DNA from: Synechococcus sp. SP2 MAG
GTDB lineage: Bacteria; Cyanobacteriota; Cyanobacteriia; PCC-6307; Cyanobiaceae
Assembly (NCBI GenBank): GCA_030756895.1
Contig: JAVBIX010000046.1
Span: forward strand, 1 to 50,913
Direction of reading: 5' to 3'
DNA: 50,913 nt
Below the pieces are notes generated by a model. It saw nothing but the letters and a program-made list of their open reading frames with translations, did no database searches and had not been told where the DNA came from. Every line of letters starts with the position of its first letter. Positions within the stretch are counted from its first letter, which is position 1. Made by a program: the position numbers and the translations under genes. Of the stretch, positions 1 to 50,913 are shown one piece after another.

Positions 1-546
1 CGCAGCAATCCGGGTGGATTGCTTGAAGCCAGCGTCGACATTGCGCGTCAGTGGCTGGATGAAGGAACGATTGTCAGCACAAAAACCCGTGAGGGCATAC
101 AAGACGTACGCCGCGCCACAGGGAATGCTTTAACCAACCGGCCAGTTGTGGTGTTGGTCAACGAAGGCTCCGCAAGTGCAAGCGAGATCCTTTCAGGAGC
201 ACTTCAAGACAATGAGCGTGGACTTCTGGTGGGCCAAAAGACATTTGGCAAAGGACTCGTCCAATCCGTCCGAGGACTCTCTGACGGTTCTGGGATGACC
301 GTGACGATTGCGAAATACCTCACACCCAAGGGCACCGATATCCACAAAAACGGCATCCAACCGGATGTTTCTGTGGAGATGAGCGAAAAGGAAATTAAAA
401 CCCTCACTGTTGAACAATTAGGGACCAACAAAGATGGGCAATACCGCGTAGCAGAAACAACCCTGCTAAAAGCCTTGCAAGCTCCGAAAACTGGAAGCAC
501 GTATCAACCAGGAGCGGCCAACCTTCAGTCGGCGCTTCAGCGATAA
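1..546 (+). CDS. ctpA: Carboxyl-terminal processing protease (S41), 3' part only
   Basis: The reading frame is open from base 1, so the gene begins outside the window and only the last 181 residues are here. The visible part is the back half of an S41 tail-specific protease: RSNPGGLL at the very start, then the nucleophile region NEGSASASEIL and the general-base lysine in GQKTFGKGLVQ, followed by KYLTPKGTDIHKNGIQPDV, typical of the family. In cyanobacteria and plastids this family includes the enzymes that mature the D1 protein of photosystem II in the lumen, but several paralogues exist and the N-terminal half that would separate them is missing, so the symbol is tentative. The C-terminus ends in a short low-complexity tail. 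The next gene is convergent. Confidence 0.88.
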   Translation, partial: RSNPGGLLEASVDIARQWLDEGTIVSTKTREGIQDVRRATGNALTNRPVVVLVNEGSASASEILSGALQDNERGLLVGQKTFGKGLVQSVRGLSDGSGMTVTIAKYLTPKGTDIHKNGIQPDVSVEMSEKEIKTLTVEQLGTNKDGQYRVAETTLLKALQAPKTGSTYQPGAANLQSALQR

Positions 547-592
547 GAGGCCAACCCAAACCCTTCCCGTTCGCTTTGACTCCCCCCATAAC

Positions 593-642
593 GGCGGCCT
601 CGGAGGGTTGCTGGAATCGTGGCTGTTCTACCTGGGGCCGCC
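593..642. repeat. GC-rich stem-loop between convergent genes
   Basis: GGCGGCC at 593-599 is perfectly complementary to GGCCGCC at 636-642, and the pairing can continue for a few bases with a bulge (TCGG against CCTGG). It lies 46 bases downstream of the protease stop codon and has no T-run, so it may be a transcript 3' end or processing hairpin rather than a classic terminator. No RNA family was recognised. Confidence 0.4.
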
Positions 643-694
643 TCACGAGCCTTCTGCACGAGAGCATTGCAACCACAATCAGACATCGATGCAT

Positions 695-716
695 AAAAAA
701 TCACCCAATTGGGTGA
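695..716 (-). terminator. Rho-independent terminator for the small gene at 746-934
   Basis: Read on the minus strand this is the perfect palindrome TCACCCAATTGGGTGA followed directly by six T residues. It lies about 30 bases past the stop codon of the 62-residue minus-strand gene. A good terminator there supports that small gene being real and separately transcribed. Confidence 0.8.
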
Positions 717-745
717 TGAATAATCAAATATTAGGGAAATGCAGC

Positions 746-934
746 TCAGGCCACAGGCTGCATCAGGCCGCCACCTGGAGAGGAGTCGTCATCGTCGTTT
801 TCTGCATCGTTCTGCCACAAAGCAAAAATTCCCAGGGCTCCTGCACCAACCAAACTGCCTAGAAGGCTGAGAGAGCTTCCCGATGCAATTGGATCAATGA
901 ATTCAGCCACAGGGGTATCACGTCGTATGTCCAT
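746..934 (-). CDS. Small hypothetical membrane protein (62 aa)
   Basis: The protein is not recognised. It has a short polar N-terminus, one hydrophobic segment at about residues 19-42 (rich in G, S, L, A) that could span a membrane, and an acidic patch NDAENDDDDSS before the C-terminus. An ATG start at 934 is used, and a strong terminator follows the stop codon at 695-716. Its upstream neighbour on the same strand, mfd, ends 61 bases away. Being a single-TM protein with an acidic tail fits the many small thylakoid or plasma membrane proteins of picocyanobacteria, but no specific function can be given. The terminator and the clean start raise confidence that it is a gene. Confidence 0.6.
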   Translation of the reverse strand: MDIRRDTPVAEFIDPIASGSSLSLLGSLVGAGALGIFALWQNDAENDDDDSSPGGGLMQPVA

Positions 935-995
935 ATTGTAACGAAGGATTGCGAATTGTGTTGGACTTCCTCGTATTTCCAGCGCGGGCTTGAGC

Positions 996-3900
996 TCAAA
1001 CCGTCAAAACAGCTTCATTCCGATCTTTTTGCTGTCGGTCTCGCTGCTCACGCGTGAGTCCATCCGGATCCGGAATCTGTGCTGCCATCTGCTCTAGCCA
1101 GCCTTTGAGCTCATCAAGCTGCCTCTCCACAGGCAAGACGCCAAGACCCCGTGCCAGGACCTTGGCAACGCTTCCACTTCCCGCCTGGTATACAAGCCGG
1201 CCATGGAGATGTTGAGGCAAACCCTGACGAAGAAGACGAAAAGCGGGTTCTTCCATCGGCGTTTCAAGCGCAATATTTGGTTTTTCAGGGCGAATCCGCG
1301 CAAATCCGCAGCGTTTCGCAAGCAGCTTGAGGTCCATCAACTGCAACAGGGATTGGACCGGTCCAGGCAAGGCCCCATAGCGATCAGCCCAACCAGCAGC
1401 CAGTTCCACCAGGGCTTCAGAGCTCAGGCACTCGGATGCAGCTCGGTACGCAGACATCTTCTCGTCGGCATCCACAATCCAATCCGCAGGAATAAAGGCA
1501 GTGACCTGCAGATCCACCTGCGTGTCGTCCACTGCGGGAATGTCTTGTCCCTGAATTTCAGCTAACGACTCTTGCAACATCTCCATGTAGAGATCAAAAC
1601 CAATGGCTTCCATCTGACCGCTTTGCTCCACACCCAACAAGTTGCCCACACCGCGGATCTCCATATCGCGCATCGCTAATTGATACCCACTGCCGAGCTG
1701 AGCGAATTCCTGGATGGCCCGTAAGCGCTGACGTGCCGCTTCACTAAGCGAGGCATCTCCGGGATAAAACAACCAGGCATGGGCTTGGACACCACTTCGC
1801 CCTACGCGACCCCTGAGCTGATAAAGCTGAGCGAGTCCGAACCGGTGAGCATCTTCAATCAGGATCGTATTGACACGAGGAATGTCGAGCCCGCTCTCCA
1901 CAATCGTGGTGCAGAGCATCACGTCGGCTTCCCCGCCGTTGAACGCCACCATCGCGCTCTCGAGCTCTCCTTCAGCCATTTGTCCATGGGCCACGAGGAG
2001 CTTGAGACCGGGAAGCATTTCGCGAAGCTTGCCGGCTACCTCTTCAATCCCTTCCACCCGAGGCACCACATAAAACACCTGCCCACCACGATCAAGTTCT
2101 TGGCGGATGGAACTCCGCACCGCCTCATCATCCAAAGCTGCTAGGTGGGTTTTGATCGGACGGCGCAACGGTGGTGGAGTGGTAATCAAACTCATCTCAC
2201 GCACCCCAGACAGGCTCATGTACAAAGTTCGCGGTATGGGCGTCGCCGAAAGCGTCAACACGTCCACGTCCTTGCGCAAGGCCTTGATTTTTTCCTTTTG
2301 ATTCACACCAAAACGTTGTTCCTCATCCACCACCAACAAACCAAGTTTGTCGAAGGCGGTGTTCTTGCTGAGCAGCTGGTGTGTACCCACCACGGCATCG
2401 ATGGTGCCAGCCTTCAGCTCCTCAAGAATTATTTTGCGCTCGCCTGTCGTGCGGAAACGATTGAGAAGAGCCACCTTGATCGGGTAAGGGGCAAAACGTT
2501 CTGAAAGCGTGCGCCAATGCTGTTGCGCTAACACCGTTGTGGGAGCAAGCATTGCCACTTGCTTGCCAGCGGTGATGGCTTTAAAAATCGCTCGGATTGC
2601 CACCTCTGTTTTCCCGAAACCCACATCACCGCAAACCAACCGGTCCATCGGCTCTGGCTTCTCCATGTCTCGCTTGACATCAACCGTGGCCTTGAGCTGG
2701 TCAGAGGTGGGTTCGTAGGGGAAGGAATCCTCGAGTTCAACCTGCCATGGCCCATCGATCGGGAAGGCAAACCCTGCCGCTTGATGGCGTTCGGCGTACA
2801 ACTTCACCAAATCAAGCGCAACTTTGCGAACCGCCTTGGTGGCCCTCTCCTTCGCCTTCACCCAAGCGGAGCCGCCCATTTTGCTGAGTTGCGGCGGAGT
2901 ATCGCTATTGGCGCGAAACCGACCGAGGCTTCCCAGCTGATCGGCGGCCACTCGCAGAATTCCATCGGAATACTGAACAACCAGGTAATCGCGAACCTCA
3001 CCGCTAATCGCTAATTTTTCGAGCTTTTTAAAGCGACCAACTCCATGGTTGCGATGCACCACGAAATCCCCTTGCTGCATCTTGTTTGGATCAACGGTGC
3101 GGCTGGCCGCTTTGCGCCGCCTACGCACATAACCGCTGCTGGTAAGCGACTGCTGTCCAAAGAATTCGCGATCCGTGAGAAGAACAACCCTCCAAGCGGG
3201 AAGTTGCAGTCCCTCGAGCTCAGCTGTTCCTCGGGTTTTTAAGGCCACAGGTGTGCCCTGCTCAATCAAACGATCGATCGCTTGCGTATCGGCTGCATTC
3301 GGTACAAAGCGCGTAATGCAGTCGTGTTCTTCGAGCAGAGCCACAGCGCGGCTGGGCTGCGCTGACAACAACCAAACAGCTTGACGCTCTCGTTGGTGCT
3401 GTTTGATCAATTCACCGAGTTTTCCGAATTGATTGGGGTAAGCCGGAACTGGCCGACTGGCGAGATCGAAGGAATTGGGGTGGCTGTCGTGTTCCTGAAG
3501 TTCTGCCAGATCGAAACCAGCAAACGACTCGGCAAGCTCCATCGCCTCCTTGATGGGCCGATGCAAAGAAGGAATCGGAACCGGAAGCTCGGTGTGTTGC
3601 TCTTCAGCGTGATCAAGCCACTGCTGCCCATGGGCGCTGCCATGCCGGCGCTCATCGATAGCGATGCAGCAGTCTGCAGGCAAGTAATCGAGTAGGGACG
3701 CAGGTGCCTCCCAGGCCAATCCCATCAATCGACGCATCCCCTCAGGGGTTCCGCCCTCAAGCAGTTCAGTGATCTGTGCCTCACTGAGCAATTGATCAAG
3801 GTCATCAGGCACCTGCTCGCGCAGACGTTCAGCAATCAGAGGACTGAAGCCGGTTGGGGTGAGCTTGAGCGTGTCGACGGCATCGAGGGAGCGCTGACTG

Positions 3901-4574
3901 GCTGGATCAAATTCGCGAAGCTTGTCGAGTTCATTCCCGAAGAACTCCAGACGAACGGGGAGCTCACAACTAACGGGATAAACGTCAACAATGTCGCCGC
4001 GACGACTCCACGTTCCTTCCTGATCAATCGTCGAGACGCGTTCATAACCGAGTTGGCTCAGGTAGGTCGATAACTCTTCGAGATCCACAACATCGCCCTT
4101 CTTTAAGGCCCTGCAATGCTCTGCCAGTGCCTGCGGAGGTGGCAAGTGGGGCTGCAGACAGCGCTCCGTAGCAACGATCGCTAAGTCACTTTTACTGCGA
4201 TCTGTTTGCAGTTCACTCAACACCTGCAGCTGGCCCCAGGTGATTTCAGTGGTGGAGTCAAAAGGTTCGTATGGAGACCCTTCACTGGTGGGATAAAGCT
4301 GCGCACGGGACCAACCCATCAGCTCCAACAGGGCTGTCCAACGTCCGGCCTCCTCCAGCGTGGGAACGACCACCAGCAGGGGCTGATCCATCCGCCGTGC
4401 CAAGGCACTGGCAACCAACGCCCGAGCCGCTCGGCCAGCGCCGCGCATCAACAGCCTTTGGTCCCGTTCCGCTCGTTCGCACAACTCACCGCTCAGCGCT
4501 GAGGTCTGCAACAGGCGCACCAAAGAGCTGAGGGGCATGGCAGAACAACTTTCGGCAACGCACGATTCTGTCAA
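996..4574 (-). CDS. mfd: Transcription-repair coupling factor Mfd
   Basis: Mfd removes RNA polymerase stalled at DNA lesions and recruits UvrA, linking transcription to nucleotide excision repair. At 1192 residues it has the usual full length. The N-terminal UvrB-like region comes first, including GMRRLMGLAWEAPASLLDYLP near residue 280. The RNA-polymerase-interaction (CarD-like) domain begins near residue 500 with DFVVHRNHGVGRFKKLEKL. The RecG-like motor follows, with Walker A GDVGFGKTE near residue 650, Walker B DEEQRFG near 752 and LSATPIPRTL after it, then the C-terminal TRCF domain. It starts at ATG 4574, with an AT-rich, gene-poor strip upstream. Nothing is missing or broken. Confidence 0.97.
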   Translation of the reverse strand: MTESCVAESCSAMPLSSLVRLLQTSALSGELCERAERDQRLLMRGAGRAARALVASALARRMDQPLLVVVPTLEEAGRWTALLELMGWSRAQLYPTSEGSPYEPFDSTTEITWGQLQVLSELQTDRSKSDLAIVATERCLQPHLPPPQALAEHCRALKKGDVVDLEELSTYLSQLGYERVSTIDQEGTWSRRGDIVDVYPVSCELPVRLEFFGNELDKLREFDPASQRSLDAVDTLKLTPTGFSPLIAERLREQVPDDLDQLLSEAQITELLEGGTPEGMRRLMGLAWEAPASLLDYLPADCCIAIDERRHGSAHGQQWLDHAEEQHTELPVPIPSLHRPIKEAMELAESFAGFDLAELQEHDSHPNSFDLASRPVPAYPNQFGKLGELIKQHQRERQAVWLLSAQPSRAVALLEEHDCITRFVPNAADTQAIDRLIEQGTPVALKTRGTAELEGLQLPAWRVVLLTDREFFGQQSLTSSGYVRRRRKAASRTVDPNKMQQGDFVVHRNHGVGRFKKLEKLAISGEVRDYLVVQYSDGILRVAADQLGSLGRFRANSDTPPQLSKMGGSAWVKAKERATKAVRKVALDLVKLYAERHQAAGFAFPIDGPWQVELEDSFPYEPTSDQLKATVDVKRDMEKPEPMDRLVCGDVGFGKTEVAIRAIFKAITAGKQVAMLAPTTVLAQQHWRTLSERFAPYPIKVALLNRFRTTGERKIILEELKAGTIDAVVGTHQLLSKNTAFDKLGLLVVDEEQRFGVNQKEKIKALRKDVDVLTLSATPIPRTLYMSLSGVREMSLITTPPPLRRPIKTHLAALDDEAVRSSIRQELDRGGQVFYVVPRVEGIEEVAGKLREMLPGLKLLVAHGQMAEGELESAMVAFNGGEADVMLCTTIVESGLDIPRVNTILIEDAHRFGLAQLYQLRGRVGRSGVQAHAWLFYPGDASLSEAARQRLRAIQEFAQLGSGYQLAMRDMEIRGVGNLLGVEQSGQMEAIGFDLYMEMLQESLAEIQGQDIPAVDDTQVDLQVTAFIPADWIVDADEKMSAYRAASECLSSEALVELAAGWADRYGALPGPVQSLLQLMDLKLLAKRCGFARIRPEKPNIALETPMEEPAFRLLRQGLPQHLHGRLVYQAGSGSVAKVLARGLGVLPVERQLDELKGWLEQMAAQIPDPDGLTREQRDRQQKDRNEAVLTV

Positions 4575-4622
4575 GGACTAGGCCCCAACTGCAGGATTTC
4601 TACGTTTTGACTTTGCCTTTGC

Positions 4623-4670
4623 CTGCTAAATGAATCACTGCTTTAATGGAGAAAAGTATTTAGCAGTTTT
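4623..4670 (+). terminator. Orphan terminator-like hairpin, possible small-RNA end
   Basis: CTGCTAAAT at 4623-4631 pairs perfectly with ATTTAGCAG at 4658-4666, and four T residues follow at once. The 26-base loop is AT-rich. No plus-strand gene lies in front of it, because mfd starts at 4574 and runs the other way. It could end a short non-coding transcript starting near 4570, or be a leader structure. A 35-codon ATG frame begins at 4672 just after it, with no ribosome-binding site or recognisable similarity. Confidence 0.4.
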
Positions 4671-4832
4671 CATGAATAAGAAAAAATCTCAACGTCAACT
4701 TGGCTCTTTATTACATATAGAACAGACAAACTCGATCGTCAGATCAAAAAGTAGAAACGAATCAAACAACAGATATTAACGACTCATTGGATTCAAAAGA
4801 CTACAAACACACAACGTTAGTAACCACAATTC

Positions 4833-5075
4833 ATGCCCCGTTTTCGCTGCCCAGAATGCTGTTGTGGACCAGCCGTAGTCCTACGTCCACCCCCTGGAGC
4901 CACGCCAATTTGTGCGGGCTGTGGGACTGTTCTAGAGAAACAGCCCCTCGTTAAACCTTTGCCCCTCCTCGTGTTGCTGGCCGTTGGTAGCGCCTTGATC
5001 ACGCTGTCTATTCCGGCACTGTTTACACCGCGGCCGCTACCGGCACCAACCAATCCACCAGCCACAACGGTTTAA
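4833..5075 (+). CDS. Small zinc-ribbon membrane protein (80 aa)
   Basis: Not recognised as a named family. It has an N-terminal zinc-ribbon-like pair of knuckles, CPEC at residues 6-9 and CAGC at 27-30, then a hydrophobic helix at about 45-64 and a proline-rich tail, so it is probably a membrane-tethered zinc-binding module with the ribbon in the cytoplasm. The start is ATG 4833. It is followed 30 bases later by the UPF0114 gene on the same strand, so the two may be co-transcribed. The layout (two CxxC knuckles, short linker, one TM helix) is the same as in the 72-residue protein at 50409-50627. Confidence 0.65.
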   Translation: MPRFRCPECCCGPAVVLRPPPGATPICAGCGTVLEKQPLVKPLPLLVLLAVGSALITLSIPALFTPRPLPAPTNPPATTV

Positions 5076-5105
5076 TGGCAAGAACACAAGCATTAACAAT
5101 CAACC

Positions 5106-5666
5106 ATGAATGAGCAAATGGCAAAACTTGAAATCAAAAAGAGTCGGAGAGCCCGTTTCGAATCACGTTTTGAACATTTGCTTTGGCGATTCCGATTGGT
5201 GACCATCCTTCCTGTTTTGATGAGCCTCCTTGGCAGCGTTAGCTGTTTCATCCTTGGAACCCAAGAGGAGATCCACGCACTCAACAAACTCTTTTTTCAA
5301 GGTTACTTAGATTCTGAAAAGAGCATTTTATTACTTGGAAAAGTAGTGGGGGGCATTGATTATTATGTGATTGGGATTGCCCTGCTTATTTTTGGATATG
5401 GCGTGTATGAGCTGATTATTTCTGATATCGATCCACGACTTCAAGACCTATCCCAAGAAAGACGAAATATCCTGAGCATCACCTCACTTGAAGGCTTAAA
5501 ACAAAAACTTACCAATGTTATCATTGTTGCATTAATCGTTACAGCTTTCAAGCTAATGATTAGCTTTCAAGTGCAATCAATTTCAGAATTACTACAATTC
5601 TGTGGCTGCGTATTAATGCTTGCATTTAGTGCTTGGCTGGTAGGGAAAAATCACAAAACAAACTAA
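5106..5666 (+). CDS. UPF0114 (YqhA) family membrane protein
   Basis: A 186-residue integral membrane protein of the UPF0114/YqhA family, whose biochemical role is not firmly known. Recognised from the pattern of a basic N-terminus, RFEHLLWRFRLVTILPVLMSL as the first helix, the segment DYYVIGIALLIFGYGVYEL, and the conserved motif ISDIDPRLQ followed by the LKQKL segment and two more helices. About four membrane helices can be seen, at roughly 32-52, 85-104, 134-155 and 160-178. It starts at ATG 5106, just after the zinc-ribbon gene. Codon use is more AT-rich than in mfd or the glpX block. Confidence 0.8.
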   Translation: MNEQMAKLEIKKSRRARFESRFEHLLWRFRLVTILPVLMSLLGSVSCFILGTQEEIHALNKLFFQGYLDSEKSILLLGKVVGGIDYYVIGIALLIFGYGVYELIISDIDPRLQDLSQERRNILSITSLEGLKQKLTNVIIVALIVTAFKLMISFQVQSISELLQFCGCVLMLAFSAWLVGKNHKTN

Positions 5667-5795
5667 AGGCTTCAACTAGCCCATCATCAATCAAAGAGTC
5701 ATCACTGACCAAACTCAGCTTGAAGGCCTTGATCTTTCATTATTTACATCTCATTCTTAGCACCCTAAACTCATTCAAGACATCAACTGGATGAG

Positions 5796-6002
5796 ATGAA
5801 GTTGTACCCAAAAGGCACTGGAGCAGGGATTTCACTGTTCATCTTGATTGTGCTTGGCATTTACGCTGTCTCTCAAATCGAAGCCATGAAGCGTGCTGCC
5901 TTCAGAGAAGGCTTTGACTGCGCAATCGACGAAACAACGCAAAGCCTTCACTCCTCTTACCAGTGCCGGGACTACAGAGAAGCCCTCAAAGAAAAAATCT
6001 GA
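5796..6002 (+). CDS. Small hypothetical single-TM protein (68 aa)
   Basis: Not recognised. An N-terminal hydrophobic helix (about residues 9-28) is followed by a soluble, charged tail with two cysteines, in FDCAID and SSYQCRDY. The start is ATG 5796. Such N-in, C-out small proteins with a Cys pair could be periplasmic or lumen-facing, which is inference only. It closes a group of three small membrane genes between mfd and rpe. No terminator directly behind it is visible; the next structure, at 6183-6205, belongs to the opposite strand. Confidence 0.55.
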   Translation: MKLYPKGTGAGISLFILIVLGIYAVSQIEAMKRAAFREGFDCAIDETTQSLHSSYQCRDYREALKEKI

Positions 6003-6182
6003 CAATTGAACTGGCGCATCACAGTGCGGTCAAAACAATTCCTAAACGATCTGAGCAACTATCAAGGAAACAAAACAACCAGCAGAAAATATTTCAACAG
6101 CAGCCTCACTGGATCAGACTTGTCTAAAATTTCATCCTTGCCAAAAGCACTTTAAAACACTTTTGTGCATACCTCAGCGCAT

Positions 6183-6205
6183 AAAAAACCCTGCAGATTG
6201 CAGGG
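6183..6205 (-). terminator. Rho-independent terminator for rpe
   Basis: On the minus strand CCCTGCA, a three-base loop and TGCAGGG form a perfect 7-bp stem followed by six T residues. It lies about 65 bases past the rpe stop codon and ends the two-gene rpe-like/rpe unit. Confidence 0.85.
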
Positions 6206-6268
6206 GTAACAGAAGAAAGAATTAGGACGGAAGGAGCATCATTGAAACCCCTACTGCACGCTAAATAA

Positions 6269-6937
6269 TTATGGGCGCTTGCTATTACGGATCCCCTGAA
6301 TTGCCGCTGCGTAATCCGGTTGGTTGAACACTCCAGAGCCACTCACGATGGCGTTCGCACCAGCTTCAATCACTTTCCATGCATTAGCGCCCTTAACGCC
6401 TCCATCCACTTCGATCCATGGATCAAGACCTTTTTCATCGCACATGCGGCGAAGGTCACTGATTTTTTTAACTTGATTATCGATAAAACTCTGACCACCA
6501 AAACCTGGATTCACACTCATGATCAAAACAAGATCGCAGAGTTCTAAGCAGTACTCAAGCGTGTCAAGTGGAGTGCTGGGGTTAAGCACAGCCCCGGCCA
6601 TTTTGCCGAGATCCTTAATCTGAGCAAGATTGCGATGCAGATGAGGGCAAGCCTCAACTTGCACAGAGATAATATCTGCCCCGGCTTTAGCAAAATCTTC
6701 TACATAATTCTCAGGCTGCACAATCATGAGATGCACGTCCAAAGGTTTTTTAGTAACCGGACGCAACGCCTCCACAATCAGCGGACCAATCGTGATGTTT
6801 GGAACAAATCGGCCATCCATAACGTCGACATGAATCCAATCAGCACCTGCCTCGTCAACAGCTTTGACGTCTTCACCCAATCGGGAGAAGTCAGCAGACA
6901 GGATCGATGGAGAGATCACCAGGGGTTTGGTGCTCAT
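6269..6937 (-). CDS. rpe: Ribulose-phosphate 3-epimerase (canonical copy)
   Basis: Interconverts ribulose 5-phosphate and xylulose 5-phosphate in the Calvin cycle and oxidative pentose phosphate pathway. The 222 residues form a complete TIM barrel. All expected active-site residues are visible: Ser11 in PSILSADF, metal ligands His36 and Asp38 in IHVDVMDG, His69 in DVHLMI, and Asp178 in IEVDGG, plus the phosphate loop [10 protein letters not shown] and the C-terminal VSGSGVF. The start is ATG 6937. The gene sits 50 bases downstream of a second, divergent epimerase homologue on the same strand, and a strong terminator follows it. This is clearly the housekeeping enzyme. Confidence 0.96.
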
Positions 6938-6987
6938 GGAGTAGAGATGAATTAATACACCTCTACGTTACATCTGTTACACGAAGC

Positions 6988-7722
6988 TCAGACTGGTGTC
7001 GAAAGAACCTTTCCAGCCTGAGCTTCGCTAGCAACACGGCGGAGATCATCGCAACCTTCTTTAAGGCTTGGATAAGCAAACATGCCGCTTCCGGCGATGA
7101 AGCAGTTTGCACCAGCTGCGCAGCACTGGGAGATGGTCCAGTTGGCCTTGATGCCACCATCAACTTCGATATCCACGTCAAGATTCCTCTCAACTATGTT
7201 TTTTCTTAAGTCGGTGATTTTGTTCAGCATGGTTGGGATATAGGCCTGTCCACCGAAGCCGGGATTGACTGTCATCACCAACACGTGATCCACCAAGTCC
7301 AAAACGTCCTTCACCATCTCCATCGGAGTATGAGGATTGAGGGCTACAGAAGGGCTTCCACCAAGTTGACGGATCTTTCCAAGAATCCGGTGCAGATGGG
7401 TGTTTGCTTCAACGTGAGCGATGACGACTCCTGGTTCCCCATTGGAGCCCTTAGTGGCCTCTACGTACTCTTCGAGCATTGTTTCGCAGTTGTATTGGCT
7501 CACCATGAGCTGCGTTTCAAACGGGACGTTGCAGTAACGCCGGCAGGCTTTGATCAGCTCAGGGCCGAAGGTGAGATTGGGAACAAAATTCCCGTCCATC
7601 ACGTCGAACTGAATACGATCTACTCCCGCATTTTCGAGATCTTTTACGCATTGCCCCATTGCTGCCCAGTCAGCAGGCAAAACAGAGGGAATGATCTGAA
7701 TAGGGCGATGCGGCGCAGCCAT
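6988..7722 (-). CDS. Divergent Rpe paralogue with altered metal ligands
   Basis: A 244-residue TIM-barrel protein of the ribulose-phosphate 3-epimerase superfamily, clearly homologous to the gene after it but distant. Ser13 (IPSVLPADW), Asp40 and Met42 (FDVMDG), Asp188 (IEVDGG) and the phosphate loop [10 protein letters not shown] are kept. However, the two histidines that bind the catalytic metal in Rpe are glutamines: Gln38 in RIQFDVMDG and Gln71 in ETQLMV. The codons were checked on the complementary strand (CAG in both). It also has an insertion of several residues around KGSNGEPGV and a longer C-terminus. It precedes rpe and probably shares its transcript. It may be a sugar-phosphate epimerase with another substrate or metal, or a non-catalytic partner; the sequence alone does not decide. 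Confidence 0.85.
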   Translation of the reverse strand: MAAPHRPIQIIPSVLPADWAAMGQCVKDLENAGVDRIQFDVMDGNFVPNLTFGPELIKACRRYCNVPFETQLMVSQYNCETMLEEYVEATKGSNGEPGVVIAHVEANTHLHRILGKIRQLGGSPSVALNPHTPMEMVKDVLDLVDHVLVMTVNPGFGGQAYIPTMLNKITDLRKNIVERNLDVDIEVDGGIKANWTISQCCAAGANCFIAGSGMFAYPSLKEGCDDLRRVASEAQAGKVLSTPV

Positions 7723-7878
7723 TAAAAGTTGTCATTAACTTTCAAAATTTTATAGATGCTTCGGTGCTCAAGAGGTGTCCAGATAACACTGATACAGTGA
7801 GCCGCGCATCTGAGACAGAAATCCCTGCTGTTGCAGGCTTTCTACTCAAAGCCCCTCTTTAACCCCCGCAGCACTTAC
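7723..7878. promoter_or_regulatory. Divergent promoter region, rpe-like / glpX
   Basis: The 156 bases between the two divergent starts must hold promoters for both the rpe unit and the glpX unit. A short palindrome CACTG-ATA-CAGTG lies at 7787-7799 near a possible -10 element. No confident -35/-10 pair could be assigned. Confidence 0.35.
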
Positions 7879-8883
7879 GTGGATCGCACTCTCATCCAGG
7901 AAATTCTCGAGATCGTCGAGCAGGCCGCCATCGCTTCCGCCACGCTCTCCGGCAAAGGTCTGAAGGATGAAGCCGATGCTTTGGCTGTTGATGCCATGCG
8001 CAAGCGCATGAATCAGATCCAAATGCAGGGCCGCATTGTGATCGGTGAGGGGGAACGCGACGAAGCTCCCATGCTTTACATCGGTGAAGAAGTTGGAACT
8101 GGCACTGGTCCTGGCGTGGATTTCGCTGTTGACCCTTGCGAGGGCACCAATCTTTGTGCGTACAGCCAGCGCGGCTCAATGGCGGTTTTGGCTGCATCCG
8201 ACCGCGGTGGTCTGTTCAACGCTCCCGACTTCTACATGAAGAAGTTGGCTGCACCACCTGCAGCAAAAGGCAAGGTTGATATTCGCAAATCTGCGACTGA
8301 AAACATCAAAATCCTTAGTGAGTGCCTGGGTCTTGCCCCTGATGAGCTCACCATCGTTGTGATGGATCGTGCCCGTCACAAAGATCTGATCACTGAAATC
8401 CGGGCCACCGGTGCACGGATTCAACCAATTTCAGATGGTGATGTTCAGGCCGCTATCGCTTGTGGTTTTGCTGGAACTGGCACTCACTGCTTGATGGGCA
8501 TTGGTGCTGCTCCTGAAGGTGTGATTTCCGCTGCAGCCATGCGCGCACTTGGCGGACACTTCCAAGGACAACTGGTGTATGACCCAGCCATTGCTCAGAC
8601 ATCTGAGTGGGCAGATATGACGAAGGAAGGCAATCTCGCCCGCCTCGCAGAAATGGGCATTACCGACCCCGATAAGGTGTACGAAGCCAGTGAGCTTGCC
8701 TGCGGAGAGCACGTTGTTTTCGCCGGCAGCGGCATCACAGATGGTCTTCTTTTCAATGGAGTGAAGTTCGAAACTGATTGCACCCGCACGAGCAGCTTGA
8801 TCATCAGCAACCTGAACAACACCTGCAGTTTCACAAACACCATCCATATGAAGGATGGAGCTCAAAGCATCGCTTTGAACTGA
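7879..8883 (+). CDS. glpX: Class II fructose-1,6-/sedoheptulose-1,7-bisphosphatase
   Basis: The GlpX-type dual phosphatase of cyanobacteria removes the 1-phosphate from fructose 1,6- and sedoheptulose 1,7-bisphosphate, an essential Calvin-cycle step. The substrate and metal motifs are present: [33 protein letters not shown] and FAGSGITDG. The GTG at 7879 is chosen as start because it gives the family's usual [15 protein letters not shown] beginning and 334 residues; a TTG at 7831 would add 16 residues that look non-native. The gene opens the plus-strand carbon and tetrapyrrole run, and hemA begins only 26 bases after it. Confidence 0.95.
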
Positions 8884-8909
8884 TTCAGCAGCAACAGAGG
8901 GATTTCTCC

Positions 8910-10223
8910 ATGCATATCGCCGTAGTCGGCCTCAGTCATCGAACGGCTCCGGTCGAAGTGCGCGAAAAGCTCAGCATTCCTGAGCAAACCATGGAGGAAT
9001 CCCTACAAAACCTGCGAAATCATGAGCAGGTGTTGGAGGCCTCGATTCTCAGCACCTGCAACCGACTTGAGATTTACACCTTGGTGCGCAACCCAGACTT
9101 AGGGATTGCTGCTGTACGTGATTTTCTGAGTGGCCATTCCGGTTTGGAAAGCCGTGATCTTTCTCCGCACCTCTTTACTTATCACCACGACGAAGCCATT
9201 GCGCATTTAATGCGCGTGACGGCAGGACTCGACAGCCTTGTCCTTGGTGAAGGACAAATCTTGTCCCAGGTCAAGAAAATGATGCGCCTGGGGCAAGAGC
9301 ACAAATCGATCGGGCCCATTCTCAATCGTTTGCTTACACAGGCCGTCAGCACGGGGAAGCGAGTCCGTTCTGAAACCAATCTCAGCACCGGCGCTGTGTC
9401 TGTGAGCTCAGCAGCGGTTGAATTGGCTCAACTCAAACTCGGACAATCTCGCGGCCAAGATGCATTAGTCACCCTTGAAACGGAGCAGATCGCCGTTGTC
9501 GGCGCTGGACGCATGAGCCGTTTATTGCTCCAACACCTTCAAGCAAAGGGAGCCTCAGGAGTGGTGTTGCTGAATCGCACCCTCGAACGGGCCACGGCGT
9601 TAGCAACCGACTTCCCAAATCTGCCCATTCAGTGCCGTGGGCTTGACGATCTTGATCAGTGCTTGAGCACCTGTTCGTTGGTCTTTACGAGCACAGCAGC
9701 TGATGATCCAATCATTGATGCCAACAGATTGAACGCTCTCAATCGCCGCAGCTCATTGCGACTGGTTGATATCGGCGTGCCTCGCAACATCGCCTCCGAT
9801 GTGCATGAGGTGTCTGGGGTGGAATCCCACGATGTGGATGATCTTCAAGAGGTTGTAGAGCGCAACCAAGAGGCCCGCCAGCAGGTTGCACGGGAGGCTG
9901 AAGGACTGCTTTTAGAAGAGAGCCGCCTATTCCTCGAGTGGTGGGACAGCCTGGAAGCCGTTCCCACCATCAACCGTTTGAGGGCCTCACTTGAAGAGAT
10001 CCGAGTGGAAGAACTCACAAAAGCGCTGAGCCGCATGGGTCCTGATTTCTCAGCGCGAGAACGCAAGGTTGTGGAAGCCTTAACCAAGGGAATGATCAAC
10101 AAGATCCTGCACACACCTGTGACTCAGCTCCGCAGCGCACAGCAACGCAGCGAGCGACAACAGGCTCTTCAGGTCGTTGAAAGAATTTTTGATTTGGAAT
10201 CTGGAGCTCCCTCGCAAGATTAA
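8910..10223 (+). CDS. hemA: Glutamyl-tRNA reductase
   Basis: Reduces glutamyl-tRNA to glutamate-1-semialdehyde, the first committed step to haem, chlorophyll and phycobilins. From the ATG at 8910 it is 437 residues long, the usual size. The start gives the typical MHIAVVGLSHRTAPVEVREK. The catalytic cysteine is Cys50 in LSTCNRLEIY. The NADPH domain (AVVGAGRMSRLLLQHL) and the C-terminal dimerisation helices (TKGMINKILHTP) follow. The frame is open further upstream into glpX, but AGAGGGAT just before 8910 provides a ribosome-binding site. The close spacing to glpX suggests a shared transcript. Confidence 0.97.
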   Translation: MHIAVVGLSHRTAPVEVREKLSIPEQTMEESLQNLRNHEQVLEASILSTCNRLEIYTLVRNPDLGIAAVRDFLSGHSGLESRDLSPHLFTYHHDEAIAHLMRVTAGLDSLVLGEGQILSQVKKMMRLGQEHKSIGPILNRLLTQAVSTGKRVRSETNLSTGAVSVSSAAVELAQLKLGQSRGQDALVTLETEQIAVVGAGRMSRLLLQHLQAKGASGVVLLNRTLERATALATDFPNLPIQCRGLDDLDQCLSTCSLVFTSTAADDPIIDANRLNALNRRSSLRLVDIGVPRNIASDVHEVSGVESHDVDDLQEVVERNQEARQQVAREAEGLLLEESRLFLEWWDSLEAVPTINRLRASLEEIRVEELTKALSRMGPDFSARERKVVEALTKGMINKILHTPVTQLRSAQQRSERQQALQVVERIFDLESGAPSQD

Positions 10224-10316
10224 TTTCCTGCAATCTCCACCATCTGGCCCAAGGGTTGGTTTTGAACGCGAAAAATCCAGTAAGTTTGCCCCGCATAGCC
10301 GAAAGGCGGGAGCGGC

Positions 10317-11612
10317 ATGAAGCGAGTACTGGCAATCATTCTCGGGGGAGGGGCAGGCACCCGTCTCCAACCACTCACAAAGATGAGAGCCAAGCCAGCA
10401 GTGCCTTTGGCGGGCAAATACCGCCTGATTGATATTCCAATCAGCAATTGCATCAACTCCAGCATCAACAAGATGTATGTGTTGACCCAATTCAATAGCG
10501 CTTCTCTGAATCGCCATCTCAGCCAGACCTACAACCTCAATGCTGGATTTGGGCAAGGGTTCGTCGAAGTTCTAGCCGCGCAACAGACGCTCGATAGCCC
10601 GTCTTGGTTCGAAGGAACGGCTGATGCGGTGCGCCAGTACCAAACCCTGTTTAGCGAATGGGATGTTGATGAATATTTGATCCTCTCCGGTGATCAGCTC
10701 TACCGAATGGACTACAGCCGTTTTGTGGAGCATCACCGCAGTACGGGAGCAGATCTCACGGTTGCAGCACTGCCTGTAGACGCTGAGCAAGCAGAAGCTT
10801 TCGGTTTGATGAGAACCGATGAAGAAGGAAACATCAAGGAATTTCGCGAGAAGCCCAAGGGCGATTCCTTAAAGGAAATGGCCGTTGACACGTCCCGTTT
10901 TGGCCTCAGCGCTGAGTCCTCTAAGGAGCGTCCTTACCTTGCTTCCATGGGCATTTACGTCTTCAGTCGTAAAACCCTTTTCGATCTCCTTGATTCAAAT
11001 CCCGGACATAAGGATTTCGGCAAAGAGGTGATCCCAGAAGCGCTCTCTCGTGGCGACACCCTCAAGAGCTACGTCTTTGATGATTACTGGGAAGACATCG
11101 GTACCATCGGTGCCTTCTATGAAGCCAATCTGGCCCTAACGCAGCAGCCAACTCCTCCATTCAGCTTCTACGACGAAGCATTCCCGATCTACACACGTCC
11201 TCGATATTTGCCACCTAGCAAATTTGTGGACAGTCAGATCACAGATTCGATCATTAGTGAGGGATCCATTATCAAGGCCTGCAGCATTCACCACTCCGTA
11301 CTTGGTGTGCGCAGCCGCGTGGAAAACAATGTAGTCCTCCAAGATTCGTTGTTGATGGGAGCTGACTTCTTTGAATCTCAAAACGAACGCGACACCCTGA
11401 GAGCGCGAGGCGGTATTCCTGTTGGCGTTGGTGAGGGAACCACTGTGAAACGAGCCATTCTTGATAAAAATGCTCGTATTGGTAAGAACGTCACCATCGT
11501 GAATAAGGATCACGTGGAAGAAGCTGATCGTCCTGACCAAGGCTTTTACATCCGAAACGGCATCATCGTTGTCGTTAAAAATGCGTCGATTGCCGATGAC
11601 ACAGTGATTTGA
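10317..11612 (+). CDS. glgC: Glucose-1-phosphate adenylyltransferase (ADP-glucose pyrophosphorylase)
   Basis: Makes ADP-glucose for glycogen synthesis, the main carbon-storage sink of photosynthesis. The 431-residue protein carries the nucleotide-binding and catalytic motifs [31 protein letters not shown] and the substrate loop [11 protein letters not shown], and ends in a left-handed beta-helix domain ([20 protein letters not shown]). Cyanobacterial enzymes of this type are activated by 3-phosphoglycerate and inhibited by phosphate; lysines near the C-terminus fit that. Start ATG 10317 follows a GGCGGGAGCGGC stretch. It lies between hemA and gnd on the same strand. Confidence 0.97.
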
Positions 11613-11640
11613 CGACAAATTGATTTGAAGATCGGCGCTT

Positions 11641-11666
11641 CCATCTCTTATCCCTGACAGAGATGG
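11641..11666. repeat. Hairpin between glgC and gnd
   Basis: CCATCTCT (11641-11648) and AGAGATGG (11659-11666) form a perfect 8-bp stem with a 10-base loop, 29 bases past the glgC stop. No T-run follows at once (six Ts come about 15 bases later), so it could be a weak terminator or a processing site. Confidence 0.45.
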
Positions 11667-11727
11667 ACCAGTTCGCAGCCGTTTTTTGATCCTGTGGTCA
11701 CACTGGCTTCAGTGAATGCAGTTTTTG

Positions 11728-13146
11728 ATGTCCAAGTCTCACTTTGGTCTTATCGGTCTAGGCGTGATGGGCGAAAACCTTGTTCTCAATGCTGAGAGCA
11801 ATGGTTTTTCGAGTGTTGTTTACAACCGCACTTATTCAAAGACAGAAGAATTTCTAAAAGGTCTTGGCGCCGGAAAAAACATTCAAGGCGCCACCGACCT
11901 TCAGGATTTTGTCAACAAATTGGAAAGACCTCGCCGCATCTTGATGATGGTGAAAGCGGGGGGTCCTGTTGATGCCGTGATCGAACAGATTTCTCCTTTC
12001 TTAGATGAAGGAGATCTCTTGATTGATGGTGGCAACTCGGAATATCACGACACGGAACGTCGGGTTGCCGAGTTGGAAAGCAAGAGCTTCGGCTTTATTG
12101 GAATGGGCGTGTCTGGAGGTGCCAAAGGTGCTCTGGAAGGTCCGAGCATGATGCCCGGAGGCACCAAAGCCTCTTACGACGCCATTGAGAGCCTCGTCAC
12201 CAAAATGGCGGCCCAAGTCGAAGACGGTCCTTGTGTCACCTACATCGGCCCCGGCGGATCAGGCCATTTTGTCAAGACAGTGCACAACGGCATTGAGTAC
12301 GGGATCGAGCAAATCCTTGCTGAGGGCTATGACCTCATGAAAAGGGTTGGTGGCATGAATGGCACTCAGATGGCCGACGTCTTTGCTCATTGGAACAGCA
12401 CAGAGGAGCTCGCCTCTTACCTCGTTGAGATCACAGAGGTCTGCTTACGCACCAAGGATCCCGAAGATGGGAGCGATCTGATCGAAAAGATTCAGGACAA
12501 AGCTGGCCAAAAAGGCACGGGTTTGTGGACTGTGGTGAGCGCCCTGCAGATGGGTGCGTCGGTACCAACCATCTACGCAGCTCTCAATGGCCGCGTGATG
12601 AGTTCGATGAAAGATCAGCGCGTTAAAGCAGAAACCATTCTCAAAGGGCCTGCGGTCAAGTCTTTTGATCTCGGTACCCCTGCCGATGGAATGGCACCCC
12701 TGATGGATGCGATGGTGCTCGCCTGCATGGCCAGCTACGCCCAAGGGATGGAGCTTCTGCGGATTGCTTCCGCTGAGCATGATTACAACTTAAATATGCC
12801 CTCCATCGCTCAGATCTGGAAGGGTGGCTGCATCATTCGCGCGCGTCTGCTCAAGCGGATTCAAGATGCATTCACAACCGATCCGCAGCTGAACAACCTG
12901 CTCATTGATCCTTGGTTTGCCAATCAGGTGAACACCCGACTTCCTGGTTTAGCCAAAGTCGTTGCAGGAGCAGCAGAAGCCGGAATTCCTGTGCCCTGCC
13001 TGAGCAACACCCTCGACTACATCAACAGCTACCGCACAGCTCGTCTGCCTCAAAATGCAGTTCAAGCCATGCGCGACTGCTTTGGCTCACACACCTACGA
13101 ACGCGTTGATAAGGAAGGCAATTTTCACACCGAGTGGTTGGATTGA
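11728..13146 (+). CDS. gnd: 6-phosphogluconate dehydrogenase, decarboxylating
   Basis: Oxidises 6-phosphogluconate to ribulose 5-phosphate and CO2 with NADP reduction, the last oxidative step of the pentose phosphate pathway and important in the dark. The N-terminal Rossmann motif GLIGLGVMGENLVLN, the NADP-selecting YNRTYSK, the catalytic region GGSGHFVKTVHNGIEYG and the C-terminal tail are all present. ATG 11728 (MSKSHFGLIGLG) gives 472 residues and matches the family start; an ATG four codons earlier at 11716 is possible. pgl begins eight bases after the stop, so the two oxidative-branch genes are surely co-transcribed. Confidence 0.96.
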   Translation: MSKSHFGLIGLGVMGENLVLNAESNGFSSVVYNRTYSKTEEFLKGLGAGKNIQGATDLQDFVNKLERPRRILMMVKAGGPVDAVIEQISPFLDEGDLLIDGGNSEYHDTERRVAELESKSFGFIGMGVSGGAKGALEGPSMMPGGTKASYDAIESLVTKMAAQVEDGPCVTYIGPGGSGHFVKTVHNGIEYGIEQILAEGYDLMKRVGGMNGTQMADVFAHWNSTEELASYLVEITEVCLRTKDPEDGSDLIEKIQDKAGQKGTGLWTVVSALQMGASVPTIYAALNGRVMSSMKDQRVKAETILKGPAVKSFDLGTPADGMAPLMDAMVLACMASYAQGMELLRIASAEHDYNLNMPSIAQIWKGGCIIRARLLKRIQDAFTTDPQLNNLLIDPWFANQVNTRLPGLAKVVAGAAEAGIPVPCLSNTLDYINSYRTARLPQNAVQAMRDCFGSHTYERVDKEGNFHTEWLD

Positions 13147-13154
13147 GCTGACCG

Positions 13155-13871
13155 ATGACCTCCTATCGAATCGAAAGGGCGCCAGATCCCCAGGATCTAG
13201 CGCTGCGGGCCGCTGAATACATCGCCTCAGCAATACAACTGGCGCTCGATCAACGCGATCGTGCTCAGATTGCTCTGTCAGGAGGGACGACTCCCTCCAA
13301 GGCTTATCAACGGTTGGGCCAACAACATTTGCCCTGGAATCGCGTGGATGTCTTTCTTGGCGACGAACGCTGGGTGTCTGCTGATGACGAGTCCAGCAAT
13401 GCGCGTATGCTCCGCTCCACGTTGCTGAAAGCCGGCGAACCTGGTGCAGCGGCCTGCTTTCATCCTGTTCCAACCGTTGAGCTGCCTACACCAGAAGCCA
13501 GTGCCGATGCTTTCGCACAGCTGATAGCCAACAGCTGTAGCGGCGAACCACCCATCTTTGACATGATGGTTTTGGGTCTTGGTGATGACGGTCACACCGC
13601 CTCACTGTTCCCAGGCACTGACGCTCCTGAAGTTCGTGATCGCTGGACAACGATTGGACGGGGTAAGGGATTGGAGCGCATCACACTGACAGCACCGGTC
13701 CTCAGCGCTTCTCGAACAGTGATGTTCCTTGTTAGTGGTGCCAATAAAAGGGAAGCGCTGCGACGCTTGCTCGATCCAGCTGAGTCTTCACAGCGAACTC
13801 CTGCAAAATTGGCCCAACCAGAGGCTGAAATTATTGTGCTCGCCGACGAAGCTGCCAGCGAAGGTCTTTAA
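13155..13871 (+). CDS. pgl: 6-phosphogluconolactonase
   Basis: Hydrolyses 6-phosphogluconolactone, the step just before Gnd. The 238-residue protein has the DevB/Pgl signature: LSGGTTPSKAYQRL for the phosphate, VFLGDERWVSADDESSN, and the catalytic LGLGDDGHTASLFPGT. The start ATG 13155 is eight bases behind the gnd stop. The two genes complete a lactone-to-ribulose-5-phosphate module beside glgC and glpX. Zwf, which starts the branch, is not in the window. Confidence 0.95.
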   Translation: MTSYRIERAPDPQDLALRAAEYIASAIQLALDQRDRAQIALSGGTTPSKAYQRLGQQHLPWNRVDVFLGDERWVSADDESSNARMLRSTLLKAGEPGAAACFHPVPTVELPTPEASADAFAQLIANSCSGEPPIFDMMVLGLGDDGHTASLFPGTDAPEVRDRWTTIGRGKGLERITLTAPVLSASRTVMFLVSGANKREALRRLLDPAESSQRTPAKLAQPEAEIIVLADEAASEGL

Positions 13872-13897
13872 ATAAGTACTCCTTGTGCAGGGTTGAG

Positions 13898-14434
13898 ATG
13901 ACCACCTCCCGCGTCTCATTCGATTCCTGGGCCACGCTCAACGACACCATCATGGGTGGGAGAAGCCAAGCCGGCTGCCGCCTCACTTCTGAAGGTCTGT
14001 TGTTGGAGGGTGAGGTGGTCGCAGATGGCGGAGGTTTTGTGAGCTGCCGTTCCCCCTTACTTAGACCACCTCTCGATCTTTCGGGTTTCAGCGGATTGCG
14101 CTTAGCAATCGAAGCAGAAGGGCGAACCTTGAAATTTGCAGTGGCCTGCTCTGATGGATTGATGGGACTCACAGAGATGATTCCAGGCGGACTGCGCTGG
14201 GTGACACCCGTTCCGACAGAGGTAGAAGGAACCACTGTTGTGGATGTTGCATTTAAAGATCTTCAGCCCGTCGTCCGTGCCAAACCAGTAGGACTTCCTT
14301 TGCGCTTTGATGCATCCGCAATCACACGTTTGCAAGTGCTCCATTCGCGGTTTGATGAGGCGGGATCCACAAATCCAGGCTTCCGTGCAGGTGCAATTCG
14401 CATTTTGATTCATTCAATCGAAGCCTACAAATGA
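13898..14434 (+). CDS. CIA30 / NDUFAF1-like protein
   Basis: A 178-residue protein matching the CIA30 fold, best known from the mitochondrial complex I assembly factor NDUFAF1. In photosynthetic organisms related proteins have been tied to assembly of membrane complexes, but no role is established here. Diagnostic parts are WATLNDTIMGGRSQAG near the N-terminus (the family's DxxMGG pattern), FVSCRSP, SGFSGLRLAIEAEGRTLKF and AITRLQVLHS. The ATG at 13898 is preferred to a TTG at 13883. Its last bases overlap the next start (ATGA), so the downstream small gene is likely translationally coupled. Confidence 0.75.
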   Translation: MTTSRVSFDSWATLNDTIMGGRSQAGCRLTSEGLLLEGEVVADGGGFVSCRSPLLRPPLDLSGFSGLRLAIEAEGRTLKFAVACSDGLMGLTEMIPGGLRWVTPVPTEVEGTTVVDVAFKDLQPVVRAKPVGLPLRFDASAITRLQVLHSRFDEAGSTNPGFRAGAIRILIHSIEAYK

Positions 14435-14814
14435 TCGATTTAGCGGTTGTGATTGCCCACACGGCTGATCTCTGCCGCAAGCCTTATCAGCATGCTGTTG
14501 TTCCGATTCACGAGGATGAAGGAACATCGAGCATTGATGATCTCTTTGTTCGCATCGAAACCCGTGATGCGACCGGATCTCGCATGGAGGAGATGGACCT
14601 CGAACTCGAGATCTATCGGAGCGGCAGTGATGTGAATCTCATGCTGAGTTGGTGTGATCAAGCTGAGCGCCCCATGCTTTGGCAAGGGCAGCATCCAGTT
14701 TGGATGCATGGAGACAACGGCATGCGCTGCACAGCACCAGCAGACGGCCAACCCTTAGAAGCGATGGCACGACGGCTCAGAGCACAACTTGTAAGTCAAT
14801 CTCGAGTGGATTAA
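14431..14814 (+). CDS. Conserved hypothetical protein (127 aa)
   Basis: Not assigned to a named family. It is a soluble, acidic protein without signal or membrane helices; notable segments are IDLAVVIAHTADLCRKPYQH and a string of charged beta-strand-like stretches around MEEMDLELEIYRSG and WCDQAERPMLWQ. The ATG overlaps the stop codon of the CIA30 gene by four bases, suggesting the two work together. It is the last gene of the glpX run. The next 114 bases to the convergent ilvD are AT-rich, with a poly-T stretch near 14856-14862 but no strong hairpin. Confidence 0.7.
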   Translation: MIDLAVVIAHTADLCRKPYQHAVVPIHEDEGTSSIDDLFVRIETRDATGSRMEEMDLELEIYRSGSDVNLMLSWCDQAERPMLWQGQHPVWMHGDNGMRCTAPADGQPLEAMARRLRAQLVSQSRVD

Positions 14815-14928
14815 CTAAACGATCTATGCTTAAGATCACTCATCACCGAAAAATATTTTTTTAGAACAATGGTGTGATTGTTAATCAAATCATTACGAAT
14901 AGATCATTTAAAAACTCTAAGCAGGGCC

Positions 14929-16602
14929 TTAATCAGGCTGATCTGTCACGGCACCAAGGCTCGAACTCGAAACAAGTCGAGCATATTTGCCAAGAACTCC
15001 AGTCTTATATTTAGGCTGATGTCCTGACCAAATGCGGCGGCGACTTTCGAGTTCAACCTCATTCACATTGAGTTGAAGAAGATTTTGATTGGCATCCACG
15101 GTGATGCTATCTCCCTCCATCACAAGTCCGATTGCTCCACCAACAGCAGCTTCTGGTGCCACATGGCCAACGACCAAACCGTAGGTTCCACCGCTGAAGC
15201 GACCATCCGTAATCAGCGCCACCTTATCCCCGAGTCCCTGACCAACAATGGCAGCGGTTGGTGCAAGCATTTCACGCATGCCAGGTCCTCCCACTGGACC
15301 TTCCTGGCGAATCACGATGACATCACCGGCATGAATGTGTTTGCCAATAATCGAAGCTAAACAATCCTCTTCACTTTCAAAAACCCGAGCAGGACCTGTG
15401 AGGACTGGGGTTTTAATACCGCTGATTTTGGCGACAGCTCCTTCGCTTGCCAAATTCCCCTTCAGGATGGCCAAGTGCCCTTTCGCATATAGGGGATGAC
15501 TCAGTGGCCTGATGACTTCTTGTCCTTCCGGAGGTGTTGAAGGAATATTTGCCAAAAGTTCCTTCAAAGTTTTGCCTTCAATCGTGCGGCAATTGCCGTG
15601 AAGCAATCCTGCGTCCAATAGCAATTTCATGACCTGGGGAATACCGCCGGCCTGATGAAGATCCACGGTGACAAAACGACCACTCGGCTTGAGATCGCAA
15701 ATCACAGGCACACGCTCCCGGATCATTTCAAAATCATCAATGCTGAGATCAACGCCTGCTGTGCGCGCGATTGCGAGCAAATGCAACACAGAGTTGGTGG
15801 AACCGCCCACCGCCATGATCACACTGATGGCATTCTCAAAGGCTTCACGCGTCAGCAAATCAAGGGGTCGAATATTAGATTTAATCGCTTCAACAAGAAC
15901 TTCACCTGAACGGGCTGCACTCTCTGCTTTTTCCTCATCTTCAGCAGCCATTGTTGAACTATGGGGAAGACTCAGCCCCATCGTTTCAATCGCGGCACTC
16001 ATCGTATTAGCTGTGAACATGCCTCCACAGCTTCCAGCTCCTGGACACGCATTTTTTTCAATCGCTGTGAGCTGCTCTTCATCAATTTTGCCGCTCGTAA
16101 TCTGACCGACAGCCTCAAAAGCACTCACAACAGTGAGGTCGCAACCTCCAAGTTTCCCAGGCTTAATGGTTCCCCCATAGACAAAGATCGAGGGAATATT
16201 CATACGTGCCATCGCCAACATGGCGCCAGGCATATTTTTATCGCAGCCACCAACGGCCAGAACACCATCCATGCTTTGGCCATTGCATGCCGTTTCAATC
16301 GCATCAGCGATCACCTCACGGCTCACCAAGGAATATTTCATTCCTTCGGTGCCCATAGAAATGCCATCACTCACAGTGATCGTGCCAAACATCTGAGGCA
16401 TTCCCCCTGCCTTTCGAGCAGAGTCTTCGGCACGTCGGGACAGAGCATCCAATCCCACGTTGCACGGAGTGATCGTGCTGTAACCGTTTGCGATCCCGAT
16501 GATTGGCTTGCCAAAATCATCATCACCAAAGCCAACCGCTCTCAGCATTGCTCGATTGGGTGAGCGCTGAATGCCTTGAGTAACGGCGTCTGAGCGAAGC
16601 AT
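14929..16602 (-). CDS. ilvD: Dihydroxy-acid dehydratase
   Basis: Third enzyme of branched-chain amino acid synthesis, turning dihydroxy-isovalerate and dihydroxy-methylvalerate into their keto acids. From ATG 16602 ([20 protein letters not shown]) it has 557 residues, the family norm; an upstream in-frame start at 16638 adds 12 unlikely residues. The iron-sulfur cluster cysteines are visible at 47 (ITPCNVG), 120 ([10 protein letters not shown]) and 192 (GAGSCGGMF), consistent with a plant-type [2Fe-2S] enzyme. The C-terminal [19 protein letters not shown] is also typical. A small membrane gene precedes it on the same strand, 53 bases away. Confidence 0.96.
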
Positions 16603-16655
16603 GGCAACGACTGGATCGCAGATAGGGACAAGCCCCAACTTACCGGCCGTGGTGA

Positions 16656-16946
16656 TTAAGACTTTGAGCCGAGGTCTTCAAGCTGACGGCGGACATCAGA
16701 GATGGCTGAATTGAGCTGCTCAACACGATGTTCCAACTGATCGTCGCGATCGGCGTATTGATTGGCCTCAAATGCCTCACTGCCGTCTTGCATCCTTGGC
16801 GCATAGAGCATGGAACGCTGACGTTTGATCCGCTGCCGGCGTTCAGCTTCTGTGAGCAACCACCAGCCCACTCCTGCTGCCCCAAGAAGGGCTCCGCTCA
16901 GGAGGGTAAAAAGTGTTCCTGAGGAGGATTCCTGCTGCCTGCTCAT
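16656..16946 (-). CDS. Small membrane-anchored coiled-coil protein (96 aa)
   Basis: No named family recognised. After a short polar start there is one hydrophobic helix, [20 protein letters not shown] (residues 12-31), then a basic stretch RRQRIKRQR and a C-terminal region with heptad-like spacing ([22 protein letters not shown], residues 71-92) that should form a coiled coil. The basic stretch after the helix places the tail in the cytoplasm by the positive-inside rule. The start is ATG 16946. It lies between upp and ilvD on the same strand. Confidence 0.65.
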
Positions 16947-16970
16947 CGCCGCCGATGGATTTTTTCAAGC

Positions 16971-17588
16971 CTAGGTCGAGGGAGCTGTTCTGATTTGTAG
17001 GCGTTGAGATGTGTTGCCAATCCCAGGAGAAATCTGACCATCCGCATTGAGTTCTTCATCAATGCAGGCGGTATGGATGGTGAGTTCGGGGAATGTTTCA
17101 CCCAGTCGTTTGAGGCCAGGGCTGGCTGTTAAGGCAGAAATCACTCGAAGCCTGCGGCTCTCAACACCTTTTGACACAAGCTCTTCCATCAGCCCAACAA
17201 GCTCCTCTCCATCACTGATTTGATCAATCAGCAACACGAGCCCGGCGTTGGCTTCAATCGTTTCAGGCAAGCCACCCAGGCAGAGCTCTGCGTGGGGCAG
17301 CACTTGCCTAGCCCCTTCCCAGAGCATCAGCCCGCCAGGGAGAGATGGCACAGCAAGCAAGGGAACACCCGTTTCGATCACCGTTCCTTCCGTGAGCTCT
17401 AGAGCGGTTTGCACCTCTTCTCGGCGATGGGGGAGCCAATCCCGCAAGGCCTCATAGGTGAGCCAACGTCCCAACTCCTCAAGCGCTGTTCGGTACAGCG
17501 ACGGAGGTGTGCCGGCATGACGCAACATCGTGAGCCAGTGAGCAATCAGTGGATGGGGGGGAACAACCACCCTCAAGGTTTTGGCCAT
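16971..17588 (-). CDS. upp: Uracil phosphoribosyltransferase-like protein, degenerate PRPP loop
   Basis: Related to uracil phosphoribosyltransferase, which salvages uracil to UMP. From ATG 17588 it has 205 residues. Recognisable parts are HPLIAHWLTMLRHAGTPPS, LYRTALEELGRWLTYEALRD, VPLLAVPSLPGGLMLWEGA and the C-terminal NADGQISPGIGNTSQRL. However, the PRPP-binding loop, normally DPMLATGGS, reads DQISDGEEL (residues 122-130), and the uracil-binding PGLGDAGDR reads PGIGNTSQR. The fold is probably kept but catalysis is doubtful. An in-frame start at 17696 would overlap the divergent gene and is rejected. The symbol reflects homology, not proven activity. Confidence 0.72.
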   Translation of the reverse strand: MAKTLRVVVPPHPLIAHWLTMLRHAGTPPSLYRTALEELGRWLTYEALRDWLPHRREEVQTALELTEGTVIETGVPLLAVPSLPGGLMLWEGARQVLPHAELCLGGLPETIEANAGLVLLIDQISDGEELVGLMEELVSKGVESRRLRVISALTASPGLKRLGETFPELTIHTACIDEELNADGQISPGIGNTSQRLQIRTAPST

Positions 17589-17672
17589 GGCACGTGGCTG
17601 GGCAGCTGTCTGCCATAACGTGAAAGTTAAGTTACGGCAGCTGCAACCTGATGCCGGCTGCATCCTTCTCTG

Positions 17673-18191
17673 ATGCCCCTTCCCGATTTGTTCCATAAGC
17701 GCCTGTTACCCGTTCTGTTCGGGGTGCTGCTTGCCTCCAGCTTGATCTCCCTTCCTCATCCTGTTCAGGCCATTACGGCCCCTGAATTGCGCGGTCAGTT
17801 TGCGGTGCAAGACATCAGCAACGACATGCATGGCCGGGATTTAAAAGAAAAAGAATTTTTAAAAGCTGACCTACGCGGTGTTGATCTCAGTGAAACCGAC
17901 CTTCGCGGAGCTGTGATCAACACCTCTCAACTGCAGGGAGCTGATCTTCATGGAGCGAACCTTGAGGATGTGGTGGCGTTTTCAAGCCGATTTGATGAAA
18001 CCGACCTCAGCGACGCAAATTTCACGAACGCAATGCTGATGCAAAGCCGCTTTGTGGATGCGCGCATTGAGGGAACGGATTTCACCAACGCTGTGATCGA
18101 TCTCACTCAGATGAAGGCTCTATGCGGTCGTGCAAGCGGTGTGAATAGCGTCAGTGGCGTGAGCACCCGCGAAAGCCTGGGGTGCCGCTGA
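17673..18191 (+). CDS. Exported pentapeptide-repeat protein
   Basis: A 172-residue protein with an N-terminal signal peptide (basic RLLP, hydrophobic VLFGVLLASSLISL, cleavage near VQA), so it acts in the thylakoid lumen or periplasm. The body is built of A(D/N)LxG pentapeptides such as ADLRGVDLSETDLRGAVI, ADLHGANLEDV and TDLSDANFTNA, which form a right-handed quadrilateral helix. The C-terminal part has two cysteines (ALCGRAS, SLGCR). Lumenal pentapeptide proteins of this kind are common in cyanobacteria and of uncertain role. Its stop overlaps the CobW start (ATGA), suggesting coupling. Confidence 0.85.
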   Translation: MPLPDLFHKRLLPVLFGVLLASSLISLPHPVQAITAPELRGQFAVQDISNDMHGRDLKEKEFLKADLRGVDLSETDLRGAVINTSQLQGADLHGANLEDVVAFSSRFDETDLSDANFTNAMLMQSRFVDARIEGTDFTNAVIDLTQMKALCGRASGVNSVSGVSTRESLGCR

Positions 18192-19273
18192 TGTCTGAAC
18201 GCCTTCCCGTCACGGTGATTACCGGCTTTCTTGGCGCCGGGAAAACAACACTGTTGCGCCATCTCTTGATCAACAGCGGCCAACGCCTCGCGGTGATGGT
18301 CAACGAATTCGGAACCGTGGGCCTGGATGGAGATCTCATCCGAAGCTGCGGCTTCTGCCCAGAGGATGAAATCGATGGGCGCCTCGTTGAGCTGAACAAT
18401 GGTTGCCTTTGCTGCACCGTTCAGGACGATTTTCTACCCACGATGGAAACGCTGCTCGCTCGTGCTGATCAGCTCGATGGGATTGTTGTTGAAACCAGTG
18501 GTTTAGCTCTTCCTAGGCCCCTGCTTCAGGCCCTCGAATGGCCCGCTATCCGGGCCCGGGTGCATGTGAATGGCGTGGTCACTGTTGTGGATGGAGAAGC
18601 CCTGAACAACGGAAGTCCTGTGGGAGATCCAGAGGCGTTGGAACGGCAACGACAGGAGGACCCAAGCCTGGATCACCTCACAGCCATTGATGAACTGTTC
18701 TCCGATCAACTTCAATCCGCTGATCTGGTGCTGGTCAGCCGCTCTGATTGCTTAGAGCCCACCGAACTAGACCAGATCAAGCAATCACTTATCCCCAAGA
18801 TCCGAACCGGCACGACGGTGATCCCCATGACTCGCGGTCAAGTCGACCCGAGTTTGCTGCTGGGAGTTGAGCGTGAGACGTCTGCCGATCAAGAGCATGC
18901 GCACGATCACCACGACCATGATCATGAGAACCACGATCATGCGCATGATCACCACGATCACACGCACTTAGATGTTGTGGGCGGCAATGTTCGTTTTGAA
19001 GGAGTGATTCAACGTTCGGACTTTGAACGGATCCTTCCTGCATTTGTGACTGAACATCAGGTGGTGCGCCTAAAAGGAAGAGTCTGGTTACCTGGCAAAT
19101 CCCTTCCTCTGCAAGTGCAAATGGTTGGGCCCCGCTTAGAAACTTGGTTTGAAGCCGCTCCTGATCAGGCTTGGACTCCTGAAAGCAGATCAGGGGTCGA
19201 TCTGGTTGTGATTGGATTTGATCCAACATCCTCGGAAAAACTCACAACCCTCTTGCTTGCTTCCACTTCTTAG
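18191..19273 (+). CDS. CobW/COG0523 GTPase with His-rich metal-binding insert
   Basis: A G3E-family P-loop GTPase of 360 residues. It shows Walker A GFLGAGKT (residues 12-19), the metal-binding GCLCC (71-75), ETSGLALPRPL and a CobW C-terminal domain. Between the domains is a strong His/Asp stretch of about 25 residues near 235-258 (repeats of HDH and HDHH), a sign of transition-metal binding. COG0523 proteins act as metal chaperones, often for zinc, nickel or cobalt; the metal here cannot be read from sequence. The ATG at 18191 overlaps the previous stop by one base set (ATGA) and is preferred to the GTG at 18182. No Zur box was identified. Confidence 0.88.
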   Translation: MSERLPVTVITGFLGAGKTTLLRHLLINSGQRLAVMVNEFGTVGLDGDLIRSCGFCPEDEIDGRLVELNNGCLCCTVQDDFLPTMETLLARADQLDGIVVETSGLALPRPLLQALEWPAIRARVHVNGVVTVVDGEALNNGSPVGDPEALERQRQEDPSLDHLTAIDELFSDQLQSADLVLVSRSDCLEPTELDQIKQSLIPKIRTGTTVIPMTRGQVDPSLLLGVERETSADQEHAHDHHDHDHENHDHAHDHHDHTHLDVVGGNVRFEGVIQRSDFERILPAFVTEHQVVRLKGRVWLPGKSLPLQVQMVGPRLETWFEAAPDQAWTPESRSGVDLVVIGFDPTSSEKLTTLLLASTS

Positions 19274-19411
19274 AGGAATGAGTGAAGGAAAAGCTCTCAG
19301 CCATTGAGCGATATAAATTTCACTAACTACTTAGCGAAATAACTGATGCTGGTAAATAATACAAACAGGCGCGCTTTGAATCGATAATTAATGCATATTA
19401 GCCCCACTTAT

Positions 19412-20050
19412 TCAGTCTTCATCAATCAATAAGCGCACATTACTGGCTTGGATCAGCTCAGACAATTCGAGCAAGTCCTGTTCACGAATCAGTCCAATAC
19501 ATCCCAAGGTGCCGCTATTTCCATCAACACCCACACTTGGGTCTTGATGGATCCCAAGCACCCTTCGGCCGGTGATGAAGGTCGGTTCAATGCCGATCCA
19601 TACCGGACCGAATTCTGGATAAGCGCCCTTGGCAAGAGGCTCCACTGGCCCGATGGTGTACCTACCAGTTGGAAGGGGAGCCTTACTGCCCATCTGATCA
19701 CGGTCTGCATCCTGGCGATGGGCTCGACCACTCACAGCATCGAAGTGACGCGCCGGTTCACCAGGAATCTCAAGCCGCAAATCCCAGATGGGATCTCCTG
19801 TGGAACGAATTTGTCTCTTTGTACGGTTAAGGACGAGTTGAGGCTGAGGCTCGGGATCCGGGATTGTGATCGGAAGCTCAAGAATCGATAGGAGTCTTGA
19901 ACTGACCTCAACAGGTTGGGGACAGTTCAGCACAAATTCGTTGGCCTGACCCGGGGCGCTGAATTCGAGACCTACGCAGACAGCACTGAGAAGCAACACG
20001 GAAGGCATAACTCTCTTTGCCAGCAGCTGCAAGGGCGCAGACAAAATCAT
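19412..20050 (-). CDS. L,D-transpeptidase (YkuD fold), exported
   Basis: A 212-residue exported protein: hydrophobic signal segment VMPSVLLLSAVCVGLEF at 14-30 with cleavage near GQA, then a YkuD catalytic domain. It has PLPTGRYTIG, a histidine at 168 (LGIHQDP) and the nucleophile cysteine 184 in SGTLGCIGL. The usual family motif has HGC followed by R or N; here the residues around the cysteine are LGC and IGL, so activity is likely but not certain. Such enzymes crosslink peptidoglycan or attach proteins to it in the periplasm. The start near 20050 leaves a 10-residue extension before the signal; a start at the internal Met15 is also possible. Confidence 0.8.
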   Translation of the reverse strand: MILSAPLQLLAKRVMPSVLLLSAVCVGLEFSAPGQANEFVLNCPQPVEVSSRLLSILELPITIPDPEPQPQLVLNRTKRQIRSTGDPIWDLRLEIPGEPARHFDAVSGRAHRQDADRDQMGSKAPLPTGRYTIGPVEPLAKGAYPEFGPVWIGIEPTFITGRRVLGIHQDPSVGVDGNSGTLGCIGLIREQDLLELSELIQASNVRLLIDED

Positions 20051-20129
20051 CCGAAACGATCAAAAGCGATTTTGTCTTAAGGGGTTTCTTTATTATTTTT
20101 AGAAAAAATAAACGGTTGACCAGCTGGCC

Positions 20130-20708
20130 CTAACCCTTGCGCCAATCCAAGCCAGGAATACCGGGCAGGATTGCTGGTGTATTGGCGCAATACGCCAAAT
20201 AGTCGGGATGGACGCTGCAGAGACGCTGTTCTTCGCGATGGGCTTTGCCATTGAGCACCGCAACCAAGATCAACAACAGCGCCAGGTGAAGCAGGCTTCC
20301 CTTGGCAAGGACAACACCAATGGAGCAAATCACAACAGCTCGATAGAGAGGGTGCCGGCAATGGCCATACACCCCTGTAGTGATCAAAGCTGCATTGGGC
20401 TTTGGATCCGGTAATGGGGAAAGGCTGGGGCCTAATGCCAGAAAACCCTGCAGGGCCAAACCAAGCCCAACAGCAAACACCATCAACCCCAGGACATGAA
20501 GCCAGACAGGCCAACTCCAGGCCTGGAGAAGCTCAGAGGGCCAGGTCGGAAGGATATGAGCGCAGATCAGAACCCCTTGCGCCAACAACCACCACTCACC
20601 CTTTTGATTGTTGAGCAATCCTGACCAGCTCAAACCCCAACCCTGAAAACTCTCTCGCCAAGCTCCCTGTTGCCTTGGCTCCTTGAACGGAAGACCTTTG
20701 TTGTCCAT
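20130..20708 (-). CDS. Membrane methyltransferase, isoprenylcysteine carboxyl methyltransferase-like
   Basis: A polytopic membrane protein of the ICMT/PEMT-like group of small methyltransferases. From ATG 20708 it has 192 residues. About four hydrophobic helices are seen, and the family's SAM-binding end is present: TTGVYGHCRHPLYRAVVICS followed by KAHREEQRLCSVHPDYLAYC and a final proline-rich segment. Substrates in bacteria are mostly unknown (lipids, isoprenoids or quinones). In-frame codons run up to 20810 but overlap the small gene upstream, so the ATG at 20708 is preferred. Confidence 0.78.
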   Translation of the reverse strand: MDNKGLPFKEPRQQGAWRESFQGWGLSWSGLLNNQKGEWWLLAQGVLICAHILPTWPSELLQAWSWPVWLHVLGLMVFAVGLGLALQGFLALGPSLSPLPDPKPNAALITTGVYGHCRHPLYRAVVICSIGVVLAKGSLLHLALLLILVAVLNGKAHREEQRLCSVHPDYLAYCANTPAILPGIPGLDWRKG

Positions 20709-20722
20709 GGTGATCTGCAGGG

Positions 20723-20920
20723 TTAGTCCATCGGCAGGTCGCCTCGAGCGCAGACCTGCCCCCAGCAAAGCGCACCCTTCTCGCTCCAACTGGCCTGCAC
20801 AAGATTCCAAGCAGAGCCTTCATTGATCCTCATCCGCATCCAACCGCTGCCGTCATGCTCGAACTGAATCCTGTGAGCATTGAATGCCAAATTCCAACGG
20901 CTGCCCACAGGATCAGCCAC
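20723..20920 (-). CDS. Small hypothetical protein (65 aa)
   Basis: Not recognised. The frame has a natural composition, tryptophan-rich and with balanced charge (SRWNLAF, GSGWMRMRINEGSAWN, ALCWGQVCARGD), unlike a random shadow frame, and it stops 14 bases before the methyltransferase start. The first usable start is GTG 20920, with GGGAG 12 bases upstream. The ten codons before it (SHEAWEPCRF) also look protein-like, but no start codon precedes them before a stop, so the real N-terminus is unclear. Confidence 0.45.
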   Translation of the reverse strand: MADPVGSRWNLAFNAHRIQFEHDGSGWMRMRINEGSAWNLVQASWSEKGALCWGQVCARGDLPMD

Positions 20921-20944
20921 AAAACGGCATGGCTCCCAAGCCTC

Positions 20945-21106
20945 ATGGCTTCAGCGACACTCCACATCAACCGCTACTGGCTCAGCATGTGCGAACTGCA
21001 CGAAGCCTGGTGCGATCAGCAGCAGTGGTGTGATCAACCTGAGTGTGAATCCGATGAATTGGATCACAGAAAAAGGGCATGGAGACGTGGTCTGTTTTCA
21101 ACGTGA
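20945..21106 (+). CDS. Small hypothetical Trp/Cys-rich protein (53 aa)
   Basis: Not recognised. From ATG 20945 the protein is short, soluble and rich in Trp, Cys, His and acidic residues: INRYWLSMCELHEAWC, then QQQWCDQPECESDELDHRKR. Four cysteines and several His could bind a metal (inference). Codon choice resembles real genes of the region. It runs divergently from the 65-residue frame with only 24 bases between and ends 62 bases before purS. Frames starting earlier, at 20855, would run over the opposite gene and are not preferred. Confidence 0.45.
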   Translation: MASATLHINRYWLSMCELHEAWCDQQQWCDQPECESDELDHRKRAWRRGLFST

Positions 21107-21168
21107 AGAGAAAGTGCCTGGAACGGGACTGCGGCCTGCCAAGATTTAACAATTCCTGCTCCGAGCCC

Positions 21169-21423
21169 GTGCCGCGTTATCAAGCTCGTGTTCTGGTGCA
21201 TCTGCGCCCATCAGTCCTCGATCCAGCCGGTGAGGCCACGCGTTCAGCTGCCAGCCGGTTAGGGGTAAAAGGCATCGAACGCCTACGCATTGGCAAGGCT
21301 GTTGAGCTGGAGCTGGAGGCGTCAGATGAAGCTGATGCACGCCAACAGGTTGAACTGTTGAGTGATCGACTCCTGGCCAACCCTGTGATTGAGAACTGGA
21401 CCCTGGAACTCAAGCTGTCATGA
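21169..21423 (+). CDS. purS: Phosphoribosylformylglycinamidine synthase, PurS subunit
   Basis: The small subunit that bridges PurQ and PurL in the three-part enzyme of purine synthesis (FGAR to FGAM). A GTG start at 21169 gives [20 protein letters not shown] and 84 residues, the normal PurS size; a longer frame from 21079 adds residues with no family match. Typical parts are [15 protein letters not shown] and the C-terminal [11 protein letters not shown]. The stop overlaps the purQ start (ATGA). PurL is not in the window. Confidence 0.93.
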
Positions 21424-22079
21424 GCATTGGTGTTGTTGTCTTTCCAGGTTCCAATTGCGACCGGGATGTCCGTTGGGCGACGCAGGGATGCCTTGGCATG
21501 CAAACCCGTTACCTCTGGCATGAGGAGACAGATCTCAGCGGCCTCGACGCTGTTGTCCTTCCGGGAGGCTTTAGTTATGGCGACTATTTGCGCTGCGGAG
21601 CTATCGCAAGGTTTGCCCCAGTGCTGGAATCATTGATCGATTTCGCGAATAAAGGCGGACGGGTGCTCGGTATCTGCAATGGATTTCAAGTGCTCACGGA
21701 ACTCGGCTTATTACCAGGAGCACTCACGCGCAATAGCGGTCTTCATTTCATCTGCGAAGACACTCCACTCAAGGTGGTGAGTGCACGCACTCCCTGGCTC
21801 TCTCACTTAACAGCCGGAAGTGAGCTCCAACTGCCGATTGCCCATGGAGAAGGCCGTTATCAATGCAGCGAAGACACACTTAAAGCGCTTCAAGACAGGG
21901 ACGACATCGCGCTGAAATACAGCAACAATCCCAACGGCTCCATTGCCGACATAGCCGGAATCACGAATCCAGCTGGCAATGTGCTCGGGTTGATGCCCCA
22001 TCCTGAACGGGCTTGTGATCCGGCAACAGGTGGCGTTGATGGACGGAAATTGATTGAAGCTCTAATCCAGTCATCATGA
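21420..22079 (+). CDS. purQ: Phosphoribosylformylglycinamidine synthase, glutaminase subunit PurQ
   Basis: The class I glutamine amidotransferase that supplies ammonia to PurL for FGAM synthesis. The 219 residues contain the start signature [14 protein letters not shown], the substrate motif [14 protein letters not shown], the nucleophile Cys86 in [10 protein letters not shown], and the His/Glu pair in LMPHPERA near the C-terminus. It begins with an ATGA overlap of purS, so the two are translated together. 247 bases without a gene follow, AT-rich and without a clear hairpin. Confidence 0.96.
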
Positions 22080-22326
22080 CCCGTCCTGTTTAGCGCTGAT
22101 ACAAGATCGGAAGAAATCAAAAACATTCATCGGGCCAACAAAGCCCATCTGTCATTCAGCAGCGCAGTCAACAAGACCACTAAAATTACAAATTGCGCAT
22201 ATTTTTACGCCTGCATAAAAGTTTTTCTATTACGATTCATGCTCTGAACTAAATTTCAAGGGATCATTTAAAGCATAAACTCAATCGAATTGCCAGACTA
22301 AAGCTCATTAGAGATGAAGCCATCTA

Positions 22327-23310
22327 ATGCATCGTCGATCATTTTTAACGTTGGGAATCCCCGCGGCTGTAGCCATAGCCGTTTCATCTTCTTCCGCTAG
22401 TGGCGTGAAGGCATCGACTCAAAAGAAGTCCGCACTTCGCCCTTTACACAAGGGCTCAAGGCTTCGAGCCATTAATGCCGGAACTTGGCTGGATCCTGAA
22501 ACAGACTTTGGCCCGTTAGTAAAACGCTGTGAAGTTGAGGGTTGGACGTTAGAAGTCCCGGAATCGGTGAAACGTCAGTGGCAATGGTTTTCAGGGACCG
22601 ATCAACAGCGAGCGGACGATCTTGAGCGTGCCTGGAACAATCCTTCCCTGGATGGTCTGATTTATGTCGGTGCTGGCTGGGGAGGCGCCAGGGTTTTAGA
22701 AGCTGGCTTTCGCTTCCCCCATCGACCGCTCTGGACCCTGGGGTTTTCAGACAGCAGCTCGATGCTGATGGCGCAATGGTCGGCTGGCTTGCGTGGCGCC
22801 ATCCATGGATCCACCACTGGACCTGACCAACAGTGGGAACGAACGGTCCATCTTCTGAAAGGAGAACCGGTCGCTCCACTTCAAGGGCGTTCCGTACGTG
22901 CCGGGGTGGCCAGAGGTCCTCTTGTGGTAACCAATCTCACGGTTGCGACCCATTTAATTGGCACACCCTGGTTCCCTGATCTGCGTGGATCCATCCTTGT
23001 GCTGGAAGATGTTGGAGAAGCTCCCTACAGAGTGGATCGCATGCTCACGCAGTGGCGAAGCTCCGGAGTGCTTCGTGGCCTTGCTGGAGTAGCAACAGGA
23101 CGATTCAGCTGGAAAGGAGAGGTAGAGCCAGGTGATTTTTCAATGGATGGGATCCTCGAGGAGCGACTCTCTGATCTAGGCATCCCCTTGGTCATGAATT
23201 TGCCCCTTGGGCATGGACTTCCCAACATGGCTCTCCCCCTTGGTGCATCAGCAACGCTCAACGCCAATCAAGGAACGCTGCACCTGAATCCTGATCGCAC
23301 GCAACCATGA
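22327..23310 (+). CDS. S66 family LD-carboxypeptidase, probably Tat-exported
   Basis: A 327-residue homologue of muramoyltetrapeptide carboxypeptidase (LdcA, peptidase family S66), which trims the terminal D-alanine from peptidoglycan tetrapeptides. The catalytic triad is visible: Ser141 in LGFSDSS, Glu227 in VLEDVGE and His296 in LGHGLPN. LdcA is cytoplasmic in E. coli, but this one starts with MHRRSFLTLGIPAAVAIAVS, a twin-arginine signal followed by a hydrophobic core, so it is probably exported folded. That would make it a periplasmic wall-editing enzyme. The start is ATG 22327. Confidence 0.87.
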   Translation: MHRRSFLTLGIPAAVAIAVSSSSASGVKASTQKKSALRPLHKGSRLRAINAGTWLDPETDFGPLVKRCEVEGWTLEVPESVKRQWQWFSGTDQQRADDLERAWNNPSLDGLIYVGAGWGGARVLEAGFRFPHRPLWTLGFSDSSSMLMAQWSAGLRGAIHGSTTGPDQQWERTVHLLKGEPVAPLQGRSVRAGVARGPLVVTNLTVATHLIGTPWFPDLRGSILVLEDVGEAPYRVDRMLTQWRSSGVLRGLAGVATGRFSWKGEVEPGDFSMDGILEERLSDLGIPLVMNLPLGHGLPNMALPLGASATLNANQGTLHLNPDRTQP

Positions 23311-23317
23311 AGCCATC

Positions 23318-23339
23318 AAAAAAGGGGGCTGATGCCCCC
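23318..23339 (-). terminator. Rho-independent terminator for class II aldolase
   Basis: On the minus strand GGGGGC-ATCA-GCCCCC forms a perfect 6-bp GC stem followed by six T residues, about 25 bases past the aldolase stop. On the plus strand the same hairpin lies eight bases past the S66 peptidase stop and may stop both convergent transcripts. Confidence 0.88.
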
Positions 23340-23364
23340 CGCTTGATTGGTTTTGACCGAATAA

Positions 23365-24438
23365 TCAGGCAGCAACTGCTGTCTTGGGGTCAAGGGTGCC
23401 TTTTGCATAAAGGCCGGAATAGAAGTTGATGTCGCGCTGCTTGATCTTGCTGGCGTTACCGGCAGCCCAGAACTGCTGGAAGCGATCCAAACAAACCTGC
23501 TTCATGTACTTACGAGCCGGCTTGTTGAAGTGACGGGGGTCGAAGTTGGCAGGGTCAGCCATGGCTGCTTCACGTACGGCAGCGGTGAAGGCCAAACGGC
23601 AATCGGTATCAATGTTCACTTTGCGAACACCATTACGGATACCTTCCTGAATTTCTTCCACGGGAACGCCGTAGGTCTCAGGAATCGCGCCGCCGTACTT
23701 GTTGATCATTGCCAACCATTCCTGGGGAACAGAGGAGGAGCCATGCATCACCAGGTGGGTGTTGGGGATGACTTTGTGAATTTCAGCGATGCGGCTGATC
23801 GCCAGCACTTCACCCGTGGGCTTGCGCGTGAACTTGTAAGCACCATGGCTCGTGCCGATGGCGATTGCCAGGGCATCAACCTTGGTCTTGGCCACAAAAT
23901 CAGCGGCTTCAGCGGGATCGGTCAGCAGCTGATCCTTGGAAAGCTCACCTTCAAAACCGTGGCCGTCCTCGGCTTCGCCTTTGCCGGTTTCAAGAGAACC
24001 CAAGCAACCCAGTTCACCTTCAACGCTCACGCCGATGGCATGGGCAACATCCACCACTTCCTTGGTGACGTTGACGTTGTAGTCGTAGCTCGCAGGCGTT
24101 TTGGCATCGGCCTCAAGAGAACCGTCCATCATCACGGAGGTGAAGCCGTTTGCAGCTGCTCCAAAGCAAGTTGCAGGGCTATTGCCGTGGTCCTGGTGCA
24201 TCACGACAGGGATGTCGGGATAGGTCTCAACGGCCGCCAGGATCAAATGACGCAGGAAATTCTCGCCTGCATAGGCACGTGCTCCACGTGAAGCCTGCAG
24301 GATCACAGGAGAGTCAGTCTCGTGAGCCGCCTCCATGATCGACTGCACCTGCTCAAGGTTGTTGACGTTGAAAGCAGGGATGCCGTAGCCGTTTTCCGCG
24401 GCATGGTCGAGCAGAAGTCGAAGCGGAACGAGCGCCAT
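23365..24438 (-). CDS. fbaA: Fructose-bisphosphate aldolase, class II
   Basis: Zinc-dependent aldolase that condenses glyceraldehyde 3-phosphate with dihydroxyacetone phosphate (or erythrose 4-phosphate) in the Calvin cycle and glycolysis. The 357 residues include [11 protein letters not shown], the metal and catalytic motif [10 protein letters not shown] (His81, Asp83, His84), [29 protein letters not shown] and [16 protein letters not shown]. It is the CbbA-type enzyme usual in cyanobacteria. The start is ATG 24438. A class I aldolase lies just upstream on the same strand, with a long hairpin between them, so they are probably transcribed separately. Confidence 0.96.
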
Positions 24439-24464
24439 AGGTAAGTCCTAACGAAGGCCGATAA

Positions 24465-24480
24465 ACGGACAAATGTCCGT
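24465..24480. promoter_or_regulatory. Palindrome upstream of class II aldolase
   Basis: ACGGACA-AA-TGTCCGT, a perfect 7-bp inverted repeat with a two-base spacer, lies 27-42 bases upstream of the aldolase start. Its position and symmetry fit a dimeric-regulator operator or a leader hairpin. No known cyanobacterial box was matched. Confidence 0.45.
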
Positions 24481-24514
24481 GGTCGCGAGACTTTACCTTT
24501 GGAACGTGCGAAAT

Positions 24515-24557
24515 GTCACGACACTCCGTTGCGGAAAGAACCTTGGAGTGTCATGAC
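24515..24557 (-). terminator. Long hairpin between the two aldolase genes
   Basis: GTCACGACACTCC (24515-24527) pairs with GGAGTGTCATGAC (24545-24557): a 13-bp stem with one mismatch and a 17-base loop, starting eight bases past the class I aldolase stop. On the minus strand ATTT follows instead of a strong T-run, so termination may be partial. Confidence 0.65.
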
Positions 24558-24564
24558 TGACGCC

Positions 24565-25632
24565 TTAGTAGGTGTAACCCGCTACGAATAGCTGCTCGTC
24601 CGACGACGGCTGAGAGCCTGGGACGTAACGCCCCTGTGAGGCCTCAGAGTTCGCTTTTGCCCGCGCAAGCAACGCTGCCTGGCCCGCCTCTATGTCCTTA
24701 CCAGCCCATGCCTTCAGACAGGAATGCTGCAAGGCACGTCCGTAGGAAAAGCCAAGATTCCATTGCGCTTTTTTTGAAATTTTATTCATGTTGTTGAGGT
24801 ACACCGATGCCGCTTCTTCACTCAAACCGCCTGATAAAAAGACAATTCCAGGAACACTGGCAGGAACACAACGCTCCAGTGTTCTCACGGTCATTTCGGC
24901 AACGATTTGAGGATCTGATTTCTGAGCACTATCGGCTCCTTGAATCGTCATCGAAGGCTTGAGAAGAGTTCCCTCGAGAAGAACTCCGTTGAGCTGACAA
25001 GCGAAGTACACCTCCTTAAGAATCTGTTCTTGCACCGCTGCCGTGACTTCAATCGAATGATCACCATCCATCAAAATCTCTGGCTCAATGATTGGTACGA
25101 GACCAGATTCCTGAACAGAACGTGCATAACGCGCTAGGCCCCATGCATTTTCACGAATGGCCAAATCAGAGGGGCATCCATCAGCCGTGATCTGCAGAAC
25201 AGCGCGCCATTTTGCAAAACGTGCACCTTGAGCGTAATAGTCTGCAGCTCGTTCCACCAAGCCATCCAACCCCGTGCAAACGGTTTCAACCGACTGGGCG
25301 CCGGGCAAAGGGCAAAGACCCTTATCAACTTTGATACCAGGAACAATTCCCGCTTTGTTTAACTTCTGAACCATTGTTTCGCCATCAGCATGGCTCTGAA
25401 ACAAGGTTTCTTCGTACAAAATTGCGCCACTAATAAAGTCACCAAGACCTGCCGCTGTAAATAGCATTCCTCGGTAGGCCTGGCGATTGGCCTCAGTATT
25501 TTCAACTTGGATTCCACCTAGTCGCTTACCGATGGTCTTTGTGGACTCATCAACAGCAAGAATTCCCTTCCCCGACTCTGCCAGAGCGTTGGCTGTAGCA
25601 ATTAACTCTTTGGAGTAAGCGGAGAGAGACAT
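24565..25632 (-). CDS. Fructose-bisphosphate aldolase, class I
   Basis: Schiff-base aldolase of the eukaryote-like class I family, unrelated in mechanism to the class II enzyme next door but catalysing the same reaction. The 355 residues show GKGILAVDESTKTIGKRL, GIVPGIKVDKG, the active-site AKWRAVL, IEPEILMDGDH, and the Schiff-base lysine Lys225 in LLEGTLLKPSM, then GIVFLSGGLSEEAA. The C-terminus ends in tyrosine (GYTY), as in other class I enzymes. Metal independence could help when zinc or iron is scarce (inference). The start is ATG 25632. Confidence 0.95.
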   Translation of the reverse strand: MSLSAYSKELIATANALAESGKGILAVDESTKTIGKRLGGIQVENTEANRQAYRGMLFTAAGLGDFISGAILYEETLFQSHADGETMVQKLNKAGIVPGIKVDKGLCPLPGAQSVETVCTGLDGLVERAADYYAQGARFAKWRAVLQITADGCPSDLAIRENAWGLARYARSVQESGLVPIIEPEILMDGDHSIEVTAAVQEQILKEVYFACQLNGVLLEGTLLKPSMTIQGADSAQKSDPQIVAEMTVRTLERCVPASVPGIVFLSGGLSEEAASVYLNNMNKISKKAQWNLGFSYGRALQHSCLKAWAGKDIEAGQAALLARAKANSEASQGRYVPGSQPSSDEQLFVAGYTY

Positions 25633-25765
25633 AGGAATGACGCAACAACGACGAAAGCGCCAGAACTGTACACACTAAATCTAGGCTTAAAAAAGTTATT
25701 TGATGCCCAGGCCAGTATCTAAGGCCGCAGAGAAAATTGATTATTAATCCTTCAATCTGTCAAAT

Positions 25766-26854
25766 TCAATCGGTTCGCATGGTCGATTGATCACATGCTT
25801 GCTGACTAACTAGCCCCTCTGTCAGACCAGGCACCATGGGAGCACCGGTTTGAATGCAGTGCGCCCACCAGCTCTGGATGCGGGCCACCGGCGCCACGCG
25901 GCCATCACTCCAGGTCGTGGGGAACATCAAATCAGCGTCCGCTTCAATATTGCGGGTGGACTCTCCCATCGGCGTATGCCACAGCCCAAAGCCATGGACA
26001 TAATCCTTTTGGTTCGCGCTACCGAGAGTGAGGCTCCCATCAGACCCGTAGATCTCGAGCCAGCAGCCTCGACCGTTGCGTGCCACAGACGCCAAATTGA
26101 CCTGGGCTGGAACCCTCTGATCCGTACGGCCCTGCCAATCGAGCTGCATCTGAATCAGCGAAACGTCTTCAGCATCCACTGGAGCCATGCCCCCGCTGGG
26201 ATGGGGACGCTCCTTAATTGACACGCTATTTAGAGATTGAACGGTTCGAATCGGTCCAATCAACCACGCCAGCATGTCGAAGGCATGGGTACCAAGGGCA
26301 CCAACGACTCCACCTCCGGCTTCCCGTTGTGAATACCAGCTCCAAGGTCGGGAGGCATCCGCCCGGCTGCTCATCAACCAGTCGAGTTTTACCAGCCAAG
26401 GAGTGCCGACGGCACCTGCCGCCAACATCCTGGCGGCCTGCATGAACAGAGGCACAGCCCGATATTCATAGTCCACCGCAACACTCAGCCGGTTCTGGAT
26501 GGCAACGCGTTGGAGCTCTGCCACCGATTCAGCCTTTAAAGCAACAGGCTTTTCAAGCAACAAGTGTTTGCCCGCTTTCAGCGCTTGAAGGGCTAACGCA
26601 AAGCGAGGCTCCGGAGGGGTAGCAATGATCACGGCTTGCACGCGAGGGTCGCTAAGCAGAGCCTCCCAATCGTCATAACCAGGGAGATTGTGCTCGAGGC
26701 AGGCCCGATCTAAACGTTCACGACGGGGGTGCCAGAGCGCCACAGCCTTGAGATCAGGTTGAGAGGCAAGGGCTTGCAGATGAACCGATTCACCAAAACC
26801 GAGACCCGCAATCGCCACTCCAATGGGGGAAGGGCTTGAGGATGGAAGAGCCAT
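25766..26854 (-). CDS. Gfo/Idh/MocA family oxidoreductase
   Basis: An NAD(P)-binding oxidoreductase of the Gfo/Idh/MocA family, which acts on sugars, inositols or biliverdin depending on the member. From ATG 26854 it has 362 residues. The Rossmann motif is VAIAGLGFGESVHLQAL; then come VIIATPPEPRFALA, the family hallmark EKPVAL and the C-terminal sheet domain with GGGVVGALGTHAFDML. The substrate cannot be told from sequence. An upstream in-frame start at 26920 overlaps the preceding gene by about 50 bases and gives non-native residues, so it is not used. It is 16 bases downstream of a secreted-protein gene. Confidence 0.88.
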   Translation of the reverse strand: MALPSSSPSPIGVAIAGLGFGESVHLQALASQPDLKAVALWHPRRERLDRACLEHNLPGYDDWEALLSDPRVQAVIIATPPEPRFALALQALKAGKHLLLEKPVALKAESVAELQRVAIQNRLSVAVDYEYRAVPLFMQAARMLAAGAVGTPWLVKLDWLMSSRADASRPWSWYSQREAGGGVVGALGTHAFDMLAWLIGPIRTVQSLNSVSIKERPHPSGGMAPVDAEDVSLIQMQLDWQGRTDQRVPAQVNLASVARNGRGCWLEIYGSDGSLTLGSANQKDYVHGFGLWHTPMGESTRNIEADADLMFPTTWSDGRVAPVARIQSWWAHCIQTGAPMVPGLTEGLVSQQACDQSTMRTD

Positions 26855-26870
26855 AGGGGAAGCGTTGGGA

Positions 26871-27269
26871 TCAGGAGAGCGACAAAAGCTCGTCCGATGC
26901 GCACACACCGGAAAGAACACCGTCGATCAAAGGATCGGAACCAGAAGGTTGCCATTCGGCCCTGAATTGGGGCAATCCATTTTTTTGCTTGTCTCGATAC
27001 AGCTGTTGGCTGCAGTCGATCTCCATCACGACCAGCGTTCCCAAAGCGGGGCTGTCATCCTCCTGACGCAAGCTGTAGCGGCTCAGCACTGACACGGTGC
27101 CATCTTTCTTCAGCCGCAAACTGCCGGCATCCCACCATTGTTGTCCCTCTGCACTGGATGGGACTTCTCGCCATTCAACCTGACCCGCGCAGACAGGAGC
27201 GGCGCAAAGAATCAGGGCTAAAACGACAGCAGCCAAGCCCCTGAAGCGTGAGGCCAAAACCTGAATCAT
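26871..27269 (-). CDS. Exported hypothetical protein (132 aa)
   Basis: No family recognised. A signal peptide ([21 protein letters not shown], cleavage near residue 29) exports a mainly beta-rich domain with [44 protein letters not shown] and a closing [11 protein letters not shown], including two cysteines that could form a disulfide. The ATG at 27269 overlaps the accD stop by four bases (ATGA), so it is translated after accD, although an exported protein shares no evident function with acetyl-CoA carboxylase. Confidence 0.75.
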
Positions 27270-28144
27270 GAGCTGGCGACCCGAGATTCACAGCCGTGCA
27301 ATCTGAGCAGACTCGCGAGAGTGGAACGCAATTGCGTACGCGGAACAATCGAATCAACGAATCCGTGGTCTTGCAGATATTCAGCCGTTTGAAAATTATC
27401 CGGTAGTTTTTCGCGCAGTGTCTGTTCAATCACGCGCCGCCCTGCAAAGCCAATCAGAGCTTTTGGCTCCGCCAAAATCAGATCACCAAGCATCGCAAAA
27501 CTTGCTGTGACGCCACCGGTGGTGGGGTGAGTGAGTAACGGCATGTACAACACGCCCGCTTCGCGGTGGCGTTCCAAAGCACCAGAAATCTTGGCCATCT
27601 GCATGAGGCTGAGCATGCCCTCTTGCATTCTCGCTCCACCCGACGCACACACAATGAGGAGTGGCAACTTTTTGGCGGTCGCTGCTTCCACCAAGCGGGT
27701 GATCTTTTCACCGACCACCGACCCCATCGAACCGCCCATAAAACGGAAATCCATTACGGCAAGAGCCATTGGAATTCCCTCGACCTCACACAGTCCAGTG
27801 ATGACACCATCGCGAAGGCCTGTGCTGGCCTGTGTTTCGCGCAGTCGATCCGCATAGGCCCGGCGGTCTTTAAAGCCCAATGGATCCATGGGTTGAAGCT
27901 CTTGATCCATCGCCACGAAAGTATTGGGATCCACCAACACCGCAATGCGCTCGGTGCTATCGATGCGGTGGTGATAACCACAGTTGCTGCAAACACTGGC
28001 GTTGCTCAGCAGATCCTTGCGATACACCACCTGACCGCACTCGGGGCACTTGCTCCAAAGGCCATCCCCTTCATCGGGTTCTTGATTCACCTTGCCGACG
28101 TACTGACCTTTACGGCGGTCAGCGAACCAGTCGAACAAACTCAA
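27266..28144 (-). CDS. accD: Acetyl-CoA carboxylase carboxyltransferase beta subunit
   Basis: With AccA, transfers the carboxyl group from biotin to acetyl-CoA, making malonyl-CoA for fatty acid synthesis. The 292 residues begin [17 protein letters not shown] and hold the beta-subunit zinc ribbon, Cys33, Cys36, Cys52 and Cys55 ([14 protein letters not shown] and [11 protein letters not shown]). The carboxyltransferase core follows with [24 protein letters not shown] and [18 protein letters not shown]. The start is ATG 28144. A 9-bp hairpin at 28298-28324 and about 150 unremarkable bases lie upstream. Confidence 0.97.
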
Positions 28145-28297
28145 GGTTGATTACTCCTTAATGGCAACAGCAGATCTCAGTTGGCATTGGGGCTTTCGGT
28201 TTGTACGAGCGCCACATTGGGGAGATCCGAGGGAACAAATGATCAAGCCAAAGGCCTGAATCTTGCACCAATCACATCAGGCTAGGACAGGGATGTT

Positions 28298-28324
28298 GCA
28301 ATCTCTCAGCACAGCAGAGATTGC
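28298..28324 (-). terminator. Terminator-like hairpin after the prepilin peptidase
   Basis: GCAATCTCT (28298-28306) and AGAGATTGC (28316-28324) are perfect inverted repeats with a nine-base loop, 17 bases past the prepilin peptidase stop on the minus strand. No T-run follows in that direction, so it may end or process the transcript, or simply shield accD from read-through. Confidence 0.5.
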
Positions 28325-28340
28325 GCTGATTTCTGTTCTT

Positions 28341-29174
28341 TTAAACGCCACCAAACAGGCTGAACCATTGCTGCACCCACCACTCAGAACCTCCGATCCA
28401 GGTCAGCCAGATTCCAAGGGCAATAAAAGGGCCAAATGGGAAGGGTTGTCTCGGCCCTAACCGTCCAGAGAGACGTCCAACCGTGCCAAAGAATGCGCCG
28501 CTAAAAACGGCGATTGCCAGAGCAACTAAAACACCTCCCAAGCCGAGCCAAGCTCCTGCTACAGCTGCCAATTTGGCATCGCCAAGTCCAAGGGCAGGCT
28601 GGCCCAGCATGCGCTCGGCTAGAGCGCTTAATCCCTCCAGCGCCAGCAATCCCGCCGATGCCGCCAACAGATGATTGAGGAGCACTGAACTGGCTTCCGG
28701 CGTTGGGATAACCAGATAGAGAGCCCCCGTGAAGGCAAGGCCGAGCAACACCCCGATCCTGCAAAGAGGTTCGGGGAGCCAGAGATGGTCGATGTCGATC
28801 AATACCAGTGGAAGCAGCACACTGATCAGAACAATTCCTGCCAACACATTGAGCAACGCCAGGCCTAATTGATCCGAAGCGGCGAGCAATCCATGGCCCC
28901 ACAACGCGCTCAACCAAAGGAGAGCGCTAAAGAATTCCACGAATGGGTAGCGGCTTGAGATGCCTTGATGACAATCGCGACAACGTCCCCGAAGCCAGAC
29001 CCACCCCAGCACCGGCACATTGTCGTGCCAGCGCACCGCCTGGCCACACTTTGGGCAATGGCTGCCAGGCCAAACCACTGATTCTTCGCGAGGCAATCGC
29101 CAGGCCACCACGTTGGCGAAACTCCCCACACAGGCACCAGCCACCACAAGGATCAAACCCAACAAACTTGTCAA
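28341..29174 (-). CDS. pilD: Prepilin peptidase (type IV)
   Basis: Cleaves and N-methylates type IV pilin-like precursors in the membrane. The 277 residues include the cytoplasmic zinc loop with Cys40, Cys43, Cys65 and Cys68 (HCPKCGQAVRW and RCRDC), about seven hydrophobic helices, and the aspartyl protease residues Asp127/Asp129 in LIDIDHLWLPE and Asp199 in LGLGDAKLAA. A TTG at 29174 gives the usual GACVGSFANVVAWRLPRE region with 14 residues before it, and overlaps the stop of the previous frame (TTGA). Type IV pili serve DNA uptake or surface behaviour; no pilin genes are nearby. Confidence 0.9.
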   Translation of the reverse strand: MTSLLGLILVVAGACVGSFANVVAWRLPREESVVWPGSHCPKCGQAVRWHDNVPVLGWVWLRGRCRDCHQGISSRYPFVEFFSALLWLSALWGHGLLAASDQLGLALLNVLAGIVLISVLLPLVLIDIDHLWLPEPLCRIGVLLGLAFTGALYLVIPTPEASSVLLNHLLAASAGLLALEGLSALAERMLGQPALGLGDAKLAAVAGAWLGLGGVLVALAIAVFSGAFFGTVGRLSGRLGPRQPFPFGPFIALGIWLTWIGGSEWWVQQWFSLFGGV

Positions 29175-29410
29175 AGCCCTGACCCTCTGGGTCTGTCTCG
29201 CCAGCCACGCGGGCGACGCAGTCGTCGACCGATGAGATCGATGCTGATGAAATGCTCTTGAAGCAAAAGTGTGGGGCTTGAGAACACAACCCTGCCCTCA
29301 TCTAACAGCTCATTCACAACAACACCCATCGGTTCAAGCTGCTGCCCAGAGTCACTTAAGAACCGGAAATAGATCCGTCGTGCCAACGCGATCAGACGAC
29401 GACTATCCAC
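29171..29410 (-). CDS. Small hypothetical protein upstream of the prepilin peptidase (79 aa)
   Basis: Not recognised. From a GTG at 29410 (with GGGACAGA before it) the frame reads DSRRLIALARRIYFRFLSDSG, then PMGVVVNELLDEGRVVFSSP and LLLQEHFISIDLIGRRLRR, a natural-looking mixture of helix and strand with a basic C-terminus. Its stop overlaps the peptidase start by four bases, which supports translation. The same frame is open to 29500, but that part lies inside the prk terminator, so the longer start is rejected. Confidence 0.5.
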   Translation of the reverse strand: MDSRRLIALARRIYFRFLSDSGQQLEPMGVVVNELLDEGRVVFSSPTLLLQEHFISIDLIGRRLRRPRGWRDRPRGSGL

Positions 29411-29477
29411 TCTGTCCCAACGCGGTGGAGAGGTTGTTGATCCACTGGCACCTGCAATCTCAAAGGAGGGAGAGGAC

Positions 29478-29512
29478 AAAAAAAGGACCCACCTGATCAT
29501 TCAGATGAGCCC
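29478..29512 (-). terminator. Rho-independent terminator for prk
   Basis: On the minus strand GGGCTCATCTG, the loop AATGAT and CAGGTGGGTCC form an 11-bp stem with three G-U pairs, followed by seven T residues, 40 bases past the prk stop. Confidence 0.85.
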
Positions 29513-29552
29513 ACGATAGATGTAATCGCTCGATGTGTATCGAGCAAAGCAA

Positions 29553-30455
29553 TCAGGAGAGTTTGCTTTGGTCTTCAATCATGCGGTGAATGATGGGAGT
29601 CAAGATGAGTTCCATCGCGAAGCCCATTTTCCCTCCATTCACAACAATGCTGGTGGGACTGCTCATGAAGGAGTCATGAATCATGCTCAGCAGGTAGCTG
29701 AAATCAATTCCCCACTTCTCACGCGCTCCCTTGCGGAAGTGAATGATCACAAAGCTTTCATCAGGCGTTGGGATGTTGCGACAGATGAATGGATTGGAGG
29801 TGTCAACCGTGGGCACCCGCTGGAAATTGATGTCAGTGAGGCTGAATTGGGGACAGATGTGATTGATGTAATCCGGCATGCGACGCAAGATCGTATCCAC
29901 GATCGCTTCGGCTGAATAGCCACGCTCGGCATTGTCACGCTGAATCTTTTGGATCCACTCGAGATTGGTAATCGGAACCACACCCACGAGTAGATCGGCG
30001 AGGGACGCCACGTCGTAGCCGTCTCCGACAACGCCACCGTGGAGGCCTTCGTAGAACAAGACGTCTGTCCCACCAGGAATGTCTTCCCAGGGGGTGAACT
30101 GACCTGGATCCAAGCTCACGCCGAGGCGAGCGTTGTGTTCGGCAGCTTCTTCTGGACTGTGGAGGTAATAACGCTTCTGACCTCCACCGGTTGCGCCATA
30201 GACGCGGAAGAGCTCTTCGAGCTTGTCGAAGAGGTTGGCTTCTGGACCGAAGTGCGAGAAATTCTCACCCTTCGCAAGCGATTCAGACATGGCGGTCTTC
30301 ATCGCCATCCGCTCGAAGCGGTGGTAGCTGTCGCCCTCCACCACTGCAGGAGTGATGTTCTCCCGAGCGAAGATGTGCTCAAAAGCCCTCTTAACAGTGC
30401 TGGTGCCTGCACCTGAGGAACCCGTGACAGCGACGACGGGGTGACGCTTCGACAT
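29553..30455 (-). CDS. prk: Phosphoribulokinase, proteobacterial-like type
   Basis: Phosphorylates ribulose 5-phosphate to ribulose 1,5-bisphosphate, the substrate of Rubisco. The 300-residue protein has the P-loop VTGSSGAGTSTVKRAFEHIF, EGDSYHRFERM, FYEGLHGGVVGDGYDVA, VVPITNLEWIQKI and PQFSLTDINFQRVPTVDTS. This matches the type known from purple bacteria rather than the longer cyanobacterial/plant type. It lacks the N-terminal cysteine pair of the plant-type enzyme that is switched by thioredoxin and CP12: the only cysteines are in HICPQF and ICRN. Regulation is therefore likely allosteric. The start is ATG 30455. Confidence 0.96.
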   Translation of the reverse strand: MSKRHPVVAVTGSSGAGTSTVKRAFEHIFARENITPAVVEGDSYHRFERMAMKTAMSESLAKGENFSHFGPEANLFDKLEELFRVYGATGGGQKRYYLHSPEEAAEHNARLGVSLDPGQFTPWEDIPGGTDVLFYEGLHGGVVGDGYDVASLADLLVGVVPITNLEWIQKIQRDNAERGYSAEAIVDTILRRMPDYINHICPQFSLTDINFQRVPTVDTSNPFICRNIPTPDESFVIIHFRKGAREKWGIDFSYLLSMIHDSFMSSPTSIVVNGGKMGFAMELILTPIIHRMIEDQSKLS

Positions 30456-30529
30456 CGACGGAGGAAGATCTGGCCCGATGAGTTTGGCAGGTCAAAGGGC
30501 AAATTCCACATTTTTCCTGCCAGGTCGCA

Positions 30530-31603
30530 TCAGAGTGTCTTGAGAAGTTCCTCCCCCATCGCCTGACAGCCCAGGGCAGTACAGCCTTCAGACATCAAAT
30601 CCCCAGTGCGGAATCCGGCTGCCAAAACGCGATCCACAGCCTGTTCCAGATCGTCCGCAGCTGCGTTTTGCTTGAGACCAGTCCGCAACATCATTGCTGC
30701 CGAGAGCACCATGGCCATCGGATTGGCCTTGTCTTGACCAGCCAGATCGGGGGCTGAACCATGCACGGGTTCATACAAACCAGGTCCTTCGCTTCCCAAA
30801 GAAGCTGAGGGAAGCATGCCGATCGAGCCGGTGAGCATGGCAGAAATATCGCTGAGAATGTCCCCGAAAAGATTGCCAGTGAGCACCACATCGAACTGGC
30901 GAGGATCTCTCACCAATTGCATCGCCGCATTGTCTACATACAAGTGGCTGACATCCACTGCGGCGTAATCACCTTTCATACCCTCCACGCGATCGCGCCA
31001 CAGTTGGCTGACGTCGAGCACATTGGCCTTATCCACCGAACAAAGCTGCCCGCGACGCTCACACGCGAGCTTGAAGGCCACCCTGGCAATTCTGTCGACC
31101 TCAGAATCCGAGTAAGTCATTGTGTTGAACGCACGCTCTTCACCATCGGCCTGCACACGACCTTTCGGCTTCCCGAAATAAATACCTCCGGTGAGTTCCC
31201 TCACCACCATCAGATCCACCCCTTCCACAACTTCAGGTCGCAGGCTGCTGGCATCGATTAGGGCTGGAACAATCTTGACTGGACGAAGATTGGCGAATAG
31301 CTCCATGCCAGAGCGCAGGGCTAGCAATCCACTTTCAGGCCGTTGTTCACGCGGCAAGGCATCAAATCGAGGGCTCCCGATCGCTGCAAGCAAAACAGCA
31401 TCGGCAGCCTTACAAGCTTCAAGGGTGCTCGCCGGTAAGGGTTCACCAGTGGCATCGATGGCAGAGCCGCCGATCGGCGCTTCACTGAACTCGAGTGTGA
31501 ACCCATGTCGAGCAGACACGGCTTCAAGGAGCTTCCTCGCCACAGCAGTGATCTCTGGACCAATGCCGTCACCCGGAAGCAAAACAACGCGATGCTGTGG
31601 CAT
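30530..31603 (-). CDS. leuB: 3-isopropylmalate dehydrogenase
   Basis: Oxidises and decarboxylates 3-isopropylmalate in leucine synthesis, using NAD. The 357-residue protein has the family order: RVVLLPGDGIGPEI, APIGGSAIDATG, ESGLLALRSGMELFANLRPV (the substrate-binding arginines), VVRELTGGIYFGKP, and the metal-binding NLFGDILSDISAMLTGSIG with GLYEPVHGSAPDLAGQDKANP. The start is ATG 31603. It lies 28 bases after lpxD and 74 bases before prk on the same strand. Confidence 0.97.
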   Translation of the reverse strand: MPQHRVVLLPGDGIGPEITAVARKLLEAVSARHGFTLEFSEAPIGGSAIDATGEPLPASTLEACKAADAVLLAAIGSPRFDALPREQRPESGLLALRSGMELFANLRPVKIVPALIDASSLRPEVVEGVDLMVVRELTGGIYFGKPKGRVQADGEERAFNTMTYSDSEVDRIARVAFKLACERRGQLCSVDKANVLDVSQLWRDRVEGMKGDYAAVDVSHLYVDNAAMQLVRDPRQFDVVLTGNLFGDILSDISAMLTGSIGMLPSASLGSEGPGLYEPVHGSAPDLAGQDKANPMAMVLSAAMMLRTGLKQNAAADDLEQAVDRVLAAGFRTGDLMSEGCTALGCQAMGEELLKTL

Positions 31604-31631
31604 TGGGTTTCAGAGGGGGTAACCAGAGAGG

Positions 31632-32672
31632 TTACTGAGTGGCTTTCTTGAGTTCGCGAATCTGTTTCGCCATCTCAGGCAATTTGCTGAAGGCTGCTGA
31701 ACAACGCAGCCAAAGTCTGTTGGGAATAGCCGGATAGCCACTCACCACTTCACCGGGCTCCACCTCACCATGAATCCCGCTCTTGGAACTGGCGATCGCA
31801 CGATCACCAATGACCGCTCGGTTGGCCACACCAACCTGTCCAGCCAAAATCACCCCATTTCCAAGGCGAGCGCCGCCTGCAATACCCACCTGCGAGGCCA
31901 GGGCACAGCCCCGTCCGGTGACAACGCCATGACCGATTTGCACGAGATTATCGATCTTTGTTCCCGCACCAATTCGGGTTTCACCAACAGACGGGCGATC
32001 AATCGTGCTGCCGCAACCCACTTCAACTCCCTCTTCAAGGACCACCAGACCCGTTTGAGGCATTTTTCGCCATCCCTTAGCGGTCGGAACAAATCCAAAC
32101 CCCTCTGAGCCCACCACCGCGTTGGAGTGCACCACGCAATGGTTGGCTAAGCGCACGCCGGGATGAAGCACCGCATTGGCATGCAATTCGCACGACTGAC
32201 CGACCCTCACATCGCCATAAATCACCACACCTGCATGAATAGTGCTGTTGGCACTAATGCATGTGTCGTCGCCGATGCAAACGTGAGGGCCAATCGAGAC
32301 CCCAGCATCGATCTGAACCCTGTCACCGATCACCGCAGAAGGATGAATGGTTGCTTCTGTTCTGGGCCGAGGATGCAAGCGCTCGAGGGCTTCTGCGAAG
32401 GCCAACCGAGGATCACGCATCACGGCCCAAGCCAGACCACGCTGCTCTGCCATGGCCTTGAGGTCATCCTGATTGGGAATCAAAACGGCGCCAACTTGGC
32501 TGGTTTCTAGGCTCTGAATCAGAGCGTTGCCCTTTTCAAGAAAGCTGAGTTGATCGGCACCGGCCCTCTCCAAAGATGCAGCACCACGGAGCTCAGGATC
32601 GCTGCTGAGCTGATGCTCCAGCAGACCTGCCTCTCCGTCCTGAAGGACGGCGATTAACTGGCTGAAACGCAT
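31632..32672 (-). CDS. lpxD: UDP-3-O-acylglucosamine N-acyltransferase
   Basis: Adds the second acyl chain in lipid A synthesis for the outer membrane. The 346 residues comprise an N-terminal uridine-binding domain (ISxL type, [17 protein letters not shown]) and a left-handed beta-helix built from hexapeptide repeats, from about residue 100 ([20 protein letters not shown]) to residue 310. The catalytic His lies in the repeat around [14 protein letters not shown]-terminal helix closes the trimer. It starts at ATG 32672, four bases after the proB stop, within the long minus-strand run. Confidence 0.95.
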
Positions 32673-32676
32673 GGAT

Positions 32677-33792
32677 TCAGGGGTCTGGTTGGCGGATCGT
32701 AGGCGTGCTCAGGACAAGCACGTCGCGATGCACCACAACAGGCGAGCCCCCTTGCCGATCGGTTCGGGCTGGCTCTCTGACGAGACGTCGAAGCGCCTCA
32801 CTGCTTAGGGAGCTCAAACCACGGGCCACTTCATGGCCTTCCTGATCGAGAATCCGCACGGGTTGATTGGCCTGAAACTCTCCAGTGATGTCCGTAATTC
32901 CAACCAAAAGTAAGGATGCACCTTTGCCGCACAGCGCTTGGCAGGCACCACCATCAATTTTCAAGCTGCCTTGGGGTTGCAACGCATGAGCCAGCCAGCT
33001 TTTTCGATGACCAATGGGCTGGGGGTGAGGATGAAAAACCGTGCCTCCACGCCCCCCAGCCAACATGGTTTGAAGCGTGTGCTGATCGCGACCATCCGCC
33101 AGATGCACGGTGATTCCGCTCGCGGTGGCAATTCGCGCGGCCGCGAGTTTGGTGGTCATCCCGCCGGTTCCCCAACGACCTCCATCTCCTGCGCCCTGTT
33201 CAAGGGCCTCTAATTCTGCTGGGTGATGCACGTCCAAAATTGGGCGAGCCGAGGCATCACTGCGCGGATCAGCGGAATAGAGGCGGTCGATATCGGTCAA
33301 AAGAATCAGATCATCCGCATCAATCGCTGCTGCCACCAATGCTGAGAGCGTGTCGTTATCGCCAAAACGCAACTCAGCAGAAGAGACCGTGTCGTTTTCA
33401 TTGATGACAGGCAGAACCTTCCATTCCATCAACTGATGAAGGGTTGCAGAAGCGTTGTGATAGCTCCGACTGTCAGCCAAGTCAGATCGGGTGAGAAGAA
33501 CCTGCGCTACGGGGATGCCATGAACGGCCATCGCTTCTTCGTACAGAGCCATCAGATGGCCTTGACCAATCGCCGCCGCCGCTTGAAGACCGCGCAACGT
33601 AGAAGGCCTGGTCTTCAGGCCAAGACGCTGACATCCGAGTCCGACAGCCCCACTCGTGACTAAAACAACACGGTCGCCTCGATGAAGACATTGGGCGAGA
33701 TTCAGACATAAAGCTGAGATGGAATCAGCAGTGCTGCGACGTTCCGTGCTGCGCAGCAGACTGGTCCCAACCTTCACGACCCGCAGGCTCAT
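32677..33792 (-). CDS. proB: Glutamate 5-kinase
   Basis: Phosphorylates glutamate as the first step of proline synthesis. From ATG 33792 it has 371 residues: an amino-acid kinase domain ([50 protein letters not shown] in the family pattern, [15 protein letters not shown]) followed by a PUA domain near the C-terminus ([23 protein letters not shown]). The start overlaps the stop of the upstream HAD gene (ATGA), so the longer in-frame start at 33858 is rejected. proA is not present in the window. Confidence 0.95.
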
Positions 33793-34298
33793 GCCTGGCC
33801 GGCTCCAAGCCATCGAGCGAGTTGTCGCTCCAACACTTGAACACGATCGTGACGACAAGGCGTTCCATCTGCACTTAGAGGTCTCACCAAAACGGTGTAG
33901 AGACCAAGCCGGTTTCCTGCAAGAACATCCGTAAACACGCGATCACCAACCATTGCGATCTGCTCTGGGTTGAGATCCAGGCTCTCCATCACACGTCGGA
34001 TGGCACCGCGACGCGGCTTAGCGGCTGAGCTGGTGAACCCAATCCCAAGCTGATCAGCCACAGCCCCAATCCGCTCGCGGGAGGGATTGTTACTAATCAA
34101 ATAAAGATGCGTATGGCGTTGAGCCGATTGGGCCCAACGAAGGACAGAGGCAGGCAACGCAACATCACGTCCCGGAAGAAGGGTGCGATCAACGTCAAGC
34201 AATAGAGCTTTGATCCCTCTGCCAAGCAAGGGTTCCAACGGAAGATGGGCCAGGGTTAAGCCTGGATCCCAATCAGGTCGCAGCCAATCACGACGCAT
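33789..34298 (-). CDS. HAD-family phosphatase, YqeG type
   Basis: A 169-residue haloacid-dehalogenase phosphatase of the YqeG/GEP4 group, members of which dephosphorylate phosphatidylglycerol phosphate in other organisms. Motif I is LLLDVDRTLLP with Asp35 and Asp37; motif II is the LISNN segment; motif III/IV is MVGDRVFTDVLAGNRLG. The role is plausible here because pgsA, which makes the substrate, is also in the window, but that link is inference. ATG 34298 overlaps the preceding stop (TGATG), and its own stop overlaps proB. Confidence 0.87.
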   Translation of the reverse strand: MRRDWLRPDWDPGLTLAHLPLEPLLGRGIKALLLDVDRTLLPGRDVALPASVLRWAQSAQRHTHLYLISNNPSRERIGAVADQLGIGFTSSAAKPRRGAIRRVMESLDLNPEQIAMVGDRVFTDVLAGNRLGLYTVLVRPLSADGTPCRHDRVQVLERQLARWLGAGQA

Positions 34299-34843
34299 CA
34301 CTCGGAGAGCTCACGCTCATCAAGCTCAGCCTCGATTCGAGGTTGAATTTGATCAAACTCATCCCCTTCCACCAAAACTGCAGCGCCATCATCCATTCGG
34401 GCTACAACAAAAAAGGGATCTAGAGGGATATAGAGCCCGTATTCCAATTCATCGACCAAAAAGCTCACCAGCAATTCATAGGTCTCCGATTCATCGTCAC
34501 CCGCCTCATCCTCATCGAGATCTTCAGGATCGGGCTCATCGAGCTCACCATTCACCGTGAGGGTGACGGCGGAGCGCACAAGGGTGAGGTCATGCTCTTG
34601 AAGCACCACATCAGCCACCGAGAGGATCGGTTCATTGCTTGTGATGCTGTCGATCACTTCAGGCTCATCTCCATCCTTCAACCTGAACAAGCAGACCGGA
34701 GTATCCACAGGGGTCAGTAACGCGTAATCCTGACCATCAAGGGGGATGAGCTGCTCTAGGAAACAAAGAAGATCACGACCATCACTGTCTTTAACCAGCA
34801 GCGTTGGCACGTCTCCGCTGTTGTTCGGCCCGCTAGAACTCAT
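34298..34843 (-). CDS. DUF3727-type conserved cyanobacterial protein
   Basis: Resembles the DUF3727 family, widespread in cyanobacteria and plastids with no established role. From the ATG at 34843 it has 181 residues; a start at 34876 is possible and would overlap the ruvX stop by 14 bases. The N-terminal half has LLVKDSDGRDLLCFLEQLIPL and YALLTPVDTPVCLF. A highly acidic linker rich in Asp and Glu (near residues 110-125) joins it to a C-terminal part with SFLVDELEYGLYIPLDPFFVVAR. It sits between ruvX and the HAD phosphatase, joined by short overlaps. Confidence 0.8.
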   Translation of the reverse strand: MSSSGPNNSGDVPTLLVKDSDGRDLLCFLEQLIPLDGQDYALLTPVDTPVCLFRLKDGDEPEVIDSITSNEPILSVADVVLQEHDLTLVRSAVTLTVNGELDEPDPEDLDEDEAGDDESETYELLVSFLVDELEYGLYIPLDPFFVVARMDDGAAVLVEGDEFDQIQPRIEAELDERELSE

Positions 34844-34862
34844 TGCTAAAGAATCAATACCT

Positions 34863-35339
34863 TCAGGATCCTTCATCGCCGTCCGTCTTGCTAGCAGACG
34901 GGGTCGCCATGTCGACCGGTTGGGGCTCTGGCCCATCAGCGAGCCATTGCTCAAGCAGTAGCGAAGCTGCTGCACTGTCAAGTTTGCCGCTGCGATCCCC
35001 ATGCAAGCCATGACGTTCGGCCGCGGCCCAACTACTGCTGTGTTCATTCACGAGTGCCAAAGGCAGCTTTAAAGCCACAGCCAAGCGCTGGCCATAACGC
35101 TGGCAATGGGCCGCTTGCTCTGTGAATTGACCTTCTGCATCAAGCGGTAGACCAACAACCAGACCCTGCACTCGACGGGTCAGGCAAACCTTTTCCAAAT
35201 GCCCAAGGTCTTGCTTAAACGCTCTGCGTAAAAGAGCTGGGAGGGGACTCACCGTGATTCCCAGGGCATCACACCCTGCCAAGCCGATACGCTTACGCCC
35301 CACATCCAGGCTCAACATGGAACGGGGAGATGGACTCAC
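34863..35339 (-). CDS. ruvX: RuvX/YqgF Holliday-junction-resolvase-like protein
   Basis: A 158-residue RNase-H-fold protein of the YqgF/RuvX family, linked to pre-16S rRNA processing and proposed to resolve Holliday junctions. It shows LSLDVGRKRIGLAGCDALG with the first catalytic Asp, VVGLPLDAEG, VNEHSSSWAAA (E in the second motif) and the end LDSAAASLLLEQWL with the last acidic residue. GTG 35339 overlaps the previous stop (GTGA) and is used; an ATG at 35318 would give a seven-residue shorter protein. The C-terminal 20 residues are a family-specific tail. Confidence 0.92.
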   Translation of the reverse strand: MSPSPRSMLSLDVGRKRIGLAGCDALGITVSPLPALLRRAFKQDLGHLEKVCLTRRVQGLVVGLPLDAEGQFTEQAAHCQRYGQRLAVALKLPLALVNEHSSSWAAAERHGLHGDRSGKLDSAAASLLLEQWLADGPEPQPVDMATPSASKTDGDEGS

Positions 35340-36406
35340 GATGAGCGCTCTCGACCCAGGGTTGGCGTGGGCAAGGGCGGCTGCTGTGGCTGGAGACGAC
35401 CCAGCATCGATTCCAGAGGACGGATGCCACTGAGCTCTCGACTACCAAGCTTGCGCCAGAGGCTTCGGCCCAGGACGAGCTGGGTTTGCTGCGACTTGAA
35501 TCCACAACGCTGAACGATGGCCTGGAGACGGGAATCATCCTCATCAACCAGGAGTTCAGGGGTTGGTTGAAGTCGGGACAAGCGAGCCAGAGCGGGAGGC
35601 AAGGCATCCTTGAGGCGGTCATCCCAGGCCAAACCACGCAACAGTTCAAGCCTTGGTCTGGCAAAGCCAGAGGGTCTGGCAACAAGTCCTGCAATCACCT
35701 GATTTTGATCAGAATCAATCTGCTCTAAGAGGCCGCAACCCTTCGAGCGTTGATCGACAAGGTCTTGCCATTGGCGATCAAGAATTTGGCGATGTTGCGT
35801 TGAACAACAGGCTTGCTCAAGAGCGAGCAGTTGTCTTGCGGTGCTGTTGTCGAGAGCGCTCCAACGACAATGAGGTGGCATCTCGGAGGGTGGTGTCCCT
35901 GAGATGGTGGACGGATCAAGCCGCCAAACCCCAAACCTCTTGAGCGGTTGAAATCCCAGTTCACGGGCCAAATCAAGCTGGTCTTGATCGTTGCTGTCGC
36001 AGCGGATCAACCAACTCTGGGAACGGGCGACCCCATCGGTAAGTGCTTCATGAAGCAACGTCCGAATCACAGAAATTCTGCTCGTACCCGCTGCTTCTTG
36101 CCGTTCCTCGAGTTCGAGCTGCCAACAGCTGCTACGGCGGTTCAGAGAGCGCAAAACCACAAGAGAGAGCAATCGATCAGCTCTTGGTTCGTCTTGCTCA
36201 ACAGCGACGAGGACCCTCAGCTTGCGGAGCAGCCAGGTCTGAAGGATCAGGGCCTGAGGTTGATCGACCCATTGGTTCGATGAACTGATCTGAGCAGACG
36301 TGAACAGCAATCGCAAATGGGCTGCGTTGAGAGCTTCCACCCGAGGAGAGCTGCCGGATGCTTGATCCACATCGCGTCCGCTGTAGATCATTAATGTATC
36401 GCTCAC
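35336..36406 (-). CDS. Hypothetical protein with GNAT-like halves (356 aa)
   Basis: Not firmly recognised. Two regions end in a motif resembling the last helix-strand of GNAT acetyltransferases: ARELGFQPLKRFGVWRLD near residue 160 and VQRCGFKSQQTQLVLGRSLW near residue 310. This suggests two related domains, each with a basic, Arg-rich character. No acetyl-CoA loop (R/Q-x-x-G-x-G/A) is clearly visible, so any enzymatic role is uncertain. The start is ATG 36406 (Met at 36391 also possible). It overlaps ruvX by four bases and lies 17 bases behind the CofE-like gene. Confidence 0.7.
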   Translation of the reverse strand: MSDTLMIYSGRDVDQASGSSPRVEALNAAHLRLLFTSAQISSSNQWVDQPQALILQTWLLRKLRVLVAVEQDEPRADRLLSLVVLRSLNRRSSCWQLELEERQEAAGTSRISVIRTLLHEALTDGVARSQSWLIRCDSNDQDQLDLARELGFQPLKRFGVWRLDPSTISGTPPSEMPPHCRWSALDNSTARQLLALEQACCSTQHRQILDRQWQDLVDQRSKGCGLLEQIDSDQNQVIAGLVARPSGFARPRLELLRGLAWDDRLKDALPPALARLSRLQPTPELLVDEDDSRLQAIVQRCGFKSQQTQLVLGRSLWRKLGSRELSGIRPLESMLGRLQPQQPPLPTPTLGRERSS

Positions 36407-36423
36407 CTGGAGCAGCCGAGGAT

Positions 36424-37590
36424 TTAGGCAGGTCGAACCAACACAAGGGGGGTCCGCTCGTTGGCATTGCCAGCAGGGTTTGGCTTCAGAGCACGGTGAA
36501 GCAACGCTTCATCGCAACCACGACTAGAAGCCAGCACTTTGACCCGACCTAAATCATTGACATCAACGATTGCCACCGAAACACCAAGCGTCTCAGCGGC
36601 AGCATTACAAAGCTCTGCAGGAGAGTCCGGACCAAGAACGATGGTTTGGTCATAAGGAGGTGTTGTGCCAGTGATGTCGTCAATTAGTCGTGCTTGGTCA
36701 CCAGCCAGTCGGTAAAACCAACCCTTCTGACCCACGAGTTTTAAAACGAACCCCACACTCCAAGCGACCAGAACGCGTGTTGGACCAACCTGGTCGATCA
36801 ATGTTTGAAGGCCACAGGCTGTTGCCAGGCTGCTCGTGGGATGAAACACACGACACAGCAAACGAGCAATCCAACTTGGCTGGACAGTGGAGGGATGAGC
36901 GTATCGGCCCTGAATCACAGCAACAGGAGTTTCCCCGATCGTGAGGACATCTCCAGGCTGAATCAGTCCACCTGCGTAGTGCCTCAGCACATCAACCGTG
37001 TCATCCAAGGGACCCAGCAAATGCGTTTTGATGGGCAAAACCACGCACCCATCTCCTTGGCGGAATGAAGTATCAGCAAGCTGGATCGGTTCGGGTTGAC
37101 GGGTTGGAACAACCATCCCTTGACGGCGATGTAAGCGGCCAAACGGTCCGTAATTCACCCAGTGCACATCAACCCAAACGCTGTCGACGCGATCGTTGAT
37201 CACGACCTCTTGATCCGAACTGAATGTGAGTTGCACCTTCACCTGGGTGCTCTTACGGCCCTTCACGATGTAAGCGGCCCAATATCCATCCGGGCGGGCC
37301 TCCTCATCAGGATGATGCGCTGTGATTTTGGTTTGGACCTTGACGGAATTCAGGTCACTATTCCCGAGCAATGTGGGTTCCACTCCAAGCTCTGGCACCA
37401 TCACTTCCATGCGCTGATGGGGATTAGTGATCGTCAACCAACCCTCAACAACGAGGCTCTTTGGCGTGTGTTGCACTTGCCAATCGTGGGCGCGTAATTG
37501 AAGAGGTGACGAAGGCCTGAGCCTATGCCGCGCCTCAATCCAAAGCACACCGATGCCGAGCAGGAGCAAGATCAGCAGCAGCGTGCACAT
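36424..37590 (-). CDS. F420-0:gamma-glutamyl ligase-like membrane protein (CofE-like)
   Basis: An N-terminal membrane helix (TLLLILLLLGIGVLWIEA) is followed by about 150 residues of beta-rich sequence, then a domain resembling CofE: PIKTHLLGPLDDTVDVLRHY, IQPGDVLTIGETPVAVIQGRY and DDITGTTPPYDQTIVLGPDSP. CofE adds glutamate to coenzyme F420, a cofactor not generally reported from marine Synechococcus, so this protein may use another substrate or serve a structural role. The start is ATG 37590. It is one of several unnamed proteins between the Fur-family gene and ruvX. Confidence 0.7.
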   Translation of the reverse strand: MCTLLLILLLLGIGVLWIEARHRLRPSSPLQLRAHDWQVQHTPKSLVVEGWLTITNPHQRMEVMVPELGVEPTLLGNSDLNSVKVQTKITAHHPDEEARPDGYWAAYIVKGRKSTQVKVQLTFSSDQEVVINDRVDSVWVDVHWVNYGPFGRLHRRQGMVVPTRQPEPIQLADTSFRQGDGCVVLPIKTHLLGPLDDTVDVLRHYAGGLIQPGDVLTIGETPVAVIQGRYAHPSTVQPSWIARLLCRVFHPTSSLATACGLQTLIDQVGPTRVLVAWSVGFVLKLVGQKGWFYRLAGDQARLIDDITGTTPPYDQTIVLGPDSPAELCNAAAETLGVSVAIVDVNDLGRVKVLASSRGCDEALLHRALKPNPAGNANERTPLVLVRPA

Positions 37591-37649
37591 AGGAAAACGG
37601 TCAGCCGACCGGAAACAATCAAGCAGCGTAAAGCGTTCCTGTGGATTGA

Positions 37650-38186
37650 TCAGCGCGACATCACTTCTGTATTGAGCTCGTTAAAACTGATTGTGATGCT
37701 GCCCTGGGCAGGTGCCTCAATTCCAGTGGCTGCGCTGATGGCAGCATTAATGACTTCAAGAGGTACCTGTCCGTCCTCATCGAGCAGAACCGTGCCCTCG
37801 CCATCGATGACGACAACCTGCGGAATGGTGCCATGCCAGTAGGTCGCTGGATCGGATCGATCTTGGCTGTCATCCCCCTGAAAGGCATCGGTGGTGAAGG
37901 GCAACAGTTCCACCTCACGCCCCCACAAACGCTGCAGTTCAGATACAACAGGCGCAAAAATCTTGCTGGTACTGCTGTCATCTAAGTAGTAGACGATCAC
38001 GATGGTGCGCTCTTTATCTAAAGCGTCCTTCAGGGTTGTAGCGGGTGGGACCAGCGATCCATTGCCTGCGTACAACGCAAAAATATTGCCGTCGTAACTA
38101 TCGGTGTCCCTGGCTGCCTCGGCTGGGCTTGCAATCAGCAGCAAGCACAATCCCGCAGCGAATAGAGAACGCAGGACCGGGCGCAT
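37650..38186 (-). CDS. Exported thioredoxin-like protein without a CxxC motif
   Basis: A signal peptide (VLRSLFAAGLCLLLIASPAEA, cleavage near residue 24) exports a thioredoxin-fold domain, so it acts in the thylakoid lumen or periplasm. The fold is seen in KERTIVIVYYLDDSSTSKIF, then APVVSELQRLW and GTIPQVVVIDGEGTVLLDEDG with the cis-proline. The position normally held by CxxC has SSTS, so it cannot act as a dithiol oxidoreductase. ATG 38186 is used; ATGs at 38204 and 38228 are in frame but lengthen the signal. It lies between the CofE-like and DUF3685 genes on the same strand. Confidence 0.75.
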   Translation of the reverse strand: MRPVLRSLFAAGLCLLLIASPAEAARDTDSYDGNIFALYAGNGSLVPPATTLKDALDKERTIVIVYYLDDSSTSKIFAPVVSELQRLWGREVELLPFTTDAFQGDDSQDRSDPATYWHGTIPQVVVIDGEGTVLLDEDGQVPLEVINAAISAATGIEAPAQGSITISFNELNTEVMSR

Positions 38187-38242
38187 GATGCTGAGCAAAG
38201 GCATGGTGCTGAACAGTGGATGCAGCATTCTGACCGCTTGGA

Positions 38243-39880
38243 TCAGCTGCGGTTGAAGCTGCGGCCCATCCCTTGAGCGATACCTCGACCCACCAGTCCG
38301 ATCGCTCGACCAATCACTTGGGTCAGGACCACCGCAAACAGATCACCCACTTTGCGGACGAGAAGTTGAACCTGAGGAGCCAGGGCATCCCGCGCCTCTA
38401 ACAGAAGAGCAACCTGTTGTTGCCACCAGCCAAGACGACGCAACTCTTCGTCCCTGGGTTCCATTAGCAGCAGCGGTGCGATCGTTCCATCGTTGAGCTG
38501 ATAAAGAAGCCGCTGGCTTTCGTACAAGCGAATCGGACGTTGAATCCAGGTTTGCCAGCGAGATTGAGTGTTGAGTTGGTTGCGAAGTCGTTCCAGCTCT
38601 CGGGTGGAAATCAAACGTTGATCTAATAAGTAGCGTCTTAACTCAGGCCAATCTCCGCAAACACCAAGAAGCTCAGAACCAATCAGTTCGGCTGTGCGCA
38701 CCAACCAATTGCTCACCAACGTTTCGAGCTGCAGCAACGCGCGGGGATCATCGGCAGGCAGCAGCTGCCCATCCACCAAAACGGGCTGGTCGTCAAGAAA
38801 AGGAGCAAGCATCCGCTTTGGATTCGGCAGTTCCTCATCGATGTCTTCGAGCTCTGTGTTGAGAAGCAGGTGATCGGCCACGCCACTTAGCTCCTCTCCC
38901 AGGGGAAGGCGCACGTAATGGCCCGCCATCGTGCACAAAGCCTGCTTGCGCAATTCCGGTTGCAGAGCCTGCCAGTGCTCTGAGAGAGCGCGATCTGATC
39001 GCTTTTCGGCTGAAGCCTGCTGATCCAAGCGCAACCTTTGCAGCACGGCGCTGAGCTGTCGCAACAGGGCAAGCAAGAGCTCGCGTCGTCGCTCAGGGTG
39101 AAGACCTTCAATCGCCAGCATCTGACCGGTGGCGTTGCTTAAACCTCCCGTCACCGCCATTTCCAGGCGCTGATGAATGGCATCCCACACCGCAGCTCCA
39201 TTTCTCTCTTTTAACTGAATCGACGTTCCTGACGGTTCATTGAAGGGAGACGATTGCTGGAGAGGAAGAGCACCTTCAAGCCCTAGTTGCAATGGACCCC
39301 AAAGCCAGAGCAACAGCTGACGCGCACTGCTCAATTCACGAGAGCGACCCTCAAGCATGAATCGCAACAGTGAATTCTCTGGTGGTGGGTTCAAGAGGAC
39401 CTCGATCATGCGCAGGTCCTGATTGATTTGCTGAAGCCCAGTCATCAACAACCAGGGACCCAGCCCTGGTGACTGAAACGATCCAAACGTCTCGGACGAT
39501 GCATGCGCCGTCAGTTCGACCACCCTGCCCCCAGACAGCAGAGTTTCAATGCTCTGCTGCAATTGCGCGAGATCAGGATCTTGAAGCAATCCCGCGCAAC
39601 CCAAGGAAAGAAGCTCTGTGGGATCGCAAGGAAGCTTCGCAGGAAGCAACAGCAACAGTGGAGCTGCCCCCCAACGGCTTTGAAGTTTCAAAACCTCAAG
39701 CTGGAGCAGTGCCGGCGATGCAATTGTTTCGATGGACCAGATCACAAGATCAGGTTGTCCATCCAGCTGATTCGTGGAAACGGATATCTCAAACTCTTTG
39801 TTGCCAGCAAGCCCCGACAAAAGAGATTCAGCAAGCAAATTCCTTGCGATAAGCAAAATCTTGTTTGGAATCCCGTTCAC
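38243..39880 (-). CDS. DUF3685 / Ycf55-like protein
   Basis: Related to the DUF3685 family (Ycf55 in red-algal plastids), whose function is not established. From a GTG at 39880 it is 545 residues; a GTG at 39943 is also in frame. The N-terminal 120 residues look like a degenerate response-regulator receiver (NKILLIARNLLAESLLSGL, PDLVIWSI, SLGCAGLLQDPD, with the phosphoacceptor region not conserved). The larger rest is alpha-helical, with MLEGRSRELSSARQLLLWLW and many Leu and Arg. The C-terminus carries a glycine-rich amphipathic end, VIGRAIGLVGRGIAQGMGRS. It directly follows the Fur-family gene. Confidence 0.78.
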   Translation of the reverse strand: MNGIPNKILLIARNLLAESLLSGLAGNKEFEISVSTNQLDGQPDLVIWSIETIASPALLQLEVLKLQSRWGAAPLLLLLPAKLPCDPTELLSLGCAGLLQDPDLAQLQQSIETLLSGGRVVELTAHASSETFGSFQSPGLGPWLLMTGLQQINQDLRMIEVLLNPPPENSLLRFMLEGRSRELSSARQLLLWLWGPLQLGLEGALPLQQSSPFNEPSGTSIQLKERNGAAVWDAIHQRLEMAVTGGLSNATGQMLAIEGLHPERRRELLLALLRQLSAVLQRLRLDQQASAEKRSDRALSEHWQALQPELRKQALCTMAGHYVRLPLGEELSGVADHLLLNTELEDIDEELPNPKRMLAPFLDDQPVLVDGQLLPADDPRALLQLETLVSNWLVRTAELIGSELLGVCGDWPELRRYLLDQRLISTRELERLRNQLNTQSRWQTWIQRPIRLYESQRLLYQLNDGTIAPLLLMEPRDEELRRLGWWQQQVALLLEARDALAPQVQLLVRKVGDLFAVVLTQVIGRAIGLVGRGIAQGMGRSFNRS

Positions 39881-39949
39881 CGCTGTAATCCGTCCCTCAC
39901 GAATGATCGCAGGGAAATGGTGAAGGAGCAAATGCTCCAACACGAATCA

Positions 39950-40414
39950 TCAGTGGACATCTAACGCTGTTGGACGTCCACTGAGTTGAAGGGTGTAGGC
40001 CTCAATTGTGTAGCCAGTTCGCTCTTCGATTTCCCGCACGAGTTCATCAGGCAGTTGAACATCGAGGTCCTCGATTCGTCCGCTCTCGAGGCAGGTGAGA
40101 TGACTGTGGGGGTCACTTCGGTAGCCATAAAGACGACCACTCGCCCGATCCAGACATTCGATCACGCCAGCTCTCTGGAGAGCTTCGAGATTTTGGTACA
40201 CCGAGGTGTGACCAATCCGTCTCCCCTGATCATTCAATTTTTCAAAAATATCCCTCGCGCTCAAATGGCTGGCTTCAGTCCACAGCAGATCAAGGACCAT
40301 CCGCCTCTGCTGACTCAAGCGCATCCCAAGCTTCCGGCACAACTCAAAAGTGGCTTGGAGTCCACTGGAAGCAGTGGACAAATCCGAACTTAGATGGGTG
40401 CTACTAACCGCCAC
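39950..40414 (-). CDS. Fur-family transcriptional regulator
   Basis: A metal-dependent DNA-binding regulator of the Fur/PerR/Zur family, 154 residues from a GTG start at 40414. The winged helix is clear: MRLSQQRRMVLDLLW, HLSARDIFEKL, IGHTSVYQNLEALQRAGVI and YRSDPHSHLTCLESGRIEDL, followed by the dimerisation end. The typical CxxC pairs that hold the structural zinc are absent; one cysteine remains in LTCLESG. Which metal or signal it senses cannot be read. The long minus-strand run begins with this gene, and a TAAT-N8-ATTA palindrome sits just upstream. Confidence 0.92.
   Translation of the reverse strand: MAVSSTHLSSDLSTASSGLQATFELCRKLGMRLSQQRRMVLDLLWTEASHLSARDIFEKLNDQGRRIGHTSVYQNLEALQRAGVIECLDRASGRLYGYRSDPHSHLTCLESGRIEDLDVQLPDELVREIEERTGYTIEAYTLQLSGRPTALDVH
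39951..39983. repeat. Inverted 8-mer pair at the 3' end of the Fur-family gene
   Basis: CAGTGGAC (39951-39958) and GTCCACTG (39976-39983) can form an 8-bp stem with a 17-base loop just at the stop codon of the Fur-family gene. The same two 8-mers occur again as an inverted pair near the gene's 5' end, at 40360-40379. Confidence 0.6.
40360..40379. repeat. Inverted 8-mer pair near the 5' end of the Fur-family gene
   Basis: GTCCACTG (40360-40367), four bases, then CAGTGGAC (40372-40379): a perfect 8-bp inverted repeat inside codons 13-18 of the Fur-family gene. It repeats the pair found at the gene's 3' end. Confidence 0.6.
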
Positions 40415-40430
40415 TAATGCAATTTTATTA
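40415..40430. promoter_or_regulatory. Fur-box-like palindrome
   Basis: TAATGCAATTTTATTA is an AT-rich dyad (TAAT at one end, ATTA at the other, AATT in the centre) directly upstream of the regulator's start. Its place and base composition fit autoregulation by a Fur-type protein, but it is only a partial match to known Fur boxes. Confidence 0.4.
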
Positions 40431-40504
40431 ATGACATCTTAAAACCCTATTCAAGACTTCGTTGAACACAAGGAGCCGCCAGGGTTCCAATGAATTCATT
40501 CGTA

Positions 40505-41275
40505 TCAAGCGATTGTGCGGCTTTGATCAGTCAAAGGGTCTTGAAGGCGGCCCTCCGCCATCGCCTCGATGGCTTCATGCAAATCGACGCGACCGTCATA
40601 GAGCGCTCGACCCACGATCACTCCCTCCACACCAAGGGGTTCCAGGGCGAGTAGCGAAAGCAGATCTGCCATGCACCCCACGCCTCCAGAGGCGATCACA
40701 GGCACCTCACTCGCTTGAGCCATGGCGCGCAAGGCTTCGAGATTCGGCCCAGCCAACGTGCCATCGGTTGCGATGTCAGTGCTGATGATGGCCGCGATCC
40801 CCGCGACACTGAACCGCTGAGCCAGAGCCGTGGCTTCCACGGTGCTCTCCTCGATCCATCCACGCGTGGCGACAAAACCGTTGCGTGCATCGATGCCCAC
40901 CACAATTTTGTGAGGATGACGGCCGGCAAGCTCCATCACCAACTCGGGATTCTCAATCGCCACGGTGCCGAGAATGACTCGATCCAGTCCACAGCTGAGC
41001 AGCTCTTCAGCCCGCTCCAACGACCGCACTCCGCCACCCAGTTGCACGGGAATGGATAACTCTTTGGCAATCAAGCGCACCGCTTGATCATTGCTGGGCT
41101 CTCCGCTTCGAGCACCATCGAGATCCACTAGATGAAGTCGGGTTGCACCCTGTTTGACCCACTGTTGAGCCTGCGCCAGTGGGTCGTCGCTAAAGCGCGT
41201 GACCTGGTCGTAGTCGCCCTGATGCAAACGAACACAGCTGCCCTGCAACAGGTCAATGGCGGGAATGATCTCCAT
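40505..41275 (-). CDS. hisA: Phosphoribosylformimino-AICAR isomerase
   Basis: Fourth-step enzyme of histidine synthesis (ProFAR isomerase). From ATG 41275 (MEIIPAIDLLQGSCVRLHQGDYDQ) it has 256 residues. The TIM barrel holds the two phosphate sites: IPVQLGGGVRSLERAEELL and VIASGGVGCMADLLSL, with the catalytic Asp in IPAIDLL and the second Asp in ISTDIATDGTLAGPN. An in-frame upstream start at 41407 overlaps the divergent gene and is rejected. Confidence 0.95.
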   Translation of the reverse strand: MEIIPAIDLLQGSCVRLHQGDYDQVTRFSDDPLAQAQQWVKQGATRLHLVDLDGARSGEPSNDQAVRLIAKELSIPVQLGGGVRSLERAEELLSCGLDRVILGTVAIENPELVMELAGRHPHKIVVGIDARNGFVATRGWIEESTVEATALAQRFSVAGIAAIISTDIATDGTLAGPNLEALRAMAQASEVPVIASGGVGCMADLLSLLALEPLGVEGVIVGRALYDGRVDLHEAIEAMAEGRLQDPLTDQSRTIA

Positions 41276-41381
41276 GACGCCGGTGGCACGTTTCTCTCTC
41301 CCCATCCTGCAGGCCGGGGGGCAAGCCTGATGTCTGCTGTTGAATGGCCGCGCTTCAATGGCTGGGTTGAGCGCCTTGCTG

Positions 41382-42305
41382 ATGAAAATTCTCGTAATGG
41401 GTGGCACCCGCTTTGTTGGGAAGCCATTGGTGGCAAGGCTTCAAGGCCAGGGCCATGCACTCACCCTGTTCACACGAGGTCGACTTCCCTCACCCGAAGG
41501 AGTGGAGTCAATCCAAGGAGATCGCAGCGTTGATGCCGATCTTGACCAACTCAAGGGACGCGACTTTGAGGTGATCATCGACAGCTCAGGGCGCAGTTTG
41601 GACGACAGTCGTCGCGTCTTAGCGGTGACAGGCACCCCGACGCATCGCTTTCTGTATGTGAGTTCCGCTGGGGTCTATGCCGGCTCAACGCAGTGGCCGT
41701 TGGATGAAACAGCCCCGATCGATCCCGCCAGTCGACATTCAGGCAAGGCCGATACCGAACAATGGCTTCAAGCGCAGGGGATTCCCTTCACCAGCTTCCG
41801 TCCCACGTACATCGTGGGGCCTGGGAATTACAACCCAGTAGAGCGCTGGTTCTTTGACCGAATCGTGAATAATCGACCGATTCCCATTCCAGGATCAGGT
41901 GAGACCATCACCCAAATCGGCCACGCTGAAGACCTGGCTGAGGCCATGGCTCGCTCGCTTGAGGTGGATGCAGCTAGCAATCGGATCTACAACTGCAGCG
42001 CAAGCCGGGGCATCACCTTCCGTGGATTGATCGAGGCGGCAGCCGTGGCCTGTGGCCGAGACCCCAAGGGATTGGATTTACGACCGTTTAACCCCAGTGG
42101 ACTGGATCCCAAAGCGCGCAAGGCTTTTCCTCTGAGGCTCAGTCACTTTTTAACCGACACCACTCGCGTTAGGCGAGAACTGGCATGGGAACCACGGTTT
42201 GATGCCCCTGCCGCACTCGTTGACAGCTATCAACGGGAGTACAAAGGCCAGCCCACATCCGATCCTGACTTCAGCGCTGACCAGGCTCTGATCGGTGAGG
42301 CTTGA
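41382..42305 (+). CDS. NAD-dependent epimerase, CSP41-like
   Basis: A short-chain dehydrogenase/epimerase fold protein of 307 residues from ATG 41382. The Rossmann motif MKILVMGGTRFVGKPLVARL opens it. SSAGVYA stands at the usual Ser-Tyr region, and FRPTYIVGPGNYNPVERWFFDRI follows. This pattern is that of chloroplast CSP41 proteins (RNA-binding, linked to plastid ribosomes and transcription) and their cyanobacterial relatives. The Tyr-Lys pair of active epimerases is not clear, as in CSP41. Its 3' end overlaps the convergent pgsA by 35 bases. Confidence 0.87.
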   Translation: MKILVMGGTRFVGKPLVARLQGQGHALTLFTRGRLPSPEGVESIQGDRSVDADLDQLKGRDFEVIIDSSGRSLDDSRRVLAVTGTPTHRFLYVSSAGVYAGSTQWPLDETAPIDPASRHSGKADTEQWLQAQGIPFTSFRPTYIVGPGNYNPVERWFFDRIVNNRPIPIPGSGETITQIGHAEDLAEAMARSLEVDAASNRIYNCSASRGITFRGLIEAAAVACGRDPKGLDLRPFNPSGLDPKARKAFPLRLSHFLTDTTRVRRELAWEPRFDAPAALVDSYQREYKGQPTSDPDFSADQALIGEA

Positions 42306-42819
42306 GATAGCCCCAGGCTGACCACAACGCCAAAAACAACGAAGGCCAAAACAAACCCACACCAACCCCTCTTAAACCCTGAACCAGTGCTGGACCACCC
42401 CATAGAGGGGGCCAAAGCATGAGAGCAAGACTGAGGAATTGGAGGATTGTTTTGGCTTTCCCTGCAGCGGAGGCTGGTGCACCATCACGACTGCTGCCAC
42501 GCCAGCCCGAGATCAGTAATTCACGGGCGAGCAACAACCAGACAGCCCAAACCGGAAGGATTCCCTCTGACGCCAACCAGATCAGAGGAGCACTGATCAA
42601 CAACTTGTCAGCGAGAGGGTCCAGCCGAGCTCCCCATGTGCTGCCACCACCGGCACGTCGCGCCAACCAGCCATCCGCTGCATCGCTCCAGCCTCCAATC
42701 AGCAATAACCACCAAGCCAACGCGTCGTAATCCGTCGCCAAGGCGAGAAGAAGCGGGAGTCCCATCAGGGCTCGAGCCAGGGTGAGTCGATCAGCCCAGA
42801 GGCGCCAGGGAGAGATCAA
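42271..42819 (-). CDS. pgsA: CDP-diacylglycerol--glycerol-3-phosphate phosphatidyltransferase
   Basis: An integral membrane CDP-alcohol phosphatidyltransferase of 182 residues. It carries the family signature with its acidic residues: Asp46 and Asp49 in DAADGWLARR, then Asp67 and Asp71 in GARLDPLADK. In cyanobacteria the likely product is phosphatidylglycerol phosphate, needed for PG, an essential photosystem lipid; other CDP-alcohol transferases share the motif. About five to six hydrophobic helices flank the site. The start is ATG 42819; the end overlaps the CSP41-like gene. Confidence 0.9.
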   Translation of the reverse strand: MISPWRLWADRLTLARALMGLPLLLALATDYDALAWWLLLIGGWSDAADGWLARRAGGGSTWGARLDPLADKLLISAPLIWLASEGILPVWAVWLLLARELLISGWRGSSRDGAPASAAGKAKTILQFLSLALMLWPPLWGGPALVQGLRGVGVGLFWPSLFLALWSAWGYLKPHRSEPGQR

Positions 42820-42850
42820 GGCTCAGAATGCATTGAGATGAGTGGATTCC

Positions 42851-43321
42851 ATGGTGCTTCAGCAGACGGTGAAAGAGGTGATGTCATCGCCCGTATTGAC
42901 TGTGACACCAGAAACGGCATTAAAAGATGCCGTGAGTCTGCTGAGCGATCACCACATCAGTGGCCTACCGGTGGTGGATCAGAACGGAATTCTGATCGGT
43001 GAGCTCACCGAGCAAGACCTCATGGTGCGTGAAAGCGGAGTGGATGCTGGCCCTTACGTGATGCTGTTGGACAGCGTTATTTATCTGAAGAATCCGCTCA
43101 ACTGGGACAAGCAGGTCCATCAAGTGCTGGGCACCACGGTGGCCGATCTGATGGGACGTGACCTTCACAGCTGCACAGAGAATCTCCCTCTACCAAAAGC
43201 CGCATCATTGCTGCATGAACGCAGCACTCAGCGACTGATTGTGGTGGACGACAACAAACATCCCGTGGGTGTGTTGACACGGGGTGACATCGTCCGAGCC
43301 TTGGCCTCAGGGCAGCCTTAG
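42851..43321 (+). CDS. CBS-domain pair protein
   Basis: A 156-residue protein made of two CBS domains: VMSSPVLTVTPETALKDAV with ISGLPVVDQNGILIGELTEQDL, and LMGRDLHSCTENLPLPKAASLL with RLIVVDDNKHPVGVLTRGDIV. CBS pairs bind adenosine nucleotides or similar ligands and are regulatory; no catalytic domain is attached, so the partner is unknown. ATG 42851 is used (a GTG at 42842 lies three codons earlier). The middle linker of about 30 residues between the domains, with AGPYVMLLDSVIYLKNP, is a feature of a plant/cyanobacterial group. Confidence 0.88.
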   Translation: MVLQQTVKEVMSSPVLTVTPETALKDAVSLLSDHHISGLPVVDQNGILIGELTEQDLMVRESGVDAGPYVMLLDSVIYLKNPLNWDKQVHQVLGTTVADLMGRDLHSCTENLPLPKAASLLHERSTQRLIVVDDNKHPVGVLTRGDIVRALASGQP

Positions 43322-44502
43322 CGAGAAACCAGTGGAGTGATTCGAATCGCCACAGGCTTGATGAAACGGAACTCCACCAGATCCCCGAGTGCTAGTTCAT
43401 CGAACACCGTTCCAGGCATGCGCTTGCTGACGTCGAGATTGTGAACCTTCCCGAATGGCCCGCGAAGACTCAAAGTGCGATCGGTTCGCGAGATCCTCAC
43501 CACCTCGGCGCTGCCCGTAGCCATTGCCACGCGAGTGCCTTTCGGAACAGGTCCAAAATCTGCAGCAATTTCAACATCCTGGCGCTCAAAACTGAGGGCT
43601 TTGTTGGTGGCAGGGCGAAGGTCAACCACCAACCCATCCAGAATGTCCAATGCAATCTCTGTTCCTGGACTCAAGTTCAAGCTGTTGAGATCTACGGCCG
43701 AAGTCACAAGAATGTTGTGTCCTTCTGGGCCTTCAATTTCCAGCACCTTCTGATCGGGGAGAAGGCGGGTCACGGTTGCGTGGAGATGGGTGATCTCAAA
43801 CGACTCCAGCAGTTCCGCCTTCAGGGTGATTGCAGACCGCAGCAGATCGGCCGTTAACGGAGCCGTCAGAGCAGATGGGCTGTTAGCAGAGCTCGTTAGT
43901 TTGCGAACGTCAACGGCGATCGGCTGCACCAATCGGAAATCAACGAATTCGCCTACTTTCAAATCCTCAAGAGGATCATTCTCTGGCGTCACTAAAACGT
44001 CGAGATTGTTGATGCCTCCAAACGGACCCATCAGGCTCAGGCTTCCATCCTGACGATCCAGCTTGACCACCCTTCCAGTTCCTGAGGCCAGGGCGACGCG
44101 CATTCCTTTCTTCAACTTCCCCATATCACCGGGAAGGATGATGTCTTCACGACTAAAGCTCAGATCCTGATCTTGGCTGGGCTCAAGATCGATCAACAAT
44201 CCGTCGAGAACGGAGAGGCTTACCTCATCCCCAGGTTCTAAGCCAAGAGGCGCTAGATCCAAACCAACCGTATAGATCTCGGTATGCCCTTCTGGATCAA
44301 CAATTTCGATCACTTTTTCTTTGGTCAGAGCCTCGCTAACGGTGCCTGTGAGCTCCGTCACCTCAAAACCAGCCAGTTGCTCTTCATCGAATCCAGCAAG
44401 AGCACGCTGAGGGCAAATCAAAGCTGAAGCCAACAAGGTGCAGATCAGCAGCACTCGGCCATGGAGTTGTTGACGGGTCTTCTGGCGCGATGTGCGGATC
44501 AT
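43318..44502 (-). CDS. Exported protein made of two tandem 157-residue repeats
   Basis: Not recognised as a named family. A signal peptide (VLLICTLLASALICPQRALA, cleavage near residue 36) is followed by two copies of one domain: residues 46-202 and 235-391. The copies align end to end without a gap (157 residues each) with about 68 identical positions by eye; shared anchors include PEGH, LDGL, ALSF/DLSF and GPFGG/GPFGK-x-x-NLDV. The 32-residue linker is helical. The domains are rich in beta strands. Export and repetition suggest a periplasmic or lumenal structural or binding role (inference). The stop overlaps the convergent CBS gene by four bases. Confidence 0.8.
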   Translation of the reverse strand: MIRTSRQKTRQQLHGRVLLICTLLASALICPQRALAGFDEEQLAGFEVTELTGTVSEALTKEKVIEIVDPEGHTEIYTVGLDLAPLGLEPGDEVSLSVLDGLLIDLEPSQDQDLSFSREDIILPGDMGKLKKGMRVALASGTGRVVKLDRQDGSLSLMGPFGGINNLDVLVTPENDPLEDLKVGEFVDFRLVQPIAVDVRKLTSSANSPSALTAPLTADLLRSAITLKAELLESFEITHLHATVTRLLPDQKVLEIEGPEGHNILVTSAVDLNSLNLSPGTEIALDILDGLVVDLRPATNKALSFERQDVEIAADFGPVPKGTRVAMATGSAEVVRISRTDRTLSLRGPFGKVHNLDVSKRMPGTVFDELALGDLVEFRFIKPVAIRITPLVSR

Positions 44503-44540
44503 TGGTTGATGATCAAACGTGCAGAGACGGTAGCTCCCTA

Positions 44541-44556
44541 TTTTGATGCGTCAAAA
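44541..44556. promoter_or_regulatory. Perfect palindrome TTTTGA-N4-TCAAAA in a divergent promoter
   Basis: TTTTGATGCGTCAAAA is a perfect 6-bp inverted repeat around TGCG, lying between the divergent starts of the duplicated exported protein (44502) and the L,D-transpeptidase (44581). It has the size and place of a dimeric repressor site; a second loose dyad (CAAAA...TTTTG) follows it. No known regulator box was matched. Confidence 0.45.
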
Positions 44557-44580
44557 TACGCATAGTTTTGCGTGCGGTGC

Positions 44581-45054
44581 ATGTCAAGTTCCTGGATGCG
44601 CCGAGTGGCGCTTTGCATCGGTCTCGCGGTGGTTGCTTCAGCGTCGCAGCTGCCGGCACGCGCTGAGAAGACGATCGAAATCAGCCTGAAGGATCGCTAC
44701 TTGAAGCTGCTGGATTCCGGAGTTGTTGTCGCTCGCTTTCCCGTAGCGATTGGGGCTCCTGAATCACCCACGCCAGCAGGCAGCTATGAGATCACCCGCA
44801 TGGAAGATGCGCCGATCTATCACAAGAAAGGAAAGGTGATCGCACCTGGGCCCAAGAATCCTGTTGGGGTGCGTTACATGGCCTACTTCCAGCTTGGATC
44901 TGGTGAATACGCCATCCACGGAACAGCCTGGCCCAACTGGGTGAATCTCAGAGCTGCGGTCAGTCTTGGCTGCATTCGCATGCTCAACAAAGACGTGATC
45001 AGCCTGTTCAATCAAGTGGACGTCGGAACTCCCGTCGTTGTGACATCCAAATAA
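44581..45054 (+). CDS. L,D-transpeptidase (YkuD), exported
   Basis: A 157-residue exported YkuD-domain protein from ATG 44581 (GTG 44572 also in frame). The signal peptide is about residues 1-28 (RVALCIGLAVVASASQL, cleavage near ARA). The catalytic domain starts with TIEISLKDRYLKLLDSG; the fold signature includes SPTPAGSYEIT, His113 in YAIHGTAWP and Cys131 in SLGCIRM. Such enzymes form 3-3 crosslinks or anchor proteins in the peptidoglycan. It is followed 15 bases later by a small exported protein. The window holds a second member, at 19412-20050. Confidence 0.88.
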   Translation: MSSSWMRRVALCIGLAVVASASQLPARAEKTIEISLKDRYLKLLDSGVVVARFPVAIGAPESPTPAGSYEITRMEDAPIYHKKGKVIAPGPKNPVGVRYMAYFQLGSGEYAIHGTAWPNWVNLRAAVSLGCIRMLNKDVISLFNQVDVGTPVVVTSK

Positions 45055-45069
45055 CCCCACCATCAAGCC

Positions 45070-45348
45070 ATGCGTGTAAATCCACTGCTCTTGGTTGCGA
45101 TTTCAGCTTGCATCGCAGCCCCGTCATTATCTCAAAGCTCATTCAGTCGAGAGATGCCAGAGCAAAAATTTTTAGATCAAGTTGAAGCCCCTGGACATGT
45201 GCTGATTTCAGCCCGTGGTGCTGACGCGGTCAACGCCGAGGCCCGGCGCAAAGGACTCAAGTTTCCTGCTGTGGGCTATTGGTCTCCCGACAATGTGTGT
45301 TTCAGCAATCCACCCAAGGGAGATTGCAATGGATTGTTCACCCGTTGA
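45070..45348 (+). CDS. Small exported hypothetical protein (92 aa)
   Basis: Not recognised. A signal peptide (NPLLLVAISACIAAPSLS, cleavage near residue 22) is followed by a soluble domain with RGADAVNAEARRKGLKFPAVG and a C-terminal CFSNPPKGDC with two cysteines that could form a disulfide. It begins 15 bases after the L,D-transpeptidase and is probably co-transcribed with it, so a cell-wall-linked role is possible but unproven. It is convergent to the large membrane-anchored protein that follows. Confidence 0.7.
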   Translation: MRVNPLLLVAISACIAAPSLSQSSFSREMPEQKFLDQVEAPGHVLISARGADAVNAEARRKGLKFPAVGYWSPDNVCFSNPPKGDCNGLFTR

Positions 45349-45366
45349 GGCGCATCCAGAAAACGA

Positions 45367-46872
45367 TCAGAGCAAAGGTGGAGGCGGGAGCACTGGTGGA
45401 GGTGGTGCTCCATAGATGATGCTTTTTTCGTCATCCGCTGACGACAACGATTCAGGTTCGTTAAATCCAGGGGTTGGAGAGATGGGCTCAGGCCAAGCTT
45501 CAGGATCGTCCGGAAGGATCTGATCCTCCTGAAGCAAAACGGGTGGCGGTAGATCCGGAGGTAAATCGAAATCCCATGGCTGAATCTCGGCATCTGAGTT
45601 GAACATGTCGTCCGGATCGCTCTCAACGTCGGACCGTTCTCGGAGAACGAGTGGATCGGCAGTAATCGGAGGTTCCCGCAGCGGTTGCCTTTTCGGAGCT
45701 GTTTCGGTAACGGGAGTGGTCTGGTTGTGATCGAGGCGTGGTGTGGGCTTTGGCGCCCAGATCATGCGCGCAATTGGCTCAACACCCTGTTCCATCACAC
45801 GGTTCAAACCAGCTAAAGCACGATCCATCAGCTGCCCTCCGTAGAAGAACGCACAGTCCGACACACCATCACAGCGCTTGCTGGACTCAATGCGTCTGGT
45901 CAAATCGGCCATCAACCCTCCTTCCAGTCGGACACGCCGCTCACTCAGCCGGAGGAGGTAAGGAACATGCACAAAACTGGTGGCACCACCACTAATCCAG
46001 TTGGCATCTTCTTCAGTGAAACCTTTCACTCCAGGAATGATTAGACGACTCTTCGAGGCGTGATCTGGCATGTAGGCCGCCACAAGACCACGCCGACGTG
46101 CCAGATCCTTGGTTTGCTCGAGCGTAAGGCCGTCTTTGCTCATCAACATTTCGATGCGGCCATCAGCTTTCAAGCCGTAAACCATGCGGATGCGTGGCAA
46201 GTAATAACGAATCCGTTGGCCCATGCTGATGCTGTAAGCCCCCTTGTAGCTCTCAGGTGGCTCCTCCAGGTCGTTGTAGATGCTGTGCAGACCACCCACA
46301 AACATGTCGTAGATCTTGGCCCGATCTGGAGTTAACTCTCCATATCCGAAATCAACGGTGCCATCCTTGAGGATGCCAATGAAGGCGCGTTGTCTCGAAG
46401 CCGTGCGATTGCGTCCGCGCCAAACCCTGCTGCCGAGTTTCAAATCACCTAACGGAACGGTGATTTCCTGTCCAAACTCATCAATATGCCGCTCATACAT
46501 CGGTCCAGAGACGTAGGCGAGAGCGGCAGTGTCCTCAAAGGCGTCCTGCTCACGATCCCAGCCTTCAAGGAGACCTAGCCGCACATCACGTGGGTCGAAA
46601 TCGAGGGCATAGACCTCATCATCGGGTTGGTATAAAAAAGGCCCCGACACAGAATTGGCATTATCAATCGGCTCGAGCTCTGTTGAGATCTTGCTTTTTT
46701 CAGGAATTCCAGGCGCAAGCGCAATCAAACCAGTGAAGACCGTTATGGGAATCACCACGATCAGCCAACGCTTGCGCCAAAGGCTGGAACGCAGGGGAAC
46801 GGACTTGGGCGAACGTCTCTTCTTTTGAGCGGAATTGTTTGCAGCAGAAGCGGAAGTCCGGGTTCGAATCAC
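45367..46872 (-). CDS. Membrane-anchored conserved hypothetical protein (501 aa)
   Basis: No named family assigned. The N-terminus is basic and Lys/Arg/Ser-rich, then one membrane helix (LIVVIPITVFTGLIALAPG). The main domain includes VYALDFDPRDVRLGLLEGW, RAFIGILKDGTVDFGYGELT, SIYNDLEEPPESYKGAY and VKGFTEEDANWISGGATSF, faintly recalling phosphodiester-glycosidase-like domains. The C-terminal 120 residues are Pro/Asp/Glu-rich and disordered, ending in a run of prolines. GTG 46872 overlaps the pdeM stop (GTGA) and is preferred to the in-frame TTG at 46917, which would overlap pdeM by 49 bases. A hairpin covers this start. Confidence 0.75.
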   Translation of the reverse strand: MIRTRTSASAANNSAQKKRRSPKSVPLRSSLWRKRWLIVVIPITVFTGLIALAPGIPEKSKISTELEPIDNANSVSGPFLYQPDDEVYALDFDPRDVRLGLLEGWDREQDAFEDTAALAYVSGPMYERHIDEFGQEITVPLGDLKLGSRVWRGRNRTASRQRAFIGILKDGTVDFGYGELTPDRAKIYDMFVGGLHSIYNDLEEPPESYKGAYSISMGQRIRYYLPRIRMVYGLKADGRIEMLMSKDGLTLEQTKDLARRRGLVAAYMPDHASKSRLIIPGVKGFTEEDANWISGGATSFVHVPYLLRLSERRVRLEGGLMADLTRRIESSKRCDGVSDCAFFYGGQLMDRALAGLNRVMEQGVEPIARMIWAPKPTPRLDHNQTTPVTETAPKRQPLREPPITADPLVLRERSDVESDPDDMFNSDAEIQPWDFDLPPDLPPPVLLQEDQILPDDPEAWPEPISPTPGFNEPESLSSADDEKSIIYGAPPPPVLPPPPLL

Positions 46873-46877
46873 CGGAC
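46856..46877 (-). promoter_or_regulatory. Hairpin over the start codon of the 501-residue protein
   Basis: On the minus strand GTCCGG (46877-46872) and CCGGAC (46861-46856) pair perfectly around a ten-base loop. The first base of the GTG start lies at the end of the stem and an AAGG motif sits just upstream. The hairpin could control translation and make it depend on ribosomes finishing pdeM. The match may also be chance. Confidence 0.35.
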
Positions 46878-47621
46878 CAGCCTTTTTTTTCGAATTCGGG
46901 ATTCGGGGTTCTGCCAAGGAACAATGGTGCCCTCAGCCACCAACCATTTGCGGTAAACCTGACCGCATTCATGCCCTCCCGTCAACTCACCAAAGGCTGG
47001 GATCAACAATCTTTCCTCCATAGCGTTGTAGGCAAAGCAAGGAAGACGAAGGCGATCACCACCAGAGCTGAGGCTCGCAACAGGGTGAATGTGGCCGCAG
47101 ACGTTGAGCAAACGAGGTTGTTGGCTGGAAAGGGCGGGTAAAAAAGCGTGTGCATGCTCAGGTTCATGGCTAAGCCAAAGATGTCCGAGTCGATAACTCG
47201 GTTGCTGAGGCAGACCCAACATGCGGCAGTGACGATCATGGTTTCCACCCACCAGGATGATGGGGCAACCCGCGAGCTCAGGAAGGGCCTCCAGGGTCTG
47301 GCGAAGGTTCTCGGTCAAACCGAGAGGACCATGGACCAGATCACCAAGAATGATCAAAGTCTCGGGCTGAACGCGCGCGCAAAGATCCAACAACGGATTG
47401 AACGTGCCGCGATCCCCATCACTCGGCAAAGGGATGCCATGAGCTTGAAACACCTCGGCTTTGCCCAAATGCAGGTCAGCAATCAGGAGTTCACGGCCTT
47501 TAGGACGCCAAAGAGCCTTCTCCGGAAGAAATTCAAGTTGCTCCTGCCCCCAAGTCCAGGGCAATCCATACCCATCGCGCCGAGGATCAACGCTTGTGGA
47601 AGAGATCAACTCTGAACTCAA
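46869..47621 (-). CDS. pdeM: Metallophosphoesterase, PdeM-like
   Basis: A calcineurin-like phosphoesterase similar to the ligase-associated endonuclease PdeM. Metal-binding motifs are in order: LLIADLHLGKAEVF, ILGDLVHG, LVGGNHDRH and NVCGHIHPVA. The 250-residue length fits. In proteobacteria pdeM stands beside a helicase, an exonuclease and an ATP-dependent ligase for DNA damage; none is next to it here, so its role could be broader. The start is uncertain: TTG 47621 has GGGGG upstream, and a TTG five codons later is possible. Its stop overlaps the next start (GTGA). Confidence 0.85.
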   Translation of the reverse strand: MSSELISSTSVDPRRDGYGLPWTWGQEQLEFLPEKALWRPKGRELLIADLHLGKAEVFQAHGIPLPSDGDRGTFNPLLDLCARVQPETLIILGDLVHGPLGLTENLRQTLEALPELAGCPIILVGGNHDRHCRMLGLPQQPSYRLGHLWLSHEPEHAHAFLPALSSQQPRLLNVCGHIHPVASLSSGGDRLRLPCFAYNAMEERLLIPAFGELTGGHECGQVYRKWLVAEGTIVPWQNPESRIRKKRLVR

Positions 47622-47768
47622 AAGATGCTGCCCCCGCTGATGCCTGACATCCTTAGAACGATGAAGGACAAGCCAATACTTTGATTGCAGTTATCACACA
47701 TACGTTGCTTGAAGAGCTCCCTCCAGACAGCCGTGATGAGAGTCTTTAACGTAAGACGCGTTGGAACG

Positions 47769-47849
47769 ATGACCCTTGCATTGCTACTTGCACTCCTTGG
47801 ATCGCTGATCGCCATGGGTTTCATTATCCGCCGCCTCGAAAAGAGCTAA
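47769..47849 (+). CDS. Candidate single-TM micropeptide (26 aa)
   Basis: ATG 47769 opens a 26-codon frame encoding a single hydrophobic helix, LALLLALLGSLIAMGFII, with a basic end RRLEKS. It reads on 17 bases upstream of the channel gene's GTG on the same strand. An in-frame ATG at 47736 would make 37 residues. The pattern (Leu/Ala/Gly helix then RR) is typical of real small membrane proteins; a role as channel partner is only a guess. Confidence 0.5.
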   Translation: MTLALLLALLGSLIAMGFIIRRLEKS

Positions 47850-47865
47850 GAAAGCAGGGGTTGTC

Positions 47866-48942
47866 GTGATACGTACGCTTGTATTGACTGGAATCATTCT
47901 GATTTCACTGCCAATTCAGACAGTCGCCAAGGAAGTTACAAAAGAGTTGCGGATTGGAGTGAGTGGGTCCCCTCCGTTTGTGATGGAAGAGGATGGTCTG
48001 CTGAGTGGGATCAGTATTGAGATTTGGAAGGACGTCGCAGAGCGTCTCGATCAACCTTACAAATTTATTGTTCAGCTGAACACCAATGCAAATGTAAAAG
48101 CTGTCGCTGATGGCAGCGTTGATCTAGCCATCGGTCCAATCAGCATTACGCCAACCCGATTAGCCAATCCAAAAATTGATTTCACGCAACCTTATTATCA
48201 CGGATACGAAGGTTTACTGATCCCTCAAAAACCACCAGGACTCATTACGCGTCTGCGCCCATTTATTGGTTGGGCTGCTTTGTCATCTGTGGGAATACTA
48301 ATCTCACTTCTATTTATTTTTGGAAACCTAATTTGGTTGGCTGAGCGACGCAAAAACACCGAACAATTTCCTCGCCAATATTTACATGGCGTCGGAAATG
48401 GAATGTGGTTTGGGCTAGTAACACTCACAACCGTTGGATACGGCGATCGAGCACCACAATCGAGAAGTGGCCGCACAATCGCCGGCATTTGGATGGTGAT
48501 CTCACTCGTAGCAGTTTCATCAATCACCGCAGGCCTTGCATCAGCCTTTACATTGTCCCTCGCAGAAATAGCTCCTTCAGCTATACGAGAAAAAGCAGAT
48601 TTAAGGGGCAAAAAAATAGCGATCGTAGAAGGAACGACAAGCCTAAGATGGGGAAAATTATATGAAATTGATGCCCTCATCACCAAAAACTTGAATGAGG
48701 CAATACAAATCCTTAAGCAAGGAAAAGTAGAAGGCATTATTTTTGACGAAGCGCCACTTCGCCACTACCTCAAGCAAAACAAAAATAGCAAGCTAAAACT
48801 TGCAAGCTTTCCATTAGCGATACAAACCTATGGATTCGTACTACCGATGGGAAGCCGGTTGAGAAATCGAGTAAATATTGAACTTCTGGATATGGAAAGG
48901 AACGGAGTTACAGACAGAATTGAGGCAAAGTTATTAGATTAA
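47866..48942 (+). CDS. Glutamate-receptor-like potassium channel (GluR0-type)
   Basis: A 358-residue prokaryotic ionotropic glutamate receptor homologue. Order: signal peptide (1-21), ligand-binding lobe S1 (about 22-125) with GPISITPTR, first membrane helix (134-157), pore loop with the K+ filter TTVGYGD at 188-194, third membrane helix (206-228) and lobe S2 (about 236-345). Arg98 (ISITPTR) and Asp294 (IIFDEAPLR) occupy the positions that bind the alpha-carboxylate and alpha-amino groups of the amino acid in this family. The GTG at 47866 follows AGCAGGGG, a strong ribosome-binding site. The 3' half is AT-richer than its neighbours, hinting at transfer. Confidence 0.93.
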   Translation: MIRTLVLTGIILISLPIQTVAKEVTKELRIGVSGSPPFVMEEDGLLSGISIEIWKDVAERLDQPYKFIVQLNTNANVKAVADGSVDLAIGPISITPTRLANPKIDFTQPYYHGYEGLLIPQKPPGLITRLRPFIGWAALSSVGILISLLFIFGNLIWLAERRKNTEQFPRQYLHGVGNGMWFGLVTLTTVGYGDRAPQSRSGRTIAGIWMVISLVAVSSITAGLASAFTLSLAEIAPSAIREKADLRGKKIAIVEGTTSLRWGKLYEIDALITKNLNEAIQILKQGKVEGIIFDEAPLRHYLKQNKNSKLKLASFPLAIQTYGFVLPMGSRLRNRVNIELLDMERNGVTDRIEAKLLD

Positions 48943-48950
48943 GAAACTTG

Positions 48951-49187
48951 TTATCGAATCACAGTGTGGCGTCGTAAACCATCCTCAATCAGAAACGTTG
49001 CCAGGCTGCTACAACTCCTCCCTTCCTGAAGCGCTTGTTGCTTGAGCCGGCTCATAATGCCAGCAGGAAGTGTCACATTAAGCCGCTCAGACGTTGCCGA
49101 CTCGGCCACTTGACCAGCACTGATTGCAGAATCTGCGGGAGCAAGCTGGTCCTGCAACTCATGCAGAAGACTTTCGAGAAATGACAC
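48951..49187 (-). CDS. Ribbon-helix-helix-like small protein (78 aa)
   Basis: A 78-residue protein whose C-terminal half fits the ribbon-helix-helix DNA-binding fold: a strand RLNVTLPAGI, then helices MSRLKQQALQEGRS and CSSLATFLIEDGLR. The first 35 residues are helical and charged, with no match. It may be a small regulator, perhaps of an antitoxin type, but no toxin gene adjoins it. The GTG at 49187 is the only good start. Its 3' end almost meets the channel gene's 3' end (convergent). A 10-bp palindrome lies just upstream. Confidence 0.6.
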   Translation of the reverse strand: MSFLESLLHELQDQLAPADSAISAGQVAESATSERLNVTLPAGIMSRLKQQALQEGRSCSSLATFLIEDGLRRHTVIR

Positions 49188-49196
49188 GGATAAGCT

Positions 49197-49206
49197 ACGA
49201 TATCGT
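49197..49206. promoter_or_regulatory. Palindrome between the RHH-like gene and the DUF296-glutaredoxin gene
   Basis: ACGATATCGT is a perfect 10-base palindrome, ten bases upstream of the RHH-like start and 76 bases upstream of the divergent fusion gene. RHH proteins often bind such sites in their own promoters. A 10-mer palindrome can occur by chance. Confidence 0.35.
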
Positions 49207-49281
49207 TACTAACCCGTACCTTAGCAGGAGACCTGGCTCCGGTTAGTCTCTTTACTATTGAAGGGAAGGCCAATTCAACGA

Positions 49282-49878
49282 ATGGATACGCTGACGCTTC
49301 ATCTTGAGCCAGGGCAAGACCTACGGCTATCCCTTTCAGAGGTAGCCCTACAGAAGCAGATCAGCGGATTCCTATTAGGGGTTGTTGGCAATTTATCAAA
49401 AGCATCATTTCAATGTCCAGGACGTGATAAGCCAACAGTTTTAGTTGGTGAACTAGAAATCATCACTTTGAATGGAACCTTTGATGCAGACGGAGTTCAT
49501 CTCCACTTAAGCCTTTCAGATGGCGCATGTCAGGTTTGGGGAGGCCATCTCGAAAATGGCTCACTGATATTGAAAGGGGCAGATCTACTTCTAGGAATCC
49601 TTAAACAGGGTCAAGAAGAGCGAAGCAAAACAAAGATACGCTTAGAGATCGCTGTCCTTCCTGGCTGTCCATGGTGCGCTAGTGCACTCCGGATCTTAGA
49701 GGCTTACAACATTCCTCACCTGGTCATCACTGTTGACAATGACGTCACCTTCCAACAGTGTCAGCAACGTAGTGGGATGAAAACCTTTCCACAAGTCTTT
49801 ATTGATGGAACAACTATTGGTGGCTTCGATAGCCTTGAAAGGCTACAACGTTCCGGGGAATTGATCAGGCTCAAATGA
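49282..49878 (+). CDS. PPC/DUF296 domain fused to glutaredoxin
   Basis: A 198-residue fusion from ATG 49282. Residues about 1-108 form a PPC (DUF296) domain: LTLHLEPGQDLRLSLSEVA, GFLLGVVGNLSKASFQCPG, VLVGELEIITLNGTF and HLHLSLSDGACQVWGGHL. These are DNA-associated (AT-hook) in plants and of unknown role in bacteria. Residues about 118-198 are a glutaredoxin with CPWC at 129-132, the cis-Pro in TFP (168-170) and GGFDSL (180-185). The active dithiol motif is intact. A TTG at 49258 would add eight residues. It is divergent to the RHH-like gene. Confidence 0.85.
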   Translation: MDTLTLHLEPGQDLRLSLSEVALQKQISGFLLGVVGNLSKASFQCPGRDKPTVLVGELEIITLNGTFDADGVHLHLSLSDGACQVWGGHLENGSLILKGADLLLGILKQGQEERSKTKIRLEIAVLPGCPWCASALRILEAYNIPHLVITVDNDVTFQQCQQRSGMKTFPQVFIDGTTIGGFDSLERLQRSGELIRLK

Positions 49879-49918
49879 GCACAGACATTCTCAAAACTAA
49901 TATTACTAAAATCGGTAT

Positions 49919-50107
49919 TTACTTCCCTCTAAACTGTTGCTTCTCATGAAGCAGCTCAGTTTCCAATTGAAGAATCAACTTCGTAACAAGCGACTGAAAC
50001 TCAGGCTGACAACCACGAAACGCTGCTTTATGACGAATCGGCTCGTTTCGCGTTCTTAGATCCGTCAGCATCAGCTGTAAGGCATCAATTTTTGCTGAGA
50101 AATTCAT
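49919..50107 (-). CDS. Small hypothetical helical protein (62 aa)
   Basis: Not recognised. A soluble, charged, predominantly helical peptide: FSAKIDALQLMLTDLRTRN, RHKAAFRGCQPEFQSLVTKL and a Glu/Lys-rich end. Start ATG 50107 lies three bases after the stop of the frame at 50111-50311, so they might be translated together. Nothing further can be said about function. Confidence 0.45.
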   Translation of the reverse strand: MNFSAKIDALQLMLTDLRTRNEPIRHKAAFRGCQPEFQSLVTKLILQLETELLHEKQQFRGK

Positions 50108-50110
50108 AGT

Positions 50111-50311
50111 TTAGTGGGTCTCATGAAAAGAGGCTATGACACCGTTGGGACCTTGAGAAGCATTTGTAACTGAAGCATTAGAACTAGCCCCGAGCAAGAG
50201 CAAAAAGCATTCAACAAAGCTCAAAAGAGCGATAAGCCGCAAAAGCCAAGATCCATGGACATAGCCAACCAAAAAAGTCAGGATTAAACGATCGAGACAA
50301 TTAGGAACCAA
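50111..50311 (-). CDS. Possible small membrane protein (66 aa)
   Basis: Weakly supported. A TTG start at 50311 gives a frame with two hydrophobic stretches (LILTFLVGYVHGSWLLRLIALL and FVECFLLLLGASS) and a polar tail. It is tightly spaced to the next 62-residue gene. The frame could be a chance opening; its membrane-like pattern and position are the only support. Confidence 0.3.
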   Translation of the reverse strand: MVPNCLDRLILTFLVGYVHGSWLLRLIALLSFVECFLLLLGASSNASVTNASQGPNGVIASFHETH

Positions 50312-50408
50312 CTATTCTGTCAATCAGCAAATCAGGGATCTAAAATAGTATAATTAAAAAGTTCAAAACATATCCTGCAGGGATAATAACTTCGGGAGAA
50401 ACCTGTCA

Positions 50409-50627
50409 ATGTCCATCAGAAGCTGCCCGCGCTGTGGATCGACCTCCATCAGGGCTGATCGCTCCCTTGGTGGACGCTTGGTATGCACAAACTGTGGCGC
50501 TTCCGTCGGGCAAGGACAAACCACCCGATCCAATCAAACCTCAATTGGTCGAGCAAATCGGCAATGGATTTGGTGGGCTATTGGACTTGGCACACTGATA
50601 ATTGTGATTATCATCCAATCAAGCTAG
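50409..50627 (+). CDS. Small zinc-ribbon membrane protein (72 aa)
   Basis: A zinc-ribbon module with Cys6/Cys9 (SCPRCGS) and Cys26/Cys29 (VCTNCGAS), a polar linker of about 20 residues and a C-terminal membrane helix WIWWAIGLGTLIIVIII at 53-69. The first 30 residues resemble the TFIIB-type ribbon (GGRLVCTNCG). The start is ATG 50409. It has the same layout as the protein at 4833-5075, though the sequences differ. Upstream is a -10-like TATAAT at 50349-50354 without a clear -35. Confidence 0.7.
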   Translation: MSIRSCPRCGSTSIRADRSLGGRLVCTNCGASVGQGQTTRSNQTSIGRANRQWIWWAIGLGTLIIVIIIQSS

Positions 50628-50913
50628 ACTTATTCACTAGGAATGAAATAAGCTTAAATTTCTACTCATAAACAAAAACGGACCTGCTAATCAGTTCTTC
50701 ACGAAAGCAAATACAAACAACAAGAAATTATCATCAACGACGCAAGACTTTACCCTTAAAGGAGAAGCACTGTTGACACAATCTAGAATGCAAATGAAAG
50801 ACAACTTTGAATAGTACTAATCACATCTAAAGAGAAGTGAAATATCTCCATGGAATACCAAAAGTAGCGAGCGCATGACCATTCTCACCTACATCTGCAG
50901 GGAAAACGGCTGC
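50628..50913. other. AT-rich gene-free stretch at the window edge
   Basis: 286 bases with no convincing gene. An imperfect 8-bp hairpin (CTTATTCA against TGAAATAAG, one bulge) follows the zinc-ribbon gene at 50632-50653, without a T-run. An ATG at 50875 opens a frame (MTILTYICRENGC) that runs off the end and could be the start of a gene, but too little is present to judge. Confidence 0.4.

Follow-up and report, generated by a model that had tools for sequence, protein, structure and literature searches.

Many marine picocyanobacteria probably carry a working ribulose-phosphate 3-epimerase (Rpe) of foreign origin that, judged by its residues, would no longer hold the usual Fe, Mn or Zn ion and would be either metal-free or dependent on another metal. 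One such protein is encoded in the window, i.e. the whole stretch of 50,913 nucleotides from the Synechococcus sp. SP2 genome that was analysed. In what follows, QQ denotes Rpe copies with Gln at both positions of the His metal ligands, and HH denotes copies with His at both.

Residues, fold and selective constraint of the QQ protein

The QQ gene (positions 6988 to 7722, reverse strand), identified from its open reading frame, profile matches and an AF2 model, encodes a ribulose-phosphate 3-epimerase-type protein of 244 residues. Counted from the start of the reading frame at 7722 and placed by the alignments, the two altered positions are Q38 in the motif RIQFDVMDG (codon at 7609 to 7611, reverse strand) and Q71 in ETQLMV (7510 to 7512, reverse strand), both of which are His in canonical Rpe. 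Immediately downstream lies a complete canonical HH-type gene (6269 to 6937, reverse strand; reading frame and PF00834 match), whose 222-residue product keeps both histidines, H36 in IHVDVMDG and H69 in DVHLMI, just as the preliminary description of this DNA had read it. According to PMC9978339, Rpe is generally considered a metalloenzyme: in the ordinary enzyme the metal is coordinated by two His and two Asp, the Asp also serving as the acid/base pair, and the metal together with three Met stabilises the enediolate. QQ retains both Asp, namely Asp40 (codon at 7603 to 7605, reverse strand) and Asp188 (7159 to 7161, reverse strand), which were recognised by comparison of copies and given their role as acid/base residues and metal ligands by homology (PMC9978339), as well as Ser13, the three Met and the phosphate loop.

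Eight active-site positions read S/Q/D/M/Q/M/N/D in 112/112 QQ copies and S/H/D/M/H/M/N/D in 40/40 HH copies, two sets that are partly redundant and in which the window's locus is counted three times. Ser13, Asp40, Met42, Met73, Asn153 and Asp188 are invariant in all 112 QQ copies, while Met150 and the NPGFGGQ motif are invariant in a 10-row alignment. The initial observation of an Rpe-like reading frame with Gln in place of both metal-ligand His, and with the Ser, the Asp and the phosphate loop retained, therefore holds throughout the QQ copies. Because all 112 agree, sequencing error and chance are ruled out as the source of the Gln pair, and both Gln look constrained.

QQ is under strong purifying selection, with dN/dS of 0.031 and 0.033 against its two nearest copies and of 0.019 to 0.042 over the estimable pairs (several pairs gave no ratio, dS being saturated). 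Where estimable, these ratios rule out a decaying duplicate. The HH gene of the window is also still constrained, with a dN of 0.0000 and a dS of 0.531 against the copy in genome G034.

QQ scores 209.9 bits against PF00834 (cut-off 21.1) and 223 bits against the TIGR01163 rpe equivalog, above the cut-off of 212.6; the corresponding scores of the window's HH protein are 289.3 and 305.7 bits. Against AlsE (D-allulose-6-phosphate 3-epimerase, NF007266) QQ reaches 143.8 bits, below the cut-off of 271, and membership of this or another sugar family was rejected on that score. The AF2 model (mean pLDDT 85.2, falling below 50 only at residues 154 to 156 in the phosphate loop) has 1tqj, the Synechocystis Rpe, as its top structural match (Z 29.3, rmsd 1.7 over 213 residues); the top 15 matches are all Rpe (Z 27.5 to 29.3), and the model has the (beta/alpha)8 barrel of this family. 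Since Gln replaces both His in every QQ copy, QQ is by its residues not a His2Asp2 Rpe, and we do not file it as a metal-dependent enzyme of that type.

Six Cys (C25, C60, C64, C200, C207 and C224) do not vary across 23 QQ rows, whereas almost all of 44 HH rows lack them, and the second helix carries a CxxxC among them. Redox control through these QQ-specific Cys is possible.

Gene content, the slot beside glpX and the origin of QQ

Of 300 genomes in the family, at least 67 have a QQ-type copy, a lower bound counted from the match list, in which fragmentary matches of low score from a few incomplete genomes were left unclassed. At some level 275 of the 300 match the QQ protein, and the matches next below the QQ class have at most 46% identity to it. 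Every group g18 genome with a match in this search, 23 in all, carries QQ. A PF00834 search places no canonical HH in 63 of the 67 QQ genomes and has QQ as the sole PF00834 protein in 61; among QQ genomes that are at least 90% complete, 48 of 53 have QQ alone. HH stands beside QQ in four of the 67, namely G000 (the window's own genome), G222, G295 and G273, and L004 and L011, which lie outside the 300-genome sample, also carry both. MIT 9201 and MIT 9401 each have a single PF00834 match, at the QQ locus (eight of the 80 best-match loci were so checked). For SS120, a gene table published in 2008 contains a single rpe, Pro0839, which precedes gnd, Pro0843, by four tags (PMC2565063), a spacing that fits the slot order rpe-glpX-hemA-glgC-gnd (glpX, hemA, glgC and gnd being named by eye).

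The remaining two of the 67 QQ genomes have, besides QQ, another Rpe-like protein or domain. G104 encodes a distant one (L183:2231-2911, forward strand; 149.7 bits) with His ligands, lying between genes that by eye are dehydrogenase-like and sugar-isomerase-like; it may act on another sugar phosphate. G179, whose other PF00834 gene is QQ, encodes a protein of more than 1,000 residues (L184:2828-5917, reverse strand) with a C-terminal PF00834-like barrel (94.8 bits) and His ligands (HVDVGDG, HTHLMV), and its gene adjoins one that is nucleotidyltransferase-like by eye.

Rpe is required in the Calvin cycle as well as in the pentose phosphate pathway, and we know of no unrelated enzyme that supplies its activity. 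Since 61 of the 67 genomes have QQ as their only PF00834 protein, QQ should be an active Rpe there and, on gene content, is almost certainly the working Rpe of its carriers, barring an unrelated enzyme. That QQ instead epimerises or isomerises some other sugar phosphate, or serves as a regulatory pseudoenzyme in complex with HH Rpe, is very improbable. Such a role would suit the four genomes, the window's included, that keep HH, with both genes constrained where estimable, and would equally suit L004 and L011; but it leaves the other 63 genomes with no HH copy, and 61 of them with no other PF00834 protein at all, in a family whose members are oxygenic phototrophs and require Rpe. Moreover, QQ and HH alternate in one slot (see below), and the acid/base, Met and phosphate-loop residues are retained in QQ. 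The regulatory subunit put forward in the preliminary description is accordingly disfavoured, and its suggestion of a changed metal or substrate divides: the substrate half is undercut by the same gene content, whereas the metal half remains the leading reading.

The slot is marked by a glpX-type bisphosphatase gene (7831 to 8883, forward strand; named by eye), a divergent neighbour that adjoins it in 98/98 loci compared. QQ occupies the slot in 84 of these loci, HH in eight, and QQ followed by HH in six; the loci comprise 80 from the QQ search and 18 picked by hand, so that the counts are not frequencies. The HH protein of the HH-only genome G034 matches that of the window at 100% identity, and G034 has 39 bp where the window has an 842-bp stretch holding QQ and its spacers (6940 to 7781), which fits the preliminary description's remark that the rpe-glpX order normally contains one rpe. 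A tree of rpoB, a gene unlinked to the rpe locus, was made for 60 genomes (all 24 of group g1, all 22 of g5 and 14 others, hand-chosen from the 300). Its well-supported branches force at least seven changes of the QQ-only state, at least 11 of the HH-only state, and at least seven between having and lacking HH; sister genomes with different Rpe states are G222/G101, G000/G123, G078/G039, G010/G065 and G273/G186. With 7 to 11 changes forced by the tree, plain vertical inheritance of a fixed Rpe state is ruled out. Two genes that do the same job would be expected to alternate repeatedly at one site, and the alternation may have come about either by transfer or by differential loss from an ancestral pair. 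A central Calvin-cycle gene has in this way been exchanged in place many times, and in some genomes both forms are present.

Among 247 relatives of QQ in genome contigs, the best 80 are by their titles all from marine picocyanobacteria. In a 73-row protein tree QQ forms one clade, sister to two Rpe copies from a Mycobacterium intracellulare plasmid that have Gln at the first ligand position and His at the second (Q/H; support 100/99), and the QQ plus Q/H clade sits outside the cyanobacterial HH rows. The grouping holds when the two ligand columns are masked and the longest rows removed (SH-aLRT 98), in a tree whose sampling of other phyla is sparse (rows from plasmids and the PDB) and which contains long branches. 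The plasmid (NZ_CP012886.2, 318180-325332; L143 and L144) carries a Calvin-cycle cluster and both Q/H copies, the first lying among genes for RuBisCO, transketolase and phosphoribulokinase. With a Q/H Rpe as sister to QQ, the His ligands were probably lost stepwise; the simplest path would have the first lost in the shared ancestor of QQ and Q/H and the second on the QQ stem. As placed by this tree, QQ appears to be a homologue of foreign descent (a xenologue), which most carriers have as a substitute for the canonical gene and not as a companion to it, and the word paralogue, applied to it at first, is misleading. The placement that the preliminary description named as refuting, within an Rpe clade with Gln at both positions and proven activity, is not the one obtained: QQ forms a clade of its own next to the Q/H pair, and the literature searched contained no assayed QQ enzyme.

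A phage-borne origin was rejected. None of the 85 viral-contig stretches that matched two peptide patterns is a relative of QQ, the 45 phage records with a match to QQ are all below 60% identity (43.6% for the best listed), and no PHROG matched QQ.

katG, peroxide and iron

Fe2+ Rpe is reported to be inactivated by H2O2 (PMC8115020, PMC8633580), E. coli is described as protecting its Rpe with Mn2+ (PMC8633580), and some Prochlorococcus and Synechococcus are reported to be without any H2O2-scavenging genes (PMC10128935). For these reasons, the genomes were scored for katG. In the first 52 genomes, a katG match above cut-off occurs in 0/13 QQ-only, 1/4 QQ plus HH and 19/35 HH-only genomes, so that katG is absent also from 16 of the 35 HH-only genomes. 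For the 60 genomes of the rpoB tree the figures are 0/13 QQ-only vs. 22/47 others (1/4 QQ plus HH and 21/43 HH-only). Over all 300 genomes katG is above cut-off in 97, and among the 67 QQ genomes in G273 only. A 60-residue katG remnant with one stop was found in G222 (G222:C1:1652685-1652864), which carries QQ and HH; in G101, the sister of G222, the only Rpe is HH and the katG match exceeds the cut-off.

The association of QQ with the absence of katG was significant on the rpoB tree both against simulated independent evolution (two-sided p 0.012-0.018) and in likelihood-ratio tests of correlated evolution (p 0.0024 and 0.0035). An independent-pairs test of QQ or HH loss against katG in the 60 genomes always gave the same direction and was not significant (median p 0.25 and 0.5). 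The four QQ-only genomes of group g1 measure 2.4-3.3 Mb, and genome shrinkage alone is thus not the cause within that group. Two further genes were examined after katG. sodN, for nickel superoxide dismutase, is present in 17/17 QQ genomes vs. 31/43 HH-only genomes (tree-aware p 0.065 for QQ presence and 0.14 for HH absence). sdhB, scored as present at E < 1e-19 (only 1/60 genomes passed the family cut-off), is found in 2/17 QQ genomes vs. 18/43 others (tree-aware p 0.10 and 0.11). As both lean the same way as katG, though more weakly, iron economy, lifestyle and peroxide are not separable here. The absence of katG from QQ-only genomes fits a peroxide-proof or iron-sparing enzyme and is no proof of one; the link could be explained by lineage or lifestyle, and a low-iron lifestyle is an equal candidate to peroxide. 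Synechococcus single cells named AG-670 to AG-686 carry QQ, and the plates of that series are from the North Pacific at 28-37 N (PMC6122165).

It is also conceivable, though unlikely in our judgement, that QQ is a working Rpe that spread for reasons unrelated to the metal, e.g. linkage, drift, kinetics or redox control through Cys, the change from His to Gln being compensated and neutral. The clade-specific Cys described above would suit such an account, as would a katG association that is modest and has sodN and sdhB leaning with it; what speaks against it is the invariance of both Gln, together with the seven or more changes of the QQ-only state on the rpoB tree.

Metal, mechanism and relation to known systems

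We propose that QQ entered marine picocyanobacteria beside the native rpe and now stands in its place in most carriers. From its sequence, it would most likely epimerise Ru5P/Xu5P by the usual two-Asp acid/base route while no longer holding the Fe2+, Mn2+ or Zn2+ of ordinary Rpe. Either no metal would be involved, and the Gln amides and Met sulfurs, perhaps aided by an altered network of charges (R36, E69), would stabilise the enediolate, or a different, harder metal would be held by the two Asp. The second branch coincides with a reading that we regard as a serious possibility while not expecting it, in which QQ remains dependent on a divalent metal in the usual position, coordinated by the two Asp, the Gln oxygens and water, with the preference perhaps shifted to Mg2+ or Mn2+. 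Both Asp ligands are invariant in 112/112 QQ copies, and the same-barrel, Mg2+-dependent enzymes KGPDC and HPS are structural neighbours of QQ, one such entry, 3jr2, being described as Mg-bound; but Gln is a poor metal ligand, and with two of the four ligands gone the affinity should be greatly lowered. Since Gln can coordinate metals weakly, a metal-free and a metal-switched QQ are not separable by sequence. For Trypanosoma cruzi RPE, no tested metal is reported to have raised activity and chelators are reported to have given no clear answer for RPE1 (PMC5312968), and the metal need of Rpe may be less universal than assumed.

The likely benefit of losing the usual ion, a weakly supported step of the proposal, would be a peroxide-proof, iron-free Rpe in cells without catalase-peroxidase. 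In its boldest form, which we offer only tentatively and consider doubtful, the Rpe of high-light Prochlorococcus, which may thus rank among the most abundant Rpe of the open ocean, would be metal-free and peroxide-immune, an actinobacterial-type Calvin-cycle Rpe that passed from Q/H to QQ and spread as an iron-free replacement in cells that have dispensed with catalase-peroxidase. If this is true, the steps would run from His/His through Gln/His to Gln/Gln, and the Black Queen story would gain a target-hardening side. If open-ocean phototrophs rely on a single Rpe that lacks both His ligands, the reaction would be shown not to require that metal site, and there would be a hint of how cells lacking katG sustain the Calvin cycle; a question of iron economy and oxidative stress is thereby reduced to a simple enzyme assay.

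The fold, the family and the probable reaction are already known. In the literature searched, which covered few subscription papers, we found no description of the Gln/Gln change, of the Q/H sister or of the in-place alternation; what is new in that scope is that phototrophs of the open ocean have as their sole Rpe one that has lost both His ligands, together with its Q/H sister and its repeated alternation in place with HH.

Compared with canonical Rpe (TIGR01163; 1tqj), QQ shares the fold, Ser13, Asp40, Asp188, the three Met, the phosphate loop and the slot beside glpX, and differs in having Gln for both His, an insertion of 16 alignment columns and the six clade-specific invariant Cys. Its identity is about 40-46% to cyanobacterial HH copies and, in structural alignments with the 15 best-matching solved Rpe chains, 28-39%. 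With the ribulose-phosphate-binding barrels KGPDC and HPS it shares the barrel (Z 18-20), but at 13-16% identity and with different reactions; these enzymes are Mg2+-dependent and hold Mg2+ by other ligands. The Rpe copies of the M. intracellulare plasmid cluster are 52% (first copy) and 45% (second copy) identical to QQ and have Gln for the first His in both; P16, R36 and Y161 are common to QQ and both Q/H rows, unlike HH, and E69 is common to one of the two. Unlike QQ, they keep the second His, are missing nearly all of the QQ insertion and reside on an actinobacterial plasmid. E. coli Rpe, unlike QQ, retains its metal ligands. What it has in common with QQ is the enzyme step and, as the Fe2+ enzyme is described as a target of H2O2 (Sobota and Imlay 2011, as related in the reviews PMC8115020 and PMC8633580), a selective reason for losing iron.
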